63,046 nucleotides of DNA, from NCBI GenBank assembly GCA_017458125.1, contig JAFTGB010000023.1:1-63046 (forward strand), given 5' to 3'. Both the position numbers and the translations under genes were made by a program. This stretch comes from Prevotella sp. (lineage in GTDB: Bacteria > Bacteroidota > Bacteroidia > Bacteroidales > Bacteroidaceae). Below, piece by piece: positions 1 through 63,046 of this stretch. Each line of letters opens with the position of its first letter. The first letter of the stretch is position 1. Under the pieces are notes generated by a model. It did no database searches. It had not been told where the DNA came from and worked only from the letters and a program-made list of their open reading frames with translations.

Positions 1-70
1 GATGATACTTGGTTTCAGGAAGGTTATTAATTCTTTCCTTGTGTTGCATGATGCTATTTATGTTTATTTT

Positions 71-213
71 ATCAACCACCCCCGACCCCTCCTTTCCAAG
101 GAGGGGAGAGTGGCGGCCATCTCCAACCATACTCGGTTTACTCCTTTTTCCCCCCCTTCCTTGAAGTTCCTTCTTCTCCCCTCCTTTCCAAGGAGGGGTA
201 GGGGGTGGTTGAT
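71..213. repeat. Inverted-repeat intergenic element (MITE-like), copy 1
   Basis: Two 36-bp arms (71-106 and 178-213) are inverted copies of each other at about 32 of 36 positions. They enclose 71 bp in which I see no gene. Each arm contains its own hairpin, CCCCTCCTT-tcc-AAGGAGGGG, and an outer ATCAACCACCCCC end. The element stops 4 bp before the GH2 stop codon, so it could also end that transcript. A related pair with the arms in the opposite order lies at 26681-26788. Positions 1-70 show nothing I can name. Confidence 0.7.
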
Positions 214-216
214 ACC

Positions 217-3078
217 CTACTCAAAGTGTAGTATAGCGTTGATTTTCCCTTTGCCTTTGCTCCAGTAGGGCTGGGCGGAGGGACCGTTGAGGTCGGTGGT
301 GTTCACCTTGTTGCGCACAGCAGGGATGACCTTCAGGATGCTGAGGCCTGTCTCGGGCAGGGTGTAGAGCAGGTGGTCACGCCCATCGCGCGGGGTGTAG
401 ACACCTATCTTGCTGCCCATCGTCTCCAGACCAATCTTGCCTTCAGTAGTTTGCAGCTGCATCCACTTCACATCGGCAAAATAGCCCTTGAATTCAGGAT
501 ACTCGAACGACTCGCCCGGGATGGGGTCGTTGTAGTCGTTGTGCCACAATCCATACTGCGGACCCTCCATGCGGTTCTGCCACACGCGGTAGGGACCCTT
601 GCCCACCCACGTCTTGCTCTTCACCTTGTCCTCGGGGTAGTCGAAGCAGATACCCATCAGGTCTACCACACCGTTGAAGTAGTAGTCGGCGTTCATATAC
701 AGTCCGCCGTCCTTCAGGAAGCGGTAGGTCACTTTCTCCAGTGAACCGTGGATGTAGTTGGCCACCAGCGTGCTATCAGAAACGGTAAAGCCTGCAAAGG
801 CGCCCTGGTCTTTGTATTCAGTATACTGCGTCTTCTTGTCGAAGGCCTCCTTGTCATCGTGGTTGTAGAAACCATCGTCTGAGCGGTCTGAGCGCTTGGC
901 GGCAATGAAGCGTGGACCATTGGCGAACGAGAACGCTTTGCCACTGACGCTGACGCCCATCAGACGACCTGTCTTCTTGTCAAAGGTGTACTGGCGATTA
1001 CCATTGCTGACCGTCAGCTTGTCAGCATCCTCCTGCGTGGTGTATGTCTGCGTGTTCTGACGCAAAGCCTGTATACTCAGGTTGTTAAGCTTTACCATGT
1101 GTCTTTTGCGCCATGTAAATATCTCTTGACCGTGCGGGTTGATAGCGGTCAGCTCTATCACGTCGGCATCGGTTTTACCCATATTTAGTTTCCCTGTTTT
1201 GCCTGGTTCCACATTAGGCGAAGTGAACTTGCCTTCCTTCAATACCTTTACTTTAGTCTCACCGTATGCCGGCATCTCCAGCAGACGGTAGCTAAACTGG
1301 CAGTCTTTCAGATTAGTGAAGTCGTAGCAGTTTTTGACGTATATGTCATAATCCCACGTCACCTGTACAGGACTCCACACCTCGCGGATGGTATGGAACG
1401 AGCCCTCTTTCTCCATGTGTGGCCCTACGATGCCGTCGGCGCCGAAGTTACCCATACAGTCTACGATGTTGTTCATATCCGTGCGCACCACGCCCTGGTC
1501 CATCAGGTCCCAGAGAAAGCCGCCGGCACAGCGAGGATTCGACATCATCAGCTTCCAATAGTCCTTCAGTCCGGCTCCGTGACCTCCGTCGTAAAGACCA
1601 TGCAAGAACTCGGTGGGCATGAAGATTTCTTTCTGCCGCATATACTCCGACGTCTCGCCCCACGAACGGTAGTGCTTGGTCTCGAAGCCGTTGCGGTTGG
1701 CCCAGGGGTAGAGCACCACGCGTTGCTGCGGGTCGAACTTCGTGAACACTGGCTCCAGCTCGTAGTTGAAGCCACCCTCGTTGCCGTTGCTCCAGAAGAT
1801 GATGCTGGGATGGTTGACATCGCGCGTCACCATCTCCTCCACCGTCTGGCTTCCGATGATGGTGTTGTGCGCCCAGTGCCAGCCAGGTTGCTCGCACTCT
1901 ACGTAGAGACCCAACGAGTCGCAGGCATCCAGAAACTCTGGGTCGGCAGGGTAGTGGCTCAGTCGCACGGCATTCATATTCATGCTTTTGATCAGCAGCA
2001 CGTCCTCGATGTTCTTCTGCTTCGACAGGGTGCGACCCGTCTCAGGACGGAACGAGTGGCGGTTGGCGCCCTTCACGATGACCTTCTGCCCATTAATAAA
2101 CAGACCGTCCTCCTTGCAGCCGTAGACGTGATTGCCCGTCTCCTTTCTGCTGGCTGCTGATGCAGGATAGCTATGGCGATACTCGATGGTGCGGAAACCG
2201 AAGCGCTGACGTTCTATGTGCAGCGTCTTGCCCTCGGCATTCTTCAGGGTAAAGACAGCGGTATAGAGGTTCGGCTGTTCGGCATTCCACGCCTTGATGC
2301 CCTTCGCATTGAAGTCTACCTTGGCACCATCGCTGCTGATGGGGAAGGCGGGGCTTTGCGCCACCTTCTTGCCATTAGCGTCGATAATATCAACGCCTAC
2401 TGAACAACCAGGCAGGGCGCGGTTCAGGAAGACGTCGGCCATGAACCTCCCGTCGTGTCTGGCGTCGATGGCCACACGGCTGATGTTCTGGGCAGGCTTG
2501 CTGATAACAAACACTGGGCGCCAGATGCCTCCGAAGTTCCAGTAGTCAGCGCGACGCTCGGCCAGGTTCACCTGCGGCACGGTGCTCTCCTTCAGCACCT
2601 CTACCTCTAAGCGGTTCTTCTTCTTGCCAAAGAACACGCGGTCGCTGACGTCCATCGTATGGCGGGTAAAGCCGCCGTGATAGGTACCGTTCCCCGCCTT
2701 GCGTCCGTTAATCTGCACACGTATCTCCGTAAAGGCGGCCTCGAAGACCAGCAGAATCTGTCTACCCTGCCACTCCTCGGGCAGCGTAAACTCATGTTTA
2801 TACAAACCTTTCTCGTCGGCAATACCCTCTGGTGTTGCCTTGCCGTAGAAGCGCATGCCGTACTGGTAGGTGCCAAAGCCCTGCAGCTCCCAGCACGACG
2901 GTACACCAATCTTGGTCCACTTACCACTATTTCGCCCATCCGTGCACTGAAAGTCCCACTGCACCATGTCGTCGCAGCCGTGTCCGCTCAGGTACTGCCG
3001 CTGTGTCTCCACCATGGTCTGCGCCTGCACTGCCAGAGCCGTCAGCCCCAGCACTGCCAAAAGAAAAGTTCGTCTCAT
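217..3078 (-). CDS. Glycoside hydrolase family 2 protein (beta-galactosidase-like)
   Basis: Predicted exported GH2 enzyme of 953 residues, removing terminal beta-linked sugars such as galactose from oligosaccharides. The start is placed at MRRTFLLAVLG, which begins a clean signal peptide ending near VQAQ; an upstream in-frame ATG at 3114 would put 12 poorly signal-like residues in front. The jelly-roll domain comes first, then the TIM barrel with the family acid/base Glu in FWSNGNEGG (about residue 431) and the likely nucleophile Glu in MPTEFLHG (about 488), then a C-terminal beta-sandwich region. It is the last gene of the PUL, 60 bp after GH97. Its start codon lies in a 15-bp inverted repeat (3068-3112). 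Beta-galactosidase is the best guess; GH2 also includes mannosidases and glucuronidases, so the sugar is not certain. Confidence 0.85.
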   Translation of the reverse strand: MRRTFLLAVLGLTALAVQAQTMVETQRQYLSGHGCDDMVQWDFQCTDGRNSGKWTKIGVPSCWELQGFGTYQYGMRFYGKATPEGIADEKGLYKHEFTLPEEWQGRQILLVFEAAFTEIRVQINGRKAGNGTYHGGFTRHTMDVSDRVFFGKKKNRLEVEVLKESTVPQVNLAERRADYWNFGGIWRPVFVISKPAQNISRVAIDARHDGRFMADVFLNRALPGCSVGVDIIDANGKKVAQSPAFPISSDGAKVDFNAKGIKAWNAEQPNLYTAVFTLKNAEGKTLHIERQRFGFRTIEYRHSYPASAASRKETGNHVYGCKEDGLFINGQKVIVKGANRHSFRPETGRTLSKQKNIEDVLLIKSMNMNAVRLSHYPADPEFLDACDSLGLYVECEQPGWHWAHNTIIGSQTVEEMVTRDVNHPSIIFWSNGNEGGFNYELEPVFTKFDPQQRVVLYPWANRNGFETKHYRSWGETSEYMRQKEIFMPTEFLHGLYDGGHGAGLKDYWKLMMSNPRCAGGFLWDLMDQGVVRTDMNNIVDCMGNFGADGIVGPHMEKEGSFHTIREVWSPVQVTWDYDIYVKNCYDFTNLKDCQFSYRLLEMPAYGETKVKVLKEGKFTSPNVEPGKTGKLNMGKTDADVIELTAINPHGQEIFTWRKRHMVKLNNLSIQALRQNTQTYTTQEDADKLTVSNGNRQYTFDKKTGRLMGVSVSGKAFSFANGPRFIAAKRSDRSDDGFYNHDDKEAFDKKTQYTEYKDQGAFAGFTVSDSTLVANYIHGSLEKVTYRFLKDGGLYMNADYYFNGVVDLMGICFDYPEDKVKSKTWVGKGPYRVWQNRMEGPQYGLWHNDYNDPIPGESFEYPEFKGYFADVKWMQLQTTEGKIGLETMGSKIGVYTPRDGRDHLLYTLPETGLSILKVIPAVRNKVNTTDLNGPSAQPYWSKGKGKINAILHFE

Positions 3079-3123
3079 ATATTGCAATATATTATTTATA
3101 TATGAGACGAACACTATAGTGTT
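3068..3123 (-). promoter_or_regulatory. Inverted repeats covering the GH2 start codon
   Basis: A perfect 15-bp inverted repeat (3068-3082 with 3098-3112, 15-nt loop) includes the GH2 ATG at 3076-3078. A second perfect palindrome, AACACTATAGTGTT, sits at 3110-3123. Together they fill most of the 60-bp gap between GH97 and GH2. In the mRNA the first would hide the start codon in a stem. What it does is inference. Confidence 0.6.
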
Positions 3124-3138
3124 TTGTCACCAGCGCCC

Positions 3139-5124
3139 CTACTCGGTCAGGATGAGGCCGCCCAAGGGCTGCATGGTCACTTTGGTCTGGCCGTTCTTGC
3201 CTATCTTCAGCGTCTTCAGGGCGGGTTGCGCCTTGCCCTTCTTCTGCGGCAGGTCGGTGTAGTATCTGACCGTCTTGCCGGCCAGCATGGGCAGCGACAG
3301 CGTCAGCGTCAGCGGCTGGCCGGTGCCGTTTAGTCCGCCCACATACCAGCGCCCTGCCGTGCGGCGGGCCAGCACGACGTACTGCGTGGGGTAGCCGTCG
3401 ATGTACTGCACCTCGTCCCACGTCGTGGGCAGCTGGCGCAGGAAGTCCAGTTCAAACGCGGGCAGCTCCGTCAGGTTGTTGGGGTACAGGGCCACGCAGT
3501 TGACGCTGGTCTGCAGTACGATGGCCGTAGCCATTTCGAAGATGTCGGTGGTGTGTCGCTCGTGGCGGCTCCGGTTGTCGCGGCTCATGTGGTGGTTCAT
3601 CATCACGCCGCCCCAGTCGAGGGCTGCCACGGCGTTGCGGGCAAAGGGGTGCATGGTCAGCTCGAAGCCCTCGCGCTTGGCGTGGTGCTCGTTGAAGAAG
3701 ACGTTCTCAGACGCCAGCGCGGCCTCCGATGCCACGAAGTTGGGATACATGCGCTCCCAGCCGCGCGGCAGCGTGCAGCCGTGGAACACCACCTGCAGTC
3801 CGTAGCGGTTGGCGTCGGCCAGTATGTCCTCGTAGAGCTGCATCATCTGCTGCTTGTCGCTGCCGAAGAAGTCGACCTTGATGCCCTTGATGCCCGTCTT
3901 TTGCAGCCATGCCATCTCGCTGTTGCGGGCTTGTGCCGTGTTCATCCTGTTGCGTGGCCCCTGCGGGGCGTCGTTCCAATAGCCGTTGGAGTTGTACCAC
4001 AGCAGCAGGCTGACCCCTTTCCGGCGGGCGTAGTCTGCCAGCCGCACTATGCCGTCGCGGCCGATGCGCGTGTCCCACCAGTTGTCCACCAGCACGTATT
4101 CGTAGCCCATGGCAGCGGCAGTGTCAACCATCCTGACCTGGTCGTCGTAGTTGATGGACTCGTCCTGCCACACCAGCCACGACCACGTGTAGCGTCCCGC
4201 CTTGTAGGGCTGTGTGGCCTCGTAGCGCGGCTCCACCACGTCGTACGCTATGGTAGTCTCGACGATGGGTTTCAGCGTGGTGCCCACGGTGATGGTGCGC
4301 CACGGCGTGCTGGCGGGCAGCGACAGGCCGGCCCACGGACTGCCCATGCCTTGCATCTCGTCCTTGTTGGGGAAGGCTATGGTGTAGCCCTTGTCGGCAT
4401 CGTAGTCGCTGAGGTGCGAAGCCACGTAGCCGCCGTCCACGCCGGTCTCGCTGACGAGGAGCCAGAAGTGAGAGGTCTGGGGTGAGAGGTTAGAAGTTTG
4501 GGGTATTTTAAACAGGCAGGGAAAGGTGAAACCCTCGCCGAAGGCCGAGTGGTCGGTCATCGGGGCATCGGCCTTGTACTCCTCCTCGTAGCTGGGCTTA
4601 GTGCGCTGCCACCCCACCATGGGCAGGCTTTGCGGACAGAGGAACGTAGTGGTGCCCTCGGGCAGTCGGAAGGCCGACGCCTCGCCGCGGACGATGGCCG
4701 ACAGGCGGCTGCCGTCGGCTTTGGGCTGCAAGGTGTAGCGGTAGGCGATGTCGTTGTCCGACACGCAGAAGGTGACCGTCAGCGGCAGTCCGTCGGCGTT
4801 GGTGTAGGTCAGCTCGGTCTGCTGTGCCACGTAGTGCACCGTCGACGCCTTGGTGCGCGTCATGGTGTAGGTGCGGTCGATACGGCTTTCGCGGCATGCC
4901 TTGTAGGTCAGTCCACGGGTGAAGTCGCCGATGTCGGTCGTCAGTCCCAGTGCCGACGGCAGCAGCACCGTCCGTCCGTCGTAGCTGACGCTGTAAGTCA
5001 GGCGTCCGCCCTCGTCGCCGATGGTTACTACGAGCCGCCCGTCGGGCGACGTAATGGTGGTCTCTGCCTGCACGGTCATGGTGAGCAGCAGGAGCAGCAG
5101 GGTGGTCAGTAGTCGTGTCATCAT
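3139..5124 (-). CDS. Glycoside hydrolase family 97 (alpha-galactosidase or alpha-glucosidase)
   Basis: Predicted exported GH97 enzyme of 661 residues, within the usual family size. The start is one of two adjacent ATGs (5124 or 5121) before the signal peptide MTRLLTTLLLLLLTMTVQA; a promoter -7 box at 5144-5151 excludes the longer reading frame that opens at 5220. The N-terminal beta-sandwich is followed by a TIM barrel with IKGIKVDFFGSDKQ (about residue 416). An Asp at this place is typical of retaining GH97 members (alpha-galactosidases), whereas inverting SusB-type alpha-glucosidases use a different Glu arrangement, so alpha-galactosidase is slightly favoured. It has its own promoter and putative operator and is followed by GH2, which would suit removal of galactose from decorated xylan. 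The family call is solid; substrate specificity is inference. Confidence 0.88.
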   Translation of the reverse strand: MMTRLLTTLLLLLLTMTVQAETTITSPDGRLVVTIGDEGGRLTYSVSYDGRTVLLPSALGLTTDIGDFTRGLTYKACRESRIDRTYTMTRTKASTVHYVAQQTELTYTNADGLPLTVTFCVSDNDIAYRYTLQPKADGSRLSAIVRGEASAFRLPEGTTTFLCPQSLPMVGWQRTKPSYEEEYKADAPMTDHSAFGEGFTFPCLFKIPQTSNLSPQTSHFWLLVSETGVDGGYVASHLSDYDADKGYTIAFPNKDEMQGMGSPWAGLSLPASTPWRTITVGTTLKPIVETTIAYDVVEPRYEATQPYKAGRYTWSWLVWQDESINYDDQVRMVDTAAAMGYEYVLVDNWWDTRIGRDGIVRLADYARRKGVSLLLWYNSNGYWNDAPQGPRNRMNTAQARNSEMAWLQKTGIKGIKVDFFGSDKQQMMQLYEDILADANRYGLQVVFHGCTLPRGWERMYPNFVASEAALASENVFFNEHHAKREGFELTMHPFARNAVAALDWGGVMMNHHMSRDNRSRHERHTTDIFEMATAIVLQTSVNCVALYPNNLTELPAFELDFLRQLPTTWDEVQYIDGYPTQYVVLARRTAGRWYVGGLNGTGQPLTLTLSLPMLAGKTVRYYTDLPQKKGKAQPALKTLKIGKNGQTKVTMQPLGGLILTE

Positions 5125-5143
5125 GTGTCGTATTCTTTTGCGG

Positions 5144-5175
5144 CAAAGGTAGGCATTATTTGGCGTACCTCCAAA
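5144..5175 (-). promoter_or_regulatory. Promoter of GH97 (Bacteroidetes sigma type)
   Basis: The minus strand reads TACCTTTG (-7 box, 5144-5151) and TTTG (-33 box, 5172-5175), 20 nt apart, which fits the Bacteroidetes consensus. Predicted transcription begins near 5137, giving a leader of roughly 13 nt and supporting the ATG at 5124. Confidence 0.75.
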
Positions 5176-5195
5176 CAAATGTCTCAAAACTTGCG

Positions 5196-5220
5196 GATGA
5201 GACATATTGAAACGTCTCAT
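5196..5220. promoter_or_regulatory. Putative regulator operator, GH97 promoter
   Basis: GATGAGACATATTGAAACGT (5196-5215) runs into GTCTCAT, making a 7-bp inverted repeat (5197-5203 with 5214-5220). It lies about 45 bp upstream of the GH97 -7 box. Close copies occur at 5466-5485 and, on the other strand, at 14429-14448, about 42 bp from the SusC -7 box. I infer it binds the AraC domain of the hybrid regulator at 18017-21874. Confidence 0.55.
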
Positions 5221-5245
5221 GCCGGATTATGATACAAAAAAACAG

Positions 5246-5304
5246 CCCTCACCCACAACACCCACAACACCTACATCAAGTGTTGTGGGTGTTGTGGGTG
5301 AGGG
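5246..5304. repeat. Perfect 25-bp palindrome (GTGTTGTGGGTG family)
   Basis: Arms 5246-5270 and 5280-5304 are perfect inverted copies with a 9-nt loop. It could end transcription of the xylanase operon, although no clean T-tract follows on the minus strand. A degenerate member of the same family lies at 28224-28274, just before the VirE gene. Confidence 0.8.
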
Positions 5305-5352
5305 ATAAAAAAGTTATTGGCTATATATTATGCGCGCGTGCGCGTGAGAATG

Positions 5353-5426
5353 CTGACCATCAGAAATATTTTCCTGACCATGGGAATTTTATTTCTGACC
5401 ATCAGAATTTCGCTGATGAGCCTCAC
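5353..5426. repeat. Four-unit 21-bp repeat array in the GH97/xylanase gap
   Basis: The cores CTGACCATCAG (5353), CTGACCATGGG (5374), CTGACCATCAG (5395) and ATGAGCCTCAC (5416) are spaced exactly 21 bp apart. The same periodicity and core occur in frame inside the VirE gene at 28534-28607. Here the gap between xylanase stop and GH97 start shows no convincing gene, so the array appears noncoding. Confidence 0.7.
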
Positions 5427-5465
5427 AAAAAAATCCCTGCCGTCCGGAGACAGCAGGGAACAGTT

Positions 5466-5485
5466 GATGAGACATACAGAAACGT
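5466..5485. promoter_or_regulatory. Second putative operator copy
   Basis: GATGAGACATACAGAAACGT matches the GH97 operator at 5196-5215 in 18 of 20 positions and has the same orientation, 270 bp away. It abuts the xylanase stop codon. The palindrome and 21-bp repeats lie between the two copies. Confidence 0.45.
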
Positions 5486-7908
5486 TATTTCACCGTTTCG
5501 CTGACATTGTTTTTCTCATAGAAAGCCTTGTAGTCGGTACCGCCGTACTGCAGACCCAAGTCCTCGCCGGCCAGTCCGTCGCAGACGCCCTTGTAGGCCC
5601 ACTTGCGCAGGAACGAAGCGTCGAACAGGTTGGGCTTCTCGCCCTTCAGCCAGTACTCGTGCTCGTCGTCGGCATCGGTGAGCGACCAGATGGTGATGCC
5701 GCTCTGCTGGGCCTCGGGAACATTCTCGAAGTACGACTCGAAGATGGTCTTATATGCATCGCTCTGGGCCTTGTACTGGGCTGCCGAGGGCGACGAGGTG
5801 CTGAGCGATACGTCGAGCTCGGTGACGCGGACGAGCTTGCCCGTGGCAGCCAGCTCCTTGAACTGCTTGTCCACCTTGGCGCGCAGGTCGGCCACCTTCT
5901 GAGCGTTATTGTCAGCGTCGTCGCTGGTGCCGCTGAGCGTGATGTGCATCTGCGTGCCTATGCCGTCGACGATGGCCGAGCCGTTGGCAGCGTCGATATC
6001 CTTGACAAACTTAATGGCGGCGGCGCGCTTCGAGTCGCTGGTCTCCAGATTGTAGTCGTTGTAGAACAGCTTGGTCTCAGCAGGCAGATACTGACGGGCA
6101 AACTGGAACGCCTTCACGGCGTAGTCCTTGACGTAGTAGCCCCAGTAGAAGTGGCCGGGTCCCCAGTTGAGCTGTAGTCCGTTGTCGGTGTCCTCGGTGG
6201 GCGTGCCGTCGTAGTGCGTGCCGTCGTCGTCGGTCCAGGAGCCGCCGAAGACGCCGTCCACACCGCGAACCTTGTTGTCGCCGTCGGTGATGGCCTCATT
6301 GATGACGTCGTAGCCTACGGGTACAATGCCCTCGTCGGCCAGGTGGGCGGCCATACCCTTCACCCACGACTCCATGGCGCCGAGCAGTATCTCGCGCTTC
6401 TCCTCCGGGGTCTTGAAGGTGTAGACCATCTTGGTGGCGCGGTGGCGTGCTGACGACTCGCCCTCCTCGCTGACCTTCGTCACGCGCACGTTGTCAATGT
6501 AGTAGGTTACGCCGGGCAGCTTGCCTAAGTCGATGAAGAAGCGCCAGGTGGCAGCACCGTCGACGAAGTCGTGACTGTAGTTCTGCATGATGTAGTTGAT
6601 TTCCATCCAGCCGTTAGAGGTTTCAAACGACTCCGTCCAGCTCGACTGGTTGCCCGTCCAGTTGACCCACGGCCACTGGTTGCTGATTTCGTTGCCCGAG
6701 GGGTACGACACGCGGGCCTGTCCGGCCTGGTCGCTCTTGATGAAGAACGAGATGCGCACCTGCTCGCCGGGGAAGGTGGGGATGGTCGGGGTAGTCACCT
6801 GGCAGTCCCAGTAGTTGGCTGACGATGCCGAGGTTGTAGCCTTCAGCACGTGACTGCCGTCCACGGCGTCGCTGGCTTCCACGACCTCTATGCCGTCACC
6901 GGCGTTGTTGATAGTCCAACCCTCGGTGCCGTTCTCGAATGAGCCGTTGTCGCAGTAGTTGGTGGGACCGGTCTTCTTCTCGCCGAACTCCACGTCGTCA
7001 ATCCAGTAGGTGGCAGCGTCGGCACCGGTGTTGATGCACAGGCGTGTGTAGCTGTTGCCACCGTCGTCCTCGAAGGTGATTTCCTTCTCAAACGTGAACC
7101 AGCTGGTGCCTACCTCCTTGGTCTCGTAGCCCACGGCGGGGTAGCTGCCGCTGGGCTGCTGCACGCAGCACTGCACGCGGCCTGTGCCGTCGGTGCGCAC
7201 CTTGAAGCGCAGCACGTAGGTCTTGCCGGCCTCCAACGGGTTGGGCAGGTCCTGGCAGAACTGTACGTCCCACTGGTTGCCACCCTTGGGCACGGTAATC
7301 TTGGCGGCACCCGAGCCGTCGACACCGCCCGTGGCGTCCCATTCGCGCTGTGAGTCGCCGCCCCAGCCCATCCAGCTGGACAGGTCGCTGTCGAACGAGC
7401 CGTTCTTCAGCACGCTGGCAATGTCGCCGTCGGTCTCAATGGTGATGACGGGGGCGATGAGCGACTTCAGGTAGTTCTGGTTCTGCTGGGTGTGCCAGAA
7501 GAAGTTATGGCCGTAGAGTGCCAAGCCGTCTTTCTTCAGCTGCTTCAGTGCGGGATCCAGGTTGGCGAAGTTCAGTGCGCCGGAGTTGGTGACGATGGCA
7601 TCCATCTTCATGGCGTTGCCCCACGTCACCATCTGGAAGTTGGCAGTGGCCAGCTCGTGGCGGCCGTCCTCACCCATGTAGATGTCCTTGCCCACGCCTA
7701 ATCCGAGCTTCATGTTGGGATGGTGCTTAGCAGAGTAGACCTTGATGTCGTCGTAGTTGGCCAGCACCTCTTTCACGGCGAGGGGTATCTCGTCCTTGGT
7801 GACGCCGTTGTGTCCGTCGGGCGTTCCCCACTCCATAATCTGGTCTTTGCAGCCGGTGAGCAGCATGGTCGATGCTACTACTGGCAATAGGATTTTATTG
7901 ATTTTCAT
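5485..7908 (-). CDS. GH10 endo-beta-1,4-xylanase with CBM insertion, lipoprotein
   Basis: Predicted outer-membrane lipoprotein of 807 residues (MKINKILLPVVASTMLLTGC lipobox) that cuts the xylan backbone at the cell surface. The GH10 barrel is split. Its first part (about residues 45-150) has the substrate-binding HNFFWHTQ. Then come two beta-sandwich modules (roughly 155-315 and 320-485, each opening with NGSF and a Trp-rich stretch, CBM4/22-like). The rest of the barrel follows, with the acid/base Glu in YDVINEAI (about 536) and the nucleophile Glu in VTELDVS (about 697). This layout is known from Prevotella and Bacteroides PUL xylanases (Xyn10C type). It is last in the SusC-SusD-SGBP-xylanase operon, 27 bp after its neighbour. 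GH10 is about twice normal length because of the insert. Confidence 0.95.
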   Translation of the reverse strand: MKINKILLPVVASTMLLTGCKDQIMEWGTPDGHNGVTKDEIPLAVKEVLANYDDIKVYSAKHHPNMKLGLGVGKDIYMGEDGRHELATANFQMVTWGNAMKMDAIVTNSGALNFANLDPALKQLKKDGLALYGHNFFWHTQQNQNYLKSLIAPVITIETDGDIASVLKNGSFDSDLSSWMGWGGDSQREWDATGGVDGSGAAKITVPKGGNQWDVQFCQDLPNPLEAGKTYVLRFKVRTDGTGRVQCCVQQPSGSYPAVGYETKEVGTSWFTFEKEITFEDDGGNSYTRLCINTGADAATYWIDDVEFGEKKTGPTNYCDNGSFENGTEGWTINNAGDGIEVVEASDAVDGSHVLKATTSASSANYWDCQVTTPTIPTFPGEQVRISFFIKSDQAGQARVSYPSGNEISNQWPWVNWTGNQSSWTESFETSNGWMEINYIMQNYSHDFVDGAATWRFFIDLGKLPGVTYYIDNVRVTKVSEEGESSARHRATKMVYTFKTPEEKREILLGAMESWVKGMAAHLADEGIVPVGYDVINEAITDGDNKVRGVDGVFGGSWTDDDGTHYDGTPTEDTDNGLQLNWGPGHFYWGYYVKDYAVKAFQFARQYLPAETKLFYNDYNLETSDSKRAAAIKFVKDIDAANGSAIVDGIGTQMHITLSGTSDDADNNAQKVADLRAKVDKQFKELAATGKLVRVTELDVSLSTSSPSAAQYKAQSDAYKTIFESYFENVPEAQQSGITIWSLTDADDEHEYWLKGEKPNLFDASFLRKWAYKGVCDGLAGEDLGLQYGGTDYKAFYEKNNVSETVK

Positions 7909-7935
7909 AATGGATATACTTTTTAAAACAGGTGG

Positions 7936-9342
7936 TTACTCTTCGGTTACTTCGTCGTTAAAGTCACTCACGGCCTGCGGGGCTATGGAGACGACACGGA
8001 TGTTGTCGACGTAGATGCGCTGGTTGAAAGTGCTTGACTTGTAGGTGATGGCATCAGAGAACTCGATGTCGCTGTTGACGAACACCATCAGGAAGTTGCG
8101 GTAGGAGCCGGCGTTGCGGTCCTCGCAAATCTGGCGGAAGGTGGCGTCGGGAGCGTCGGTGGCGTTGTAGTTGCCGAACTTGGTCATGGGGATGGTGACC
8201 GTCACCCAGCGCTGGCCGGTGGTCCAGGCAGCGTGCGAGCCGTCCTCCTCGTTCATCCACGGCACCCAGACGGTGGCCGTGTTCAGGTACTGCGTGCTGA
8301 ACTTTGTGCCGGCGGAGCCCCAGCCCTTGCCCGACAGGTTGTTCTGCAGCGAGAACTCCAGCTGGCCGGTGAGGTCCCACGGCTCAGGACAGTAGACGTC
8401 GAACTGCAGGCCCACGTTGGCAGCGGGTGTGGTCTCGGGAATGTAGCTATACATGCGCGACGTCCAGTCGTCGTTGGCGTTGTCGTTACCGGCGGTAGCC
8501 CACATCAGGGCTTCGCCTCCGGCATCAACACCACCGGCCGAGAGCTTCACCTCGGGTACCAGCATGGCCACCTTGCCGCGGCCGCTGTTCAGCGGGTCGT
8601 CCACCAAGTCGTCGGCGCTGTAGGTGGCGCTCCACGAACCTAACTCGCCCTTGCCGTTCTCCTCGAAGTCGATGACGTAGCAGCGGAAGTCGTTGAAGAA
8701 CTCCGGGCTCTTGGCCGTACCGTTGGCGCCCTCGCTGGTCAGACAGCCGGCCACGCTCAGGTTGGCCGAGGCGGGCACCTGGAAAGTGAACCACTTGCCT
8801 TCCTCGTCGCTCTCGATGCCGCTGGTCACCTCGGTACCGTCGGGCAGTGTCACCTTAGTGGTCTCCTGCAGGTTGGCACCGTAGACAGTGACCGTCTCGC
8901 CAGCCTTGGGCAGCGTATTGTCGCACTCGGTGATGCTGGGAGCAGCGGCACGGATGGTGAAGCTGTAGACCAGACGGTTGGCGTCGCTCTTATAGAGCAC
9001 GATGGTGTTGCGCACTGACTCGTCGGCCTTGTCGACGGGAGTCTTGCTGTTCAGCTGCACCCACACGTTGTTGTCGGTCATCAGGGCGTTGTTGAAGTAG
9101 GTCTCGTAGCCGTTGATGTAGATTTTCTTCAGACCCGTGAAGCCGGAGCCTTGCAGGCGCAGCAGCTGGCCCAGGCGGGCAAACTCCACCTCGCGGTCTT
9201 TGTTGACGTCGTCGTCGATGTTCTCAAGGAACACCTTGTCTATTTTCATTGTTGCTCCGCTGCCACCGTTGTCGTCGTCCTTACAGCCTGCCAGACCTAA
9301 GGCGATGACTGCCAGACAGAGCATATATCTCATTGTCTTCAT
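7936..9342 (-). CDS. Surface glycan-binding lipoprotein (XusE/SGBP position)
   Basis: Predicted surface lipoprotein of 468 residues (MKTMRYMLCLAVIALGLAGC). It is thought to hold xylan or its fragments for the SusCD importer. After the lipobox come an IPT/TIG-like beta-sandwich (about 30-130), a second one starting around PSITECDNTLPKAGETVTVYG, and a C-terminal carbohydrate-binding domain rich in Trp (WTSRMYS, LTGQLEFSL, VWVPWMNEE). This is the pattern of Bacteroidetes surface glycan-binding proteins in the SusE/XusE position. No catalytic motif is visible. It follows SusD by 33 bp and precedes the xylanase by 27 bp, so the four genes are clearly one operon. Glycan specificity is inferred from the neighbouring enzymes only. 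Confidence 0.82.
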   Translation of the reverse strand: MKTMRYMLCLAVIALGLAGCKDDDNGGSGATMKIDKVFLENIDDDVNKDREVEFARLGQLLRLQGSGFTGLKKIYINGYETYFNNALMTDNNVWVQLNSKTPVDKADESVRNTIVLYKSDANRLVYSFTIRAAAPSITECDNTLPKAGETVTVYGANLQETTKVTLPDGTEVTSGIESDEEGKWFTFQVPASANLSVAGCLTSEGANGTAKSPEFFNDFRCYVIDFEENGKGELGSWSATYSADDLVDDPLNSGRGKVAMLVPEVKLSAGGVDAGGEALMWATAGNDNANDDWTSRMYSYIPETTPAANVGLQFDVYCPEPWDLTGQLEFSLQNNLSGKGWGSAGTKFSTQYLNTATVWVPWMNEEDGSHAAWTTGQRWVTVTIPMTKFGNYNATDAPDATFRQICEDRNAGSYRNFLMVFVNSDIEFSDAITYKSSTFNQRIYVDNIRVVSIAPQAVSDFNDEVTEE

Positions 9343-9352
9343 AATCGTAAAA

Positions 9353-9375
9353 TGTTTAATGTTTAATCTTTAATC
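9353..9375. repeat. Short tandem heptamers between SusD and the SGBP gene
   Basis: TGTTTAA (9353), TGTTTAA (9360) and TCTTTAA (9367) repeat with a 7-bp period and fill much of the gap between the SusD stop and the next start. Confidence 0.6.
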
Positions 9376-11115
9376 TTAAAACAGCTGGGCGTCGGTCACT
9401 TCGCGCTCGCCGAAGGTAAAGGGTGTGGTGGCCACGTTGCCGTCAGCATCGGACTTCAGCAAGGGGTTCTTGGTGGAGTCGGTCTCGGGCAACGGCAGCA
9501 CCAGGTTGCGGGCCGTGGCGGTTGACACGCTGGGGCCGGGCTTGGTGTAGGTGTCGGAGAGCTTGTAGGTGTGCGTGGACGACTCGTAGTAGCTGGCGTT
9601 GCGGTTCTGGTTGTTCACGTAGTTGACCACCTCCTGCTGCTGGTAGTAGCCGCGGCGCACGAGGAAGTACCAATAGAGACCTTCGAAGGCGGTTTCGAGG
9701 CGGAACTCGTGGCGCAGGTCTTCGTAGCCAATCTTGTTCTTGGCGGGCACGCCGGCGCGCTGGCGCAGGGCGTTGAAATACTGCAATGCCGTAGCGTCGT
9801 TGGTGGTGGCGTTGTTGCCTAACACGGCCTCAGCATAGTTGAGGTACACCTCGGCCAGTCGCATCATGTAGGTGTTGACGCCGGAGTTGTTGTTCACGGA
9901 GATGCCGTTGACGGCATTAGTGCCTACGACGTACTTCTTGATGTTGGCACCCTGGCTGCTGGCCTGTTCGCTCTCGCCGTAGATGTAGGGCTTGGCGGGG
10001 TCGGTGGACAGCTCGGGGTAGGACTCGCCGTAGGAGGCTACGCAGTAGTGGCGGCGCGTGGCGTCGTCGATGGTGATGCCCAGCGTCGGGTCAGCATACT
10101 CCTTGAACTCCTGCCACAGGTCGTACGAACAGTAGGTGGAGCCGCCCCACGAGTTGCCTTGGTTCACCTGCGTGCTCCACGCCAGGAAGCGCGTCATGGA
10201 CTGTGCCAGACCGGCGGCGGCACCGGCCTGCCACTGCAGCTGGAAGATGCTCTCGCTGTTGTTGTTGAACGTGGCGGCGGCAAACAGCTCGGCATAGGTG
10301 TCGGCCAGCTTGTAGGGACCGTCGTTGATGACCTTGGCGGCAGCCTGACGGGCAGCGTTCAGGTAGTAGCTGTTGCGTGTGCCGCTGATGAAGTTGGTCT
10401 GGGCATTGTTGCCGTCGTAACGGTTGTCGCCAGCCACCAGACCGGCCATGGACAGGTAGAAGCGTGACAGCATGCCGTAGGCGGCGTACTTGTTGATGCG
10501 ACCGGCTGCGGGCGACGTGGCGGGCAGGTTGACGGCGGCATACTCCATGTCGCGGATGGCGAACTCGATGACGTCGGGACGCGACGAGGGACTGACCACG
10601 TAGTTGTTCACCAGGTCTTGCGTGTTCTCGTAGATGACACCGCAGCCCCACAGCGACCCCACATACCAGTAGGCCAGTCCGCGCATGAAGCGGGCCTCGG
10701 CGATGCCTTGCGTCTTGGCGGTCTCGGAAACGCCGCTGGTGGAGTAGTTCCTGATGTTGTTGATGGTGTTGTTAGCCTGTGAGATGACGGAGTAGAAGGC
10801 CGACCAGGCGTCGTTCAGACCGTTAGAGGCTCCGCTCTCCGTGAAGTTGGTGTAGGGGTAGATGTAGTCTGAATACTGTGCCGTGATGTTGTTGGCGCGG
10901 CCGTCGCCCATGCCGTAGTACGCCTTGTCGTTGAACATGTACCACACGTAGTCGTACAGCGGGGTGATAGCCTGCGACACTGCTTCGTTGCTGGTGAAGA
11001 AGTTGTCCTGTGACAGCTGGTAGGAGTTCTTCTGGTCGAGGAAGTCTTCGGCACAGCTTCCTAACGACAGCATTCCTGCCAGGGCTATTGTGTATTTAAA
11101 GATATTTGTTTTCAT
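9376..11115 (-). CDS. SusD-like glycan-binding lipoprotein (xylan PUL)
   Basis: Predicted outer-membrane lipoprotein of 579 residues that caps the SusC channel and binds incoming glycan. The start at MKTNIFKYTIALAGMLSLGSC gives a proper lipobox; an in-frame ATG five codons upstream is less likely. The N-terminal EDFLDQKNSYQLS and the helical, TPR-like pattern are typical of RagB/SusD proteins, as is the C-terminal half containing RLAEVYLNYAEAVLGNN and LRQRAGVPAKN. It lies 33 bp after the SusC gene with matching orientation. It is near the upper end of SusD lengths. With the xylanase downstream it is likely the XusB/XusD-type protein of this locus. Confidence 0.95.
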   Translation of the reverse strand: MKTNIFKYTIALAGMLSLGSCAEDFLDQKNSYQLSQDNFFTSNEAVSQAITPLYDYVWYMFNDKAYYGMGDGRANNITAQYSDYIYPYTNFTESGASNGLNDAWSAFYSVISQANNTINNIRNYSTSGVSETAKTQGIAEARFMRGLAYWYVGSLWGCGVIYENTQDLVNNYVVSPSSRPDVIEFAIRDMEYAAVNLPATSPAAGRINKYAAYGMLSRFYLSMAGLVAGDNRYDGNNAQTNFISGTRNSYYLNAARQAAAKVINDGPYKLADTYAELFAAATFNNNSESIFQLQWQAGAAAGLAQSMTRFLAWSTQVNQGNSWGGSTYCSYDLWQEFKEYADPTLGITIDDATRRHYCVASYGESYPELSTDPAKPYIYGESEQASSQGANIKKYVVGTNAVNGISVNNNSGVNTYMMRLAEVYLNYAEAVLGNNATTNDATALQYFNALRQRAGVPAKNKIGYEDLRHEFRLETAFEGLYWYFLVRRGYYQQQEVVNYVNNQNRNASYYESSTHTYKLSDTYTKPGPSVSTATARNLVLPLPETDSTKNPLLKSDADGNVATTPFTFGEREVTDAQLF

Positions 11116-11148
11116 AATGATCAATGTCAATTATCAATTATTGATGGT

Positions 11149-14100
11149 TTAGAATTGCAGGTTCACACCGACGGTGTAGATACGGGGCGAGGGATAGCGG
11201 CTGTAGTCGACGCCGTTCAGCAGGGCGTTGCCACGCAGCGAACCGACTTCAGGGTCATAACCGTCGTACTTGGTGATGGTGAAGAGGTTCTGGATGTTGC
11301 AGTATATCTTGGCATTGCTCAGGTATATCTTCTGGATGAGTTTGCGCGGAAGCGTGTAGCTGAGCGAGATGTTCTGCAGACGGATGTAGCTGCCGTCCTC
11401 CACGTAGGCGTCGCTGACGCGGTTGTTCTTGTTGACACCACTCTCCGTCGACAGGCGGGGCATGCTGGTGCTGGGGTTGGTGACGTAGTAGTTGCGGTAG
11501 TCCTCAGGACCGTCGGGGTCGTACTTGGCCAGACGGGCGTAGTCGAGCACGGTGGTCAGCTGGTTGCTGGTGCTGCCCGTGATGTCGAGGAAGCGGCGCT
11601 GGTAGTTCATCACCTTGTTGCCGTAAGAGCCGCTGAACTGGAAGCTCAGGTCGAAGCCTTTGTAGGAGAAGGTGTTGCCGAAGCCCCATGTGAATTTCGG
11701 CTCGGGGTTGCCGATGAACGTCATGTCGCTGTCGTCGATGACACCGTCCTCGTTCAGGTCGGCGTAGATGTAGTCGCCGATGAAGACACCACCCGACGTG
11801 GGCGAGGTGGCCATGGTGGCACCCTTAGGCAGGGCCACGGGCTTCACGGTGCCGTTGGCGTCCTTGTAGAAGAAGTCTTCGGGCTTGTCGAAGCGGCCGA
11901 TGACCTTGTAGCCCCAGAACTGGCCGATGGGACGGCCCACCACGGTGTTGGTGACGGTAGCCACGTCGGAGCCGATCTGCAGGGTCTGCGGCAGCGAACC
12001 GCTGTCGGAGTCGAGTTCCACCACCTTGTTGCGGTTGAGCGAGAAGACGACGTTGGAGCGCCACGAGAAGTCCTTGTTCTCGATGTTGACGGTGTTCAGC
12101 GTGATTTCGATACCCGTGTTGCGCAGGCTGCCGATGTTACCCCAAGGGTTGGAAGCCGTACCGTAGGCCTCGTTGGAGCCGGCACCCGAACCGAGGAAGG
12201 CGGGCAGGTCGAGCATCATCAGCAAGTCCTTGGTCTTCTTGTAGTACCAGTCGAACACCAGGTCGATGCGGCTGCCGAAGAGCGACAGGTCGAAACCGAT
12301 ATTGGTGGAGTAGGTGGTCTCCCACTTCAGGTTGGGGTTGGCATTGTTGGCGTTCAGCACACCGACACCCCACGGTGTGGTGTAGTTGGCCAGCATGGCC
12401 TGATAAGCCCAGTCCTGAACGTTCTGGTTACCCGTGGCACCCCAGCCTAAGCGCAGCTTCAGGTTGTTGATGACGCGGTTGTCCTTGAGGAAGTTCTCCT
12501 GAGAGGCGCGCCAGGCGAAGGCAGCAGAGGGGAACCAGCCCCAGCGGTTGTCCTTGTGGAATTTCGACGAACCGTCGCGACGCAGCGTGGCCGTCACGAG
12601 ATAGCGGTCGTCGAAGTTGTAGAGCACGCGTCCGAAGTAGGAGAAAAGCGACGTGTTGTTCTGGTAGCCGTCAATGTTGACGTTGTTGCCCGTACGCTCA
12701 CCGGCGCGCAGGTCGATGACGCTGTTCGACAGGTAGCCCTGGTTGGCGGCGCTCATGTTCTCCCAGTAGCTGTGGCTCATCTCCTGACCGATCATGGCGT
12801 TGATGTTGTGCTTCTGGGCTATCTGGCCGTTGTAGGTCAGGATGTTGCGCCACGACCAGTATTTGGAGTCATTCTTGTACCATGCGCCGTCGCGCTGCGT
12901 GTTCTCCTTGACACCGAAGGTGTAGTCCGGCGTGTAGGTCTTGGTCTTGTTCAGGTTGTAGTCGGCGGACAGCTCGGTCTTGAAGGTCAGTCCCTTGTAG
13001 AACGTTGCCTCCAAGTAAGTGTTCACGCGGAAGTTCAGACGCTTGGCGTAGTTGGTCTTGATTTCGGCCAAAGCCACGGCGTTCTCGGGCATCCACTGGT
13101 CGTCCGGACCGTCGTAGCCGCCGTCCGGGTTGCGCACGGCTACTGAGGGCTGCGAACGCAGGGCAGTGTTGATGATGTCCCAGTTCTTTTCCATCTCCTG
13201 TCTGGAGTCAGAGAGCGAGAACGACACGCCGCCCTTCAGCCACTTCTTCAGCTCGCTGTCCACGTTACCGCGCAGCGTCTGGCGCTTGAAGCCGGTGGAC
13301 AGGGCGATACCGTCCTGTTTCAGGTAGCCGGCCGAGATGGCGTAGGTGGTCTTCTCCGTGCCGCCCGTCAGCGACAGGCTGTGGTTGGTCATGAAGGCCG
13401 TATGGAACATCTCGTCCTGCCAGTCGGTACCCTCGCCTAACAGCTCGGGACGCAGGAAGGTGCCTGAGTGGGTCTTGATTTGGGCGTCGGCAATGTCGTT
13501 GTTGTGCTCGGCATACTGGCGCAGGTTCAGCACGTCCAACTTCTTGGGCATCTGCTGCCAGCCCACATAGCCGTCATAGGTTAGCGTAGCCTCGCCGGCC
13601 TTGCCGCGCTTGGTGGTAATCATGATGACACCATTACTTGCGCGCGAACCATAAATAGCTGTAGCGGAGGCATCCTTCAGAATGTCCATCGTCAGAATGT
13701 CGCTCGGGTTGATGCCGGCCAGCGGGTTGGAGTTGCCGTCGTCGCCACCATCAGAGTCGATGATGACACCGTCGATGACGAAGATAGGCTGGCTGGAGGC
13801 GTTCAGCGAGTTGGTACCGCGGATGCGGATGGTGCTGGAACCGCCAGGCGTACCGGTGTTGGCCTGAATCTGCACACCGGCGGCACGGCCTTGCAGCACC
13901 TGGTCGATGCTCGTGGTGACCGACTTCTCGAAGGCCTTGTTGTCGACTTGGGTGACAGCGCCCGTCAGGTCTGACTTGCGCATCGTGCCGTAACCGACGA
14001 CGACGACCTCGTTGAGCAGGGCCTCGTCTTCATGGAGTGTGATGTTGATAGTCCTCTGCCCGGCAACCTTCACTTCCTGTGTCTGGTAGCCTACATAGCT

Positions 14101-14331
14101 GAAGACAAGCGTTGAGTTAGACTGGGTGTCAATGGTGTAGTTACCGTCGTAGTCGGTAATGGTACCACCCTGAGCGCCCTTCACTTTGACGGTAGCACCG
14201 ATGACCGGCCCGTCAGCTGCACTTACAGTGCCCTTTACGGTAATCTTCTGCGCGTACGCTCCTATTGGTAACATACAAAACAGAAGCATCAACCCAAGGG
14301 TCCTTTTTAGAACTTTACATGTGCGTTTCAT
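11149..14331 (-). CDS. SusC-like TonB-dependent outer-membrane transporter
   Basis: Predicted TonB-dependent glycan importer of 1060 residues. A signal peptide (MKRTCKVLKRTLGLMLLFCM to GAYAQ) is followed by a carboxypeptidase-regulatory-like domain (about 30-115, ITVKGTVSAADGPVIGATVK). Next are the conserved SusC stretch NEVVVVGYGTMRKSDLTGAV, a plug domain with GSRASNGVIMITTKRG, and the long beta-barrel ending in an aromatic residue (VGVNLQF). It works with the SusD partner just downstream to bring xylo-oligosaccharides into the periplasm. It heads a four-gene operon with its own -7 box at 14380-14387 and a putative operator at 14429-14448. Confidence 0.97.
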   Translation of the reverse strand: MKRTCKVLKRTLGLMLLFCMLPIGAYAQKITVKGTVSAADGPVIGATVKVKGAQGGTITDYDGNYTIDTQSNSTLVFSYVGYQTQEVKVAGQRTINITLHEDEALLNEVVVVGYGTMRKSDLTGAVTQVDNKAFEKSVTTSIDQVLQGRAAGVQIQANTGTPGGSSTIRIRGTNSLNASSQPIFVIDGVIIDSDGGDDGNSNPLAGINPSDILTMDILKDASATAIYGSRASNGVIMITTKRGKAGEATLTYDGYVGWQQMPKKLDVLNLRQYAEHNNDIADAQIKTHSGTFLRPELLGEGTDWQDEMFHTAFMTNHSLSLTGGTEKTTYAISAGYLKQDGIALSTGFKRQTLRGNVDSELKKWLKGGVSFSLSDSRQEMEKNWDIINTALRSQPSVAVRNPDGGYDGPDDQWMPENAVALAEIKTNYAKRLNFRVNTYLEATFYKGLTFKTELSADYNLNKTKTYTPDYTFGVKENTQRDGAWYKNDSKYWSWRNILTYNGQIAQKHNINAMIGQEMSHSYWENMSAANQGYLSNSVIDLRAGERTGNNVNIDGYQNNTSLFSYFGRVLYNFDDRYLVTATLRRDGSSKFHKDNRWGWFPSAAFAWRASQENFLKDNRVINNLKLRLGWGATGNQNVQDWAYQAMLANYTTPWGVGVLNANNANPNLKWETTYSTNIGFDLSLFGSRIDLVFDWYYKKTKDLLMMLDLPAFLGSGAGSNEAYGTASNPWGNIGSLRNTGIEITLNTVNIENKDFSWRSNVVFSLNRNKVVELDSDSGSLPQTLQIGSDVATVTNTVVGRPIGQFWGYKVIGRFDKPEDFFYKDANGTVKPVALPKGATMATSPTSGGVFIGDYIYADLNEDGVIDDSDMTFIGNPEPKFTWGFGNTFSYKGFDLSFQFSGSYGNKVMNYQRRFLDITGSTSNQLTTVLDYARLAKYDPDGPEDYRNYYVTNPSTSMPRLSTESGVNKNNRVSDAYVEDGSYIRLQNISLSYTLPRKLIQKIYLSNAKIYCNIQNLFTITKYDGYDPEVGSLRGNALLNGVDYSRYPSPRIYTVGVNLQF

Positions 14332-14379
14332 ACATCTTGTTTTTGTTAGTTATAGATTGTTCTGTAGGATTTTCCGCTG

Positions 14380-14387
14380 CAAAGATA
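14380..14387 (-). promoter_or_regulatory. Promoter -7 box of the SusC operon
   Basis: The minus strand reads TATCTTTG at 14380-14387, a strong TAnnTTTG box, 48 bp before the SusC start. I see no good -33 box at the usual spacing, which fits a promoter that needs an activator. Confidence 0.65.
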
Positions 14388-14428
14388 GAGATTTACGCCT
14401 AAATGTCAGTTTGCAGATGTTTCATGGT

Positions 14429-14448
14429 CGTTTCATTTTGTCTCATTC
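14429..14448. promoter_or_regulatory. Putative operator upstream of the SusC promoter
   Basis: CGTTTCATTTTGTCTCATTC on the plus strand matches the reverse complement of the GH97 operator (consensus CGTTTCnnTnTGTCTCATY). It overlaps the stop codon of the GH35-like gene. TTTCAT also appears nearby at 14420, giving a run of related half-sites. Confidence 0.55.
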
Positions 14449-16101
14449 GTAATGATACAAGCGGATATGTAGGATTTTCCAGTCATCACAGGCTATTCGG
14501 ACGTGCCGCCCTTGGTGGTCTTGGTCGCCGTTAAGGCGTCGTATATAGTTCATTTTCCCCGTTTCATCGATGCTTACCTCGTCCACGCTGCCGATGCCGA
14601 TACGGTGGCCGCTGAAGGTGTCGCGCTTAACGAAATGTACATTTTGATTTGTTGCATCGGCCACGAAACCGTCCTCGCCTAACACCTTCTGCTCCTCACG
14701 CGACTTTTCGTACTGCGAGGCAAAGGCTACGACGACACCCGTTCCGGCCAAAAGGTACTCGTACTTGTTTACCTTGATGAGCATGGCGCCGCCCTCGGGC
14801 CATGTGGAGCCGTCAGTGGCGCGGGCATCCCACGGCAGCGTGAAGTAGTGGCGGCAGGTGATGGCCATGCCGTCGTCGGTGATGACGCGTTCCTTGTCCT
14901 GCTGGTCGAAGAGCATACCCCACGACAATGTATTATTTGACAATTTACTTGCGATTTGTTTGAGCAGGGTGTAGGCTTTCGTGATGCTGGCTGTTTCACG
15001 CGGCGTGGCCTGGTCGATGGCGAAGGGCGAGAAGCCGATGGCACGGTGCTCGCCAAAGGCATACATGGCGCGCGCACCGCTGTTCTCGCAGCAGCGGCTC
15101 TCGGGAATGAACAGCCTGTTGTTGGGCAGGGCGTACTGGTCGGCCCACGACTTGAACCCCGTGTCGTAGATGTCGGGGGCCAGGCAGAGCAGCTGCGGTG
15201 CACCGATGTGCCACAGGTCGATGAGGTGGGCCAACGGACCGGCCGACGGGTATTGGCCGGGCTGCCGCCCGCGGCTGTTCATGGCAGCGTTGATGTAGAG
15301 CGGCATCTGGGTGTACTGTCGCGCTGTCTCGCACAGTCGTCCGACGTACTTGGCATAGTAGTAAGCCATGAATATTTCATCGGTGAAGATGTCGTCACCG
15401 AACAGCTCCGTCCACGATGGAATGGGGCTTTTTTGCGCTTTTCCCTTGTTTTTGGCCAACCGGGCCTTCAGCCAGGGGTGCAGTGTCTTCTGGTTTTTGT
15501 TCAGGTAGTCGACGACTTCCTTGGGTACACCTTTCTTATATATATGGTCAGCCAGCGTCGAGTAGTCGCGGGCCGACTCCAGCATACCTATCTCGTTCTC
15601 CACCTGCACCATCGTCACCACGTCGGCGGCGGTACGGCTGACGTGCTGCATCAAGGCGCCGAAGGCACGGTTGTCGGCCTGGAACACCGCTTCCGAGAAA
15701 CAGCTGGCTATCTCCATCGGCTTGCCTTCCGCAGTGCGGGCTCGCTGGAACCGCTTGGTGTCCTGTTTGAACCACAGCGGCGCATAGCACGACATGGAGT
15801 TCTTCCAGGCACCAAACCACAGCAGCACCACCTTCAGCTGGTTTTCGCGGGCTCTGAGTATGGTGCGGTCGACGAGGGTGAAGTCGAACTGTCCCTCCGT
15901 AGGCTCCATCAGTTCCCAGTAGACAGGAGTCAGCACGGTGTTCAGCCCCAACGCTTTCATGCGGGGCATCACCTCGTCGATGTCCTCCACGCTGGTGACG
16001 GCCGAATTGCTCAGTTCGCCACCCAAAATCATCTCCCCCTGTGCCTTGACGGTCATCACTGTGACCATCAGCATCACGGTCAGCAAGTGGATACGTTTCA
16101 T
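14443..16101 (-). CDS. GH35-like glycoside hydrolase (DUF5597-type)
   Basis: Predicted exported enzyme of 552 residues with signal peptide MKRIHLLTVMLMVTVMTVKA. The barrel begins at MILGGELSNSAV and includes NTVLTPVYWELMEPTEGQFDF, the usual GH35/GH42 pattern. The acid/base Glu is in VQVENEIGM (about residue 169) and a likely nucleophile Glu is in FIPESRCCEN (about 333). The C-terminal 150 residues resemble the DUF5597 beta-domain. In xylan PULs such proteins are thought to remove beta-galactose or related branches. Only 3 bp separate it from GH67 upstream, so HTCS, GH67 and this gene form one transcript. Family assignment is fairly firm; exact substrate is not known from sequence. Confidence 0.8.
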   Translation of the reverse strand: MKRIHLLTVMLMVTVMTVKAQGEMILGGELSNSAVTSVEDIDEVMPRMKALGLNTVLTPVYWELMEPTEGQFDFTLVDRTILRARENQLKVVLLWFGAWKNSMSCYAPLWFKQDTKRFQRARTAEGKPMEIASCFSEAVFQADNRAFGALMQHVSRTAADVVTMVQVENEIGMLESARDYSTLADHIYKKGVPKEVVDYLNKNQKTLHPWLKARLAKNKGKAQKSPIPSWTELFGDDIFTDEIFMAYYYAKYVGRLCETARQYTQMPLYINAAMNSRGRQPGQYPSAGPLAHLIDLWHIGAPQLLCLAPDIYDTGFKSWADQYALPNNRLFIPESRCCENSGARAMYAFGEHRAIGFSPFAIDQATPRETASITKAYTLLKQIASKLSNNTLSWGMLFDQQDKERVITDDGMAITCRHYFTLPWDARATDGSTWPEGGAMLIKVNKYEYLLAGTGVVVAFASQYEKSREEQKVLGEDGFVADATNQNVHFVKRDTFSGHRIGIGSVDEVSIDETGKMNYIRRLNGDQDHQGRHVRIACDDWKILHIRLYHYE

Positions 16102-16104
16102 AGG

Positions 16105-17997
16105 CTACTTGTTGATTACTTTGGCAAAATAACCCAGACAGACATCTTGCCACTCACGGGCATTCTGTAGCTGGTCTTCCAACCGTTCGTCCACCTCACG
16201 CCACCGCTGTTCGTCGATGAAATGGCGCATTTTGTAGTGCCATGCGGTCTTTAGCATGTCTACGTAAATCACACCCATGTGGTATTCCAGCTGCATACTC
16301 TCCCATAGCGTGCTGCCGTCCTTCATGCGATGAGTCCAAGGCACGCGGTGGAACCACAGCAGCAGGTTCTCGGGACAGGTGTCGATGTTGTCGTACAGGC
16401 TGGCCATCTCGGGACGATACTGGCTGACGGCGTCGGTGCCCGTTGTGGAGCGGTCGAAGCCGATACTGTCTTTCGTGGCCTTGTGGTAGTAGACGGGACA
16501 CCACTCCAGCGGGTAGTCGGCTTTGAACCCGTCAGGCTCGGGGCCGTAGTGGTGGTCAAACTTAAAGATGTGGTGCAGGCCTAACGGCATCATGTATCTG
16601 ACGCAGGCCTCGTGGCTCCCTTCCATCAACTTGCTCATGGTATGCACGAAGCCGTTGTCGGTGGTGAAGGTCAGCTTGAGCCACTCCTGTGCGATGTCCT
16701 TCGAGCCCCGTTTCGGGTTCCATGCCAACCGTCCGAAGGCGTACCAGTTGGCTTGCGAGAAGTGGTGGCCGCACCAGTTGCGGTCCAGCCCGATGTTGGC
16801 CACGCCGGCGATACCCTTTAGCCGGGTTGGGTCGACGGACGTGAAGAACTCCTCCCACATGGGAGCCAGATAGACGAGATGACGCGACTGCCCGAGATAC
16901 TCCTGAGTGATTTGCAGCTCTACCATGTTGGGTGTCTTCTTTATCTGGTCGAAGATGGGGCTGTACGGCTCACGCGGCTGGAAGTCCAGAGGACCGTTCT
17001 TGGTCTGTAGGATGACATTCGGGCGGAACAGGCCGTCCAGGGGCTTGAACTCCGACACGGCCTGCTTCACGCGGTCCTCCCCCTTGTGGTTGGCACCGTA
17101 GACGAAGCAGCGCCACATGACGATGCCGCCGTAAGGCTTCAGCGCGTCGGCCAGCATGTTGGCACCGTCGGCATGAGTGCGCCCGAAGTCGCCGGGGCCG
17201 GGCTGTCCCTCGCTGTTGGCTTTGACCAGAAAACCGCCGAAGTCGGGTATCAGCTTGTATATCTCCTTGGCCTTCCGCTTCCACCAGCGGGCCACTTGCG
17301 GGTTCAGCGGGTCGGCGGTCTTGGTGTCGCCCAAGGCCATAGGCGTGGCGAAGTTGATGCTGAGGTAGACCTTGATGTGGTAAGGCCGCAGCATGTCGGC
17401 AATGTGCTTCACCTCCTTCAGGTAGGGCTTGGTCAGCATCTTGGGCGAGGCGTTGACGTTGTTCAGCACCGTGCCGTTGATACCGATGGAGGCGTTGGCG
17501 CGGGCGTACTCTTTGATGAGTTGAGTGTTTCTTTCTTTCCAGAAGATGCTTTCGCCGGCGTAGCCACGCTCGATGCTGCCGTCCAGGTTGTCCCAGTGGT
17601 TCAGCAGGCGCAGGGCGAAGGCCGGGTGCGACTCGTAGTGTGTCGTCCTGTTGTTGTCGGTCACCTGACGGCGCAACAGTTCGTAGGTTCCGTAGAGCAG
17701 TCCCGCCTCGCGGCGCGCCGTGATGGTGTCGCCGCTGATGCGGTAACCGTCGTCGTCGGGCATGGTGGCGTCAATGCGCAGCGTCACCGCATTGCCGTCG
17801 TAGTAGGTCTCCAGCTCCTGGCGGGCGATGTTGACGGTGGGCGAGGTGAGGGTGGTCGTAACCTTTGTTTTGTTGAGGGGCTGGTAGCGCAGCCACAGCT
17901 GGTGGCCGTCCTCCGCCATTGTGGTCAGAAAGGTGAGAAGACAGCAGGGTAAGACTATGATGAGCCTTAATAAACTGTTGTGAAAGTTGTTGTTCAT
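16105..17997 (-). CDS. GH67 alpha-glucuronidase
   Basis: Predicted exported alpha-glucuronidase of 630 residues that removes (4-O-methyl)glucuronic acid from the ends of xylo-oligosaccharides. The start at MNNNFHNSLL precedes a signal peptide ending near TTMA; the frame is open 11 codons further but that part looks like leader. Visible family motifs are LKANSEGQPGP-type FLVKANSEGQPGP (about 262, Glu acid), NGPLDFQPREP (about 337) and QITQEYLGQ (about 365), which match the known Glu/Asp/Glu catalytic set of GH67. The barrel is followed by a C-terminal helical domain (KAT-to-INK region). It sits 19 bp after the regulator gene and 3 bp before the GH35-like gene. GH67 next to GH10 strongly suggests a glucuronoxylan substrate. 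Confidence 0.95.
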   Translation of the reverse strand: MNNNFHNSLLRLIIVLPCCLLTFLTTMAEDGHQLWLRYQPLNKTKVTTTLTSPTVNIARQELETYYDGNAVTLRIDATMPDDDGYRISGDTITARREAGLLYGTYELLRRQVTDNNRTTHYESHPAFALRLLNHWDNLDGSIERGYAGESIFWKERNTQLIKEYARANASIGINGTVLNNVNASPKMLTKPYLKEVKHIADMLRPYHIKVYLSINFATPMALGDTKTADPLNPQVARWWKRKAKEIYKLIPDFGGFLVKANSEGQPGPGDFGRTHADGANMLADALKPYGGIVMWRCFVYGANHKGEDRVKQAVSEFKPLDGLFRPNVILQTKNGPLDFQPREPYSPIFDQIKKTPNMVELQITQEYLGQSRHLVYLAPMWEEFFTSVDPTRLKGIAGVANIGLDRNWCGHHFSQANWYAFGRLAWNPKRGSKDIAQEWLKLTFTTDNGFVHTMSKLMEGSHEACVRYMMPLGLHHIFKFDHHYGPEPDGFKADYPLEWCPVYYHKATKDSIGFDRSTTGTDAVSQYRPEMASLYDNIDTCPENLLLWFHRVPWTHRMKDGSTLWESMQLEYHMGVIYVDMLKTAWHYKMRHFIDEQRWREVDERLEDQLQNAREWQDVCLGYFAKVINK

Positions 17998-18016
17998 ATC
18001 GTTACGTTTTGATGCT

Positions 18017-21000
18017 TCAGTTCTCGGCAAACTCTGTCGGCGACATGCCGAAGTGTTTCTTGAAGACGGTAGAGAAGTGGGCCTGGTTGTTGAAGCCTAC
18101 CGCGTAGGCCACTTGCGTGATGTTGACCTTTTTTTCGCGGATGAGGCGTGCCGCCTGTTCCAGCCGCAGGTTGCGGATGAACTCGCTGGTGGATATGCCC
18201 GTCAGCTCCTTCATCTTGCGGTGCAGCTGGGCGCGGCTGATGCCCACCTCGCGGGTCAGCACCTCCATACCGAAGTCGGGGTCGGACAGGTTTTCGTTGA
18301 CACACCGCATGATTTTCTCCATGAGCACGTCGTTGTTGCCTTTCACCTTGACCTGCTCCACCTTGTCGGCCTGAGCCAGTGCCCCCGTGTACTTGCCGCG
18401 CAGTCGTCGCACGTTGTCTATCAGTTTGTCGATGGTAATCTTCAGCTCCTGCATGGCGAAGGGCTTGGCAATGAAGGCGTCGGCACCGCGCTTGAGTCCC
18501 TCCAAGCGGTACTGCACGTCGCTCTTCGATGTCAGCAGTATGACGGGAATGTCGCTGATGTTAGAGTTCGACTTGATGCTGCGCAACAGCGTGATGCCGT
18601 CCATCTCGGGCATCATCACGTCGCTGACCACCAGGTCGAAACTTCTGGTCAGTAGCAGTTTCAGCGCCTCGCGTCCGTTCGGGGCGTAGGTGAACTTGTA
18701 CCACTCGCCCAGTTCCTGTCTGATGTACTTGGCTATCTCCTCGTCGTCGTCCACTATCAGCACCTTGATGTTGCGATACGACTGCTGTCTGCTCTGCTGT
18801 TCGCTGTCAGTCGGCTGCTTTTCCTCGATGTACTCGGGCTTCAGGTGGTCCTTGCCCAACGGCAGCGTGACGGTGAGTATGGCTCCTGTCGTGTCGCCCT
18901 TCCTGTTGACAGCCGTCACCCGTCCGCCGTGCATCTCGGTCAGGGCCAGACACAGGTTGAGGCCTATGCCCGTGCCGTCCACATGGATGTCCTTCGAGTT
19001 CTTGCCTTGGTAGAAACGCTGGAAGAAACGTTCCGTCTTGTCGCTTTCAAAGCCGTTGCCGTTGTCTATGACCTCGATGGCCGCCGTCTTGGCCGTCGTG
19101 CTGATGCGTATCTTGACCTCGTCGCGGGTGTATTTGAAGGCGTTCGACAGCAGGTTTGAGATGACCTTGTCGAACTGAATGCGGTCTATCCACACTTTCA
19201 CCACCCCCTCTGGGTGCTCGAAGCTGTAGCGTATGCCCATTTCGTTGGCCTTGTACTCGAAGAGTTTATAGATGCCGTTGGTGAATGCCACCAGGTCGGT
19301 CTCCTGGCACGCCAGCCTCATCTGCTGTTTGTCAATTTTCCGTTCGTCCAGTATCTGGTTCACTAATAGCAGTAGCCGCTGTGCATTCTTGTCGATGGTG
19401 TCCAGGTCTTCCATGTTGTCGCTTCCGGCCAGCCGTTTCTTCAACTTCTCCAACGGTCCCATAATGAGCGTCAGCGGCGAACGTATGTCGTGCGTGGCGT
19501 TGATGAGGAACTGCATTTTCGTCTCCTCCAAGTCGCGCTTGCGCTGCCTTTCCCAGTTGAAGAGCAGCAGTCCGATAAATCCTGCCACCACCAGCAGGTA
19601 GGCCATGTACGCCCATGTCGACTTATACCACGGCTTCAGCACCGTAACCATCAGTGTGGTGACCTGGTCGGACACCACGCTGCCTGCTGCTGCCTTCACC
19701 TCGATGGTGTAGATGCCCGGCTGCAGTTGGTTGAAGGCCAGCTGGTTGTTGCCCTCGGTGGTCTGCTGCCATGTGTTGCCTCCGTTGACGCGGTAAAGGA
19801 ATACAATGTTGTCGGTGTTGCGGTAGTCTAACAGCGAGAACTCCATGGTGAACGAGTTGTCGGCATAGGGCAGTTCAAAGCGGTCTGTCATGCAGTTGAG
19901 CGTCTTGCCGTCGGCGGTAAAGCGTGTCAGGAACGTCTTTCCGAGATGCAGCTTGCTGACGGTGACGGTGTGTGGCCTGAATGTCACCAGTCCGTCAGCC
20001 GTACCGAAGCTGATGCGGTCGTCCGTGTGATGTATCATGGCTCCCAGCACGTACTCGTTAGTGGTCAGCCCCATGCCGGCGGTGTGGCCGATGAGTCGTC
20101 CGCCTTTCAGCTTGTACTGCCAGATACCCATGGTGGTTGATATCCAGATGTCGCCCTGCTGGTCGCGCACCATGGCACATATCATCTTGTCGTGCAGCGG
20201 TTCCGTGTCCGGCACCTCGGCCACCGTGTTGCGCTTCCTGTCGTAGCAGTACAGTCCGTTCTCCGTGCCTATCAGAATGTTGCCGTCCGTCGTCTCGCAG
20301 GTGGTGTAGCACTGCTTTCCCTCCAACAGGACGTTCCAGCCTTTCGCGTTGAAGACGTACCCCTCGGGCTGCATCATGGAGAGACCGTCCGTGGTACATA
20401 TCCAGAGCAGTCCGTGCGAGTCGAACATCAGTCCCTTAATCCAGTCATTCCACAGGTAGCCGTCCTTGCGCTCCGTCTGCTGCATGCTCAGCAACTTGCC
20501 CTGTCGGGTGGCGGGGTCGTAGACGTAGAGTCCCAATCCGAAGGTGCAGATGTAGAGCCTGCCCTCCTGGTCTTCGGCCATGCAGTTCAGCCCGCGGCCG
20601 TTCAGCGTCAGTTCGGCCACGGCCTGTCCCGTCTCCGGGTTGTAGCGGTAGAGCATGTTCTCCGTGGTGAGCCAGTAGGAGCCTTTCCTGCTGCGGAAGA
20701 TGAGGCGCGTTCCCGCAGGCGACTGCGGATGGGCGATGACGTGGCCGTTGCTGTCGAACTGGTAGACGCCGCTGTTCTGCACCGTGCACCAGACGCTGCC
20801 GCCGTTGCCCGTAGCTATTGACGACACGCCGCCTCCCGTCACGTAGCGCTGTTCGGAGAGGCTCCACGTCTGGAAGGGCGACTCCTGCCTGGGCAGCACC
20901 ATCAGTCCTTTGGCGTAGCAGGCCACCCACAGGTTGCGGTCTTTGTCCTCCATGACGTCCACCACGTTGGTTGTCTTCAGGTCTATGTGCCCGTTGCCGC

Positions 21001-21874
21001 TGGCCACACTGGTCAGTTCGCGGCTGTTGCGGGCTATCTTCATCAGTCCGCTGCCCGACGTGGCAATGTAGATGTCGCCCGAGCCGTCGATGATGGCGTC
21101 CTCGAAGCTGACGTTATGGTCCAGCAGGCTCAGGTCGTAGTCGGCGTTGGTTATTTCGCCGGTGCGGTAGTCGTAGGACAGTATGCCGTGCATGCAGACG
21201 ATGAGCAGCTGTTCGCCGTTCTCGACGTACTGCATCGGTTGTCCGCAGGCCGACGTGTAGTCGCGCAGCGTCTCGGGCTGTCCGTTCTTCAGCACGAAGC
21301 GGGTGAAAGTGGTCGTGTGGCTGCTGCGCCATAGGTTACCTTTGCAGTCGATGTGCATGCGACTGTAGAAGTGGTCGCCGTGGCGGCGGTTGAAGTTGCT
21401 TTCGTAGTGGATGGGCGTGCCCTCCACTAACGAGTAGAGTCCGTAGCCCGCCGTGCCTATCAGCAGGCGCCCGTCCACGGCCTGTTGCAGCGAGTTGATG
21501 CGCGGCATCCTGTTGTCAGGGAATGTGAAGCGGTGGAAACTGTTCGTGCTGTAGTTGTAGCGCACCAGTCCGCGTGAACAGCCTACCCACAGGCGTCCCT
21601 CCCTGTCGACGAACAGCGACGACACCTCGTTGTCGCTGATGGTTGTCGAGTCCGTGCGGCTGTGGAAGTAGGTGGTATACCGATAACCGTCAAACTTGTT
21701 CAGACCGTACTCTGTGCCTATCCATATATAGCCGTAGCAATCCTGGCAGACGCAGGTGATGAGTCCGCTTGACAATTTGTCTGACATATATAGGTGTCCT
21801 GTCTCTGCCATGCCCTCGATGGTACTGATGAGGCAGACAAGCAGCAGTGTGAGTAGTCTATGTTTACACTTCAT
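18017..21874 (-). CDS. Hybrid two-component system regulator (HTCS), xylan PUL
   Basis: Predicted inner-membrane sensor and transcription factor in one chain, 1285 residues. The start at MKCKHRLLTLLLVCLIS is chosen because the ATG further up (21895) falls inside the -7 box. Domains in order: signal peptide; periplasmic beta-propeller repeats with many DxxGxxWxGT-type motifs (about 30-640); a Y_Y_Y domain; one membrane segment near 755-775; histidine kinase with phospho-acceptor His in NATHDIRSPL (about 795) and ATP-binding GTGIGLNLC; receiver domain with Asp in VVSDVMMPEMDG (about 1083) and Lys in IAKPF; C-terminal AraC helix-turn-helix (about 1190-1285). It likely senses a xylan oligosaccharide and activates the SusC and GH97 promoters. 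GH67 follows at 19 bp. Confidence 0.95.
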   Translation of the reverse strand: MKCKHRLLTLLLVCLISTIEGMAETGHLYMSDKLSSGLITCVCQDCYGYIWIGTEYGLNKFDGYRYTTYFHSRTDSTTISDNEVSSLFVDREGRLWVGCSRGLVRYNYSTNSFHRFTFPDNRMPRINSLQQAVDGRLLIGTAGYGLYSLVEGTPIHYESNFNRRHGDHFYSRMHIDCKGNLWRSSHTTTFTRFVLKNGQPETLRDYTSACGQPMQYVENGEQLLIVCMHGILSYDYRTGEITNADYDLSLLDHNVSFEDAIIDGSGDIYIATSGSGLMKIARNSRELTSVASGNGHIDLKTTNVVDVMEDKDRNLWVACYAKGLMVLPRQESPFQTWSLSEQRYVTGGGVSSIATGNGGSVWCTVQNSGVYQFDSNGHVIAHPQSPAGTRLIFRSRKGSYWLTTENMLYRYNPETGQAVAELTLNGRGLNCMAEDQEGRLYICTFGLGLYVYDPATRQGKLLSMQQTERKDGYLWNDWIKGLMFDSHGLLWICTTDGLSMMQPEGYVFNAKGWNVLLEGKQCYTTCETTDGNILIGTENGLYCYDRKRNTVAEVPDTEPLHDKMICAMVRDQQGDIWISTTMGIWQYKLKGGRLIGHTAGMGLTTNEYVLGAMIHHTDDRISFGTADGLVTFRPHTVTVSKLHLGKTFLTRFTADGKTLNCMTDRFELPYADNSFTMEFSLLDYRNTDNIVFLYRVNGGNTWQQTTEGNNQLAFNQLQPGIYTIEVKAAAGSVVSDQVTTLMVTVLKPWYKSTWAYMAYLLVVAGFIGLLLFNWERQRKRDLEETKMQFLINATHDIRSPLTLIMGPLEKLKKRLAGSDNMEDLDTIDKNAQRLLLLVNQILDERKIDKQQMRLACQETDLVAFTNGIYKLFEYKANEMGIRYSFEHPEGVVKVWIDRIQFDKVISNLLSNAFKYTRDEVKIRISTTAKTAAIEVIDNGNGFESDKTERFFQRFYQGKNSKDIHVDGTGIGLNLCLALTEMHGGRVTAVNRKGDTTGAILTVTLPLGKDHLKPEYIEEKQPTDSEQQSRQQSYRNIKVLIVDDDEEIAKYIRQELGEWYKFTYAPNGREALKLLLTRSFDLVVSDVMMPEMDGITLLRSIKSNSNISDIPVILLTSKSDVQYRLEGLKRGADAFIAKPFAMQELKITIDKLIDNVRRLRGKYTGALAQADKVEQVKVKGNNDVLMEKIMRCVNENLSDPDFGMEVLTREVGISRAQLHRKMKELTGISTSEFIRNLRLEQAARLIREKKVNITQVAYAVGFNNQAHFSTVFKKHFGMSPTEFAEN

Positions 21875-21892
21875 GTTATTGGTAATCTTTTG

Positions 21893-21900
21893 CAAAGATA
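21893..21900 (-). promoter_or_regulatory. Promoter -7 box of the HTCS operon
   Basis: The minus strand reads TATCTTTG, 18 bp before the chosen HTCS start, implying a leader of about 12 nt. It is divergent to the HlyIII promoter at 21943-21950. Confidence 0.65.
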
Positions 21901-21942
21901 CAAAATAATTGATAATTTCAGCTTAAACAGTAAAAAAAATCG

Positions 21943-21950
21943 TACCTTTG
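21943..21950 (+). promoter_or_regulatory. Promoter -7 box of the HlyIII gene (near-leaderless)
   Basis: TACCTTTG ends 9 nt before the ATG at 21960. Transcription would begin within a few nt of the start codon, so the mRNA is probably leaderless or nearly so. Confidence 0.6.
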
Positions 21951-21959
21951 CCAAACTTT

Positions 21960-22610
21960 ATGACTATCAGGTACACACACAAGGAAGAGCTATGGAACTC
22001 GTGGAGCCATGCCGGCGGCATCGTCATGGGTGTTGCCTTCGGCGTCGTGTTCCTCTGCATGGCGTTCCGCGGCAACGACCCGTGGGCGCGGCTCGGCGTA
22101 TGCCTCTACCTTTTCGGCATGCTCGGCTCCTACATCGCCTCCACCGTCTACCACGCCCTGCCGCGCCGCTCCAAGTGGAAGGAGCGGCTCAGGCGCTGGG
22201 ACCACGCCGCCATCTACTGGCACATCGCAGGTTCCTACTCGCCGCTGACGCTCATCGCCCTGCGCCTGCAAGGCTTCTGGGGCTGGGGACTGTTCGCCTT
22301 TGTCTGGCTCTGTGCCATAGCGGGCACCATCGTCAGCTTTGTGCGGCTGAAGGAGCATTCCAACGTCGAGACCTTCTGCTTCATAGGCATGGGACTGAGC
22401 ATCCTCGTGGCCTTCAAGCCGCTCATCGACGCCGTGTCGACGGCTGCCGTCATCTGGATTGTGGCCGAAGGCGTCTGCTACATCACGGGGGCAGCCTTCT
22501 ACAGTCTGAACAAGCGGCGCTATATGCACTCCGTTTTTCACTTCTTCGTCCTGGCGGGCAGCATCTGCCACATCGTTGCCGTTTGGGACGTGCTGATGGA
22601 ATACCTTTAA
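21960..22610 (+). CDS. HlyIII/PAQR family membrane protein
   Basis: Predicted seven-helix inner-membrane protein of 216 residues in the hemolysin III / progestin-AdipoQ receptor family. Visible are the family metal-site pattern: Ser-x3-His in YIASTVYHALP, DHAAIYWHIAGSYSP, and the paired His in HSVFHFFVLAGSICHIVAV. By analogy with eukaryotic members these residues bind a metal and the protein may be a hydrolase, but bacterial roles are poorly known and the hemolysin name should not be taken as function. The start is ATG 21960; a TTG at 21948 overlaps the -7 box. It is transcribed away from the xylan PUL and appears to be single. Confidence 0.9.
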   Translation: MTIRYTHKEELWNSWSHAGGIVMGVAFGVVFLCMAFRGNDPWARLGVCLYLFGMLGSYIASTVYHALPRRSKWKERLRRWDHAAIYWHIAGSYSPLTLIALRLQGFWGWGLFAFVWLCAIAGTIVSFVRLKEHSNVETFCFIGMGLSILVAFKPLIDAVSTAAVIWIVAEGVCYITGAAFYSLNKRRYMHSVFHFFVLAGSICHIVAVWDVLMEYL

Positions 22611-22732
22611 TAGTTGACTCTATACTACAAAACTTTTGAGGGACTTTCCTCAATTTTCCTCGAAATGCCTTTATTCATGGGGCGAACTGCGTTAATCATC
22701 CAAAAATGCTTTTCTATGTCAGCATTATTTCG

Positions 22733-22740
22733 TAACTTTG
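22733..22740 (+). promoter_or_regulatory. Promoter -7 box of the CoA-transferase gene
   Basis: TAACTTTG lies 32 bp before the start codon. No clear -33 box is seen. The preceding 100 bp (22611-22732) contain nothing else I can name. Confidence 0.55.
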
Positions 22741-22772
22741 CAGCCAAATTTGCAAATTAATAAGTATTAATT

Positions 22773-24278
22773 ATGTCTTATACGCGTATGACCGCTGCAG
22801 AGGCTGCAGCACTGATTAAGAACGGCGACCAGATCGCCATGAGTGGTTTTACTCCTGCCGGTGTGGCCAAGGCCACCACTAAGGAGTTAGCTAAGTTGGC
22901 CGAGGCTGAGCATGCCGCCGGCCGTGAGTTCAAGGTGGCCATCTTCACCGGTGCTTCTACCGGCCAGTCTACCGACGGTGTGCTGGCCAACGCACAGGCC
23001 ATCAAGTACCGTGCACCCTACACCACCAATCCCGACTTCCGCAAGCACGTCAATGCCGGCGAGATTCCCTACAACGACCTGCACCTGAGCCACATGGCAC
23101 AGGAGCTGCGCTACGGTTTCTACGGCGACATCGACTGGGCTATCCTGGAGGTCTGCGACATCGAGGACGCTGGCAGCGACTGGCATGTCTTCCTGACTGC
23201 CGCCGGTGGCATTTCGCCCACGGCAGCGCGTCTGGCCAAGAAGGTTATTCTGGAGCTCAACGCGTTCCACAATCCCAACGCTAAGTTCATCCACGACGTG
23301 TATGAACCGGCCGATCCCCCCTACCGCAAGCCCATCCCCATCTTCAACGTCAGCGACCGCATCGGTGTGCCCTACGTGTCGATACCCAAGGACAAGGTAG
23401 TAGGTGTCGTGGAGTGCAACATCCCCGACGAGGCCCGCGCTTTCAAGGACAGCGACCCCGTGACCGAGAAGATTGGCTACCTGACGGCCGAGTTCCTTGT
23501 TGACGAGCTGCACAAGGGTCGCATTCCCAAGGAGTTCCTGCCCCTGCAGAGCGGTGTGGGTTCGACGGCCAACGCCATTCTCGGTGCCTTAGGTGCCGAC
23601 AAGCATGTGCCCGACTTCAACATCTATACCGAGGTCATCCAGAACGCCGTCATCGACATGATGCTTACCGGCCGCGTCAAGGATGCTTCGGCCTGCTCGC
23701 TCACCGTGTCGAACGACTGCCTGATGCAGGTCTACGACAACATGGACTACATGAAGCAGCACCTGACGCTGCGCCAGAGCGAAATCAGCAACCACCCCGC
23801 CGTCATCCGCCGTCTCGGTGTCATCGCCATCAATACGGCCATCGAGGTCGACATCTACGGCAATGCCAACTCCACGCACATCAGCGGCACCAAGATGATG
23901 AACGGCATCGGCGGCAGCGGCGACTTCATCCGCAATGCCTACCTCAGCATCTTCACCTGCCCGTCAGTGGCCAAGGGCGGACTCATCTCCAGCGTCGTAC
24001 CCTTCGTCACCCACCAGGACTCGTCGGAGCACGACGTCAACATCATCGTCACCGAGCAGGGTATTGCCGACCTGCGTGGCAAGAGCCCCATGCAGCGCGC
24101 CGAGATCATCATCGAGAACTGCGCTCACCCCGACTACAAGCAGCTGTTGTGGGACTACCTGAAGTTAGGCACCGGCGGCCACACCCGTCACTGTCTGACT
24201 GCCGCCTTCGCCATGCACGACACGCTGGCGCGCAAAGGCGACATGCGGCTGACTGACTTCTCTGAATACGTGAAATAA
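22773..24278 (+). CDS. Acetyl-CoA hydrolase/transferase family protein (succinate CoA-transferase type)
   Basis: Cytosolic CoA-transferase of 501 residues. It moves CoA between short acyl groups, most likely succinate with acetate or propionate, fitting the succinate/propionate fermentation of Bacteroidales. The N-terminus MTAAEAAALIKNGDQIAMSG and the loop FTPAGVAKA are typical of the YgfH/ScpC-like group. Further on are LQSGVGSTANAILGAL and the segment IYTEVIQNAVIDMM (about residue 286), whose Glu is the expected acyl-carrying residue, then SGTKMMNGIGGSGDF. Length is normal for the family. It has its own promoter and a terminator follows (24292-24322), so it is probably monocistronic. Acetyl-CoA hydrolase activity cannot be excluded from sequence. 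Confidence 0.88.
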   Translation: MSYTRMTAAEAAALIKNGDQIAMSGFTPAGVAKATTKELAKLAEAEHAAGREFKVAIFTGASTGQSTDGVLANAQAIKYRAPYTTNPDFRKHVNAGEIPYNDLHLSHMAQELRYGFYGDIDWAILEVCDIEDAGSDWHVFLTAAGGISPTAARLAKKVILELNAFHNPNAKFIHDVYEPADPPYRKPIPIFNVSDRIGVPYVSIPKDKVVGVVECNIPDEARAFKDSDPVTEKIGYLTAEFLVDELHKGRIPKEFLPLQSGVGSTANAILGALGADKHVPDFNIYTEVIQNAVIDMMLTGRVKDASACSLTVSNDCLMQVYDNMDYMKQHLTLRQSEISNHPAVIRRLGVIAINTAIEVDIYGNANSTHISGTKMMNGIGGSGDFIRNAYLSIFTCPSVAKGGLISSVVPFVTHQDSSEHDVNIIVTEQGIADLRGKSPMQRAEIIIENCAHPDYKQLLWDYLKLGTGGHTRHCLTAAFAMHDTLARKGDMRLTDFSEYVK

Positions 24279-24291
24279 ACCGTTGAACTGA

Positions 24292-24322
24292 AGTGGGAGG
24301 TCGTCAAGCCTCTCACTTTTTA
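24292..24322 (+). terminator. Intrinsic terminator after the CoA-transferase gene
   Basis: AGTGGGAGG (24292-24300) pairs with CCTCTCACT (24309-24317), 9 bp including one G-T pair, with an 8-nt loop and a run of T after it. It lies just after the CoA-transferase stop. Confidence 0.7.
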
Positions 24323-24335
24323 CACCCTATCGAGT

Positions 24336-25082
24336 ATGAAGAAGACCATCGTCAACCTCCTGTTGCTCTGCCTTGTCAGCACTACGCTGTCGGCACAAAT
24401 CATCAAGCAGCAGGATTTGGAGAATTACGCCAAAGAGCGTTACGGTGCCAACTGGCTTGAGGCCGCAAAAGCCTTGGGCGGAACGCTGAAGTTCGACAAG
24501 AACGAGTCGCTGACCTTCCAGGAGGTTATTCAGGCTCCCGGCAAGACCAGCCAGCAGCTCTACGTCTTGCTTAACTACTGGGCGACGGCCACCTTCAAGG
24601 ACAAGCAGGCCATCACCCTCAACGACAAGGAGTCGGGGTGCATCATCATCTCGTCCACACTCCCCGCCATTGCCGACCATACCGGCACTGTCAACCGCTA
24701 CATCGTCAACATCACGCCCGTCATCCGCATCGACATCAAGGACGGACGCATCCGCGTCACCTATACCGTGCAGAACTACGACGTGCTGAAGGCTGAGGAC
24801 GGCGGCTGGTTGGGCGCTCTCTTCGACAACACTAAGCATGACAACAAGAACCAGACCATCTACAGCGACGGCAAGCGCATGAACGACGACAAGACCGACC
24901 GCCGCCTCTACGACGAGCAGTGGGAAATCACCAAGCACTACCCCTTCGTCGAGAAAGACAGTCAGAAGCGCACCTGCGCCAAGGCCCTCGTCATGACCTA
25001 TGCCTACAGCAACGTGGTGTTGGACAAGATTACGGAAACGGTCAAGAACGGACTCGTGGGCAACGAGGACGACAACTGGTAA
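24336..25082 (+). CDS. DUF4468-like exported protein
   Basis: Predicted exported protein of 248 residues with signal peptide MKKTIVNLLLLCLVSTTLSA. The central part (about 45-160), with LKFDKNESLTFQEVIQAPGK and VNITPVIRIDIKDGRIRVTY, resembles the DUF4468 (TBP-like fold) domain common in Bacteroidetes periplasmic proteins. The C-terminal third is charged (KRMNDDKTDRRLYDEQWEITKHYPFVEKD) and shows no motif I know. No enzyme residues are evident. It lies between a terminator and cysS, 52 bp upstream of the latter, and might be cotranscribed with it. Function unknown. Confidence 0.7.
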   Translation: MKKTIVNLLLLCLVSTTLSAQIIKQQDLENYAKERYGANWLEAAKALGGTLKFDKNESLTFQEVIQAPGKTSQQLYVLLNYWATATFKDKQAITLNDKESGCIIISSTLPAIADHTGTVNRYIVNITPVIRIDIKDGRIRVTYTVQNYDVLKAEDGGWLGALFDNTKHDNKNQTIYSDGKRMNDDKTDRRLYDEQWEITKHYPFVEKDSQKRTCAKALVMTYAYSNVVLDKITETVKNGLVGNEDDNW

Positions 25083-25134
25083 GCAGTGATAGTTACATTT
25101 TTTCGATTTTCCATTTACTATTGATTTTACGATT

Positions 25135-26637
25135 ATGGATTCAAAACTGGTCATATACAACACGCTGACGCGGCAGAAGGAACGCTTCGAGCCGCTCCAT
25201 GCCCCTAACGTAGGCATGTACGTCTGCGGCCCCACCGTCTACGGCGACCCCCACTTGGGACACGCCCGCCCTGCCATCACCTTCGACCTCGTGTTCCGCT
25301 ACCTGCGCCACTTGGGCTACAAGGTGCGCTACGTGCGCAACATCACCGACGTGGGACACCTGGAGCACGACGCCGACGAAGGCGAGGACAAGATAGCCAA
25401 GAAGGCACGGCTGGAACAGCTGGAGCCCATGGAGATAGCACAGTATTACACCAACCGCTACCACGCCGCCATGGATGCCTTAGGCTGTCTGCGACCCAGC
25501 ATAGAGCCGCACGCCACGGGACACATCATCGAGCAGCAGCAGCTGGTGAAGCAGATACTGGACAACGGCTTCGCCTACGAGTCGAACGGCAGCATCTACT
25601 TCGACATCGAGGCCTATAACCGCAAGTACCACTACGGCATACTGAGCGGACGCTCCTTGGAGAACATCAAGGACGAGAGCCGCGAGCTGGCCGGCGTGGG
25701 CGAGAAGCACCATCAGGCCGACTTCGCCCTGTGGAAGAAAGCCCAGCCCGAGCACATCATGCGGTGGCCCTCGCCGTGGAGCGACGGTTTCCCCGGCTGG
25801 CACTGCGAGTGTACGGCTATGGGTCGCAAGTATTTGGGCGAGCAGTTCGACATCCACGGCGGCGGCATGGACCTTGTCTTCCCGCACCACGAGTGCGAGA
25901 TAGCGCAGGCCACGGCAGCGATGGGTCATCAGGCCGTCAAATACTGGATGCACAACAACATGATTACCATCAACGGGCAGAAGATGGGTAAGTCGTTAGG
26001 CAACTTCATCACTCTTGAGCAGTTCTTCACCGGACAGCACGAGAAGCTGCAGAAGGCCTACTCGCCCATGACCATCCGTTTCTTTATACTCTCTGCCCAC
26101 TACCGTGGTACTGTCGACTTCAGCAACGACGCCCTGTTGGCCGCCGAGAAGGGACTGGAGAAACTCAGCAACGCCATCAGCGACCTCAGCCGCATCAGCG
26201 CCGCCGCACAAAGCGATGCCGACACGGCGCGCATCGTCGGCAGCCTGCGCCAGCAGTGTTACGACGCCATGAACGACGACTTCGCCACACCGCAGGTCAT
26301 CAGCCACCTCTTCGAGGCCTGCACCGTCGTCAACAAGCTCACAGCTCACCAGGCCACCATCAGCGCTGCCGACCTGAAGGAGCTGTCCGACGTCATGCAC
26401 CTCTTTGCTGAAGACATCTTAGGCCTGTCTACCGCCAACGCCGGGCAGTCCGCTGGCGGCAATGGCGCACGCGAGGAAGCCTTTGCCAAGGTCATGGACA
26501 TGGTGCTGGAGCTGCGTGCCAAGGCCAAGGCCGACAAGGACTGGGCTACGTCCGACCGCATTCGCGACGAGCTGGCTGCCGCCGGCTTTGAAGTCAAGGA
26601 CACCAAAGACGGTGTCACGTGGAAGTTGAATGTATAG
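25135..26637 (+). CDS. cysS: Cysteinyl-tRNA synthetase
   Basis: Cytosolic class I aminoacyl-tRNA synthetase of 500 residues that charges tRNA-Cys. The HIGH motif appears as DPHLGHARP within [16 protein letters not shown] (about 31-46), and the KMSKS motif as KMGKSLGN (about 282-289). Zinc-binding residues are the first Cys of CGPTVY, the Cys in [12 protein letters not shown] and His/Cys in PHHECE. The middle DALR-type domain and C-terminal region ([30 protein letters not shown]) are complete, so the gene is intact. The only copy in the window. Start ATG 25135 is clear, with AT-rich sequence before it. Confidence 0.98.
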
Positions 26638-26680
26638 CGTTTAGATACATCGAGTTGATGGTGTGTCAAAATGTAACGAC

Positions 26681-26788
26681 CCCCTCCTTGGAAAGGAGGG
26701 GCTGGGGGTGGTTGATAATTCGCGGACTAATATAGCATATTCGTCGATGAAATCAACCCCTCCTAACCTCCCCTTTCCAAGGGGAGGG
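26681..26788. repeat. Inverted-repeat intergenic element, copy 2 (reversed arm order)
   Basis: Arms 26681-26716 and 26752-26788 carry the same CCTCC/GGAGG hairpins and GTTGAT/ATCAAC ends as the element at 71-213, but here the ATCAAC ends face inward. It lies in the 403-bp gap between cysS and the next gene. The rest of the gap holds a promoter at 26917-26924 and no gene I can support. Confidence 0.65.
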
Positions 26789-26916
26789 ATTGCTTAGCTA
26801 CATTTTGAACCCTCTTTTTGTTGGGATTTTCAAATCCGAGAAACAGCTACTAAAAGGTTTACGGAAAATTAGCGTTAAAAGTTCTTAATTAGCGTTTCAC
26901 TATTTAAATTATTCAC

Positions 26917-26924
26917 TATCTTTG
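26917..26924 (+). promoter_or_regulatory. Promoter -7 box of the accessory cluster
   Basis: TATCTTTG at 26917-26924 predicts transcription near 26931 and a leader of about 110 nt before the gene at 27041. The -33 region is weak. Confidence 0.5.
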
Positions 26925-27040
26925 CAACATAAAGGTTCTTAGGGTTAATATAGATTCCATCGCGGAATAACATCGGTATTCACCATACTACTTTTGCACG
27001 AGATGATGCAAGAGAAGACGAACGCACTGTGAAATAACCG

Positions 27041-27445
27041 ATGGCCATGGAGTCAGTTTTTCAGCATATCAACAACGGTCCTGCGCAGGATTTCTGTCCG
27101 GCACCTCGCATGAGTGCCGAACAGGTGATGAAGACTGAGCTGACCAAAATGATACTGCCTCACAAAACCGGCGAACTGGACACCATCTGCGACAACCTGA
27201 AACGCTTCCTCGTCAGCGTACCGTCGGGACGCTACCTGATAGAGTTCGACGTGGAACCGGGCACGGACGGACGACCGGCCAAATATCCCAAGCAGTACGT
27301 CTTCAACTTCCTTGACGACATCTTCTGTCTCTTAGAGTGCAACAAGACCTACTACTTCTGGTGGGTGGCACAGTACACCAACCTCGCTGACAATGTCGAA
27401 ACCGTGAAAACCATGCACAAACGCCACGCCAAGGAACAGGCGTAG
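27041..27445 (+). CDS. Hypothetical protein, 134 residues
   Basis: I do not recognise this family. It is a small soluble protein with no signal peptide or membrane segment. The C-terminal half is rich in aromatic residues (YVFNFLDDIFCLLECNKTYYFWWVAQYTN). A second ATG two codons in (27047) is an equally good start. It precedes the M15 peptidase, zinc-finger and VirE genes on the same strand, a group often found together in Bacteroidales genomic islands, so it may belong to the same element. It has its own upstream promoter and a 154-bp gap follows. Confidence 0.6.
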   Translation: MAMESVFQHINNGPAQDFCPAPRMSAEQVMKTELTKMILPHKTGELDTICDNLKRFLVSVPSGRYLIEFDVEPGTDGRPAKYPKQYVFNFLDDIFCLLECNKTYYFWWVAQYTNLADNVETVKTMHKRHAKEQA

Positions 27446-27500
27446 GGTACAATCAGGGTACAACAAAGTACACATTCCGACCGCAACATAGGGTACATTT
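27445..27500. repeat. GGGTACA-type repeats upstream of the M15 promoter
   Basis: GGGTACA occurs at 27445, 27456 and 27491, and AAGTACA at 27466. The first three are about 11 bp (one helical turn) apart. They lie just upstream of the -33 box of the M15 promoter, a usual place for a regulator to bind. Confidence 0.5.
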
Positions 27501-27504
27501 TCCG

Positions 27505-27535
27505 TTGGAACCGACGTTTTTTTCTCATAACTTTG
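27505..27535 (+). promoter_or_regulatory. Promoter of the M15 peptidase gene
   Basis: TTG (-33, 27505-27507) and TAACTTTG (-7, 27528-27535) are 20 nt apart, close to consensus. Transcription would begin near 27542. Confidence 0.7.
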
Positions 27536-27598
27536 CACTCGTAATTACATAACGCGAGACCGGTCTTGCATTTTAATAACCCAAAAAATGCAAGCAAG

Positions 27599-28057
27599 AT
27601 GAAAAGAACAAACTTCCAGCTGACTCCACACTTCAGCTACGACGAGATGACGTTCTCGGCCTGGGCCGAGACCCACAACGCGGACAACACCCCCGACTGC
27701 CTGCAGCAGGCAGCCTTGGAGAACCTGTGCCGCAAGTTCATGGAACCGCTCTACGCGAAGTTCGGACCCGTCACCGTGCGCTCCGCCTTCCGCACCGAGC
27801 AGGTCAACATCGGACACCACGGCGTGGGATGCTCCAAGCACCTCAGCGGCGAGGCTGTCGACATCAGCCTGCCCGACGAGCAGACCGGCCGTGCCTACTT
27901 CCGCTTCCTCAAGACGCTGCCCGACATCGACCAGATGTTCTTCGAGTACGACCGCCACGGCGACATGTGGCTGCACCTGAGCAGCTGCCTCGACGCGCGC
28001 GAGAACCGCCACCAGTTGTTTCCTAACTACCGCATGACCTATGATGAAGACCTGTAG
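27599..28057 (+). CDS. M15A-family peptidase (D-Ala-D-Ala carboxypeptidase-like)
   Basis: Predicted zinc peptidase of 152 residues acting on peptidoglycan cross-bridges. Metal-binding residues are in SKHLSGEAVDI (about 79-89, the SxHxxGxAxD pattern) and HGDMWLHLS (about 118-126, WxH). No signal peptide is seen, like the endolysin-type members carried by phages and mobile islands. The start MKRTNFQLTPHF is chosen; an upstream in-frame opening at 27566 lacks a start with leader support. Its 3' end overlaps the small zinc-finger gene by 17 bp. In Bacteroidales islands an M15 or amidase gene commonly stands beside VirE and HU-like genes; its role there is unknown. Confidence 0.85.
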   Translation: MKRTNFQLTPHFSYDEMTFSAWAETHNADNTPDCLQQAALENLCRKFMEPLYAKFGPVTVRSAFRTEQVNIGHHGVGCSKHLSGEAVDISLPDEQTGRAYFRFLKTLPDIDQMFFEYDRHGDMWLHLSSCLDARENRHQLFPNYRMTYDEDL

Positions 28058-28214
28058 CAACTGCGGATGCCTGTTGCCCGAGGAGCAGTTCGAACTGTAC
28101 CCCTCGGGCACCCGCCGCCGCGTCTGTCGTCACTGCCACTACGTGCTGCATGGCCTGCGGGCCAAGCGCAAGTGGCAAATGAAGCAAAAAATCATGCTAT
28201 TAGTGAAACAATAA
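28041..28214 (+). CDS. Small zinc-finger protein, 57 residues
   Basis: A short frame overlapping the M15 gene end by 17 bp. It begins MMKTCSNCGCLLPEEQF and has two CxxC pairs (C5-x2-C8 and C29-x2-C32) separated by 20 residues, then a basic tail (GLRAKRKWQMKQK). This is the look of a zinc ribbon like those at the start of phage HNH-type or small DNA-binding proteins, but no nuclease motif follows. Translational coupling with the M15 gene and the Cys spacing argue that it is real. It stops 10 bp before the palindrome at 28224-28274. Role unknown; nucleic-acid binding is a guess. Confidence 0.7.
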   Translation: MMKTCSNCGCLLPEEQFELYPSGTRRRVCRHCHYVLHGLRAKRKWQMKQKIMLLVKQ

Positions 28215-28223
28215 AACAACCTA

Positions 28224-28274
28224 CACCCACGACACCCACAACACTGAACTTCAGTGTCGCGGGTGCTGTGGGTG
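28224..28274. repeat. Imperfect 25-bp palindrome before the VirE gene
   Basis: Arms 28224-28248 and 28250-28274 pair at 21 of 25 positions. It has the same CACCCAC...GTGGGTGAGGG ends as the palindrome at 5246-5304. It lies 36 bp before the VirE start and could act as an attenuator or terminator of the upstream genes. Confidence 0.7.
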
Positions 28275-28310
28275 AGGGCAGAAAAAATCATTAACCTATA
28301 CATACACAAC

Positions 28311-29654
28311 ATGAAACATTTCATCAAGTACATTTCAGATTGTCTCATCAGCCTGTTTCAGCGCCGTCGCGTTGTCAGTAGTGAGACACGCACGCTGTCG
28401 ACAACCGACAAGAAGCGTATAGCCCGTGGAGTCAAGGCGTTTTTCGACTGCAACTACGAATTGCGTTACAACGTCATCAAACAGCAGGAGGAGTTCCGGC
28501 CGCGTCACCGCGATGAGGCTGAACAGGAAAATGCTGATGGTCAGAAAAAAAATTCTGATGGTCAGAATTTTGCTGGTGAGCATCAGCATTTCCATGATGA
28601 GCGTCAGCATGAAGGATGGCAGCAGATGACCGACCGGCATCTGCGCCGCATAGCCTTCGAGCAGATGTTGCAGGTCGGCGTGGCCTGGTCGGTGGATGTC
28701 GAGCTTTATGTGCGCTCGGCACTGACACCCGACTACAACCCCATCGCCGACTACCTCAGCCGCTGCGGTCAGTGGGACGGCCAGACCGACTACATCCGCC
28801 AGTTTGCAGACCGCGTACCTACCGTCTACGCCCAGTGGCCCGACCTCTTCCACCGCTGGTTCCTCGCCATGGTGGCCCAGTGGCAGCAGCGCAGCCGCGA
28901 CTACGGCAACAGCCTCGTACCCATGCTCATCGGCGGGCAGGGCACGCACAAGAGCACCTTCTGCAAACTCATACTGCCTCCCTCGCTGCGCGAATACTAC
29001 GTCGACGACATCAAATTGGATTCTCCCGAACAGGTGGAGCGTATGCTCGGACGCATGCTGCTGGTCAACATCGACGAGTACAACGCCAAGACCGACCGCG
29101 AGCAGGCCAAAATCAAGCGGGTGCTTACCGAGCGCGACGTCCAGACGCGTAAGATGCGCAGCGACCAGTACGTCATGCTGCCTCGCATGGCTTCATTCAT
29201 TGCCACCACCAACGACCGCCAGCCGCTCACCGACCCCACGGGGTCGCGCCGCTACTTGTGCTGCGAACTCTCCGGCATCATCGACACCACTGAGCCTGTT
29301 CCCCACCAGCAGATGTACGCCCAGGCACTTTATGAGCTGGACCACGGCCACTCGTGGCACCTCACCCGTCAGGAGGAAGCCGCCGTCGAGGAGCACAACC
29401 GCGACTTCCAGTGTCAGGCGTCGACCGAGGCCGTCCTGCTGGCCTACTACGAGCCGGCCGCCCCGTCCAAAGACCACTTCCTCCGTGCCGTCGACATCCA
29501 GCACGAGTTGCGCCGTCACCTCCGTCAGGCTGACGTACCGACCGTCACTGCCCTTGTCAAGGCATTGAAGTCCTCCGGTTTCCGCCATGGTGCCTACGAC
29601 GGCCAGCGCGGCTGGTATGCCCGCCGCCGCGCCCCGGCTGCTGACGAGCGTTAG
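28311..29654 (+). CDS. VirE/VapE-like P-loop ATPase with in-frame repeat
   Basis: Predicted cytosolic ATPase of 447 residues of the virulence-associated E type, related to superfamily 3 helicases of plasmids and phages. The P-loop is GGQGTHKST (about 209-217), Walker B is LLVNIDEYN (about 251), and a sensor-like stretch is ATTNDRQPLTDPTGSRRYL. The N-terminal part (from MKHFIKYIS) is basic, and the C-terminus resembles a small winged-helix region (LRQADVPTVTALVKALKSSGFRHG). Between them, about residues 74-103, is a heptad-periodic stretch (DGQKKNS, DGQNFAG, EHQHFHD, ERQHEG) encoded by the 21-bp DNA repeat also found at 5353-5426. Likely part of a mobile or domesticated replication module with the M15, zinc-finger and HU-like genes; function in the cell is unknown. 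Confidence 0.85.
   Translation: MKHFIKYISDCLISLFQRRRVVSSETRTLSTTDKKRIARGVKAFFDCNYELRYNVIKQQEEFRPRHRDEAEQENADGQKKNSDGQNFAGEHQHFHDERQHEGWQQMTDRHLRRIAFEQMLQVGVAWSVDVELYVRSALTPDYNPIADYLSRCGQWDGQTDYIRQFADRVPTVYAQWPDLFHRWFLAMVAQWQQRSRDYGNSLVPMLIGGQGTHKSTFCKLILPPSLREYYVDDIKLDSPEQVERMLGRMLLVNIDEYNAKTDREQAKIKRVLTERDVQTRKMRSDQYVMLPRMASFIATTNDRQPLTDPTGSRRYLCCELSGIIDTTEPVPHQQMYAQALYELDHGHSWHLTRQEEAAVEEHNRDFQCQASTEAVLLAYYEPAAPSKDHFLRAVDIQHELRRHLRQADVPTVTALVKALKSSGFRHGAYDGQRGWYARRRAPAADER
28534..28607. repeat. In-frame 21-bp repeat inside the VirE gene
   Basis: CTGATGGTCAG occurs at 28534 and 28555, followed by GTGAGCATCAG (28576) and ATGAGCGTCAG (28597), each 21 bp apart. CTGATGGTCAG is the reverse complement of the core at 5353 and 5395. 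The repeat adds whole heptads, so its expansion or loss would not shift frame. Confidence 0.75.
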
Positions 29655-29696
29655 CCCTCCGTGTGTCTACGGCACGGCATGGACAATATTCTTTAT

Positions 29697-29748
29697 TATT
29701 ATCAGAACCGTGATTATCAAACTTTTGATAATCACGGTTCTGATAATA
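29697..29748. repeat. Perfect 25-bp palindrome A
   Basis: Arms 29697-29721 and 29724-29748 are perfect inverted copies with only 2 nt between. It lies 42 bp after the VirE stop. Its near twin is at 29980-30031. Confidence 0.85.
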
Positions 29749-29821
29749 TGTCAAAAGGTCTTCCTCCTGCCACCGACCTCAAACAGGTATTTGTCATCGA
29801 CGAGGAAGTCAAAATTACGAA

Positions 29822-29920
29822 TTTATATTTGCAACTGCAAACTTTTGCCCGTTTTTTACATTTGCAACTGTAAAATAATAACCTATTTTTATATTTACAA
29901 CTGCAAAACTATACTTTTTA
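29822..29920. repeat. Three 33-bp tandem repeats
   Basis: Units 29822-29854, 29855-29887 and 29888-29920 each begin TTTAYATTTRCAACTGYAAA and are in exact register. The core TTTGCA-AC-TGCAAA is nearly palindromic. The stretch is very AT-rich and lies between the palindromes in the 399-bp gap between the convergent VirE and M6 genes. One frame can be read through it but has no start or codon bias supporting a gene. Confidence 0.75.
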
Positions 29921-29979
29921 AACGTTTTTAATCACTAAAAACTACATTTTGTCAGATGCAAAAATACTACTTTTTCTTT

Positions 29980-30031
29980 CATTATCAAAACCTTGATTAT
30001 CAAAAGTTTGATAATCAAGGTTTTGATAATG
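29980..30031. repeat. Perfect 25-bp palindrome B
   Basis: Arms 29980-30004 and 30007-30031 are perfect with a 2-nt centre. Compared with palindrome A the arm differs at three positions, and each change is matched on the other arm, so pairing is kept. It lies 23 bp before the M6 stop codon and may also work as its terminator. Confidence 0.85.
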
Positions 30032-30053
30032 GAGCGTTTCAATCCATTGTTAT

Positions 30054-32327
30054 TTATTTCATTACAAAGATGGTGGATTGTTCATTTTGACGGATAATAT
30101 AAACTCCTCTTTTTAAGGATGATTTGACATCACCGAAGTCTCCCAAACAAACACCATGGAGCGTGTATACTTTACCCTGTCGTATGGGTTGATTATGTTG
30201 AAGAGCATTCGCTATACTTGTACTTTCTTCTTTGAAAAGCCGAAAGTTATCAACAAAAATACCACCTGTATTGATTCGTCCGTACATCTTATATTTAAAT
30301 TCATTGTCAGCGAATACCACAGGGACTTCTACATTTTCCCAGTCATTGATAAGCATATCTGTAGAGTATATTCTATATTCACCGTACTGGTCTTCAACGT
30401 ATAATCTAAAAGAAGGAGGCGGAGCAGTGGCCAGAGTCTTTGTGCAGATGTCGAATGCAATCGTGTAATTCTCACCAGACTCGACAGCAATAGGCTTGCT
30501 TGCAATTTCTGATTCGCTGGTTGCATTGTCTTTGCCGGAAAAGAGCATGAGCAGACTTTCTCCATTAGTAGGAGAAGGAATGTATTCGGTATTTATGCCA
30601 ATATCTCCTGTTCTGTAGGTACACCACGAATTTTTTCCTATAACAGAAAGAATGGTCATTCTATTTTCAACCTTATCTTCAAATCCTTCGAAGTATTTTA
30701 AATCCTTTTCAATAGGTTGGTCAGGGTCAATAGGTTCTGGTTCACCGCTGTTACCACTTGTAACAAAAGAAACAGTACCATCAGCCCCTTGTATGGCAAT
30801 ATTGGATATGGATACTTTAGCGGCACTGCCATTCCATGCCACAGCAGCAGGTGCGGTGTCAGCAGAAAATGAGCTTATGTTTCGAGTGCCGGGAAAAGGG
30901 CACCCTGAAGAATTGATGTCACCGTAATTGCGAGCAGAAGGGGTGGAACCAGAAGCACAAACAGGATACATAGCCTGCGGATGTGATGCGTTAATGGTGT
31001 TGGTAGAGCGATACCTTTCAATATTGGGGTGCACATGGTAGATCATTAGTCCTTCACCTGGGAGTTTGGCATCAAAACCGTGTCTCTGCCTGTTTTCTAA
31101 AAGAAAATAATCACCGCTACTGCCAGTTTCCATCTTGTAAACGGGTGTCAGTTCGGGATTGTTGGTTTCCATCCTTGGCATTGTGATTTGTTGGTCTGAC
31201 GTTAATGTTTCTTGCTTATTCCACCCAAAGATGACAGAACGCACAAAGGGGTTGAAATTCGGTGGTGTCTTTCCGTTATCATTCCAGCTTCCGCCTGCCA
31301 TGATGTCCCACTTTCCTGTTCCAGCATATTCACCGCCTGTACCGTAGTTGGTGTCATAATAGTCCATGGCTCCAAGAGCATGGCCGAGTTCATGGCACAC
31401 AACTCCAATATGAGAAATGTCTGAACCGTAATTTCCTCTAAGTTCTGGTGAACACGAGTAGCCCGATAATGAGTAGCCGATATCATTTTTGAGATTGATA
31501 CGATGAGGGTACTCATGTGCCCAGATCGCATTTGCAGCACCGCCAGCTTCTTCTCCATAGCCAGCATATATAATGTGGACATTGTCTATCAGTCCATCTT
31601 CGTCATTGTCGTACCGACTGAAATCGACAGTGTCAGGCAGACTTTTCATGGCTTCTATGCATAGGTCTAAAGCATGTGCGTCGCTACCGCCTGTTGAAAC
31701 GTTGGCACCATAATAGTTCATATTGTTCTCCGAGGTATAAGGGCCATAAATGTCGGACACATAGTCCAACTGGCCTTGAGAGGCAAATCTATAGTAGTCT
31801 CTAACACTTCCTGTAACATCATTTTCGTGATAGTCGACGGAGTTAAATAAAGAGACAAAATCTTTTCTCTCAGTTTTGAATCTCACATCTTTATATTGCA
31901 TCAATATAACCAGTGCTCGCCTTTCTCCAACGATGGCGTCAGTTGTATTTGCTCTGCGTGGTTCGGCGGCTACACGGCGTGTTGTAGCCGAGATATCAGG
32001 GACGAGGCCTTTTGAACAGTTCAACTTAAACTTTTTCAGATGTTCAGTCTCGTCGTCTATAGACATTAGTTTGAAGGATGATTTTACTACGTTTCCGTTA
32101 CTGTCTTTTTCAGCATACCACCATCCTTTCTCATCGCATAGAATGGTGAAACCGTCAGAGGTTACAGCATATTTGTTGTTTTCGTCACCTCTTAAAAAAA
32201 TTGCTACCTCCTTGCCATTATCTGTTTTAACCATCACCTTGTATGGATATGCTGACACTGCAAAGGCAGAACCAATGCTAAAATAAAGCAGTAACAATAA
32301 TGAATAGGCTCTATTGTTGATCTTCAT
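30054..32327 (-). CDS. M6-family secreted metalloprotease with adhesion-type C-terminus
   Basis: Predicted secreted zinc peptidase of 757 residues. The start is MKINNRAYSLLLLLYFSIGSAFA (signal peptide); an ATG 10 codons upstream is unlikely. A propeptide-like region (about 25-130) precedes the M6 domain with VCHELGHALGAMDYYD (HExxH at about 312) and FDAKLPGEGLMIYHV. Then comes a linker rich in Pro and Asp, a beta-sandwich of the choice-of-anchor J type (about 540-710), and a tail GVYIIRQNEQSTIFVMK that looks like a type IX secretion signal. It lies 64 bp after a BACON lipoprotein gene on the same strand. Its codon use is AT-rich compared with flanking genes. A relative with the same fold is at 41937-43751. 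Confidence 0.85.
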   Translation of the reverse strand: MKINNRAYSLLLLLYFSIGSAFAVSAYPYKVMVKTDNGKEVAIFLRGDENNKYAVTSDGFTILCDEKGWWYAEKDSNGNVVKSSFKLMSIDDETEHLKKFKLNCSKGLVPDISATTRRVAAEPRRANTTDAIVGERRALVILMQYKDVRFKTERKDFVSLFNSVDYHENDVTGSVRDYYRFASQGQLDYVSDIYGPYTSENNMNYYGANVSTGGSDAHALDLCIEAMKSLPDTVDFSRYDNDEDGLIDNVHIIYAGYGEEAGGAANAIWAHEYPHRINLKNDIGYSLSGYSCSPELRGNYGSDISHIGVVCHELGHALGAMDYYDTNYGTGGEYAGTGKWDIMAGGSWNDNGKTPPNFNPFVRSVIFGWNKQETLTSDQQITMPRMETNNPELTPVYKMETGSSGDYFLLENRQRHGFDAKLPGEGLMIYHVHPNIERYRSTNTINASHPQAMYPVCASGSTPSARNYGDINSSGCPFPGTRNISSFSADTAPAAVAWNGSAAKVSISNIAIQGADGTVSFVTSGNSGEPEPIDPDQPIEKDLKYFEGFEDKVENRMTILSVIGKNSWCTYRTGDIGINTEYIPSPTNGESLLMLFSGKDNATSESEIASKPIAVESGENYTIAFDICTKTLATAPPPSFRLYVEDQYGEYRIYSTDMLINDWENVEVPVVFADNEFKYKMYGRINTGGIFVDNFRLFKEESTSIANALQHNQPIRQGKVYTLHGVCLGDFGDVKSSLKRGVYIIRQNEQSTIFVMK

Positions 32328-32391
32328 TTTAAAAATGCTAAATAGCAGGTGCGTCATAAACGCACCTGCATATCATACGTTTGAAATGAAT

Positions 32392-33651
32392 TTATTTAAT
32401 AATTTTGTTCTTTATCTGAGAACGCCTGTAAGTCTTGTCAGGCATGATGGAGTTCTTGTTTCTTGCTATTTTTGAAGGAGCCGAGTTGTAGTTGCTTAAA
32501 TTGAATTGGAAACCGATAAGGTCGGAAGAAACAGTGCCGTCCTTAAAGACTCCCCAAGCAGAGGCAAAAGCCCAAGGAATGTTTGCAACGTAGGGTCTTA
32601 TGTCAGCAGGAAGACTGGTACTGTAATAATTGAAGGTGTGATTATTAGGATAGTCTGTAATAATTTCCCACCCCAACTGTTCTGCTAACCAGTGCTTCTT
32701 TTTGTTCTTTAGGTAGTAATTGATTTCAAAGGCGTGAACCACAGAGTTAACCTGATCGGTATAAAGGCCATAGACGATATGGTATGTGTTGCAGTATCCT
32801 TCTTTCTTGGCATCAAAACTGAAACCTCCCCAGTTGTTGAAATAAGCAATGTTCTCGAAACTGACATAGGCATCTTTGTCAGCGTCCAAGAATGCAGGTG
32901 TGTTCACCTTGGTCTTTTTTAATTCGCCGGCCTTATCGTCATTGTTGTACGCAATGGTTACAATGTAGTAAGTAGATCTCTCGGTAATTCTGTTACCATT
33001 GTGGTCACTACCCACTGTTGTAAGATAGTCGTCAACGAACTTCAGCTCTTCTTGTTTGTTGAGTTCTGTTATCATTTCTTTGTCGGTCATTCTGTTAAAT
33101 TCATTTTCGGACAAGACAATATATTGGAACAAGTTGACCGTTCCCGTTGCCGAATACTCCCATGCTAAACGATTGTAAAGTGCTACGATGTTTTGGGGTT
33201 CAACATAACTCAAAGGTTTCCCTGCTTCTTGGGTTACGTTGATTGTGGCACTTGCGCCAGAACCCGATAGGGTTATCGTGGCTGTACGCGGACTTGACGA
33301 AGGGTTTTCGCTGGTTGGATATACTACCATTTCCAACGTACCATTACCATTTGTCGGAGAAACAAAGAGCCAATCGGCATCTTTGCTCATTGTCCAACTT
33401 GCTGTGGAGACAACGGCAACGGACTGCTTATAGTCAACGCCGCTCTTCCCGTCAAAGTCTCCTACAAATCCTAAACTTGTACTTGTACTGCCATTCACTA
33501 AAACAGATGTAGTGGGTTGGGGCTCTGGACTGGGCGTTGGGGTTGGTGATGAATCGTCTTTATCATCGCCACCGCAAGAGGCAAAACCAATACTTAGCAT
33601 GGCAAAAGTCATTATTGCCATTGCTCTGAAGAGATAATTTTCTTTTTTCAT
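32392..33651 (-). CDS. BACON-domain lipoprotein
   Basis: Predicted surface lipoprotein of 419 residues. The start is MKKENYLFRAMAIMTFAMLS, with lipobox IGFASC followed by the usual GGDDKDD export-like stretch and a PTPTPSPEPQP linker. A BACON domain follows (about 80-140: VVSTASWTMSKDADWLFVSP then ATITLSGSGASATINVTQEA). The larger C-terminal part is not recognised. It has conserved-looking Trp/Tyr segments and ends in a basic tail (RRSQIKNKIIK). BACON modules bind glycans or mucin in several gut proteins, but here the ligand is unknown. The gene is upstream of the M6 protease and behind a long structured leader (33726-33942). AT-rich composition is shared with the M6 gene. Confidence 0.75.
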   Translation of the reverse strand: MKKENYLFRAMAIMTFAMLSIGFASCGGDDKDDSSPTPTPSPEPQPTTSVLVNGSTSTSLGFVGDFDGKSGVDYKQSVAVVSTASWTMSKDADWLFVSPTNGNGTLEMVVYPTSENPSSSPRTATITLSGSGASATINVTQEAGKPLSYVEPQNIVALYNRLAWEYSATGTVNLFQYIVLSENEFNRMTDKEMITELNKQEELKFVDDYLTTVGSDHNGNRITERSTYYIVTIAYNNDDKAGELKKTKVNTPAFLDADKDAYVSFENIAYFNNWGGFSFDAKKEGYCNTYHIVYGLYTDQVNSVVHAFEINYYLKNKKKHWLAEQLGWEIITDYPNNHTFNYYSTSLPADIRPYVANIPWAFASAWGVFKDGTVSSDLIGFQFNLSNYNSAPSKIARNKNSIMPDKTYRRSQIKNKIIK

Positions 33652-33725
33652 GTCACTTATTATTTTAGTTATAGAAAATAATGCACACACAGCGAAGTAC
33701 AATAGAATAGCGTGGCCATTCTTAT

Positions 33726-33942
33726 GCACTTAACTTTAGGGGCGAGTCTGGAATGGAACCCCTGACACTATATAAGAAATGTCCACGCCATTGACGTGAG
33801 CATAGCTCAAAGTGTCAGAGATAGCCCAAACAGGCTATTCCCTATGCCATTAATTCGACTATTCCAAATGAGTTTTCCAGACTTCTTCAGTTAAGTGCGA
33901 AATAATAAGCTTATGCATCTGCATCTCGGATTTCTCCCCGAG
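33726..33942 (-). ncRNA. Structured RNA: leader of the BACON gene or 6S-like RNA
   Basis: A minus-strand RNA starting near 33942 would fold into a long rod. GCACTTAACT (33726-33735) pairs with 33889-33898, AGTCTGGAA (33745-33753) with 33875-33883, and CTGACACT (33762-33769) with 33811-33818. A hairpin ATAGCC/GGCTAT (33821-33838) also forms, plus a 5' hairpin TCTCGG/CCGAGA (33924-33943). GCATAG (33800-33805) can also pair with CTATGC (33842-33847), giving an alternative fold or pseudoknot. It has a strong promoter (33949-33980) and no gene in this stretch. It could be a stand-alone RNA (6S-like or Bacteroidales-1-like) or a 290-nt regulatory leader of the lipoprotein/M6 operon. No tRNA or tmRNA signature is present. 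Confidence 0.6.
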
Positions 33943-33948
33943 ACAGTG

Positions 33949-33980
33949 CAAATTTACAACATTTATTTGTTATAACAAAA
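33949..33980 (-). promoter_or_regulatory. Promoter of the structured RNA / BACON-M6 operon
   Basis: The minus strand reads TAAATTTG (33949-33956) with TTTTG (33976-33980) 19 nt upstream. No other -7 box lies closer to the BACON gene, so this may be the operon promoter too. Confidence 0.65.
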
Positions 33981-34114
33981 TAAAATAGAAAAAAATATAG
34001 ACGGGGCATTATAGAAGGGGTATAGAAGGGGCATAATTGCTAATTACTTAATTACCCGTGTCATTTGATACCCTTTTGTGCCTTTAAAACATGGGTTTCA
34101 ATGTGTTAATTTGC

Positions 34115-34165
34115 AAAATATCGCATTCTGTGATATGATTTTTATGTAAAATATCGCATTTTACA
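34115..34165. repeat. Direct repeats and palindrome upstream of the HU-like gene
   Basis: AAAATATCGCATT occurs at 34115-34127 and 34148-34160, exactly 33 bp apart. The second is part of a palindrome, TGTAAAAT-ATCGC-ATTTTACA (34145-34165). They lie about 90-140 bp upstream of the promoter at 34231-34261. The rest of 33981-34230 shows no gene; a short direct repeat TATAGAAGGGG is at about 34010-34030. Confidence 0.65.
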
Positions 34166-34230
34166 GGGATTACCATCATGACATGCATACTGCCATGCAT
34201 TTAGGATTCCACCTGGACTACCCTGTTTGC

Positions 34231-34261
34231 TTGCACCATTGCGGAAAGGGTTGTACCTTTG
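34231..34261 (+). promoter_or_regulatory. Promoter of the HU-like gene
   Basis: TTG (34231-34233) and TACCTTTG (34254-34261), 20 nt apart. Transcription would begin near 34268, giving an 80-nt leader. Confidence 0.7.
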
Positions 34262-34348
34262 CCAACGCAAACAAGACAAGAAACAGCGCTGAAGAGTCAA
34301 GGATGCAAAACAGTTAACACAAAGTCAAACTAAAACCTATTAAAAATT

Positions 34349-34783
34349 ATGGCAGTACGCATTAACGTTCACAAGAACACCAACAGCAAGTCGCTCGCCT
34401 TCGGCAAGTGGTATGGCTACGTAGACAACGACGCCCCCATCGGCATCGCCGACCTGGCAGCTCACATGTCAGAACACAACACCCCTTTCAGCCCCGGCAC
34501 CATCGCCGGCGTGCTGACGGACATGGTGCACTGCATCCGTGAACTCAACCTCAACTCGGTGCCCGTCAAGCTGGACAACCTGTGCATCTTCAAGGCCAGC
34601 GTCGAGACCAACGGCATCAACGACCTGGCTGAGTTCACCATCGCCAAGGGCATCAAGCGCATCCGCCTGTCGGCTCAGGCTACTGGCGACTACACCGCCG
34701 ACGAGCTGACCAAGGCTGGTAGCCTGGAGCTGTCGAAGTTGGCCAAACAGATGATTGATGAGGCCAAGGAACATGAGGGATAG
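34349..34783 (+). CDS. HU-like DNA-binding protein
   Basis: Predicted cytosolic DNA-binding protein of 144 residues in the HU/HIG-like group of Bacteroidetes (longer than the 90-residue classical HU). The start MAVRINVHKN leads into a fold with helix LADLAAHMSEHNTPFSPGTIAGVLTDMVHCIRELNLNS, then beta-strands and RIRLSAQATGDYTADEL. These often occur beside VirE and M15/amidase genes in Bacteroidales, four kb away here. It has its own strong promoter with repeats upstream and a terminator immediately after, so it is monocistronic. A general chromatin role or a role in the island are both possible. Confidence 0.85.
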   Translation: MAVRINVHKNTNSKSLAFGKWYGYVDNDAPIGIADLAAHMSEHNTPFSPGTIAGVLTDMVHCIRELNLNSVPVKLDNLCIFKASVETNGINDLAEFTIAKGIKRIRLSAQATGDYTADELTKAGSLELSKLAKQMIDEAKEHEG

Positions 34784-34794
34784 ATAGTCCTGAC

Positions 34795-34834
34795 AAAAAA
34801 ATCCCGTTGCCTATCAATGGCAACGGGATTTTTT
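34795..34834. terminator. Bidirectional terminator between HU-like and small-peptide genes
   Basis: AATCCCGTTGCC pairs with GGCAACGGGATT around a 7-nt loop, with A-tract on one side and T-tract on the other, so it can end transcription from both directions. Confidence 0.9.
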
Positions 34835-34835
34835 G

Positions 34836-35012
34836 TTACTCTTCGTCGAAGTATTCTTCATCTTCGTCCATCCAGAAGCCTTCGCGGGCGTCAGCTTCCT
34901 TGCCGCTGCCTTCGCCGCCGGAGGTCATGCCTTCGAGGGAGGCACTGACAAGCAGTTGGCATCTGATGACGGTGACGGTCATCGCGGGGGCTATATATAC
35001 TTTTTTCTTCAT
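34836..35012 (-). CDS. Small acidic Gly/Ser-rich peptide, 58 residues
   Basis: A short frame starting MKKKVYIAPAMTVTVIRCQL, then GMTSGGEGSGKEADAREGFW and an acidic tail (MDEDEEYFDEE). The pattern of a basic start, a hydrophobic stretch, a Gly/Ser linker with conserved-looking KEADAREGFW, and an acidic end recalls a widespread but unnamed Prevotella small-protein type. It begins 47 bp after the giant PL1-CE8 gene, separated by four tandem TTTTAACC octamers (minus strand GGTTAAAA), and ends at a terminator. That position makes it the last gene of the C1 peptidase/PL1-CE8 operon. Function unknown; a precursor peptide is one possibility. Confidence 0.65.
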   Translation of the reverse strand: MKKKVYIAPAMTVTVIRCQLLVSASLEGMTSGGEGSGKEADAREGFWMDEDEEYFDEE

Positions 35013-35026
35013 AGTCGTGTTCTGTG

Positions 35027-35058
35027 TTTTAACCCTTTAACTTTTTAACCTTTTAACC
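35027..35058. repeat. Four tandem octamers before the small-peptide gene
   Basis: TTTTAACC, CTTTAACT, TTTTAACC and TTTTAACC run with an exact 8-bp period from 35027 to 35058, filling the gap between the PL1-CE8 stop and the small gene. Confidence 0.75.
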
Positions 35059-35059
35059 C

Positions 35060-38000
35060 TTACTTTACGATTACTTTCTTACCGTTCACGATATACAGTC
35101 CCTTGGTGGGCTGTTCCACGCGCTGACCGTTGAGATTGTAGTAATTTTCGATTTTCGATTTACTATTTTCTATTTGAGAAATGCCAGTGGTCTCGCTGTC
35201 GCTGTCGACGCTGAATGTCAGCTGGCGGGCGGGAGTGGCACCTGTGTAGGTGAACCAGCCGCGGAAGGCCTTGATAGTGTTATCGTCAGCGGCGTGGTAG
35301 AGCACGTTGTTGCTGAAGAAGTAGCTGCCCTCGGGGATGTCGCCCTTGGTGTAGGTACCGACGAACTGCCAGTTGCCGAAGGTCTGTGTCGGTGCCTCGC
35401 TGTACTGGACGGTGACACCGTTGAAGGTAGCTTTGCCGACGTCAGTCTTCACCCTGATGGCATAGGGCTGGTTGGCCACGATGTTCGTCGCAGTGCTGAA
35501 CTTCAGGTTCTCTGCCGTGCTCTTGTCGCTCAGTGCAGCCACCTTGACGTCGTTGCCGAAGGCTGCCTTCACCTGAGCCTCCGTCAGGTCGAAGGGCAGG
35601 ACGATGGTGTTCCACTTGTCGGCACCGATGCTGCGCGTCAGCTCTACCGTGCGCTCCTCGTTGTCGGTAGCGGCGATGCGGCAGACGTTGTAGTAGCTGT
35701 TCTCGTCGAGCACCACGTCATCCTCGTAGATGTGCTCCGGCGTGAAGCCTAACTTGTTGACCACTCCTGCGTAGATGTCAAGAGCGACAGCGTCGTCCAG
35801 CACACCGTTGATGTTAGCACCAGTCGGGCCCGTCAAGCTGTAGTTGGCATTGATGGTCGGGTCAAAGTCGTAGATGTGCAGGTTGGCCTCGCCGGCAGCG
35901 ACGCCGCCACCCATGTTCTGCCATGTGTACGATAAGTCGTTGCCAATCTCGTTCTTCAGGTTGAAGTAGTAGACGTTAGCATTGGCACCACCCCAGTCGC
36001 GGCCTAAGTTGGCTTGAATGTAGGTGCGGTCCGTCTTCTTGACGGTGCAGTCGCGGAAGATGTAGGCCTCCGTTGCCGACGGGCTGTTGGCGGTGATGTA
36101 GGCCGTGGCTCTCTGGTCGCTGTAGCCGCCGATGGTGAGGTCGCAGTTGTCGAACACCACCTCGCCGCCGCCGAAGATGTAGTCGGTGTTACCCACGATG
36201 TTGCAGTTCTTGACATAGATGCTGCCGCTGCTGTAGAATGTGTCCTGCGAACCGATGAACTCGCAGTTGTGGAGCTCGCAGCCCGAGGGGTTGTTCTCGA
36301 AGGCAATGGCGGCGGCACGCTCGGTGATAGCCTTGCTGTCGGCAGCCTTGTAGCCGCTGTCGTTGGGACCCAGCGTGCGGTCGTACGTGATGCTCTGGCA
36401 TCCGTTGGGCATAACGCCGTCAATCACCTCTTCATCCGTATAATACTGGTTGAAGCTGTTCTCGAAGATGATGTTCTCAGCCTTGAAGCCGCTGGCAGAT
36501 CCTCTCAGCAGTACGGTAGCGCCCCAGCGTACGGGGTCAATCATCTTGATGCTGTTGCGCGTCATGGCACGGTCTTTGTCATAGACACCGCTGGCATTCA
36601 GGCTGTAGTATGCGTAGCCAATGCCGTAGTAGAAAGTGATTTTGGCTTTCCCCGTGCCGGTAGTCGTGAAGGTAACGTTAGCCTGGTCTATGACGACCTG
36701 CTCGCGGTAGATCTGTCCGCTGGTCAGCTTGATGACGGGAGCCGAGATGTTGCCGGCCTTGGCTGCAGCTAAGGCGTTGGTCACCGACTTATAGTTGTTA
36801 GCCGTCTCCACGCTCAGCTTGTTGTCCACGATAATCGTCTGCTCAGTGGCGGCGGGGGAAGCAGCCTCGGGGAAGTAGATGTTGAAGGTGACAGCTTCCT
36901 TCACCACCTTGAAGCTCTCTACCGACAGCGGTGACAGTGTGCCGACGTTGGAGCTGATGACGTAGGTGCTGGGCATCAGCGAGGCGGTGTAAGAGGTGGC
37001 TCCTGCCTCACATTGCACTTGTGTCGTCTGGTTGCTGGTGTTCGTGAACGTCAGCGTGAAGGCCTTGGCGGGAGCGTTGGTGATGGCACCGCTTACGGTC
37101 TGGGCGGTGGCTTGCTCAATGGTGAACACGCCTAAGTCGCCAGCAGCACTGACAGTCGTTGACGTTGGCGAACTGATGACGTAGGCCACGTCGTCGCTCA
37201 AGCCAGGCGTATAGGTGTCGGCAGGGAGAGACAAAGTGAATGCGGCATTCGCGATGACAGCCGTGTAGGGCTGTCCGTTACCGTTGGCAGTGAAAATGAT
37301 GGGAGTATCATTGATGTCGGCACCTGAGATGGTTCCGCTTACTTCGTACAGCGTGATGGGCTCTATCTTAATGTAGCTGAGGTAACCGATGCCTACAGCT
37401 TTCATCTCTACCGTACCGTCGGCAGTAGCCACATAATATTCGTTATACAGCTGGCCGTCGATGGTGAAGCCGGTCTCGCTACCGCCGTTGTAGCGGCCCC
37501 ACGTCAGCTTGGAACCTGCGTAGACGGGAACCTTGAATGTCGTGCCGTCGTTGCATTGTGCCCACTGGTCAGAACGCGAGGCATTGTTCAGCTTGCCCGC
37601 ATCGGTGTTAACGACCAGCGAGTAGTCGTTGACGGTGTACGTGTATTCCGCGCTTCTCTGCAGTGCAAACTCAGGAGCACCATTGCTCTTGCCGAAATTC
37701 CAGGTGTTGGTGTAGCCTTCTGTGGGTGCCAGTGCCTCGACAAAGGCGGGACCAGTGACGGTGATGCTCTTGATGAAGCCATCAGCAGGACAAGTCATGG
37801 TCACGTTCATGTCCTCCGTGGCAGTGAAGGTGTCGCCATTGCCGTACTCAACACCCCCTATGGTCAGCTTGGTTTCGCCGTAGAGGGCGAATGTGATGGT
37901 TGCGCCCTCGGGCACGCCGGGAAGCGTCAGCACGGTGTTGGCTCTTATTTGTGCCCAGTCGGCGTTGTTCTTCCCTAACTTACCGCTCGTAGCGTCAACC

Positions 38001-41000
38001 TCCAAATCGGGTGCGTTGGCTGCTTCTTCTGCTGTCGTAGGAGCGAGGCTTCCACTGTTGCCCTCAAAGTTGGAAGTTGCTTCCATCATGGCAGTAGCGA
38101 GATCGTAGACGGTAGTGAAAATCTGTTTCTCGCCGCTGATTTTGCCGTTGATGGTGACACGGCCGAGTGCCACTTGCTTGTCCGTAGTACACTTACCAAT
38201 GTAGATGCGTAGAGTGACGGCATTGCCTGATGAATGGGAGGCTGTTGCCATGGTATAAGAGTGGTTTATGGCCGGGTTTGATTCAGAAACATCATTCCCG
38301 TCTCTGTTGATAGCAGCATCAGTAGCCAGTTCTTCGGTTACTTCAGTTCCATCAATGAAGTCGACATCTATGCTGGGGTTACCCGTTCCGCACTTTACGG
38401 CATCAAATGACACACTCGTTGGTGTGAAGGTGATGCCAGGATAGGGTTTGAAAGTCCACTCCACGTAATAGTCGGTGTTTCGTTCCACTCTGGGATTATG
38501 GTCAGCCGTTGGGTTGAACTTAGTGATGACATTGCCGCCATACGTGGCTGTAGAGTTGACTTCTATCTTGGCACTCATAGTCCAGGAGCTACTTAGCGTC
38601 ACATCGTCAACAGATGTCGTGGCCGTGCTGTTTGCGCCGTTTGCCATACTCCAAGTGATGCTGAAATCCTGCCCTTCTCCCTGTTCTTCGGTGTTAGCAA
38701 CTGGATAGGTCACGGAAATGTACGACAGGAACTGGTTGCCTACGTTGACGGCAATCTCGGTAGGCTCGTCGCCAGTGTAGGTGTAGGTGTAGACGACGTT
38801 GCCTTGAGCACCGTGTGTGTCGGCATCGTAAGTAATTTCTTCACCATTGAAGGAGGCATTGTAGGTGTAGTAGACCTTTGCCGTCACGACAGATCCCTTA
38901 ATGACGGGAACCATCATGTCTTTCTGCTGGTTGTTCATCCACTCGTCGTTGTGGCCGTCATGCGAACCGCCAAGCATTTTGATGCCGAGGTCGATGGTGG
39001 CATCGCCGATGGTGACCTGCTGTACGTTGGCGTTGACAGAACCGTCATAGTCAACGGCTCCGTTGCTCTTGCCGAAGTACCATGTCACGGTCTTGTCAGC
39101 CGTCACGTCGCTCATGCTGACGGTGTTGGCCGTAAAGACGGGGTTCAGTGTGACGTCGGCTGTCGGCGTGTAGTTGGCACCGATGGCGTAGGTGGTGGTG
39201 CCGTCGCTCCAGCCTGTCAGAGTGTAGCCAGTCTTGTATAGCGTTTTGTTTGTAGGAATGGTCACGCTCTCATCCGCTGTGACGGTGACGGCAGCCGGTG
39301 CAGTGCCATAGGCATCCGCATCGTTATTAGTGAACGTCACGGTGTATTCTTCGGGAGTCCCTTGTGTGTACTCGTAGATGATGCCTTCCCAGCGAGCTTT
39401 TGAACCCTGTACGGATAGCGTGTATAGTGTATTGGCCTTGACGGAAATCTTGATGCCGCCCGTTACACCGTTCCCATTGTTAAGGATCTTAACGTCTGAT
39501 TTTCCGTCGTATGCAACAGACTGCGTGCCATCGCCTATGATGGTTCCGCTTTTTACCACACCGCCTTCATAACACCAGGTAGGTTTTGGATTACTTGAGT
39601 CACCTCCACCCATGTTGTGTGTCACTATGATGAGCGTACCGTTGTATTTGGGCACGAAAGCAATGTAGTTGTTAGTAGAAGTGCCGTCAGCAGCGAGAGA
39701 ACTGCTGTTGCTTCCGTTCACATTGCTGGTTGTAGCGTATTTGTCGAAAGAGTAAGCCACGTCCTTGTAAGTGACGGTTACGCTACCGTTAGCTATTGTC
39801 CAGTCGTTGGCATTATTCATGACGGCTGTGCCAAAAGCAATCTGGATGAGGTCGCTTCCTTCGTGGGTGACGATACCGCCATTGTTGGGGGCGGAAGACA
39901 CCTTCCACTGGTAAACACCGCTTGTCGCTTCCTCACCATACATCAAGGTGGCACCGGCGTGGTTGCTGACCTCGGAGGATACCGAGCTGGCGGGCATGGG
40001 GGTGTAGGTGTAGGAGGGAACGAACTGGGCGATACTGCCTGAGTAGCTTTCGGTGTTGGACGCGCCCTGGTTGCCTACTAATTTGATGTTGTAGTCAGTA
40101 TAGCCAGTTTTGGTAGCATAGTTCTGCCAGGCGTTTGAAATGGTGAATTTGGAGTTCTCTACATAGATGTTGCTGCGGTAGCCAGCACCGATGCCGTAGT
40201 CAGCAGCGGAAGAGCTGTAGTAGCAGTTAAGGATGTGTATCTTGCCGAAGCGGACACGCGGCATGCGCTGCTTGCAGCCGTCGTCCCACCAGCAGGCGTA
40301 GAACGTGGTGTTCAGTTTGTCTTGGTCGGTGGTAGATTCGTCGCCGCCGCCCCAGAGGTTGCTGAAACGGTGGTCGTTAGAGCCGCCGCTGCCACCAGAC
40401 CACGGGGTGATGAGGTAGCGGAAGCGGCACCAGCTGACGCAGATGTTGTCAGAGCCGTTGTTGGCATCGAGGTTGCCATCCACGCCGTCCTGGAAGTCGC
40501 AGTGGTCTACCCAGATGTTGCTGCAGTTCTGTAGTGTCAGGTTGTCGTTGCCGTCAATGTCGTAGGCTCCGGCACCCTTGAACGTCAGGTTGCGGATGAT
40601 GATGTTGGAGCAGCCGCTGAGGGTCAGGATGCCCGAGGCATTCTTAGCTGTGTCCGTGGGCTTGTTGGTGGCAGGGGCAATCTCCTCTGCCACGTGCGTG
40701 GTGTTCTCCAGCGTGGCTCCAGGCAGTCCGTAGATGGTCTTATTGGAACAGCTAACGGATATTCTTCCCGTGAAGGTAATGGTACCGTCAACGTAGATGG
40801 TCTTCTTGTCCGAGCCGCTGAGGGCTGCTTGCAGTTCCGCGAGCGTTGTGACGGTCACGGGGTTCTCGTCCTTCGAGCCTGTCACGCCGGCACCGAATCC
40901 GAAGGGGGCGTTCAGGTCGTACGATGACAGTCCGTCGGTGCTGACGGGGTCATACGTGTCAGCCCATGCCGTGACGGAGCACAGCATGGCGAGTAGCATC

Positions 41001-41032
41001 ATGATGATGCGCGTCATGGATTTTTTCTTCAT
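35060..41032 (-). CDS. Giant pectate lyase (PL1) / pectin methylesterase (CE8) fusion
   Basis: Predicted secreted bifunctional enzyme of 1990 residues for pectin breakdown. CE8 removes methyl esters and PL1 cleaves the exposed polygalacturonate by beta-elimination. A signal peptide (MTRIIMMLLAMLCSVTAWA) is followed by the PL1 parallel beta-helix (about 30-340) with VDHCDFQDG and QRMPRVRFGKIHILNCYY (about 259; Arg catalytic). The middle 1000 residues contain an InlB-type repeat and several beta-sandwich modules with shared WYFGKSNGA/WNFGKSNGA segments. The CE8 beta-helix (about 1470-1780) carries GSQDTFY (about 1594) and GNTDYIFGGG (about 1614) Asp motifs and LGRDWGG. The tail YNLNGQRVEQPTKGLYIVNG is type IX-like. 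It is 12 bp after the C1 peptidase. Unusually long for either family. Confidence 0.92.
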   Translation of the reverse strand: MKKKSMTRIIMMLLAMLCSVTAWADTYDPVSTDGLSSYDLNAPFGFGAGVTGSKDENPVTVTTLAELQAALSGSDKKTIYVDGTITFTGRISVSCSNKTIYGLPGATLENTTHVAEEIAPATNKPTDTAKNASGILTLSGCSNIIIRNLTFKGAGAYDIDGNDNLTLQNCSNIWVDHCDFQDGVDGNLDANNGSDNICVSWCRFRYLITPWSGGSGGSNDHRFSNLWGGGDESTTDQDKLNTTFYACWWDDGCKQRMPRVRFGKIHILNCYYSSSAADYGIGAGYRSNIYVENSKFTISNAWQNYATKTGYTDYNIKLVGNQGASNTESYSGSIAQFVPSYTYTPMPASSVSSEVSNHAGATLMYGEEATSGVYQWKVSSAPNNGGIVTHEGSDLIQIAFGTAVMNNANDWTIANGSVTVTYKDVAYSFDKYATTSNVNGSNSSSLAADGTSTNNYIAFVPKYNGTLIIVTHNMGGGDSSNPKPTWCYEGGVVKSGTIIGDGTQSVAYDGKSDVKILNNGNGVTGGIKISVKANTLYTLSVQGSKARWEGIIYEYTQGTPEEYTVTFTNNDADAYGTAPAAVTVTADESVTIPTNKTLYKTGYTLTGWSDGTTTYAIGANYTPTADVTLNPVFTANTVSMSDVTADKTVTWYFGKSNGAVDYDGSVNANVQQVTIGDATIDLGIKMLGGSHDGHNDEWMNNQQKDMMVPVIKGSVVTAKVYYTYNASFNGEEITYDADTHGAQGNVVYTYTYTGDEPTEIAVNVGNQFLSYISVTYPVANTEEQGEGQDFSITWSMANGANSTATTSVDDVTLSSSWTMSAKIEVNSTATYGGNVITKFNPTADHNPRVERNTDYYVEWTFKPYPGITFTPTSVSFDAVKCGTGNPSIDVDFIDGTEVTEELATDAAINRDGNDVSESNPAINHSYTMATASHSSGNAVTLRIYIGKCTTDKQVALGRVTINGKISGEKQIFTTVYDLATAMMEATSNFEGNSGSLAPTTAEEAANAPDLEVDATSGKLGKNNADWAQIRANTVLTLPGVPEGATITFALYGETKLTIGGVEYGNGDTFTATEDMNVTMTCPADGFIKSITVTGPAFVEALAPTEGYTNTWNFGKSNGAPEFALQRSAEYTYTVNDYSLVVNTDAGKLNNASRSDQWAQCNDGTTFKVPVYAGSKLTWGRYNGGSETGFTIDGQLYNEYYVATADGTVEMKAVGIGYLSYIKIEPITLYEVSGTISGADINDTPIIFTANGNGQPYTAVIANAAFTLSLPADTYTPGLSDDVAYVISSPTSTTVSAAGDLGVFTIEQATAQTVSGAITNAPAKAFTLTFTNTSNQTTQVQCEAGATSYTASLMPSTYVISSNVGTLSPLSVESFKVVKEAVTFNIYFPEAASPAATEQTIIVDNKLSVETANNYKSVTNALAAAKAGNISAPVIKLTSGQIYREQVVIDQANVTFTTTGTGKAKITFYYGIGYAYYSLNASGVYDKDRAMTRNSIKMIDPVRWGATVLLRGSASGFKAENIIFENSFNQYYTDEEVIDGVMPNGCQSITYDRTLGPNDSGYKAADSKAITERAAAIAFENNPSGCELHNCEFIGSQDTFYSSGSIYVKNCNIVGNTDYIFGGGEVVFDNCDLTIGGYSDQRATAYITANSPSATEAYIFRDCTVKKTDRTYIQANLGRDWGGANANVYYFNLKNEIGNDLSYTWQNMGGGVAAGEANLHIYDFDPTINANYSLTGPTGANINGVLDDAVALDIYAGVVNKLGFTPEHIYEDDVVLDENSYYNVCRIAATDNEERTVELTRSIGADKWNTIVLPFDLTEAQVKAAFGNDVKVAALSDKSTAENLKFSTATNIVANQPYAIRVKTDVGKATFNGVTVQYSEAPTQTFGNWQFVGTYTKGDIPEGSYFFSNNVLYHAADDNTIKAFRGWFTYTGATPARQLTFSVDSDSETTGISQIENSKSKIENYYNLNGQRVEQPTKGLYIVNGKKVIVK

Positions 41033-41044
41033 TTGTTTTAATAT

Positions 41045-41848
41045 TTAGTTATTTAAGTTATACGCTTCTTGTGTCATGTAGACGGCCACCATGTCGCGCC
41101 ATAGCTCGTCGGCTGGCATGTAGACCAGTCCGCCGTTGGGCTGGTCGGCGCCCCACGAGTTTTTCAGCACGTAGTAGCTGTTGCCGCGCTTGTCGTGCGC
41201 TGTGCCGACGATGGCCATGGCGTGCCGCTTGCTCTCCCAGCAGACGGGGTGGCGCCGCTGCAGTGCGCGGTCTACGTGGTGGCGCAGCGTGTCCTGCGGC
41301 ACGTTGAGCAGCCGGTTGTGCTCCCAGTTGTCGGCGATGGGTACTTCCACCTTATTATAATAGTTGGAGTCCGGTAGGCTGGTCAGCGACAGGTACTCGT
41401 CGGGGGCACACACGGAGTGGGCAAACTCTTTCGGCGTGTACCGGGCCCCCAGCATGAACACCCACTGCGGCATGGGCATGTCGCCGGGTGCGTCGTCGGG
41501 CATCACGTCGTACCCCACGATGCCCATGTGCTGCAGCATGTTGAGCAGCGTCTGGCACATGGCCCGTTGCGAGGTGGGGGTGGGGTGGAGACCCGTCAGC
41601 CGCTGGTAGTCAGCCAGCTTGCGGCCGATGTAGACCGCCGACAGGTTGACGCTGTCGCCACGCAGCAGGTGCTCCGTCTCGATGGTAGCCAGCATGGCAT
41701 AGGCCCAGCACAGCTCTGACTTGCCTTGGTTCTTGACGGGAGTCATGGGCAGCAGCACGTCGTGGGTGTAGTCCCCCTGCGGCCGCTGCCTGTTGCAGCC
41801 CGTCAGTGCCACGAGGGCAGTCAGTAGTAGTAACCACTTGCGCGTCAC
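41045..41848 (-). CDS. C1A papain-like cysteine peptidase, lipoprotein
   Basis: Predicted lipoprotein peptidase of 267 residues. A GTG start at 41848 gives the lipobox LLTALVALTGC; the longer frame up to 41968 runs through the promoter and the divergent gene, so it is not used. The oxyanion Gln and catalytic Cys are in VKNQGKSELCWAYAM (about 42-48), catalytic His in KRHAMAIVG (about 211) and Asn in LKNSWG (about 228). A -7 box TAACTTTG ends 5 bp upstream, so the mRNA seems leaderless at GTG. It is first in an operon with the PL1-CE8 fusion and the small peptide. It could process exported proteins; target unknown. Confidence 0.88.
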   Translation of the reverse strand: MTRKWLLLLTALVALTGCNRQRPQGDYTHDVLLPMTPVKNQGKSELCWAYAMLATIETEHLLRGDSVNLSAVYIGRKLADYQRLTGLHPTPTSQRAMCQTLLNMLQHMGIVGYDVMPDDAPGDMPMPQWVFMLGARYTPKEFAHSVCAPDEYLSLTSLPDSNYYNKVEVPIADNWEHNRLLNVPQDTLRHHVDRALQRRHPVCWESKRHAMAIVGTAHDKRGNSYYVLKNSWGADQPNGGLVYMPADELWRDMVAVYMTQEAYNLNN

Positions 41849-41853
41849 GGCTG

Positions 41854-41861
41854 CAAAGTTA
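41854..41861 (-). promoter_or_regulatory. Leaderless promoter of the C1 peptidase operon
   Basis: The minus strand reads TAACTTTG ending 5 bp before the GTG at 41848. Predicted transcription starts at or next to the start codon. Confidence 0.65.
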
Positions 41862-41905
41862 CTAAGAAAAAGAAAGATTAAAGATGAAAAAAGAAAAATA
41901 ATTCG

Positions 41906-41913
41906 TATCTTTG
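41906..41913 (+). promoter_or_regulatory. Promoter -7 box of the second M6 gene
   Basis: TATCTTTG lies 23 bp upstream of the ATG at 41937, divergent to the C1 peptidase promoter. Confidence 0.6.
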
Positions 41914-41936
41914 CCGAAAATTTCAACATTTTAGCT

Positions 41937-43751
41937 ATGAAGAGACTGATTTTCAGCGTGTTCATCACGCTTCTAAGTACGGTGGCCGTATGGGCTTCGC
42001 GGGCCTATTCGGAACCGATGACCGTTGTGCAGCCCGACGGCAGCAGCCTGACGGTGGTGCTCAACGGCGACGAGCACTTCCACTGGATGCAGACCATGGA
42101 CGGCGTATTAGTGGTTAACACGGGCAAGGGCTACTTCGTGGCCCACATAGATGAGCAGGGCGCGATGACAGCCACCGGACAGCTGGCCCACGAGGCCATG
42201 CAGCGCAGCGTCAGCGAGACGGCCATGGTGAGCGTGCAGGCCAGCCGCAAGGCCCTGTTCCACGCCCGTGGCGAGCAGCTTGCTGTCGCCAGCCGCCGTG
42301 CCGCCGTCACCACTGCTGGCACGTTCCCCCATACGGGTTCGCCCAAGGTGCTGGTGGTGCTGGCCCAGTTTCAGGACGTGCAGTTCACGATGGCCGACCC
42401 CGTCAAGTCGTTCGACCAATACTACAACAGCACCGCCAAGGGAGCCTTGGAGAACTACGGCAACCGCGAGGACAAGAACTACAGCAGCGTGCGCGGCTAC
42501 TTCGAGGCATGCAGTAACGGTGCGTTCACCCCGGAGTTCACCGTCGTGGGTCCGCTGACGTTGCCCGGCACGCTGGCTACCTACGGTGCCAACACGTCGG
42601 GCGAGGACTCCAACATCGGCCAGTTCTATACCGATGTGATGAACCTGTTGGACGCGCAGGACTTCGACTTCCAGCCCTTTGTCAACGACAGGGCCAACAC
42701 CATTGAGACCGTTATCGTCATCTATGCCGGCTACGGTGAGAATGTCGGAGCAGCGGCCGACGCCATATGGGCAAAGAACAGTCTCACGGTGCGCAAGAGC
42801 AAGAGTGGCGTCAGTGTGCAGCGTTTCTGCATCAGCAGCGAGCTGAACGGTGCAAGCATCGCGAGTTTCTCGTCAGGCATCCCTTGGATTAACGGCATCG
42901 GTGTCGCCGTACACGAGTTCTCGCACTCGTTAGGACTGCCCGACATGTACCCCAACACAAAAGCCTCGCGCAGCGTCAACAACCAGACCATGGAGTTCTG
43001 GGACCTGATGGACTACGGCGAGTACCTGAACAACGGCTACAACCCCACGCCCTACACGGCCTGGGAGCAGGAGACGATGAGCTGGTTGGAGATAGAGGAG
43101 CTGACAGCTCCTGCTGCCGACATCACGCTGATACCGCTGCTGGAGGGCGGCAAGGCCTATAAGTTCAACAACGGCGGCAGCAACGAGGAGTGGTTTATCC
43201 TTGAGAACGTGCAGCAGCGCGGTTTCAACAGTCGTGCCTACGGGCACGGCCTGTTAGTGTGCCACGTCAACTACGCCAAGAGCACCGTAACCTCCGTCGA
43301 CTATCCCAACAACGAGGCCGGCAAGCCGCGCATGACCATTGTGCCTGCTGACGGACTGCTCATCAGCGGCTTCCAGACGCTGAAAAGCAATGGCGCATCG
43401 CAGGGCTATGGCGGTACGTACACACAGGATGAGTATAAGGCCAGCTTGGCCGGCGACCCCTTCCCCGGTTCGCAGGGTGTCACCATGCTGACTGCCAAGC
43501 AGGAGCTGCCGGGCTTTGCCTACTACAACGGCGAGGCCACGCCTGCCTACTCGTTGGCTAACATCCGTGAGGACGAAGAGACGGGCTTCATCACCTTCGA
43601 CTTCACCGACCAGGACCCGACGGGGATTAGGGTAATTGAGAATGGAGAAATGAGGACGGACAATTGCTATAACCTGCAGGGACAGCGCGTGGCGCAGCCA
43701 ACGCGCGGCATCTATATCAAGAACGGTCGCAAGGTTGTGGTCAATAAATAG
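41937..43751 (+). CDS. M6-family secreted metalloprotease with type IX-like tail
   Basis: Predicted secreted zinc peptidase of 604 residues. The start MKRLIFSVFITLLSTVAVWA is a signal peptide; the open frame before it overlaps the promoter. A propeptide-like region (about 20-130, with LNGDEHFHWMQTMDGVLVV) precedes the M6 domain, with HEFSHSLGLPDMY (HExxH at about 325) and RAYGHGLLVCHVNY. The C-terminal tail YNLQGQRVAQPTRGIYIKNG is the common Prevotella type IX-like sorting signal. It is a paralogue of the M6 enzyme at 30054-32327 but lacks its anchor-J domain. Single gene, divergent from the C1 peptidase and ended by the terminator at 43784-43818. Confidence 0.88.
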   Translation: MKRLIFSVFITLLSTVAVWASRAYSEPMTVVQPDGSSLTVVLNGDEHFHWMQTMDGVLVVNTGKGYFVAHIDEQGAMTATGQLAHEAMQRSVSETAMVSVQASRKALFHARGEQLAVASRRAAVTTAGTFPHTGSPKVLVVLAQFQDVQFTMADPVKSFDQYYNSTAKGALENYGNREDKNYSSVRGYFEACSNGAFTPEFTVVGPLTLPGTLATYGANTSGEDSNIGQFYTDVMNLLDAQDFDFQPFVNDRANTIETVIVIYAGYGENVGAAADAIWAKNSLTVRKSKSGVSVQRFCISSELNGASIASFSSGIPWINGIGVAVHEFSHSLGLPDMYPNTKASRSVNNQTMEFWDLMDYGEYLNNGYNPTPYTAWEQETMSWLEIEELTAPAADITLIPLLEGGKAYKFNNGGSNEEWFILENVQQRGFNSRAYGHGLLVCHVNYAKSTVTSVDYPNNEAGKPRMTIVPADGLLISGFQTLKSNGASQGYGGTYTQDEYKASLAGDPFPGSQGVTMLTAKQELPGFAYYNGEATPAYSLANIREDEETGFITFDFTDQDPTGIRVIENGEMRTDNCYNLQGQRVAQPTRGIYIKNGRKVVVNK

Positions 43752-43783
43752 TAAATCGAAAATAATTAAATCGTAAATATTAA

Positions 43784-43818
43784 AAGCGGGCTCGGTGGTC
43801 ATTGCCACTGGCCCGCTT
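43784..43818. terminator. Bidirectional terminator between M6 and PL1 genes
   Basis: AAGCGGGC (43784-43791) pairs with GCCCGCTT (43811-43818), with an inner GTGG/CCAC stem. It lies between two convergent genes. Confidence 0.8.
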
Positions 43819-43849
43819 CCTTCGTTTTAGTAGTTAGTTGGTTATGTTT

Positions 43850-46800
43850 TTATTCTGTAGGTACGAGAATGATGAGCATCACCATCGACTCCTCGCTTCC
43901 CTTCTTGATGACGTACTGCGTGTTGGCGGTGATGTCGATGGGGTTGGCCTCGAAGTAGTTACCTGCTTCACTGACCGTGCCAGTTAGTGCGGTCACTGTG
44001 CCGTTGATGCTGATGTCGCTATATTTTTTCGATTTTGACATGACGAGCGTCATCTTGTAGTTCTGCGTCGGCGTGAAAGTGATGGAACCTTTGGAGTTCA
44101 TCTTTATACCTTTCTTATAATAGGTACCTCCGTAGGTTATCTTGCCGTCGCCATACTCACCCGCAGCGGTGAACATGCTGTTCGAGGAAGAACCGTCGAA
44201 GCTGACAGTGATGGTGCCTTCTGGTGTCGGTGTCACCTCACCGCCGGGCTCGTCGCCACCGCCGGGCTGGTCGCCGCCTCCGGGTTCTTCACCGCCGTCG
44301 ACGGGCACGAGCTTGATATAGAAGAGGTTGAACGACGTGCTCTTGGTAATGGTGTACGCGCCAGCCTCCAAGGTGGTCTCCAAGATGCCGCTGGCGTTGG
44401 TCTCGTACTCCTTGTCGTTGATGAGCACCTTGCCGGCCTTGTCGAAGACCATGGTCAGCTTCATGGCCTTGGTGATGGTGAAGGCGATGCTGGTCTTGCT
44501 CTCCATCTTCAGGCAGATGCTGTATGTCTTGCCGCCGTAGGTGACAGAGCCCTTGCTGTCGGAGTAGCTGCCGGAGATAGAGAAGGCGGTGCTGGACGGC
44601 TTCTTGCCTTCGAAGGAGCACTCGATGGTGCCTTCGATGGTCTCGCCGGGCACGGTCTCGCCGTCGCCGCTGCCGGTGTCGTCCTTGCCGTCGTCAGTGG
44701 TGTCGCCGGTCTGGCCTGTCTGTCCGCTGGTGCCGTCGTCCACACCCGTTTCGCCGCTGGCAGCGTTCTCGTCGCCGAAGAGTCCCACTAATCCGCCCTT
44801 GTAGTTGGAGAGTATGGTCTTCAGCATCGAGTTCACGCCGTAGTCGGTGTCGTCGTTGGCTCCACTGAAGCTGAATCCGACGTCACCCTTGTTCATGCGT
44901 CCGCAGCCGAAGTAGCTGGCCAGCACGCTGGGCACGTTGGCGGCCGCGTCAGGTTCGTATGCGTACATGCGCTCCGGGTCGGTGTCGAAGTTGTTGTAGC
45001 TGTTGCCGCCGTTGAACGACTTGATGTCCTCGGGCACCTCCTGGTTGGGGTCGGTCACCTCGTAGCAGTCGAAGTGCTCCTTGGTGTCCACGCCCAAGCT
45101 CTCGGCAGTCACCATTTTTCCTTTTGTCAGGATTTCAGTGGCACCGTAGGGCCAGTAGGAGGTGGTGGCGCCCGTGATGATGTTGCCGTACGACTTAATC
45201 ATGCCGCCCGACTCCTTGCTGAAGGTGCCGTAGTTGCTCGGGTCGTACTTGCTGCTGCCGGCGTAGACGTCGTTGCCCTGCAGCGAAATCATCATCGGGA
45301 ACTTGGTGTTGCGGAAGTAGTTGCGCTCGACGAAGAGGCTGGAGCCTTGCGTGGAGCCGGCGCCGTACTTCGACACGCCGTCGTAGTAGTTGTTGTAGAC
45401 GTGTACGGTTTTCACACGGACGCGCGGCATGCGCGAGTCAGCGTGGTCGAACCAGTTGTGGTGATAGGTGACGTAGTCCGACGTTGTCTCGCCGCTCAGT
45501 CCGCAGAGCGACGCCTTGCCGCAGTCCCAGAAGTGGATGTTGTCGAAGGTGCAGTAGCGCGTGCCCTTCTTCAGGTCGAGGGAGCCGTCGCCCTTGGCCT
45601 GGTCGGAGTCGCTGCCGGGCTTGCCGTAGAAGATGTCGTTATGGTGTATCCAGACGCGGAGGCACTGCGTAAGCTCGATGCCGTCGTCGGCTTGGTTCAT
45701 GATGCCTAAGTTACGGATTTCAATGGAGCCTGCTCGGTTGAAGCGGAAGCCGATGCCGTTCATGGTGGCGTCGTCGCCGATGCCTTCGTAGGTGACGTTC
45801 TGCGAGCTGCCGAAGCTCTTACCTTTTAGGTTCAGGCAGCCCTTCTCGCCTAAGAGCTGTGCGCCGTCCACCTTGCTGCTGCTGATGTTGCCGATAAAGC
45901 GGATGGCGAAAGGCCGTGTCTCGTAACCCTTCTCCAAAGCCCTGAGGATGAGGCCCAGGCCGGTGAAGGTCTCCCGCTTGTCGCTGCCGGTCTTGACTTC
46001 GCAGGTGATGGTGTTGAAGTTGTTGCTGGTGATATACAGGACGACGGCGTTGGCCTTCAGCGTACCGTCGTTGTTGTAGGCACCGACACCGGCGGCACGG
46101 TCGAAGAAGGCGAAGCCCTCGCGGTTGTAGTTGCGTACCTCGATGCTGGTGGCCTCGTTGGCATTGTCCGTCATCTCCCTGCCGTTAGCATCGACGGGCA
46201 CCACTTTCAAGCTGTAGTCGCCAGCCGTCAGGCCCACCGCGTCGGCGCGTCCGTAGCTGCCGTAGTTGCGCACCAGCTGTTGGTCAATCTTGGTGTACTG
46301 CTCGTACTGGCCGCCAGCGACGTAGACGTTGTAGCTCGTGGCACCCTCCATGAGTTTGAACTTGACGTAGGCCGACTCGAACCAGCCGCGGGCCTCAGTA
46401 ATCTCGACGACACCGGCGGGGTTCTGGAACTCGCCGTCAGCCACCGTCTCGTCCACGGGGCCAGGCTCGTCACCACCGCCGGGCTCTTCGCCGCCGCCCT
46501 GGCTCTGCTCTGCCAGTTTGAAACCGATGGTCTTGACGCTGTTCTTGTAGGTGTAGTTGCCTACGGCCTGATTGACGGTCACGTCGTTGCCGCTGAAGTC
46601 AATGCTGCTGACGCTCTCCGTGTTGTAATACTTGGTGGTGCCGTCCTTCAGCGTCAGGATGGCCTGGTTCTTCTGCGCGTTCTGTGTGGTGGAGAAGTCG
46701 CCGCCCGTGGGTTCGTCGGTCTGCGAGCCGCCGTCGCCGCTCACCTCGATGCTGAAGACGTTGATGGAGCCTCCGCTGCACTTGAAGGTGACGGCTCCGT

Positions 46801-47275
46801 CAGCCAGTACCGTTGCCGTACCCGTCTGCGTGGTGTTCTTGTCGGCTGCGTTGAGTCCCGAGATGCCGGAGAGATTGTCCACTTCGTCGAAGGTGACAGC
46901 CGTGGCTCCTGTAGAGGCGCACACGATTTTCACCACCTGGCCTTTTTTCAGTGTGGGCGTGGTGAGGGGAATGTTCTTGCCGGCCAGCTGCAGGCGGTTG
47001 TTGACGTCAATGCGTATCTTCTTGGCGGCAGCGTCCACGGTGAGTCCCTGTGTGAGCTGTAGCTCCTTGCCACCGGCAGTGATGGGGCCGCTGATGGCGT
47101 TGATGCTCTCGTAGCGGTTGCTCGACTCGGTGTAGCTCCACTCGCTGGTGGCGGCCTTCAGGGCGGCCACGTCGGCATCGCTGGTTTTCGTGAAGTCCCA
47201 CGACTGGGCGTTCACGCTGCTGCTCAGTCCCAGCATGAGGGTGAGCAGGGTAAGGATAGCGGTTAGTTTCTTCAT
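43850..47275 (-). CDS. Pectate lyase family 1 protein, multidomain
   Basis: Predicted secreted pectate lyase of 1141 residues. After a signal peptide (MKKLTAILTLLTLMLGLSSSV) come a beta-sandwich module (about 25-180) and a short segment QAILTLKDGTTKYYNTESV, which is common in Prevotella secreted proteins. A Gly/Glu/Pro linker and an Fn3-like module (about 290-380) follow. The PL1 beta-helix (about 385-760) carries VWIHHNDIFYG, YHHNWFDHADSRMPRVRV (about 615) and YNNYYDG. Two related C-terminal beta-sandwich repeats follow, starting GTIECSFEGKKPSSTAF and GTITVSFDGSSSNSMF and separated by a GGGDQPGGGDEPGGE linker. They are probably carbohydrate-binding. No type IX tail is visible. It is downstream of the small secreted protein at 21 bp. 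Confidence 0.9.
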   Translation of the reverse strand: MKKLTAILTLLTLMLGLSSSVNAQSWDFTKTSDADVAALKAATSEWSYTESSNRYESINAISGPITAGGKELQLTQGLTVDAAAKKIRIDVNNRLQLAGKNIPLTTPTLKKGQVVKIVCASTGATAVTFDEVDNLSGISGLNAADKNTTQTGTATVLADGAVTFKCSGGSINVFSIEVSGDGGSQTDEPTGGDFSTTQNAQKNQAILTLKDGTTKYYNTESVSSIDFSGNDVTVNQAVGNYTYKNSVKTIGFKLAEQSQGGGEEPGGGDEPGPVDETVADGEFQNPAGVVEITEARGWFESAYVKFKLMEGATSYNVYVAGGQYEQYTKIDQQLVRNYGSYGRADAVGLTAGDYSLKVVPVDANGREMTDNANEATSIEVRNYNREGFAFFDRAAGVGAYNNDGTLKANAVVLYITSNNFNTITCEVKTGSDKRETFTGLGLILRALEKGYETRPFAIRFIGNISSSKVDGAQLLGEKGCLNLKGKSFGSSQNVTYEGIGDDATMNGIGFRFNRAGSIEIRNLGIMNQADDGIELTQCLRVWIHHNDIFYGKPGSDSDQAKGDGSLDLKKGTRYCTFDNIHFWDCGKASLCGLSGETTSDYVTYHHNWFDHADSRMPRVRVKTVHVYNNYYDGVSKYGAGSTQGSSLFVERNYFRNTKFPMMISLQGNDVYAGSSKYDPSNYGTFSKESGGMIKSYGNIITGATTSYWPYGATEILTKGKMVTAESLGVDTKEHFDCYEVTDPNQEVPEDIKSFNGGNSYNNFDTDPERMYAYEPDAAANVPSVLASYFGCGRMNKGDVGFSFSGANDDTDYGVNSMLKTILSNYKGGLVGLFGDENAASGETGVDDGTSGQTGQTGDTTDDGKDDTGSGDGETVPGETIEGTIECSFEGKKPSSTAFSISGSYSDSKGSVTYGGKTYSICLKMESKTSIAFTITKAMKLTMVFDKAGKVLINDKEYETNASGILETTLEAGAYTITKSTSFNLFYIKLVPVDGGEEPGGGDQPGGGDEPGGEVTPTPEGTITVSFDGSSSNSMFTAAGEYGDGKITYGGTYYKKGIKMNSKGSITFTPTQNYKMTLVMSKSKKYSDISINGTVTALTGTVSEAGNYFEANPIDITANTQYVIKKGSEESMVMLIILVPTE

Positions 47276-47296
47276 AGTCTGTTCTTTCTCCTTCCT

Positions 47297-47647
47297 TTAC
47301 TTGATAACTATCTTCTTGCCGTCCACAATGTAGACTCCTTTGGTCAGTCGGGCCACGCTCTCGCCTACCACCTGTCCCTTCAGGTTGTAGACCGTCTTGC
47401 CCTCCAGTCCGTACTTCTCGCTGAGTGTGATGCGGTCGTCAATACTGGTGGCTTCGCTGAAGTCGATGACGATTTCCGACATTTTCGCCGTCTGGTCGGC
47501 AGTGCCGTCGTTGTAGTGGATAATCATGTTATCCCCCTCGAAGGTGATTTTGGAAATCTTAGAACTGCTGATCTTCTGCACGTCGTCGGCCATGGCCATG
47601 GCTGACAGGCTGAAAAGACATGCCATCAAAAATAGCTTCTTCATCAT
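47297..47647 (-). CDS. Small secreted protein with type IX-like tail, 116 residues
   Basis: Predicted secreted protein whose start is MMKKLFLMACLFSLSAMAMA; the longer frame to 47716 spans the promoter. The body KISKITFEGDNMIIHYNDGT and MSEIVIDFSEATSI resembles the short KDGTTKYYN...IDFSG segment inside the PL1 protein downstream. The C-terminus TVYNLKGQVVGESVARLTKG ending KKIVIK is a type IX-like sorting tail. So it is essentially a sorting tail plus one small module. It precedes the PL1 gene by 21 bp and shares its promoter (47682-47713). Role unknown; possibly a partner of the lyase. Confidence 0.7.
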   Translation of the reverse strand: MMKKLFLMACLFSLSAMAMADDVQKISSSKISKITFEGDNMIIHYNDGTADQTAKMSEIVIDFSEATSIDDRITLSEKYGLEGKTVYNLKGQVVGESVARLTKGVYIVDGKKIVIK

Positions 47648-47681
47648 AAGTATTTGTTTTTTAGTTCTGGTTATTTCTCTG

Positions 47682-47713
47682 CAAAAGTAACTGAAATATC
47701 TGACATTAGCAAA
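47682..47713 (-). promoter_or_regulatory. Promoter of the small protein/PL1 operon
   Basis: The minus strand reads TACTTTTG (47682-47689) and TTTG (47710-47713), 20 nt apart. Confidence 0.65.
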
Positions 47714-47764
47714 CATTCTGCTGACTTTTAAGCGTAAACGTTTTCACACTCAAGGATTTTTGCG

Positions 47765-47772
47765 TAATTTTG
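47765..47772 (+). promoter_or_regulatory. Leaderless promoter of the U32 gene
   Basis: TAATTTTG ends 5 bp before the ATG at 47778, so transcription would begin at the start codon. This argues against the in-frame ATG at 47760. Confidence 0.55.
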
Positions 47773-47777
47773 CAGCC

Positions 47778-49019
47778 ATGAATTCACTGACAGATTTTGA
47801 GATTATGGCACCGGTGGGCAGCCGCGACGCGCTGGCCGCCGCCCTGAAGGCGGGTGCAGGCTCCGTCTACTTCGGCGTGGAGCAGCTGAACATGCGGTCA
47901 CATTCCGCCAACCATTTCACCATCGACGACCTGCGCGACATCGCCGCCACCTGCCGCGAGCATGGCGTCAAGAGCTACCTGACCGTCAACACCATCATCT
48001 ATGGCGAGGACATTGCGCTGATGCACCAGATTATAGATGCCGCCGTCGAGGCGCGCATCACCGCCGTCATTGCCTCCGACGTGGCCGTCATGACCTACTG
48101 CCGTGCGGTGGGCATGGAGGTGCACCTCTCCACGCAGCTCAACATCTCTAACATCGAGGCGCTGCGTTTCTATGCCCAGTTTGCCGACGTGGTGGTGCTG
48201 GCGCGCGAATTGAACATGGAGCAGGTGGCCGACATCCACCGCCAGATAGAGGCTGAGCACATCTGCGGTCCCAACGGCCAGCCGGTGCGCATCGAGATGT
48301 TCTGCCACGGCGCGCTGTGCATGGCCGTCAGCGGCAAGTGCTACATGAGTCTTGACAACACCGGACGCTCGGCCAACCGTGGCGCATGCATGCAGATTTG
48401 CCGCCGTTCCTACTTGGTCACCGACCGCGAAACGGGTACGGAATTAGAGATAGACAACAAGTACATCATGTCGCCCAAAGACTTGAAGACCATCCGGTTC
48501 ATCGACCGCCTCATGCGTGCTGGCGTGCGCGTATTTAAAATAGAAGGGCGTGCGCGCGGGCCCGAATATGTGCTTACCGTTGTGCAGTGCTACCGCGAGG
48601 CCATCCAGTCGGTGCTGGACGGCACGTTCACCGAGGACAAGAAGGACGCGTGGGACGAGCGTCTGGCTACCGTTTTCAACCGTGGCTTCTGGGACGGCTA
48701 CTACCAGGGGCAGCTGTTGGGCGAGTGGAACAGCAACTACGGGTCGAACGCCACCGAGCGCAAGCAGTACATCGGCAAGGGCGTGAAGTATTTCTCGCGT
48801 TTAGGTGTCGCCGAGTTCACTGTTGAGGCCGACACCTTCTCGGTGGGCGACAAGATGCTCATCACCGGACCCACCACGGGAGCCCTCTACGTCACCGTTG
48901 ACGAGATACACGACGACACGTCATCCATCCAGACGGCCCAGCAGGGCACGCGTGTCAGCATTCGTGTCCCCGAGAAGGTCCGTCCCAGCGACAAGCTGTT
49001 TAAGATAATCAAAGGATAG
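47778..49019 (+). CDS. U32 family protein (TrhP/RlhA-type RNA hydroxylation)
   Basis: Predicted cytosolic protein of 413 residues from the U32 group. Despite the peptidase name, many members help hydroxylate uridine or cytidine in tRNA or rRNA. The N-terminal barrel begins FEIMAPVGSRDALAAALKAG. The cysteine set for an iron-sulfur cluster is in EMFCHGALCMAVSGKCYMS and NRGACMQICRR. KYIMSPKDLKT and VFKIEGRARGPEYV follow. The start ATG 47778 is chosen because it follows a -7 box directly; an ATG six codons upstream overlaps it. Monocistronic. Whether it is the tRNA (TrhP) or rRNA (RlhA) type cannot be told from sequence alone. Confidence 0.85.
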   Translation: MNSLTDFEIMAPVGSRDALAAALKAGAGSVYFGVEQLNMRSHSANHFTIDDLRDIAATCREHGVKSYLTVNTIIYGEDIALMHQIIDAAVEARITAVIASDVAVMTYCRAVGMEVHLSTQLNISNIEALRFYAQFADVVVLARELNMEQVADIHRQIEAEHICGPNGQPVRIEMFCHGALCMAVSGKCYMSLDNTGRSANRGACMQICRRSYLVTDRETGTELEIDNKYIMSPKDLKTIRFIDRLMRAGVRVFKIEGRARGPEYVLTVVQCYREAIQSVLDGTFTEDKKDAWDERLATVFNRGFWDGYYQGQLLGEWNSNYGSNATERKQYIGKGVKYFSRLGVAEFTVEADTFSVGDKMLITGPTTGALYVTVDEIHDDTSSIQTAQQGTRVSIRVPEKVRPSDKLFKIIKG

Positions 49020-49160
49020 ATTTACGATTTGACGATTTACGATTTACTATTTATTTACGATTTAGTTATTTAGCAATTTCTTCGGTTGTTACATCCAAAT
49101 AAATAACCAAATTATAAAATCGTAAATAAAAAGTAAATCGTAAATCGCCAAATCGTAAAT
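49020..49160. terminator. Very long hairpin between convergent U32 and GH3 genes
   Basis: Arms 49020-49063 and 49117-49160 pair at 42 of 44 positions, built from repeats of ATTTACGATTT. It fills nearly the whole 146-bp gap between the two stop codons and probably ends transcription both ways. Confidence 0.8.
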
Positions 49161-49165
49161 GAAAA

Positions 49166-51478
49166 TTACTTTTTCGGCCCCGCTGCACGGTGTGCCTGCT
49201 CAGTGTACTGCTTCAGCTGGAGCGTGGCGCTGAGCGGCAGGTTGCGGCTGCTGTTGCCGATGGCAAAGGTGTAGGCACCGGCCTCGCCTAACCACTGCGA
49301 GTTGGCTTCGTCGTACGATGTCAGCTCGCGGCGTGCTATCTGCATGGTCAGCGTCTGGCTCTCGCCGGGCTTCAGCTCACGCGTCTTGGCGAAGGCTTTC
49401 AACTCGTGGACAGGTTTCTGTAGCGTGCCCTTGGGAGCGGTGACGTAGACCTGTGCCACCTCCTTGCCGCTGACGCTGCCCGTGTTCTTGACCGTCACCT
49501 GTACGGTGACGCCGTCGGCAGTGGCGCGAACCACGGGTTTCGAGAAAGCAAACGTCGTGTAGCTGAGGCCGTAGCCAAAGGGGTAGGCCACTTCCACGCC
49601 TTTGGTGTCGAAGTAGCGGTAGCCCACATAGATGTCCTCCTCGTGGTTGGTGAAGTCTTCATTGGGAATGCCCGAGTCCCAGCCCTGCATCTCACGGTAG
49701 CTATACATGTCGTAGCCCTGCGGGAAGTTCTTGGTCGACGGGTGGTCGGTGGCTGCCACGGGCCATGTCATGGTCAGCTTGCCGCTGGGGTTGGCTTTGC
49801 CCGTCAGCACGTCGGCTACCGAGTTGCCACCCTCTTCGCCCGGCTGCCATGCGCAGAGTATGGCGTCGGCACGGTCGCGCCACGAACAGGTCTCCATGAC
49901 CGACCCGCTGTTGATGATGACGATGACGGGTTTGCCTGCGGCGTGGAACTGATCGCTGACGCGGAATATCATGTCCTGCTCCTGTCGGGTCAGGTTGAAC
50001 TCGCCGTCTATCTGGCGGTCCATGCCTTCGCCGGCCTGGCGGCCGATGGTGATGATGGCGGCGTCGGCCTCCTTCACCTCGTGGGCTACGCAGCGTTCGG
50101 AGATCTCAATCTCGTCCAGCTTCGGCTGTCCCTGGTCCAGGAACCACATCATGGGGTTCTTGTCGGCTTTCAGCTTGGCTTTGGCATATTTGACGTAGTT
50201 CTGGTAGATGTCGGTGAGCAGCGGTGTGGTGCTGACGCCGATGTTCTTCAGTCCCTGCACCATGTCGACCACGTAAGGCATGTTGACGGCACCCGAGCCG
50301 AGGCCGCCGGCCAGGAAGTCGTAGCTGTTGACGCCGAACAGGGCTACCTGTTTCAGGTTGCGGATGGGCAGCACGCCCTTATTCTTCAGCAGCACCATGC
50401 CCTCGGTCGACGACTGGCGCGTGATGGCGGCATGGGCCTTCAGGTCGGGTTTCGAGGCCTTATGGCCACGGAAGCGTGGCGTCTTGACGATGTATTCCAG
50501 CATGCGGCGCACGTTGCGGTCGACGTCTTTGATGTCGAGCTGTCCCTCCTTCACACCCTTGACGATGTCTTCGGCCTGGGCGGGATAGCCCGGCATCATC
50601 AGGTCGTTGCCGGCAGCCACCTCGCGGGTGGTGGGCAGTTGCGGGCGCTTGCCTATCCAGTCGGTCATCACGATGCCCTTGAAGCCCCACTCGTCGCGCA
50701 GGATGGTGGTCAGCAGGTCTTTGTGCCCTTGGGCATACTCGCCGTTGACGCGGTTGTAGGCCGACATGATGGTCCACGGGTCGGCCTGGCGCACCACCAT
50801 CTCGAAGCCTTTCAGGTACAGCTCGCGCAGGGCGCGCTCCGACAGCCGTTCGTCCACCTTGGTACGCGCTGTCTCTTGCGAGTTGACGGCGTAGTGCTTG
50901 GCGCTGACGCCGACGCCCTGACTCTGTATGCCCTTAGTGACGGCCACGCCGATGAGGCCGGTGACGACGGGGTCTTCCGAGTAGTATTCAAAGTTGCGGC
51001 CGCACAGCGGGCTGCGGTGCAGGTTGAGGCCGGGACCCAGCACGACGTCGCAGCCATATTCTAAGGTTTCGTTGCCGATGGCGCGTCCCACCTGTTCCAC
51101 CAAGTCGGTGTTCCACGTCGATGCTAAGCAGGTGCCGATGGGAAATCCCGTGGCGTAGTAGGTGTTGGGGTCGCCGTCGCGCTTGGGGTCGATGTGTACG
51201 CCGGCCGGTCCGTCGGTCAGCACGGTGGCGGTGATGCCTAAGCGCGGTATCTCTACGGTGGTTCCGGCGGCGCCGGCCACGTACTTCTTCTGGTGGCCGA
51301 GCATGGCTCCCGAGCCTACGAAGGCATCGTTGCCGCCGCCCACTAAGAGCTGAGCTTTCTCTTCGAGCGTCATGGCTGCCAGCACCTCGTCGATGTTGTC
51401 AGCACGCAGTTTGGGTTGTGCAGTCATTGTGGTAATGGTAAGAAAGGCCGTCAGGCCGGTGGTGAATAGTTTTTTCAT
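49166..51478 (-). CDS. GH3 beta-glucosidase/beta-xylosidase-like enzyme
   Basis: Predicted exported GH3 enzyme of 770 residues, cleaving terminal beta-linked glucose or xylose. A signal peptide (MKKLFTTGLTAFLTITTMTA) is followed by the first barrel (about 30-340) with the nucleophile Asp in KGIVMTDWIGK (about 270). The second alpha/beta domain has the VIIINSGSVMET and GEEGGNSVADVLTGKANPSGKL motifs, and a C-terminal Fn3-type domain follows. Length and layout are typical for the family. It is 40 bp after an unrecognised gene on the same strand, perhaps one transcript. It is 27 kb from the xylan PUL, so a direct link to xylan is not shown. Confidence 0.93.
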   Translation of the reverse strand: MKKLFTTGLTAFLTITTMTAQPKLRADNIDEVLAAMTLEEKAQLLVGGGNDAFVGSGAMLGHQKKYVAGAAGTTVEIPRLGITATVLTDGPAGVHIDPKRDGDPNTYYATGFPIGTCLASTWNTDLVEQVGRAIGNETLEYGCDVVLGPGLNLHRSPLCGRNFEYYSEDPVVTGLIGVAVTKGIQSQGVGVSAKHYAVNSQETARTKVDERLSERALRELYLKGFEMVVRQADPWTIMSAYNRVNGEYAQGHKDLLTTILRDEWGFKGIVMTDWIGKRPQLPTTREVAAGNDLMMPGYPAQAEDIVKGVKEGQLDIKDVDRNVRRMLEYIVKTPRFRGHKASKPDLKAHAAITRQSSTEGMVLLKNKGVLPIRNLKQVALFGVNSYDFLAGGLGSGAVNMPYVVDMVQGLKNIGVSTTPLLTDIYQNYVKYAKAKLKADKNPMMWFLDQGQPKLDEIEISERCVAHEVKEADAAIITIGRQAGEGMDRQIDGEFNLTRQEQDMIFRVSDQFHAAGKPVIVIINSGSVMETCSWRDRADAILCAWQPGEEGGNSVADVLTGKANPSGKLTMTWPVAATDHPSTKNFPQGYDMYSYREMQGWDSGIPNEDFTNHEEDIYVGYRYFDTKGVEVAYPFGYGLSYTTFAFSKPVVRATADGVTVQVTVKNTGSVSGKEVAQVYVTAPKGTLQKPVHELKAFAKTRELKPGESQTLTMQIARRELTSYDEANSQWLGEAGAYTFAIGNSSRNLPLSATLQLKQYTEQAHRAAGPKK

Positions 51479-51518
51479 TGTTGTTATTGGTTTTGTTAAA
51501 TTCTTCAGGGTGGGGAGG

Positions 51519-52166
51519 TCAGCGGAAGTAAGCCTTCAGCTGCTCGGCATGGTCGGCCAACTGGCGGCTGTCGCTGTTGCCGAAGCGCTGCCACACTAAC
51601 TGGCAGGGCAGCAGCAGCGGGCTGAACGTGACGTCGTGGCGGTTCAGGTAGGGGTCGCAGTGCTGGAAGATGTCCAGTACGTCGACCACCAGGCTGGCGG
51701 GTATGTGCATCAGGCGTGCCAGCTCCTGCACCTCTGGCGTCTCGGCCACCATGGTCAGCGGTGTCAGCCGGAAGTAGAGGTCGAGCGTCAGGATGAGCAT
51801 GACGGGTGTCAGCCGCTGGTCTTCGGCCAACGGGCGGAAGTCGCGCTCGAAGGTCTCCTGCACGTCTACACCCTCGAAAAATCCGCCGCCCGAGTTGAAG
51901 CCCGTCATCTGGCGCAGCAGGCCCACCGCCCTGTTCAGTCGCTGCGGCTTTTTGGAGTATTCGTTCCAGATGCGCTCAATGCGCGGCGTGCGCAGTCGGG
52001 CGATGTCGCCCAGTCGCTCGTGCAGCACCTCGGGTGCGATGTGCAGTTCCAGGCTCAGGTTGACCATCGTTCTGCTGTAAACGGGCTTGATGCCCACCGG
52101 CTTCTGCAGGTAGGCCTGTATGAGCAGCAGCCAGTAGTCGTCTTGCCATAGTTGTTTGCTTGCCAT
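51519..52166 (-). CDS. Conserved hypothetical protein, 215 residues
   Basis: I do not recognise the family. The start MASKQLWQDDYWLLLIQAYL is placed after a -7 box at 52197-52204; the open frame upstream covers the promoter and part of the divergent gene. The protein is predicted mainly helical and soluble, without signal peptide, with ERIWNEYSKKPQRLNRAVGLLRQMTGF and LVVDVLDIFQHCDPYLNRHD as the most distinctive stretches. It lies 40 bp upstream of GH3, so the pair may be cotranscribed, and divergent from the phosphatase pair. No function can be proposed. Confidence 0.75.
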   Translation of the reverse strand: MASKQLWQDDYWLLLIQAYLQKPVGIKPVYSRTMVNLSLELHIAPEVLHERLGDIARLRTPRIERIWNEYSKKPQRLNRAVGLLRQMTGFNSGGGFFEGVDVQETFERDFRPLAEDQRLTPVMLILTLDLYFRLTPLTMVAETPEVQELARLMHIPASLVVDVLDIFQHCDPYLNRHDVTFSPLLLPCQLVWQRFGNSDSRQLADHAEQLKAYFR

Positions 52167-52196
52167 AACGAATTGTTTTTTTGTGAAATTTCCTTG

Positions 52197-52224
52197 CAAA
52201 TATACATAATTTTTTTTATATTTG
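52197..52224. promoter_or_regulatory. Divergent promoters (hypothetical gene / phosphatase pair)
   Basis: The minus strand reads TATATTTG at 52197-52204 and the plus strand TATATTTG at 52217-52224, separated by 12 bp. They would drive the gene at 51519-52166 and the phosphatases respectively. Confidence 0.6.
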
Positions 52225-52245
52225 CACACCCAAATGATAATCTTT

Positions 52246-53547
52246 ATGAGAAAATTGCTGCTGACAGCTTTTTTGGCTGCTTTTGTCATGCAGTTCAGCG
52301 CACAGTCGTTGCGCGACGAACTGCATGACAACATCCGCTGTTCGGCCAGCAATTATATGGCTTATCCCGGGCCGAGCCAGTTGACGATGACACCGCCGCC
52401 CATGGGTAAGAAACCCTTTTACATCTCGCACTACGGTCGCCACGGCTCGCGATACCACAACAAGCGCGAGACCTACGAGCTGCCCTACAGCGTCATGGCC
52501 CGTGCCGACAGCCTGGGCAAGCTCACCGCATTGGGCCGCGACGTGCTGCGCCGCCTTGACGCCATACGCCGGAATGCTCATGGACGCTACGGCGAACTGA
52601 CGCAGCTGGGGTTCCGCCAGCACCGCCAGATTATGCGGCGCATGGTGTCGCGCTTCCCCGAGGTGTTTGCCGACGGTGTCAGCGTCGACGCCCGCAGCAC
52701 CACCGTGCTGCGCTGCGTGCTGTCCATGGAGAGTGCCATGGTGGAGCTGTCACGGCTGAAGCCTAAGGTGAAGATACACCATAATGCCACCCAGCGCGAC
52801 ATGGACTACCTGAACCAGCAGGACAAGCGGCTCTTCGCCATGAAGATGGACTCTACCACCCAGGCCGCCTACACGGCGTGGGCACAGCACTACGAGGACA
52901 ACGGCAGGCTCATGCGGTCGCTGTTCTGCGACACGGCGTACGTCCGCCAGCATGTTGATGCCGGACAGCTGAACTACTACCTGTTCAAGGTGGCGTGCAA
53001 CGTGCAGAGCACGGAGATGATGGAGGGCATCACGCTCTACGACCTGTTTACCGATGACGAAGTGTACCGCAACTGGAAAAAGGAGAACGCCTGGTGGTAC
53101 ACGGCCTTTGGCGGTTGCACCCTCAACGGCGGCCTGCAGCCTTACACGCAGCGCAACCTGCTGCGCAAGTTGATTGCGCAGGCCGACAGCTGCATACGCC
53201 TGAAGGCGCCCGGCGCCCATCTGCGCTTCGGCCACGAGACGGTGGTCATGCCGCTTGCCTGCCTGTTGGACCTTAACGGCTACGGACTGGCCACCGACGA
53301 CCTGGAGTCGCTGGACCGCCGCGGGTGGGCTAACTACAAGATATTTCCCATGGGGGCCAACATCCAGTTTGTCTTCTATCGCGAAAGCCCGGACGATGCG
53401 GACGTCCTCTTCAAGGTGTTGCTGAACGAGGACGAAGCCACGCTGCCGCTGAAGTCAGGCATAGCGCCTTACTACCGCTGGAGCGACTTCCGCGAGTATT
53501 ACCTGAAAAAGCTTGATGACTATGACCAGCAGCAACAACAGCCGTAA
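52246..53547 (+). CDS. Histidine acid phosphatase-like exported enzyme (first copy)
   Basis: Predicted exported phosphatase of 433 residues, histidine phosphatase branch 2 (MINPP/phytase-like). The signal peptide is MRKLLLTAFLAAFVMQFSA. The catalytic RHG motif is in YISHYGRHGSRY (about 60-71) and the second catalytic motif is FGHETVVMPL (about 328, HE in place of the common HD). The segment SVDARSTTVLRCVLSMESAM fits the family between them. Substrate may be phytate or another phosphate ester. A start at ATG 52234 is also possible. The next gene is a paralogue that overlaps its 3' end by 32 bp. Confidence 0.85.
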   Translation: MRKLLLTAFLAAFVMQFSAQSLRDELHDNIRCSASNYMAYPGPSQLTMTPPPMGKKPFYISHYGRHGSRYHNKRETYELPYSVMARADSLGKLTALGRDVLRRLDAIRRNAHGRYGELTQLGFRQHRQIMRRMVSRFPEVFADGVSVDARSTTVLRCVLSMESAMVELSRLKPKVKIHHNATQRDMDYLNQQDKRLFAMKMDSTTQAAYTAWAQHYEDNGRLMRSLFCDTAYVRQHVDAGQLNYYLFKVACNVQSTEMMEGITLYDLFTDDEVYRNWKKENAWWYTAFGGCTLNGGLQPYTQRNLLRKLIAQADSCIRLKAPGAHLRFGHETVVMPLACLLDLNGYGLATDDLESLDRRGWANYKIFPMGANIQFVFYRESPDDADVLFKVLLNEDEATLPLKSGIAPYYRWSDFREYYLKKLDDYDQQQQQP

Positions 53548-54847
53548 CACCTGTAGCATCCTGATTGTGGCACTGCTGATGGTGCTGTGCTCCACGCCGC
53601 TGTGCGCACAGTCGGCGTTCGACCACATCGTGCGCAACCGCTTCTTCTCGGCCAGCAACTACTGCATCTACCCCGACAGCGTGCCGTCCAGGATGACGAC
53701 GCCACCCGCAGGCAAGTACCCCTTCTACATCTCGCACTACGGTCGGCACGGCTCGCGCTACCTCATCAACCGCAAGGGCTACGACATTCCGTACCGCATG
53801 CTGTGCAGGGCCGACAGCATGGGTGAGCTGACCGCCACGGGACGGCAGGTGAAAGAGGAGCTGGCCGGCATCATCAGCGACTCCGAAGGGCGTTGGGGCG
53901 ACCTGTCAGGCATTGGCAAACAGCAGCAGCGCAACATCGCCAGGCGCATGGTGGAGCGCTTCCCCGAGGTGTTCCGCGACAACGCGCACATAGAAGCCCG
54001 CAGCACCACCGTCAACCGCTGTGTGCTCTCCATGGGCACTTTCCTGCAGCAGTTGGCGGCTATATGTCCCAAGGTGGACATCACCATGGATGCCATGAAG
54101 AACGACATGTACTACATGAACCATCAGGACAGGCTGCTGCGCGACAACATGAAGGATGAGGCCGCGCTGCAGGCCTACCACGACTTCAGTAGCAGGCGCG
54201 AGCACAACCCCGCGCTCATGCGCGCACTCTTCGTTCACCCCGACAGCGTAGCTTCCGTTGTTGACGAGGTGCAGCTTAACTACTACATCCTCAAGAGCGC
54301 GCTGATACAGCAGAACACCCACATGGGCGAACGGTGCCGGCTGCTCGAACACTTTGCACTGGAGGACATACACCGCTTCTGGCAAAAGGAGAACGCTTGG
54401 TGGTACATCATGTACGGGCCGTCACCGCTCAACGGCGGCAACCAGCCCTACAGCCAGCGGCACCTGCTGCGCCGCATCATCAGCGACGCCGACAGCTGCA
54501 TCAGCCTGTCGCAGCCCGGTGCCATGCTGCGCTTCGGTCACGAGACGGTGCTGCTGCCGCTGGTGTGCCTGATGGGTGTCAACGGCTTTGACCAGCGGTT
54601 GGACGACCTGGAGGATTTGGAGGAGTACGGCTGGTGGGCCTGCCGGGTATTCCCCATGGCTTCCAACATCCAGTTGGTGTTCTATCGCTCAGACCCTAAA
54701 GACAAGAACGTGCTCGTCAAGGTGCTGCTCAACGAGCAGGAGGCCACCTTGCCGCTGAAGTCCGACCATGCTCCTTACTACCGATGGAAGGACTTCCGTA
54801 AATATTTCCTGAAAAAGTTAGACGACTACGACGCTGCCCGCCGTTAG
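53516..54847 (+). CDS. Histidine acid phosphatase-like exported enzyme (second copy)
   Basis: Paralogue of the preceding gene, 443 residues. It starts inside it by 32 bp, so translation is probably coupled. Signal-type segment SILIVALLMVLCSTPLCAQS, RHG motif in YISHYGRHGSRY (about 75) and FGHETVLLPL (about 341). The two enzymes keep the same order of motifs and share AWWY, QPYSQRHLLR/QPYTQRNLLR and the C-terminal YYRW...LKKLDDYD. They arose by duplication and may differ in substrate or timing. The stop overlaps the sufE-like stop by 4 bp on the other strand. An ATG two codons in (53522) is an alternative start. Confidence 0.85.
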   Translation: MTMTSSNNSRNTCSILIVALLMVLCSTPLCAQSAFDHIVRNRFFSASNYCIYPDSVPSRMTTPPAGKYPFYISHYGRHGSRYLINRKGYDIPYRMLCRADSMGELTATGRQVKEELAGIISDSEGRWGDLSGIGKQQQRNIARRMVERFPEVFRDNAHIEARSTTVNRCVLSMGTFLQQLAAICPKVDITMDAMKNDMYYMNHQDRLLRDNMKDEAALQAYHDFSSRREHNPALMRALFVHPDSVASVVDEVQLNYYILKSALIQQNTHMGERCRLLEHFALEDIHRFWQKENAWWYIMYGPSPLNGGNQPYSQRHLLRRIISDADSCISLSQPGAMLRFGHETVLLPLVCLMGVNGFDQRLDDLEDLEEYGWWACRVFPMASNIQLVFYRSDPKDKNVLVKVLLNEQEATLPLKSDHAPYYRWKDFRKYFLKKLDDYDAARR

Positions 54848-55269
54848 GCCTTCTTCGACTGGAAGGCCAGGGCGTACATGCGCATCTGCTTCACCATGGC
54901 TAACAGACCGTTGGAGCGGGTGGGCGACAGGTGTTCCTTCAGCCCTATGCGGTCGATGAAGTAAAGGTCGGCATCGAGTATTTCCTGTGGCGTGTGCCCT
55001 GACAGCACGCGGATGAGCAGCGTCACGATGCCCTTGACGATGAGGGCGTCGCTCTCGGCCGTGAAGCGGATGATGCCCCCCTCGTAGTCGGCCTGAAGCC
55101 ACACGCGGCTCTGGCAGCCGTCTATCAGGTTGCTCTCCGTCTTATAGCGTTCGTCCAACGGTTCCTGCTCGTTGCCTAAGTCGATGAGCAGCTGATACTT
55201 GTCCATCCAGTCGTCAAAGCCGGAGAACTCTTCTATGATTTCGTCCTGAATATCGTTGATTGTTGCCAT
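54844..55269 (-). CDS. sufE: SufE-like sulfur acceptor protein
   Basis: Predicted cytosolic protein of 141 residues that accepts sulfur from the SufS desulfurase for iron-sulfur cluster building. The start MATINDIQDEIIEEF is chosen because a TACCTTTG -7 box lies at 55293-55300. The catalytic Cys is in NLIDGCQSRVWLQA (about residue 51), which is diagnostic. The rest fits the family in length and content. It stands apart from other suf genes here and converges with the phosphatase pair, sharing 4 bp with its neighbour. Confidence 0.93.
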   Translation of the reverse strand: MATINDIQDEIIEEFSGFDDWMDKYQLLIDLGNEQEPLDERYKTESNLIDGCQSRVWLQADYEGGIIRFTAESDALIVKGIVTLLIRVLSGHTPQEILDADLYFIDRIGLKEHLSPTRSNGLLAMVKQMRMYALAFQSKKA

Positions 55270-55292
55270 GATGCTATTGTCTTTTTCGGCTG

Positions 55293-55300
55293 CAAAGGTA
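55293..55300 (-). promoter_or_regulatory. Promoter -7 box of sufE
   Basis: The minus strand reads TACCTTTG, 23 bp upstream of the chosen sufE start. Confidence 0.6.
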
Positions 55301-55388
55301 CTGCAAACGGATGGAAATGCCAAACAATCCTGAAAGTTTCTTATGGCGAGAGTTGCCTCTTCCTGTGCATTCTTTCTGTGCAAAAACG

Positions 55389-57011
55389 TCACTCCAGCAG
55401 TATCACCTTTGCTTTGCTGTTGTCCATTCTGGGCATGGTACTTCCCACAGGAGCATTAATATAGGTAGGGTCACAAACCGTATATCTCACCCCATCCAGC
55501 ATGATATAGTCACCTGTCACGTCACTGTTGAAGTGTACCGCCGTGGCCAGATGCCCAGGGTAAAAGACAAGAACAACCTTAAGCCCCAGCAAGTCACGTA
55601 CCAGTCTTGAAAACAGAATAGAGCGGTCTTCACAGTCACAATATGGATAGTATAATGACTCTTCTGCGAAGAATGCTCTGTCGCAGCCCCACACCTTGTC
55701 GTCATATTCATATACGAAGGCCGTTTGAACCCAGTTTAATAGTCTCTCTACCGCTTCCAACTCATTCTTTCCTTTTAGCTTTTCACGAAGAGCAGGATAT
55801 AGCGCTTCCCTCGCTGTATTCTCCAAAGGCGTATTGGCATACATAGCCCAACGCGTCATGAAGTTAAAGTCAAGCATAGACGATGGATAGTCGTTGTAGA
55901 ATGTCATTAGGTTTTTGTTTGCACAAACTTTCACCTGCATGTCACCATATCTTTTCGATGTCAGTATGCGTTCAGCCGATTTTTCTACTGCAAAACCCTG
56001 CTGCTGAGGTATTAGCAGGGATAGCGGCTTTTCATTGGGGAAGGCAACCTTGCATATTTCTACATTCTTTTCCTCCCCATTAAAGGAATAATAGTCCTCG
56101 CCATCAATGTTAAAGAAACCTTTGCCATAGATGCAGTGCTTTGTTCCATACAACATGCATAATCTGTTTCCTGCTCTGGCAAGTCGCATTTGATAGCCCG
56201 ACTGGCAATACACATACGCCATCAGTAGTGTCGCGGCATTACCCTTGCCGAGGCAAGCCTCTGCCATTTTGTTGAGCATGTTGAGGTAAGCCCAGTCACT
56301 TAGTTTTTTTGTGATTCGTAGCTCCAGACAGTCACGAATGGTATTGTTATATGCAATGCCTGAAAGTCGCTTCCATATATCAGACACTGTTTCTTCAGAA
56401 CAGTCTTTCATGTCGAACCATTCATCATCGCTGAAGCGTACTTTCATCTCCGTCCCATACACCATAAATGATGTCCATTTTTCCTGTGGCTGCGGTTGTT
56501 CACGAATAGGTGCTATTGGCACGGGTTGCGGCTCTGGCACGGTTGGCGTCACCACTTCTTCTATCGGCAACGGATTATCCTTCTTCGGCTTGTTCTTCTC
56601 TTTTTCATCCATTTCTACAGGAGGGATGTTTTCGTCCTTAGGCTTTGGCATGGCAGGCATCACTTTGTGCTGTTCCCATGCCTCTTTCACGAATTCTGCA
56701 TACTCACGGTTGACTTTGTCACGGAAGTTCTCATAGTCTGCCTTAGCCTGCTGTTTGAATTCATTATATGCATCTTCAAACGTCCTTGGCTTTTCTTTCA
56801 CCGTGGTATCTCCCTTCTCACGGGTCACTGTTGCTGGGTCGCTGGCCTTCTTTTCAGCCAGTTTCTCCTTCCCCTTGGCCTTGTCTTTGGCATACTGTAC
56901 ATACTGCTTCGACAGCTGCGCAGTCGACTTCTTGTTTTTCTTGGTCTGTGCCATTGTTCCGACACTAAATGCCATGAGGAGCATCAATCCCATTATCAGT
57001 CGCTTTTCCAT
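55389..57011 (-). CDS. Exported transglutaminase-like protein
   Basis: Predicted exported protein of 540 residues. The start MEKRLIMGLMLLMAFSVGTM is used; the gene before it ends 1 bp upstream. A charged, Lys/Glu-rich, probably coiled region (about 25-125) precedes a Pro-rich linker (about 126-180). The C-terminal domain has a Cys-His-Asp triad typical of transglutaminase-like proteases: YPYCDCEDRSILFSRL (about 457), YPGHLATAVHF (about 489) and CDPTYINAPVG (about 512). It is translationally coupled to the CHASE2 membrane protein upstream, suggesting the pair work together in the envelope. Cross-linking or peptide cleavage are both possible; target unknown. Confidence 0.8.
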   Translation of the reverse strand: MEKRLIMGLMLLMAFSVGTMAQTKKNKKSTAQLSKQYVQYAKDKAKGKEKLAEKKASDPATVTREKGDTTVKEKPRTFEDAYNEFKQQAKADYENFRDKVNREYAEFVKEAWEQHKVMPAMPKPKDENIPPVEMDEKEKNKPKKDNPLPIEEVVTPTVPEPQPVPIAPIREQPQPQEKWTSFMVYGTEMKVRFSDDEWFDMKDCSEETVSDIWKRLSGIAYNNTIRDCLELRITKKLSDWAYLNMLNKMAEACLGKGNAATLLMAYVYCQSGYQMRLARAGNRLCMLYGTKHCIYGKGFFNIDGEDYYSFNGEEKNVEICKVAFPNEKPLSLLIPQQQGFAVEKSAERILTSKRYGDMQVKVCANKNLMTFYNDYPSSMLDFNFMTRWAMYANTPLENTAREALYPALREKLKGKNELEAVERLLNWVQTAFVYEYDDKVWGCDRAFFAEESLYYPYCDCEDRSILFSRLVRDLLGLKVVLVFYPGHLATAVHFNSDVTGDYIMLDGVRYTVCDPTYINAPVGSTMPRMDNSKAKVILLE

Positions 57012-57012
57012 A

Positions 57013-58158
57013 TTATTTGTTTTTATATGCTGTTTTACATTCATCATATATGCTCTCAGCCAACACTAAGAAGGCCATGGCTGACAAAGCCCAGCCTAAG
57101 TTCAGGCTGATATCGTATTTACAGAATAGTATAAAGGCGACCCACATCCATAGAGCCATCCCAAAAAACAACAGGATACTTCTTACGAATGAGGCTGACA
57201 GCAAGAAACTCGCAAGCCTGTTCTTCCGGCTTTTGGCAAATGTTTTGTAGGACGAGAATACTACTTGGGTCAGAAACACCAGTGCAAACGACAGCAATAC
57301 TGTTAGCCAGCCATTCAGTTCTCTAACCTCACTCTGATCTAATAGCGTCTCAATGGAATAGGCCAATAGTTCTACCCCTGCCATCTTTCCTAATGGCGTA
57401 TAGTGCATGTCCTGTTCGTCTTTCATGGCGCCAAAAAGCACCACCTTATCCTTAATCCATTCATGATGCTTGTTAATGGCATTAGGCTCCACAACTCTGA
57501 ATCGTTGTGGGGTGAAGTTGATGTTCATATCCCTGTCTTCCGTCGGCATCAGCTCCGTACCGCTTGCCATTCGTGCAACTTGAAGTATAAAGGAGGGCGC
57601 CAACTCTGTCTGATGTTTCTTTCCCAGACTCAGCATACGCTTCATGCCTCCATAGAGATTGCGTTGCATATTCGTAAAGCCCTCACAAATGCTGTCGGCA
57701 GCAAAAAACGAGTGGACAGCATCTGCATAGCCCGTGCTGTCGTTCGCATAATTCAAGAGTTTATACGAAAAAACAATATTAGGATTATTTGCAGCCACTT
57801 CCCGCATCATGTCATCACCTATGCTGTCCTCCTTCAGACCCTCGAATACGACATCTACACCTATCACCTTTGGCCTTTGGTTCTCAATCTCACATAGTGC
57901 CTCAGCCAATTCTCGTCTGCTGTATAGTTCCGACATGTCCACGATTGTCAATGCGTCGCTTACATCTCCGCTGTCCGTGTCCTGAAGAATCTGGTAGTAA
58001 ATGTCCGTCATCTCGAAGTCCTTCACCACCTGTGCTATCGGACTCAGAAACGAGAGATTCAAGGCGAACACTGCAAACATCCCCACAACAATGAATGCCA
58101 ATGCCGTAATTATAACGTGCTGAAACAACTTTCCTTGCCTAATATTTTGCATTATCAT
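57013..58158 (-). CDS. CHASE2-domain membrane protein
   Basis: Predicted inner-membrane protein of 381 residues. An N-terminal membrane segment (VIITALAFIVVGMFAVFALN) is followed by a CHASE2-type periplasmic sensor domain with LTIVDMSELYSRRELAEAL, VIGVDVVFEG and VVLFGAMKDEQDMHYTPLGKMAGVE. Near the C-terminus are several membrane helices (about 280-375). No kinase, cyclase or protease domain follows, which is unusual for CHASE2 proteins. Two ATGs (58158 and 58152) are possible starts; the longer open frame covers the divergent antitoxin promoter. The transglutaminase-like gene follows with 1 bp between, so it may be the signalling output. Confidence 0.8.
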   Translation of the reverse strand: MIMQNIRQGKLFQHVIITALAFIVVGMFAVFALNLSFLSPIAQVVKDFEMTDIYYQILQDTDSGDVSDALTIVDMSELYSRRELAEALCEIENQRPKVIGVDVVFEGLKEDSIGDDMMREVAANNPNIVFSYKLLNYANDSTGYADAVHSFFAADSICEGFTNMQRNLYGGMKRMLSLGKKHQTELAPSFILQVARMASGTELMPTEDRDMNINFTPQRFRVVEPNAINKHHEWIKDKVVLFGAMKDEQDMHYTPLGKMAGVELLAYSIETLLDQSEVRELNGWLTVLLSFALVFLTQVVFSSYKTFAKSRKNRLASFLLSASFVRSILLFFGMALWMWVAFILFCKYDISLNLGWALSAMAFLVLAESIYDECKTAYKNK

Positions 58159-58168
58159 TATTTCTTTA

Positions 58169-58176
58169 TACCTTTG
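58169..58176 (+). promoter_or_regulatory. Promoter -7 box of the toxin-antitoxin pair
   Basis: TACCTTTG lies 27 bp before the antitoxin ATG at 58204 and overlaps the upstream region of the divergent CHASE2 gene. Confidence 0.6.
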
Positions 58177-58203
58177 CCTGCGACAAAAAATAATATAGAT
58201 GAT

Positions 58204-58485
58204 ATGACGATTGTAAGTACAACTGAATTCCGGGCCAACCAAACCAAGTATCTCGGATTGGTAGATCGTGGCGAGCGAGTGATCTTGCGCACTCGCAAGG
58301 GAAGCTATCATCTGACCCCAGCCACCGACGAAGATGTTGAGGAAGCCAAGCGCGACGTAACAGCCGAGGTCTGCCAAGCATTGAAAGACTGGAAAGAGTA
58401 TTTGGATACAGGAAAGTCAGACAAGTTCCGACCCGCAAACGAATTGATTGATGAGTTACGAAATCTCCAGGCACAAAGACTTTGA
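58204..58485 (+). CDS. Type II antitoxin, Phd/YefM-like
   Basis: Predicted antitoxin of 93 residues. The start MTIVSTTEFRANQTKYLGLV is the usual Phd/YefM N-terminal DNA-binding fold, with GERVILRTRKGSYHLTP next. The C-terminal half (AKRDVTAEVCQALKDWKEYL) is the helical toxin-binding part. It overlaps the toxin gene by 35 bp, the common arrangement of such pairs, and would bind its own promoter just upstream. The open frame before 58204 overlaps the -7 box and is not used. Confidence 0.85.
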   Translation: MTIVSTTEFRANQTKYLGLVDRGERVILRTRKGSYHLTPATDEDVEEAKRDVTAEVCQALKDWKEYLDTGKSDKFRPANELIDELRNLQAQRL

Positions 58486-58795
58486 TGTTTCGATTAAACG
58501 CCTCGCCAAGCGTTATCGTAGCATATCTGACGATTACGAAGACTTTTTGGAATCGCTTGAGGAGAACCCTTTCCAAGGTGCTGAGCTCTGTCCCGGTATC
58601 CGCAAGATTCGTATGTCCATTGCGTCCAAGGGGCGAGGCAAGTCGGGTGGTGCCCGCGTCATCACGGCCAACGCCATTGTTGCCGAGCACGAAGGACGCA
58701 TAGCCCTCCTCACCATTTACGACAAGGAGGGTGCGTCCACCGTTAAGCTGAATGTCATCAAACAGATGGCGCGCGAACTTGGTTTCAACGTCTAA
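58451..58795 (+). CDS. Type II toxin, RelE/ParE superfamily
   Basis: Predicted toxin of 114 residues beginning MSYEISRHKDFDVSIKRLAK, the standard RelE/ParE first strand and helix. Further features are LCPGIRKIRMSIASKGRGKSGGARVI and IALLTIYDKEGASTV. The basic residues fit an mRNA-cutting RelE type, but a gyrase-targeting ParE cannot be excluded. It is coupled to the antitoxin by a 35-bp overlap. Its stop is 8 bp from the stop of the convergent caspase gene, so the pair sits tightly between CHASE2 and the caspase cassette. Confidence 0.85.
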   Translation: MSYEISRHKDFDVSIKRLAKRYRSISDDYEDFLESLEENPFQGAELCPGIRKIRMSIASKGRGKSGGARVITANAIVAEHEGRIALLTIYDKEGASTVKLNVIKQMARELGFNV

Positions 58796-58803
58796 CATTC
58801 CTT

Positions 58804-60606
58804 TTATCTCAACTTCAAGTTTCGCCAACTATTAGTCAATGTCTGAGAGGGTATGACGGTAGGCGTTTGGATCTTGTTGTTGATGACCACAGACTGCTGT
58901 TGCACTTGTTTTGTAACATAGTCCATTAGAGTTCCCATTTCAATATCACCGCCTGTGGTTTGCAATTTTTTTAATAGATAGTATGTAAATAATCCATGTT
59001 TTTGCTCTTCTATTGGATATGCTGTTTCAGAACCTTGGCATGCAGACAAAACAATCATTTTTCCTTTTGGCTGAATTTCTTTCGGTTTTATTGAAATTCC
59101 TCTCGATTCAACAAGCATTCCACCTTTTCTTTTGGCTCCGCTAAAACAAGCATCTAAAAGCACCACCGATTCTGATGGTAATTTTCCCAACTCTTCATAA
59201 ACATCTGTTAAATCTAAACCCGTACTAGTATTTTTGGCATATCCATCCACAGGTAATAGGTATGACGTGGACAAATTTTCAGCAGGGACACCGTGACCGG
59301 AATAATACAAAATAATTTTCTTAGCATTTTGAGTTGAAGCATTTGTAATTAGCCAATCTAATTCTCTTTTCATTTTATTTAATCCAGCATCTATAACGAC
59401 ATGAATATTATTTTCCGGAATACCCAATGTCTGATTGATATACTTAGCGACAACAACTCCGTCATTTTCTGCATATGGCACATATTGCTCATAGTCGTAA
59501 TTTTCATTTGCAATAATCAAAGCATATATATTGCTGTTTTTCTTCCCTGTTTGTGGAATATCAACATCTACGTCAGAGTCAACAGCTAATTTAGCCACAA
59601 CTTTCTCTTCCCATTCTTCATAAGTAGAATAATTAGCGGCATCTATAACCCCTTCATTGTAAAACATTTTTAATGGACCTGCATTTGAATTATCAATTAC
59701 AACATTCCCATCTTTGTCTTTCGAAACTATGTTGTCTTTCCAATTCCCCAAATCTATGATATGATTGTCTTCGCGTGATTTATAATACCATTTTAACGAT
59801 AAACGCAAATGTCTTTCATCCAAAGTCTTTCGATACAACTTTTCGTACACTTCCCCAAGCCTATCTTGAGCACTCCAATTTCCTTGGTCTGCGGCTTTTT
59901 GATACCATTTTGCTGCTTCACCCATATCTCGTTCCACAATAATTCCATCTTCAAAATACTTCCCTATATGATACTGAGCTCTATCAAACCCATTCTCTGC
60001 TGAAATTCTAAATAAACCATATGCCCTTTTAGAATCATTCTTATAGAATTTTGAAGCTAATAGGAAGGGGGCTTGCTGCATCTCAACTCCCTCTTTTACG
60101 GACTGCTCCAATACTTTTTTCATTGAAGCACTATCTTTCTCACTTTCATATATAATAAACAAATTTATTACAGAATATTTGGAACCTGTTTGATGATTTT
60201 CATTATTTATAGACATTATATAGTATTTCTTTGCATAGTCGTCATTTTGCATAAGTCCCTTTTTTGAACCATATCTATAATCGTACATTCTTCCAACATT
60301 AAATTGTGCATTTGCGAATCCATTCTCTGCTGCTTTAATGTACCAATTTAGGCCTTTTTCATTTTCATTCATACTTTCATAAAACAGGCCAAGATAATTC
60401 TGTGATATCGCATCACCTCTCTCTGCATAAGGTTTAACCAAAGCTATCCCTTCATTGTACTTCTCATTTTCAATCAGTTCGTTAGCTTTATCATAAACGA
60501 TTTCTATATCATTTCTACTAGAATTAATTACTTGCATTGTTTTCTCTTGGGCAAAAACCACTATTGTAAACAACAAACAACTAAACAAACAAAGAATTTT
60601 TTTCAT
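58804..60606 (-). CDS. Exported Sel1-repeat caspase-like (C14) protease, copy B
   Basis: Predicted exported protein of 600 residues with signal peptide MKKILCLFSCLLFTIVVFAQ. The N-terminal half has Sel1/TPR-type repeats (for example AENGFANAQFNVGRMYDY and AADQGNWSAQDRLGEVYEK). The C-terminal half is a caspase-fold protease: catalytic His in LYYSGHGVPAENL (about 438) and catalytic Cys in LLDACFSGAKRKG (about 485), with SACQGSETAYP. The Sel1 part probably binds partners or substrates in the periplasm. It lies 65 bp after an L,D-transpeptidase gene. Its composition is AT-rich. A paralogue is at 61158-62891. Bacterial caspase-like proteases are often tied to cell death or defence, but that is inference here. 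Confidence 0.88.
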   Translation of the reverse strand: MKKILCLFSCLLFTIVVFAQEKTMQVINSSRNDIEIVYDKANELIENEKYNEGIALVKPYAERGDAISQNYLGLFYESMNENEKGLNWYIKAAENGFANAQFNVGRMYDYRYGSKKGLMQNDDYAKKYYIMSINNENHQTGSKYSVINLFIIYESEKDSASMKKVLEQSVKEGVEMQQAPFLLASKFYKNDSKRAYGLFRISAENGFDRAQYHIGKYFEDGIIVERDMGEAAKWYQKAADQGNWSAQDRLGEVYEKLYRKTLDERHLRLSLKWYYKSREDNHIIDLGNWKDNIVSKDKDGNVVIDNSNAGPLKMFYNEGVIDAANYSTYEEWEEKVVAKLAVDSDVDVDIPQTGKKNSNIYALIIANENYDYEQYVPYAENDGVVVAKYINQTLGIPENNIHVVIDAGLNKMKRELDWLITNASTQNAKKIILYYSGHGVPAENLSTSYLLPVDGYAKNTSTGLDLTDVYEELGKLPSESVVLLDACFSGAKRKGGMLVESRGISIKPKEIQPKGKMIVLSACQGSETAYPIEEQKHGLFTYYLLKKLQTTGGDIEMGTLMDYVTKQVQQQSVVINNKIQTPTVIPSQTLTNSWRNLKLR

Positions 60607-60671
60607 ATTTTTTAATTATACTCTTTTATAAATACTAAACATCCTAAATAATTGTGTAATACGAAATTTCC

Positions 60672-61151
60672 TTAACCAGAAGGCTCTGATAGAATTTCAC
60701 ACATATCACCCTTTTTTACATATTTTACTACAGTTACAATATCATCATTCGTTAGCCTAATGCACCCCTGGCTACTTCGCGTCCCTATTGTTTCTGGGTA
60801 ACACGTACCATGAATTCCTATACTATTTGTGACAGGAGTTTTAAGTCTAATAAAATATGGCCCATAAGCACCTTTGACGGCCCCTTTCCCATCATGAAAA
60901 TCATGTGTCCATTTATCAGAATGTTGAATTTGTACTATTTTGAACACGCCTTCTGGTGTTTTACAATCACCCTTTTTCTTTTTATTCCCGTAGTTTTTCC
61001 CTATTGCGACACTGGCAGTATACAAAGTGTCGTTAGTAGGACTTACCACATATAATTTAAAGGTTTTTTTTACAACAACAATACGATTTTGACATATGCC
61101 TATTAATACAGACAATAATAGCAAGCTTATAATTAATAATCTTTTTTGCAT
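60672..61151 (-). CDS. Exported L,D-transpeptidase (YkuD-like)
   Basis: Predicted exported peptidoglycan L,D-transpeptidase of 159 residues that makes 3-3 cross-links or attaches proteins to the cell wall. Signal peptide is MQKRLLIISLLLLSVLIGIC. The domain runs from VVVKKTFKLYVVS to the active-site motif IGIHGTCYPETIGTRSSQGC (His at about 113, Cys at about 129, followed by IRL). It starts 6 bp after the upstream caspase gene and is followed by the second caspase at 65 bp, so the three are probably one transcript. The combination suggests cell-wall-linked action, unlike cytosolic bacterial caspase systems. Confidence 0.9.
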   Translation of the reverse strand: MQKRLLIISLLLLSVLIGICQNRIVVVKKTFKLYVVSPTNDTLYTASVAIGKNYGNKKKKGDCKTPEGVFKIVQIQHSDKWTHDFHDGKGAVKGAYGPYFIRLKTPVTNSIGIHGTCYPETIGTRSSQGCIRLTNDDIVTVVKYVKKGDMCEILSEPSG

Positions 61152-61157
61152 AATCTT

Positions 61158-62891
61158 TTATTTAAATTTGAGAGATTGCCAGTCATTGATTATTGTGGGT
61201 GAGACTCTTACAGTGGGGTGTTGACTCTTCCCATTTATAGCAATCGATTGTGATTGTATTTTAGTATTTAAATAGTCTTCAAGTTCTCCTAACGTACAAT
61301 CACCTTGACTTTCCTGAATTTTTTTCAGCAAATAATAAGTAAAGAGGCCGTGTTGTTGGTCAGAATACTGAAGAGCCGTTTCGTCACCTTTACAAGCCGA
61401 CATTACGACAACTTTCCCCGAGAGGGGTTGCTCCTTTGGCTTAATAGCAACACCGCGAGAAGATACCATCATATTGCCATCACGCTGCGCCCCACTGAAG
61501 CATGCGTCTAAAAGAATTATAGATGGTACTTTAGAATTTCCGAGTTGCTTATATAGATTCCCGATATCTAATCCCGTAGAAGTATTCCGCGCGTATCCGT
61601 CAATAGGTAAGAGATAAGCCGTTGAAAGATTATCTGCTGGTATGCCATGACCAGCATAATAAAATATAATTTTGGATTCCGCATTAAGTGAACTTTTTTG
61701 TACTAACATATCTATTTCATACTTCATCTTGTTTAGCGAGCAATCAGTAACATAAGTTACATTGCTTTTTGGAATACCTAATGCAGATGTGCAATATTTT
61801 GCAAATATTCTTCCATCATTTTCTGCATAAAGTACTGGACTTTCCAATTCATAATGCTCATTTGCAATTATTAGAACCCATACATTGGAATTTATCTTTT
61901 CGGTCTTAGGAATATTATAATCAACGTCAGAATCGTAACTAAATGCTTTTATAAGAAATGAACGCCAAGCTTGAAAGGTCGGATATTCTTCTGCATGGTA
62001 CACTTTCTCATTATATAATTCTTGTAAGTAATCATCTGTAAATATGTCATCTGCTCTTGCACACCATTTCAGTGTTAATCTTAAATATTTATCTGTATTG
62101 TATTTCCGATACATTTCTTCATACATGTGCCCCAAATATCTACGAGCACGCGTTTTAATACTACCCCATCCGTCATCATAGTCTTCTTCGCTTTCTGAAA
62201 CCAAAGTTAACAATCTAATAGCTTCCTCCTCGTCTTTGTCAAGTTTCCCGGCCTTACCCTTCATGTATTCACGTCCTAACCAAAACATTGGATACAATAC
62301 TTTTTTCTCAGCCAATTTTCTATGAATTTTTAAAGCTTCTCTATAATTATTGTTCTTATCTTCATCTTCCAAAAGTAGCTGGCAAAGATATATATGAACC
62401 AGATATTCTTCATCTTGATCCATATACTTTTTCAAAAATTCTATAGCTTCTTCTTTCTTGTTTTCTACCTTACGAAGAAGTATGGCGTAGTTCACAACAC
62501 TCCAATACTTGTCCTTTTCATTGCTTGATGATATTGCCTTCAAATAGTATTTTTTTGACAATTCTATGTTTTTTTCTACATTCCATTGTTTTCTTAAAGG
62601 ATCGAGCATAAGGGCTAAGTTAAAGAAAGATGGTACGTAGTTGTTTTCTGCAGCTTCCTTTAACCAAAAAATGCTGTTTTGCGTATCTCCCAATTTATCA
62701 TAACATTCCGCAAGAATAAATTGGTATTTGGCATTCCCTCCTTTTGCTTCATCACGCAACAAATCTATTACTGACTGTATTTGCCCTTTCTCCAAAAGCT
62801 CTATTGCTTTGTCATATTTAGTTTGAGCGCATGCTATACTACACGACAAAATACATAACAGGAAACATATTATTAACTTTAATTTTTTCAT
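61158..62891 (-). CDS. Exported Sel1-like caspase (C14) protease, copy A
   Basis: Predicted exported protein of 577 residues with signal peptide MKKLKLIICFLLCILSCSIACA. Repeats of Sel1/TPR type fill the first 300 residues (AECYDKLGDTQNSIFWLKEAAENN). The caspase-like domain follows with FYYAGHGIPADNL (His at about 414) and LLDACFSGAQRDG (Cys at about 462) and SACKGDETALQ. It is similar throughout to copy B, but the repeats differ more than the protease domain. It is the first gene of the cassette, only 26 bp downstream of a transposase remnant, and no TAnnTTTG promoter is visible in that gap. AT-rich. Confidence 0.88.
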   Translation of the reverse strand: MKKLKLIICFLLCILSCSIACAQTKYDKAIELLEKGQIQSVIDLLRDEAKGGNAKYQFILAECYDKLGDTQNSIFWLKEAAENNYVPSFFNLALMLDPLRKQWNVEKNIELSKKYYLKAISSSNEKDKYWSVVNYAILLRKVENKKEEAIEFLKKYMDQDEEYLVHIYLCQLLLEDEDKNNNYREALKIHRKLAEKKVLYPMFWLGREYMKGKAGKLDKDEEEAIRLLTLVSESEEDYDDGWGSIKTRARRYLGHMYEEMYRKYNTDKYLRLTLKWCARADDIFTDDYLQELYNEKVYHAEEYPTFQAWRSFLIKAFSYDSDVDYNIPKTEKINSNVWVLIIANEHYELESPVLYAENDGRIFAKYCTSALGIPKSNVTYVTDCSLNKMKYEIDMLVQKSSLNAESKIIFYYAGHGIPADNLSTAYLLPIDGYARNTSTGLDIGNLYKQLGNSKVPSIILLDACFSGAQRDGNMMVSSRGVAIKPKEQPLSGKVVVMSACKGDETALQYSDQQHGLFTYYLLKKIQESQGDCTLGELEDYLNTKIQSQSIAINGKSQHPTVRVSPTIINDWQSLKFK

Positions 62892-62917
62892 TGCCTCTAT
62901 GATTTAATTATGGTTCT

Positions 62918-63046
62918 TCATAGGAATGGCGTGATACCGGCATCGTGCAGGGCCAGCAGACGAAGTTTGAAGTAGCGGTCGTCTGTGAAGCCCAAGCCTC
63001 ACGCTTCATCACCTTGATCTTGTTTCGAAAAATGACATGGAAAAGC
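62918..63046 (-). pseudogene. 3' remnant of a transposase, frameshifted (partial)
   Basis: On the minus strand the end reads NKIKVMKREAW, then after a single-base shift F-TDDRYFKLRLLALHDAG and a stop at 62918-62920. This pattern resembles the C-terminus of ISL3-type transposases (KIK-x-KR-x-(G)-F...YFKLRLL). One G seems missing from the Trp-Gly codons. The gene runs off the window edge, so its start is not seen. It is a broken copy next to the caspase cassette. Confidence 0.5.

Follow-up and report, generated by a model that had tools for sequence, protein, structure and literature searches.

The two caspase-like proteases at the end of the window (a 63,046-nucleotide stretch of a Prevotella sp. 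contig, taken at its full length) belong to a gene set that recurs in the genus. We consider it highly probable that the recurring unit consists of a Peptidase_C14 protease (C14), a CHASE2 membrane protein and a transglutaminase-like protein (TGL), optionally with a DUF4384 protein and a further protein, c3, and that the YkuD L,D-transpeptidase (LDT) encoded between the two proteases is a local add-on. Judged from sequence, the window probably holds an AT-rich, locally expanded version of this envelope gene set.

Caspase A (61158..62891, 577 aa), LDT (60672..61151, 159 aa) and caspase B (58804..60606, 600 aa) are encoded on the minus strand. An earlier note on this DNA had described three genes on one strand, and the list of open reading frames bears this out, with gaps of 6 bp between caspase A and LDT and 65 bp between LDT and caspase B; Pfam identifies the products as C14, YkuD and C14. 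Only 155 bp of contig lie in front of caspase A, the first gene of the block, and a reading frame of 26 residues on that side gave no useful match. Downstream of the trio lies a toxin-antitoxin-like (TA-like) pair on the plus strand: a RelE-like gene between caspase B and the CHASE2 gene (58448..58795; below the Pfam cut-off, E 0.0017) and a Phd/YefM-like antitoxin gene (58204..58485, the ATG of a reading frame from 58117; below the Pfam cut-off, E 0.0041). Then follow, again on the minus strand, the genes for the CHASE2 membrane protein (57013..58158; Pfam E 7.3e-21) and TGL (55389..57011, the likely start within a reading frame from 57047; signal peptide by rule). The CHASE2 reading frame extends to 58377, but alignments with most of the close homologues begin at about residue 79-90, so that translation probably starts at the ATG at 58158. 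Pfam shows no further domain in this CHASE2 protein. At 55.4-62.9 kb of the window, C14, CHASE2 and TGL genes are thus located on the same strand within 6 kb, with the TA-like pair in between.

The genes for caspase A, LDT and caspase B form an AT-rich trio (GC 0.344-0.350, against ~0.56), with a third-position GC of 0.26-0.30. Their common composition, tight spacing and shared strand suggest that the three were probably a single block before arrival at this site. GC of the window CHASE2 and TGL genes is 0.45, compared to 0.35 for the caspases. Given this difference and the divergent TA-like pair between them, the caspase half and the CHASE2/TGL half of the locus may have separate histories.

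Both caspases have a C-terminal C14 domain (Pfam E 6.1e-21 for A and 2.4e-23 for B; 75.6 and 83.5 bits, cut-off 21.4) with intact catalytic His and Cys, numbered H415 and C464 in caspase A, in GHG and DACFSG motifs. At E 0.01, Pfam detected only C14 and repeats in these proteins, and no C11 family domain. The description of both as Sel1-repeat proteases holds for caspase B, in which the repeats are clear (Pfam E 7.9e-14), and less clearly for caspase A, whose weak Sel1/TPR repeats reach 23.2 bits against a curated Sel1 cut-off of 30.7. The two proteins are 38% identical over their length and are sisters with support of 100/99 in a tree of 51 C14 domains, so that the term duplicates, used in the earlier note, is correct. 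A contig search with patterns that both lay in the Sel1 part returned 23 loci, which matched in the repeat region only and were set aside as giving no useful named relatives. Caspase A, LDT and caspase B each start with a signal-peptide pattern, as called by a home-made rule and not by SignalP; the signal peptides claimed for both proteases are in this sense present, and both caspases are probably exported.

Bacterial caspase homologues are mostly treated as intracellular cell-death or defence proteases. In the sample, however, predicted export is usual: the same rule was passed by 47 of 51 C14 proteins, 14 of 16 TGL, 19 of 21 DUF4384 and 14 of 15 c3 proteins, compared to 149 of 374 other neighbours. 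The genus sample comprised 200 genomes, one per species, the window's own included; 28 of them have a C14 match, with 49 places outside the window. Catalytic His and Cys are kept in 48 of 52 C14 matches; three WG-type proteins have Leu/Pro instead and one match is a fragment. Some WG-type paralogues lacking the catalytic residues stand in tandem arrays. The repeat domains vary (LRR_5 in 15, Sel1 in 14 and WG in 6 of 51 C14 proteins, with TPR also seen). The counts of 52 and 51 omit the C14 genes of two loci (L107 and L111), which were missed because longest-first maps of open reading frames can take the wrong strand in GC-rich DNA. The neighbourhood counts given below derive from six-frame profile scans and whole-genome matches and not from these maps.

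Within 6 kb, the 43 C14 neighbourhoods contain TGL in 16 cases, CHASE2 in 8 (one of them weak), DUF4384 in 23 (18 on the same strand) and c3 in 16. The c3 protein, exported by the signal-peptide rule, recurs with the DUF4384 protein, at least one C14 protease, CHASE2 and TGL. The order c3>DUF4384>C14>CHASE2>TGL is found whole at two loci (L072, L085) and with extra genes at two more (L106, L107), while c3>DUF4384>C14>TGL occurs at L071 and L073 and, in other families, at L211, L214 and L218. At the level of the taxonomic order, c3, DUF4384, C14 and TGL occur together in two other families, on one strand in only 4 of the 20 TGL neighbourhoods fetched. The association is loose, and members often stand alone: none of the four partners occurs in 16 of the 43 C14 neighbourhoods. 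In 14 of the 43 a contig end comes within 6 kb of a C14 gene, which weakens the absence of partners there, but only 6 of the 16 are among these. In the window's own genome, genes for c3 and DUF4384 are located near the end of another contig (C77), adjoining an IS1595-type transposase gene, and the contig with the caspase block (C66) ends just before caspase A. These c3 and DUF4384 genes may belong with the caspase block; the two contig ends share no overlap. A SufE insertion hotspot was also considered and dropped, as SufE lies ~4-6 kb from a gene of the module, besides the window, in only 2 of 34 SufE genomes (38 searched), too few to support it.

CHASE2 and TGL matches were found in 34 and 37 of the 200 genomes, respectively. 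Close homologues of the CHASE2 protein (E 1e-91 or better) have a same-strand TGL gene no more than 2 kb away in 13 of 14 cases, and the 14th, at a contig edge, adjoins a TGL fragment; this arrangement was seen for 0 of 22 weaker homologues. Of 47 TGL places, 16 have C14 within 6 kb, in each case including a C14 gene on the same strand, and 31 have no C14 within that distance. Residues C472, H499 and D526 of TGL (numbered from the reading-frame start at 57047) are invariant in 27 of 27 family members, and were assigned as a Cys-His-Asp triad by inspection. Transglut_core matches 13 of these 27 (best E 0.0007); the window TGL alone falls below the Pfam cut-off (E 0.019), and no transglutaminase was found when the TGL profile was compared with solved chains.

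YkuD L,D-transpeptidases are recognized by the motif H...SxGC[IV]R. The window LDT has a YkuD domain (PF03734; Pfam E 5e-19, 69.8 bits against a cut-off of 23.4) and an intact catalytic motif, HGTCYPETIGTRSSQGCIR. The motif is present in 47 of 47 loci scanned, the window's own included; with a stricter spacing it was found in 39 of 47, not including the window's own LDT. The earlier note proposed that caspase, LDT and caspase themselves form a conserved system that remodels the cell wall or controls lysis. The shared composition, spacing and strand of the trio and the intact LDT motif would fit such a system, but no second example was found. A C14, CHASE2 or TGL gene was present within up to 1.5 kb at 0 of 46 loci of LDT relatives (33 of 57 genus places and 13 of 13 places from the order; 6 of the 46 loci are shorter than 3 kb), and the six-frame profile scan detected a YkuD gene in 0 of the 43 C14 neighbourhoods. 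An LDT relative accompanies C14 in a single one (G059) of 27 other C14-bearing genomes, and there on a different contig. The nearest relatives of LDT, 56-59% identical, are located in other contexts; an apparent C14 gene near the closest of them (L156) reads as a gene for a Sel1-repeat protein with no caspase domain or C14 profile match. The order of the three genes is therefore not conserved in our sample, whose genus part takes one genome per species, and we regard a conserved three-gene system as improbable. A search of viral contigs, limited to close relatives, found no LDT relative. That LDT is merely along for the ride, functionally unconnected to the caspases, has a little less than an even chance: its absence from the other caspase neighbourhoods points that way, whereas its start 6 bp past the caspase A stop codon, its GC and third-position GC matching both caspases and its signal peptide by rule argue against it.

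We slightly favor the view that the recurring set works as a module for proteolysis in the envelope, with recognition domains that can be swapped; export, periplasmic location, organization as an operon and each functional step are predicted. The exported proteins would reside in the periplasm, where the repeat part of C14 (Sel1 here; LRR, WG or TPR elsewhere) would hold or recognize an envelope partner or ligand. CHASE2, in the inner membrane, would sense a periplasmic cue, activated C14 proteases would cleave envelope proteins, and TGL might act as a second cysteine hydrolase or as a cross-linker. In the window's genome, duplication has produced two caspases, both with their catalytic residues intact, and the LDT between them may modify or re-link peptidoglycan where the action takes place. 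If correct, this would offer a testable case of caspase-like proteolysis in the envelope, by an exported set that recurs and combines a membrane sensor with a second cysteine enzyme and swappable repeats, and would assign a role to several as yet unnamed gene families of the order; LDT illustrates how an enzyme of the cell wall can end up in such a locus. More speculatively, and with a rather low probability, the set might amount to NLR-like surveillance of the periplasm, in which exported caspase arrays with swappable recognition repeats, their catalytically changed members acting as regulators, are wired to a CHASE2 sensor and a TGL effector, joined here by the peptidoglycan-linking LDT.

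Other functions are conceivable for the same genes. An envelope-side system against phages or competitors, with variable repeats recognizing attackers and proteases triggering killing or shedding, would account for the patchy occurrence (28 of 200 genomes), the variable repeats, the tandem arrays with catalytically changed paralogues and the AT-rich locus. It is unlikely, given that PADLOC (library of 2023) matched only a generic caspase model to the window caspases (E 1.2e-10 and 4.5e-10) and no model to seven partner or neighbour proteins (among them CHASE2, TGL, the TA-like pair, c3 and DUF4384), that caspase A matched no phage record, and that C14 GC elsewhere differs little from distal GC (0.464 versus 0.486; lower in 30 of 47). 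Among plasmid records there were ten matches, at 20.9-27.7% identity. We give a similarly low probability to housekeeping maturation of surface proteins, as by C11 proteases such as fragipain: in the parts of the literature consulted, exported C11 proteases of Bacteroidales trim surface proteins and activate toxins (PMC9308784, PMC11169675), but the patchy distribution and repeat variation of the C14 proteins fit such a role poorly. Secreted antibacterial toxins of the polymorphic type are the least probable alternative. The C14 domain does lie C-terminally behind a signal peptide by rule, and the part of PMC3482391 consulted counts caspase domains as well as L,D-peptidase domains as toxin or releasing domains in polymorphic toxin systems, including those of Bacteroidetes. 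However, Pfam found no toxin-delivery domain in caspase A, LDT or caspase B, and the recurrence with CHASE2, TGL and DUF4384 would be left unexplained.

Literature searches gave no paper on this gene set, in agreement with the earlier note, which knew of no described system. Closest is a 2012 survey (PMC3501461), which in the parts consulted describes caspase homologues (metacaspases/orthocaspases) with a C14 domain and Sel1, TPR or WD40 repeats, some with N-terminal helices that are likely signal peptides, and multi-caspase operons in Bacteroidetes. Its main text does not contain the words DUF4384 or transglutaminase and mentions CHASE2 only for a cyanobacterial fusion; links to a peptidoglycan amidase are reported in the parts consulted, with no LDT. 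Fragipain, DpnA and DpnB of Bacteroidales are likewise exported caspase-related cysteine proteases, but are described, in the sources as consulted, as C11 surface lipoproteins, unlike the C14 proteins with repeats and other partners in the window. The window LDT shares the PF03734 domain and catalytic motif with YkuD, LdtE and ElsL but has only 159 aa and scores below the NCBIfam cut-offs. The caspase domain of EACC1-associated caspases (NF047832) is related, though the window caspases, at 60.9 and 66.6 bits, remain under the cut-off of 140. C11 proteases and caspases both belong to clan CD, and the nearest solved caspase-fold sequence to the C14 family profile is the paracaspase MALT1, a eukaryotic signalling protein (E 2.5e-4 to 8.4e-4).

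Open reading frames and Pfam searches confirmed the arrangement described in the earlier note, in which two caspase-like protease (C14) genes flank a YkuD-type L,D-transpeptidase (LDT) gene on one strand, here the minus strand. Caspase A (61158-62891) and caspase B (58804-60606) match Peptidase_C14 at their C-termini (75.6 and 83.5 bits, respectively), and YkuD spans the LDT (60672-61151; 69.8 bits). Both proteases retain the GHG and DACFSG motifs, and the LDT retains the L,D-transpeptidase motif H...SxGCIR. The proposal that the proteases are duplicates was borne out by their alignment: they are 38% identical across their full length (57% in the C14 domain) and pair as sisters in a 51-domain C14 tree (support 100/99). 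Sel1 repeats had been claimed for both; by Pfam, only caspase B has clear ones, those of caspase A scoring below threshold. A home-made pattern rule predicted signal peptides ending before Gln in both proteases, the LDT and a downstream transglutaminase-like protein (TGL). The edge of the contig, which the window covers entirely, lies 155 bp upstream of caspase A; its genes suggest a Prevotella-like host in the Bacteroidales. The GC content is 0.350 for caspase A, 0.348 for the LDT and 0.344 for caspase B, as against 0.449 for the CHASE2 membrane protein gene and 0.454 for TGL; SufE (0.569) and the contig's first 52 kb (0.561) are higher still. By this difference in composition, the three-gene block looks as if it was acquired as one piece.

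LDT relatives (E 1e-18 or better) were found in 40 of 398 genus genomes, own genome included, the best being 56% identical (59% by BLAST). In the order, 14 of 295 genomes (own included) had relatives, at best 52% identical. We fetched 33 of 57 further places in the genus and all 13 in the order with up to 1.5 kb on each side, and checked 34 of these 46 loci also by tblastn. No C14, CHASE2, TGL, DUF4384 or c3 gene (c3 being our label for a protein of ~220 aa) was found in these flanks. Likewise, a YkuD profile had no match in 43 C14 neighbourhoods covering 49 other genus C14 places, with the window as positive control. Among the 27 other C14-bearing genomes, an LDT relative occurs in only one, where it sits on a separate contig. 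Thus, in this sample the Sel1-C14/YkuD/Sel1-C14 order is not conserved, and the trio is no recurring system; our verdict is that the LDT is a local addition to a larger, probably exported caspase gene set. At three loci (L112, L157 and L158), LDT relatives with an apparent N-terminal membrane segment adjoin zinc-ribbon-like proteins. Those at L112 and L157 also adjoin two large proteins, one of ~1020 aa and one of 900-950 aa that contains a GESQNGKS stretch.

The larger set, found by clustering of neighbour genes and six-frame profile scans, comprises c3, a DUF4384 protein, C14 proteases, CHASE2 and TGL, and recurs loosely. Within 6 kb, 27 of the 43 C14 neighbourhoods contain one or more of the other four gene types: DUF4384 in 23 (18 on the same strand), TGL in 16, c3 in 16 and CHASE2 in 8 (one weak). 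The other 16 have none, 6 of them near a contig end. TGL occurs within 6 kb at 19 of 49 C14 places (same-strand in 18) and C14 at 16 of 47 TGL places; by our estimate, well under 1% would be expected by chance. TGL adjoins 13 of 14 close CHASE2 homologues but none of 22 weaker ones. The whole order c3>DUF4384>C14>CHASE2>TGL is present at L072 (with three C14 genes) and L085, and, with additional genes, at L106 and L107. TGL was found in 79 of 344 genomes of the order (own included). Among 20 fetched TGL neighbourhoods, mostly top entries of the match list, c3, DUF4384, C14 and TGL share one strand in 4 and do not in 16. The 4 loci, from families f26 and f106, are without CHASE2, one in another order.

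In the window, a divergent Phd/YefM-RelE-like pair (58117-58795, GC 0.49-0.52) lies between caspase B and CHASE2, perhaps inserted into the locus. CHASE2 (Pfam E 7.3e-21) and then TGL, which has no Pfam match at E 0.01, follow downstream. In the same genome, c3 and DUF4384 sit side by side near the end of contig C77 (L227:8528-12174), followed by an IS1595-type transposase gene. This genome has one DUF4384 match and two C14 matches. A repeat-broken join of C77 to the window's contig would complete the usual order. The two contig ends have no overlap, so the join is one we infer; this orphan pair probably makes up the missing upstream part of the module in the window.

The 51 genus C14 proteases carry varied repeats (LRR_5 in 15, Sel1 in 14, WG in 6, FGE-sulfatase in 2, and various TPR). 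The catalytic His/Cys are retained in 48 of 52 C14 matches, and one match is a fragment. Leu and Pro replace His and Cys, respectively, in the remaining three, all WG-type paralogues (L072:9884-11935, L074:2015-3772 and L074:6218-8278). These are possible regulatory pseudo-proteases. The altered paralogues share loci with intact caspases; L074 has six consecutive C14 genes, beginning at the contig start with a fragment. Among solved caspase-fold chains, MALT1 is the closest in sequence. In TGL, residues C472, H499 and D526 are invariant in all 27 members. Transglut_core is matched by 13 of the 27 (best E 0.0007) and DUF553 by 4; the window TGL alone scores below the Pfam cut-off, and a search of solved chains found no transglutaminase matching TGL.

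The home-made rule predicted signal peptides in 47 of 51 C14, 14 of 16 TGL, 19 of 21 DUF4384 and 14 of 15 c3 proteins, compared with 149 of 374 other neighbour proteins. On the strength of this common predicted export, we propose that the C14 proteases may act in periplasmic proteolysis, with their repeat domains as putative recognition or scaffold parts. CHASE2 would be a membrane sensor and TGL a second enzyme, and the LDT could re-link products or anchor them to peptidoglycan.

Parts of this picture have precedents. In PMC3501461, caspase homologues carry Sel1, TPR or WD40 repeats and N-terminal helices that are possibly signal peptides. It also describes Bacteroidetes operons with several caspase genes, neighbours that include OmpA and amidase genes, and a single fusion with CHASE2. 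A link between DUF4384 and caspase homologues appears in excerpts of PMC6426788, PMC7475262 and PMC8283722, together with lists of inactive variants; PMC6426788 finds such variants to be rare in Bacteroidetes (10 of 1078). The accessible text of PMC4933709 describes Baltic Sea Bacteroidetes metacaspases, one with Sel1 repeats in a table, and contains nothing on CHASE2 or transglutaminase. Among the domains that PMC3482391 lists for polymorphic toxins are caspase-like and L,D-peptidase ones. Other papers name CHASE2 in a conflict system (PMC8195603) and report exported C11 proteases (PMC9308784, PMC11169675). No description of the C14-CHASE2-TGL-DUF4384 set was found in the literature searched.

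SufE (54844-55392) lies near the caspase/CHASE2-TGL locus of the window, and its neighbourhood is a possible preferred site of the module. Of 34 other genomes, two (L092 and L163) also have SufE close to a caspase locus or a CHASE2-TGL locus, in differing arrangements. A second low-GC stretch (30054-33729, GC 0.39-0.45, within a contig of GC 0.56) encodes what, on reading the sequence, appear to be a large exported protease and a lipoprotein-like protein.
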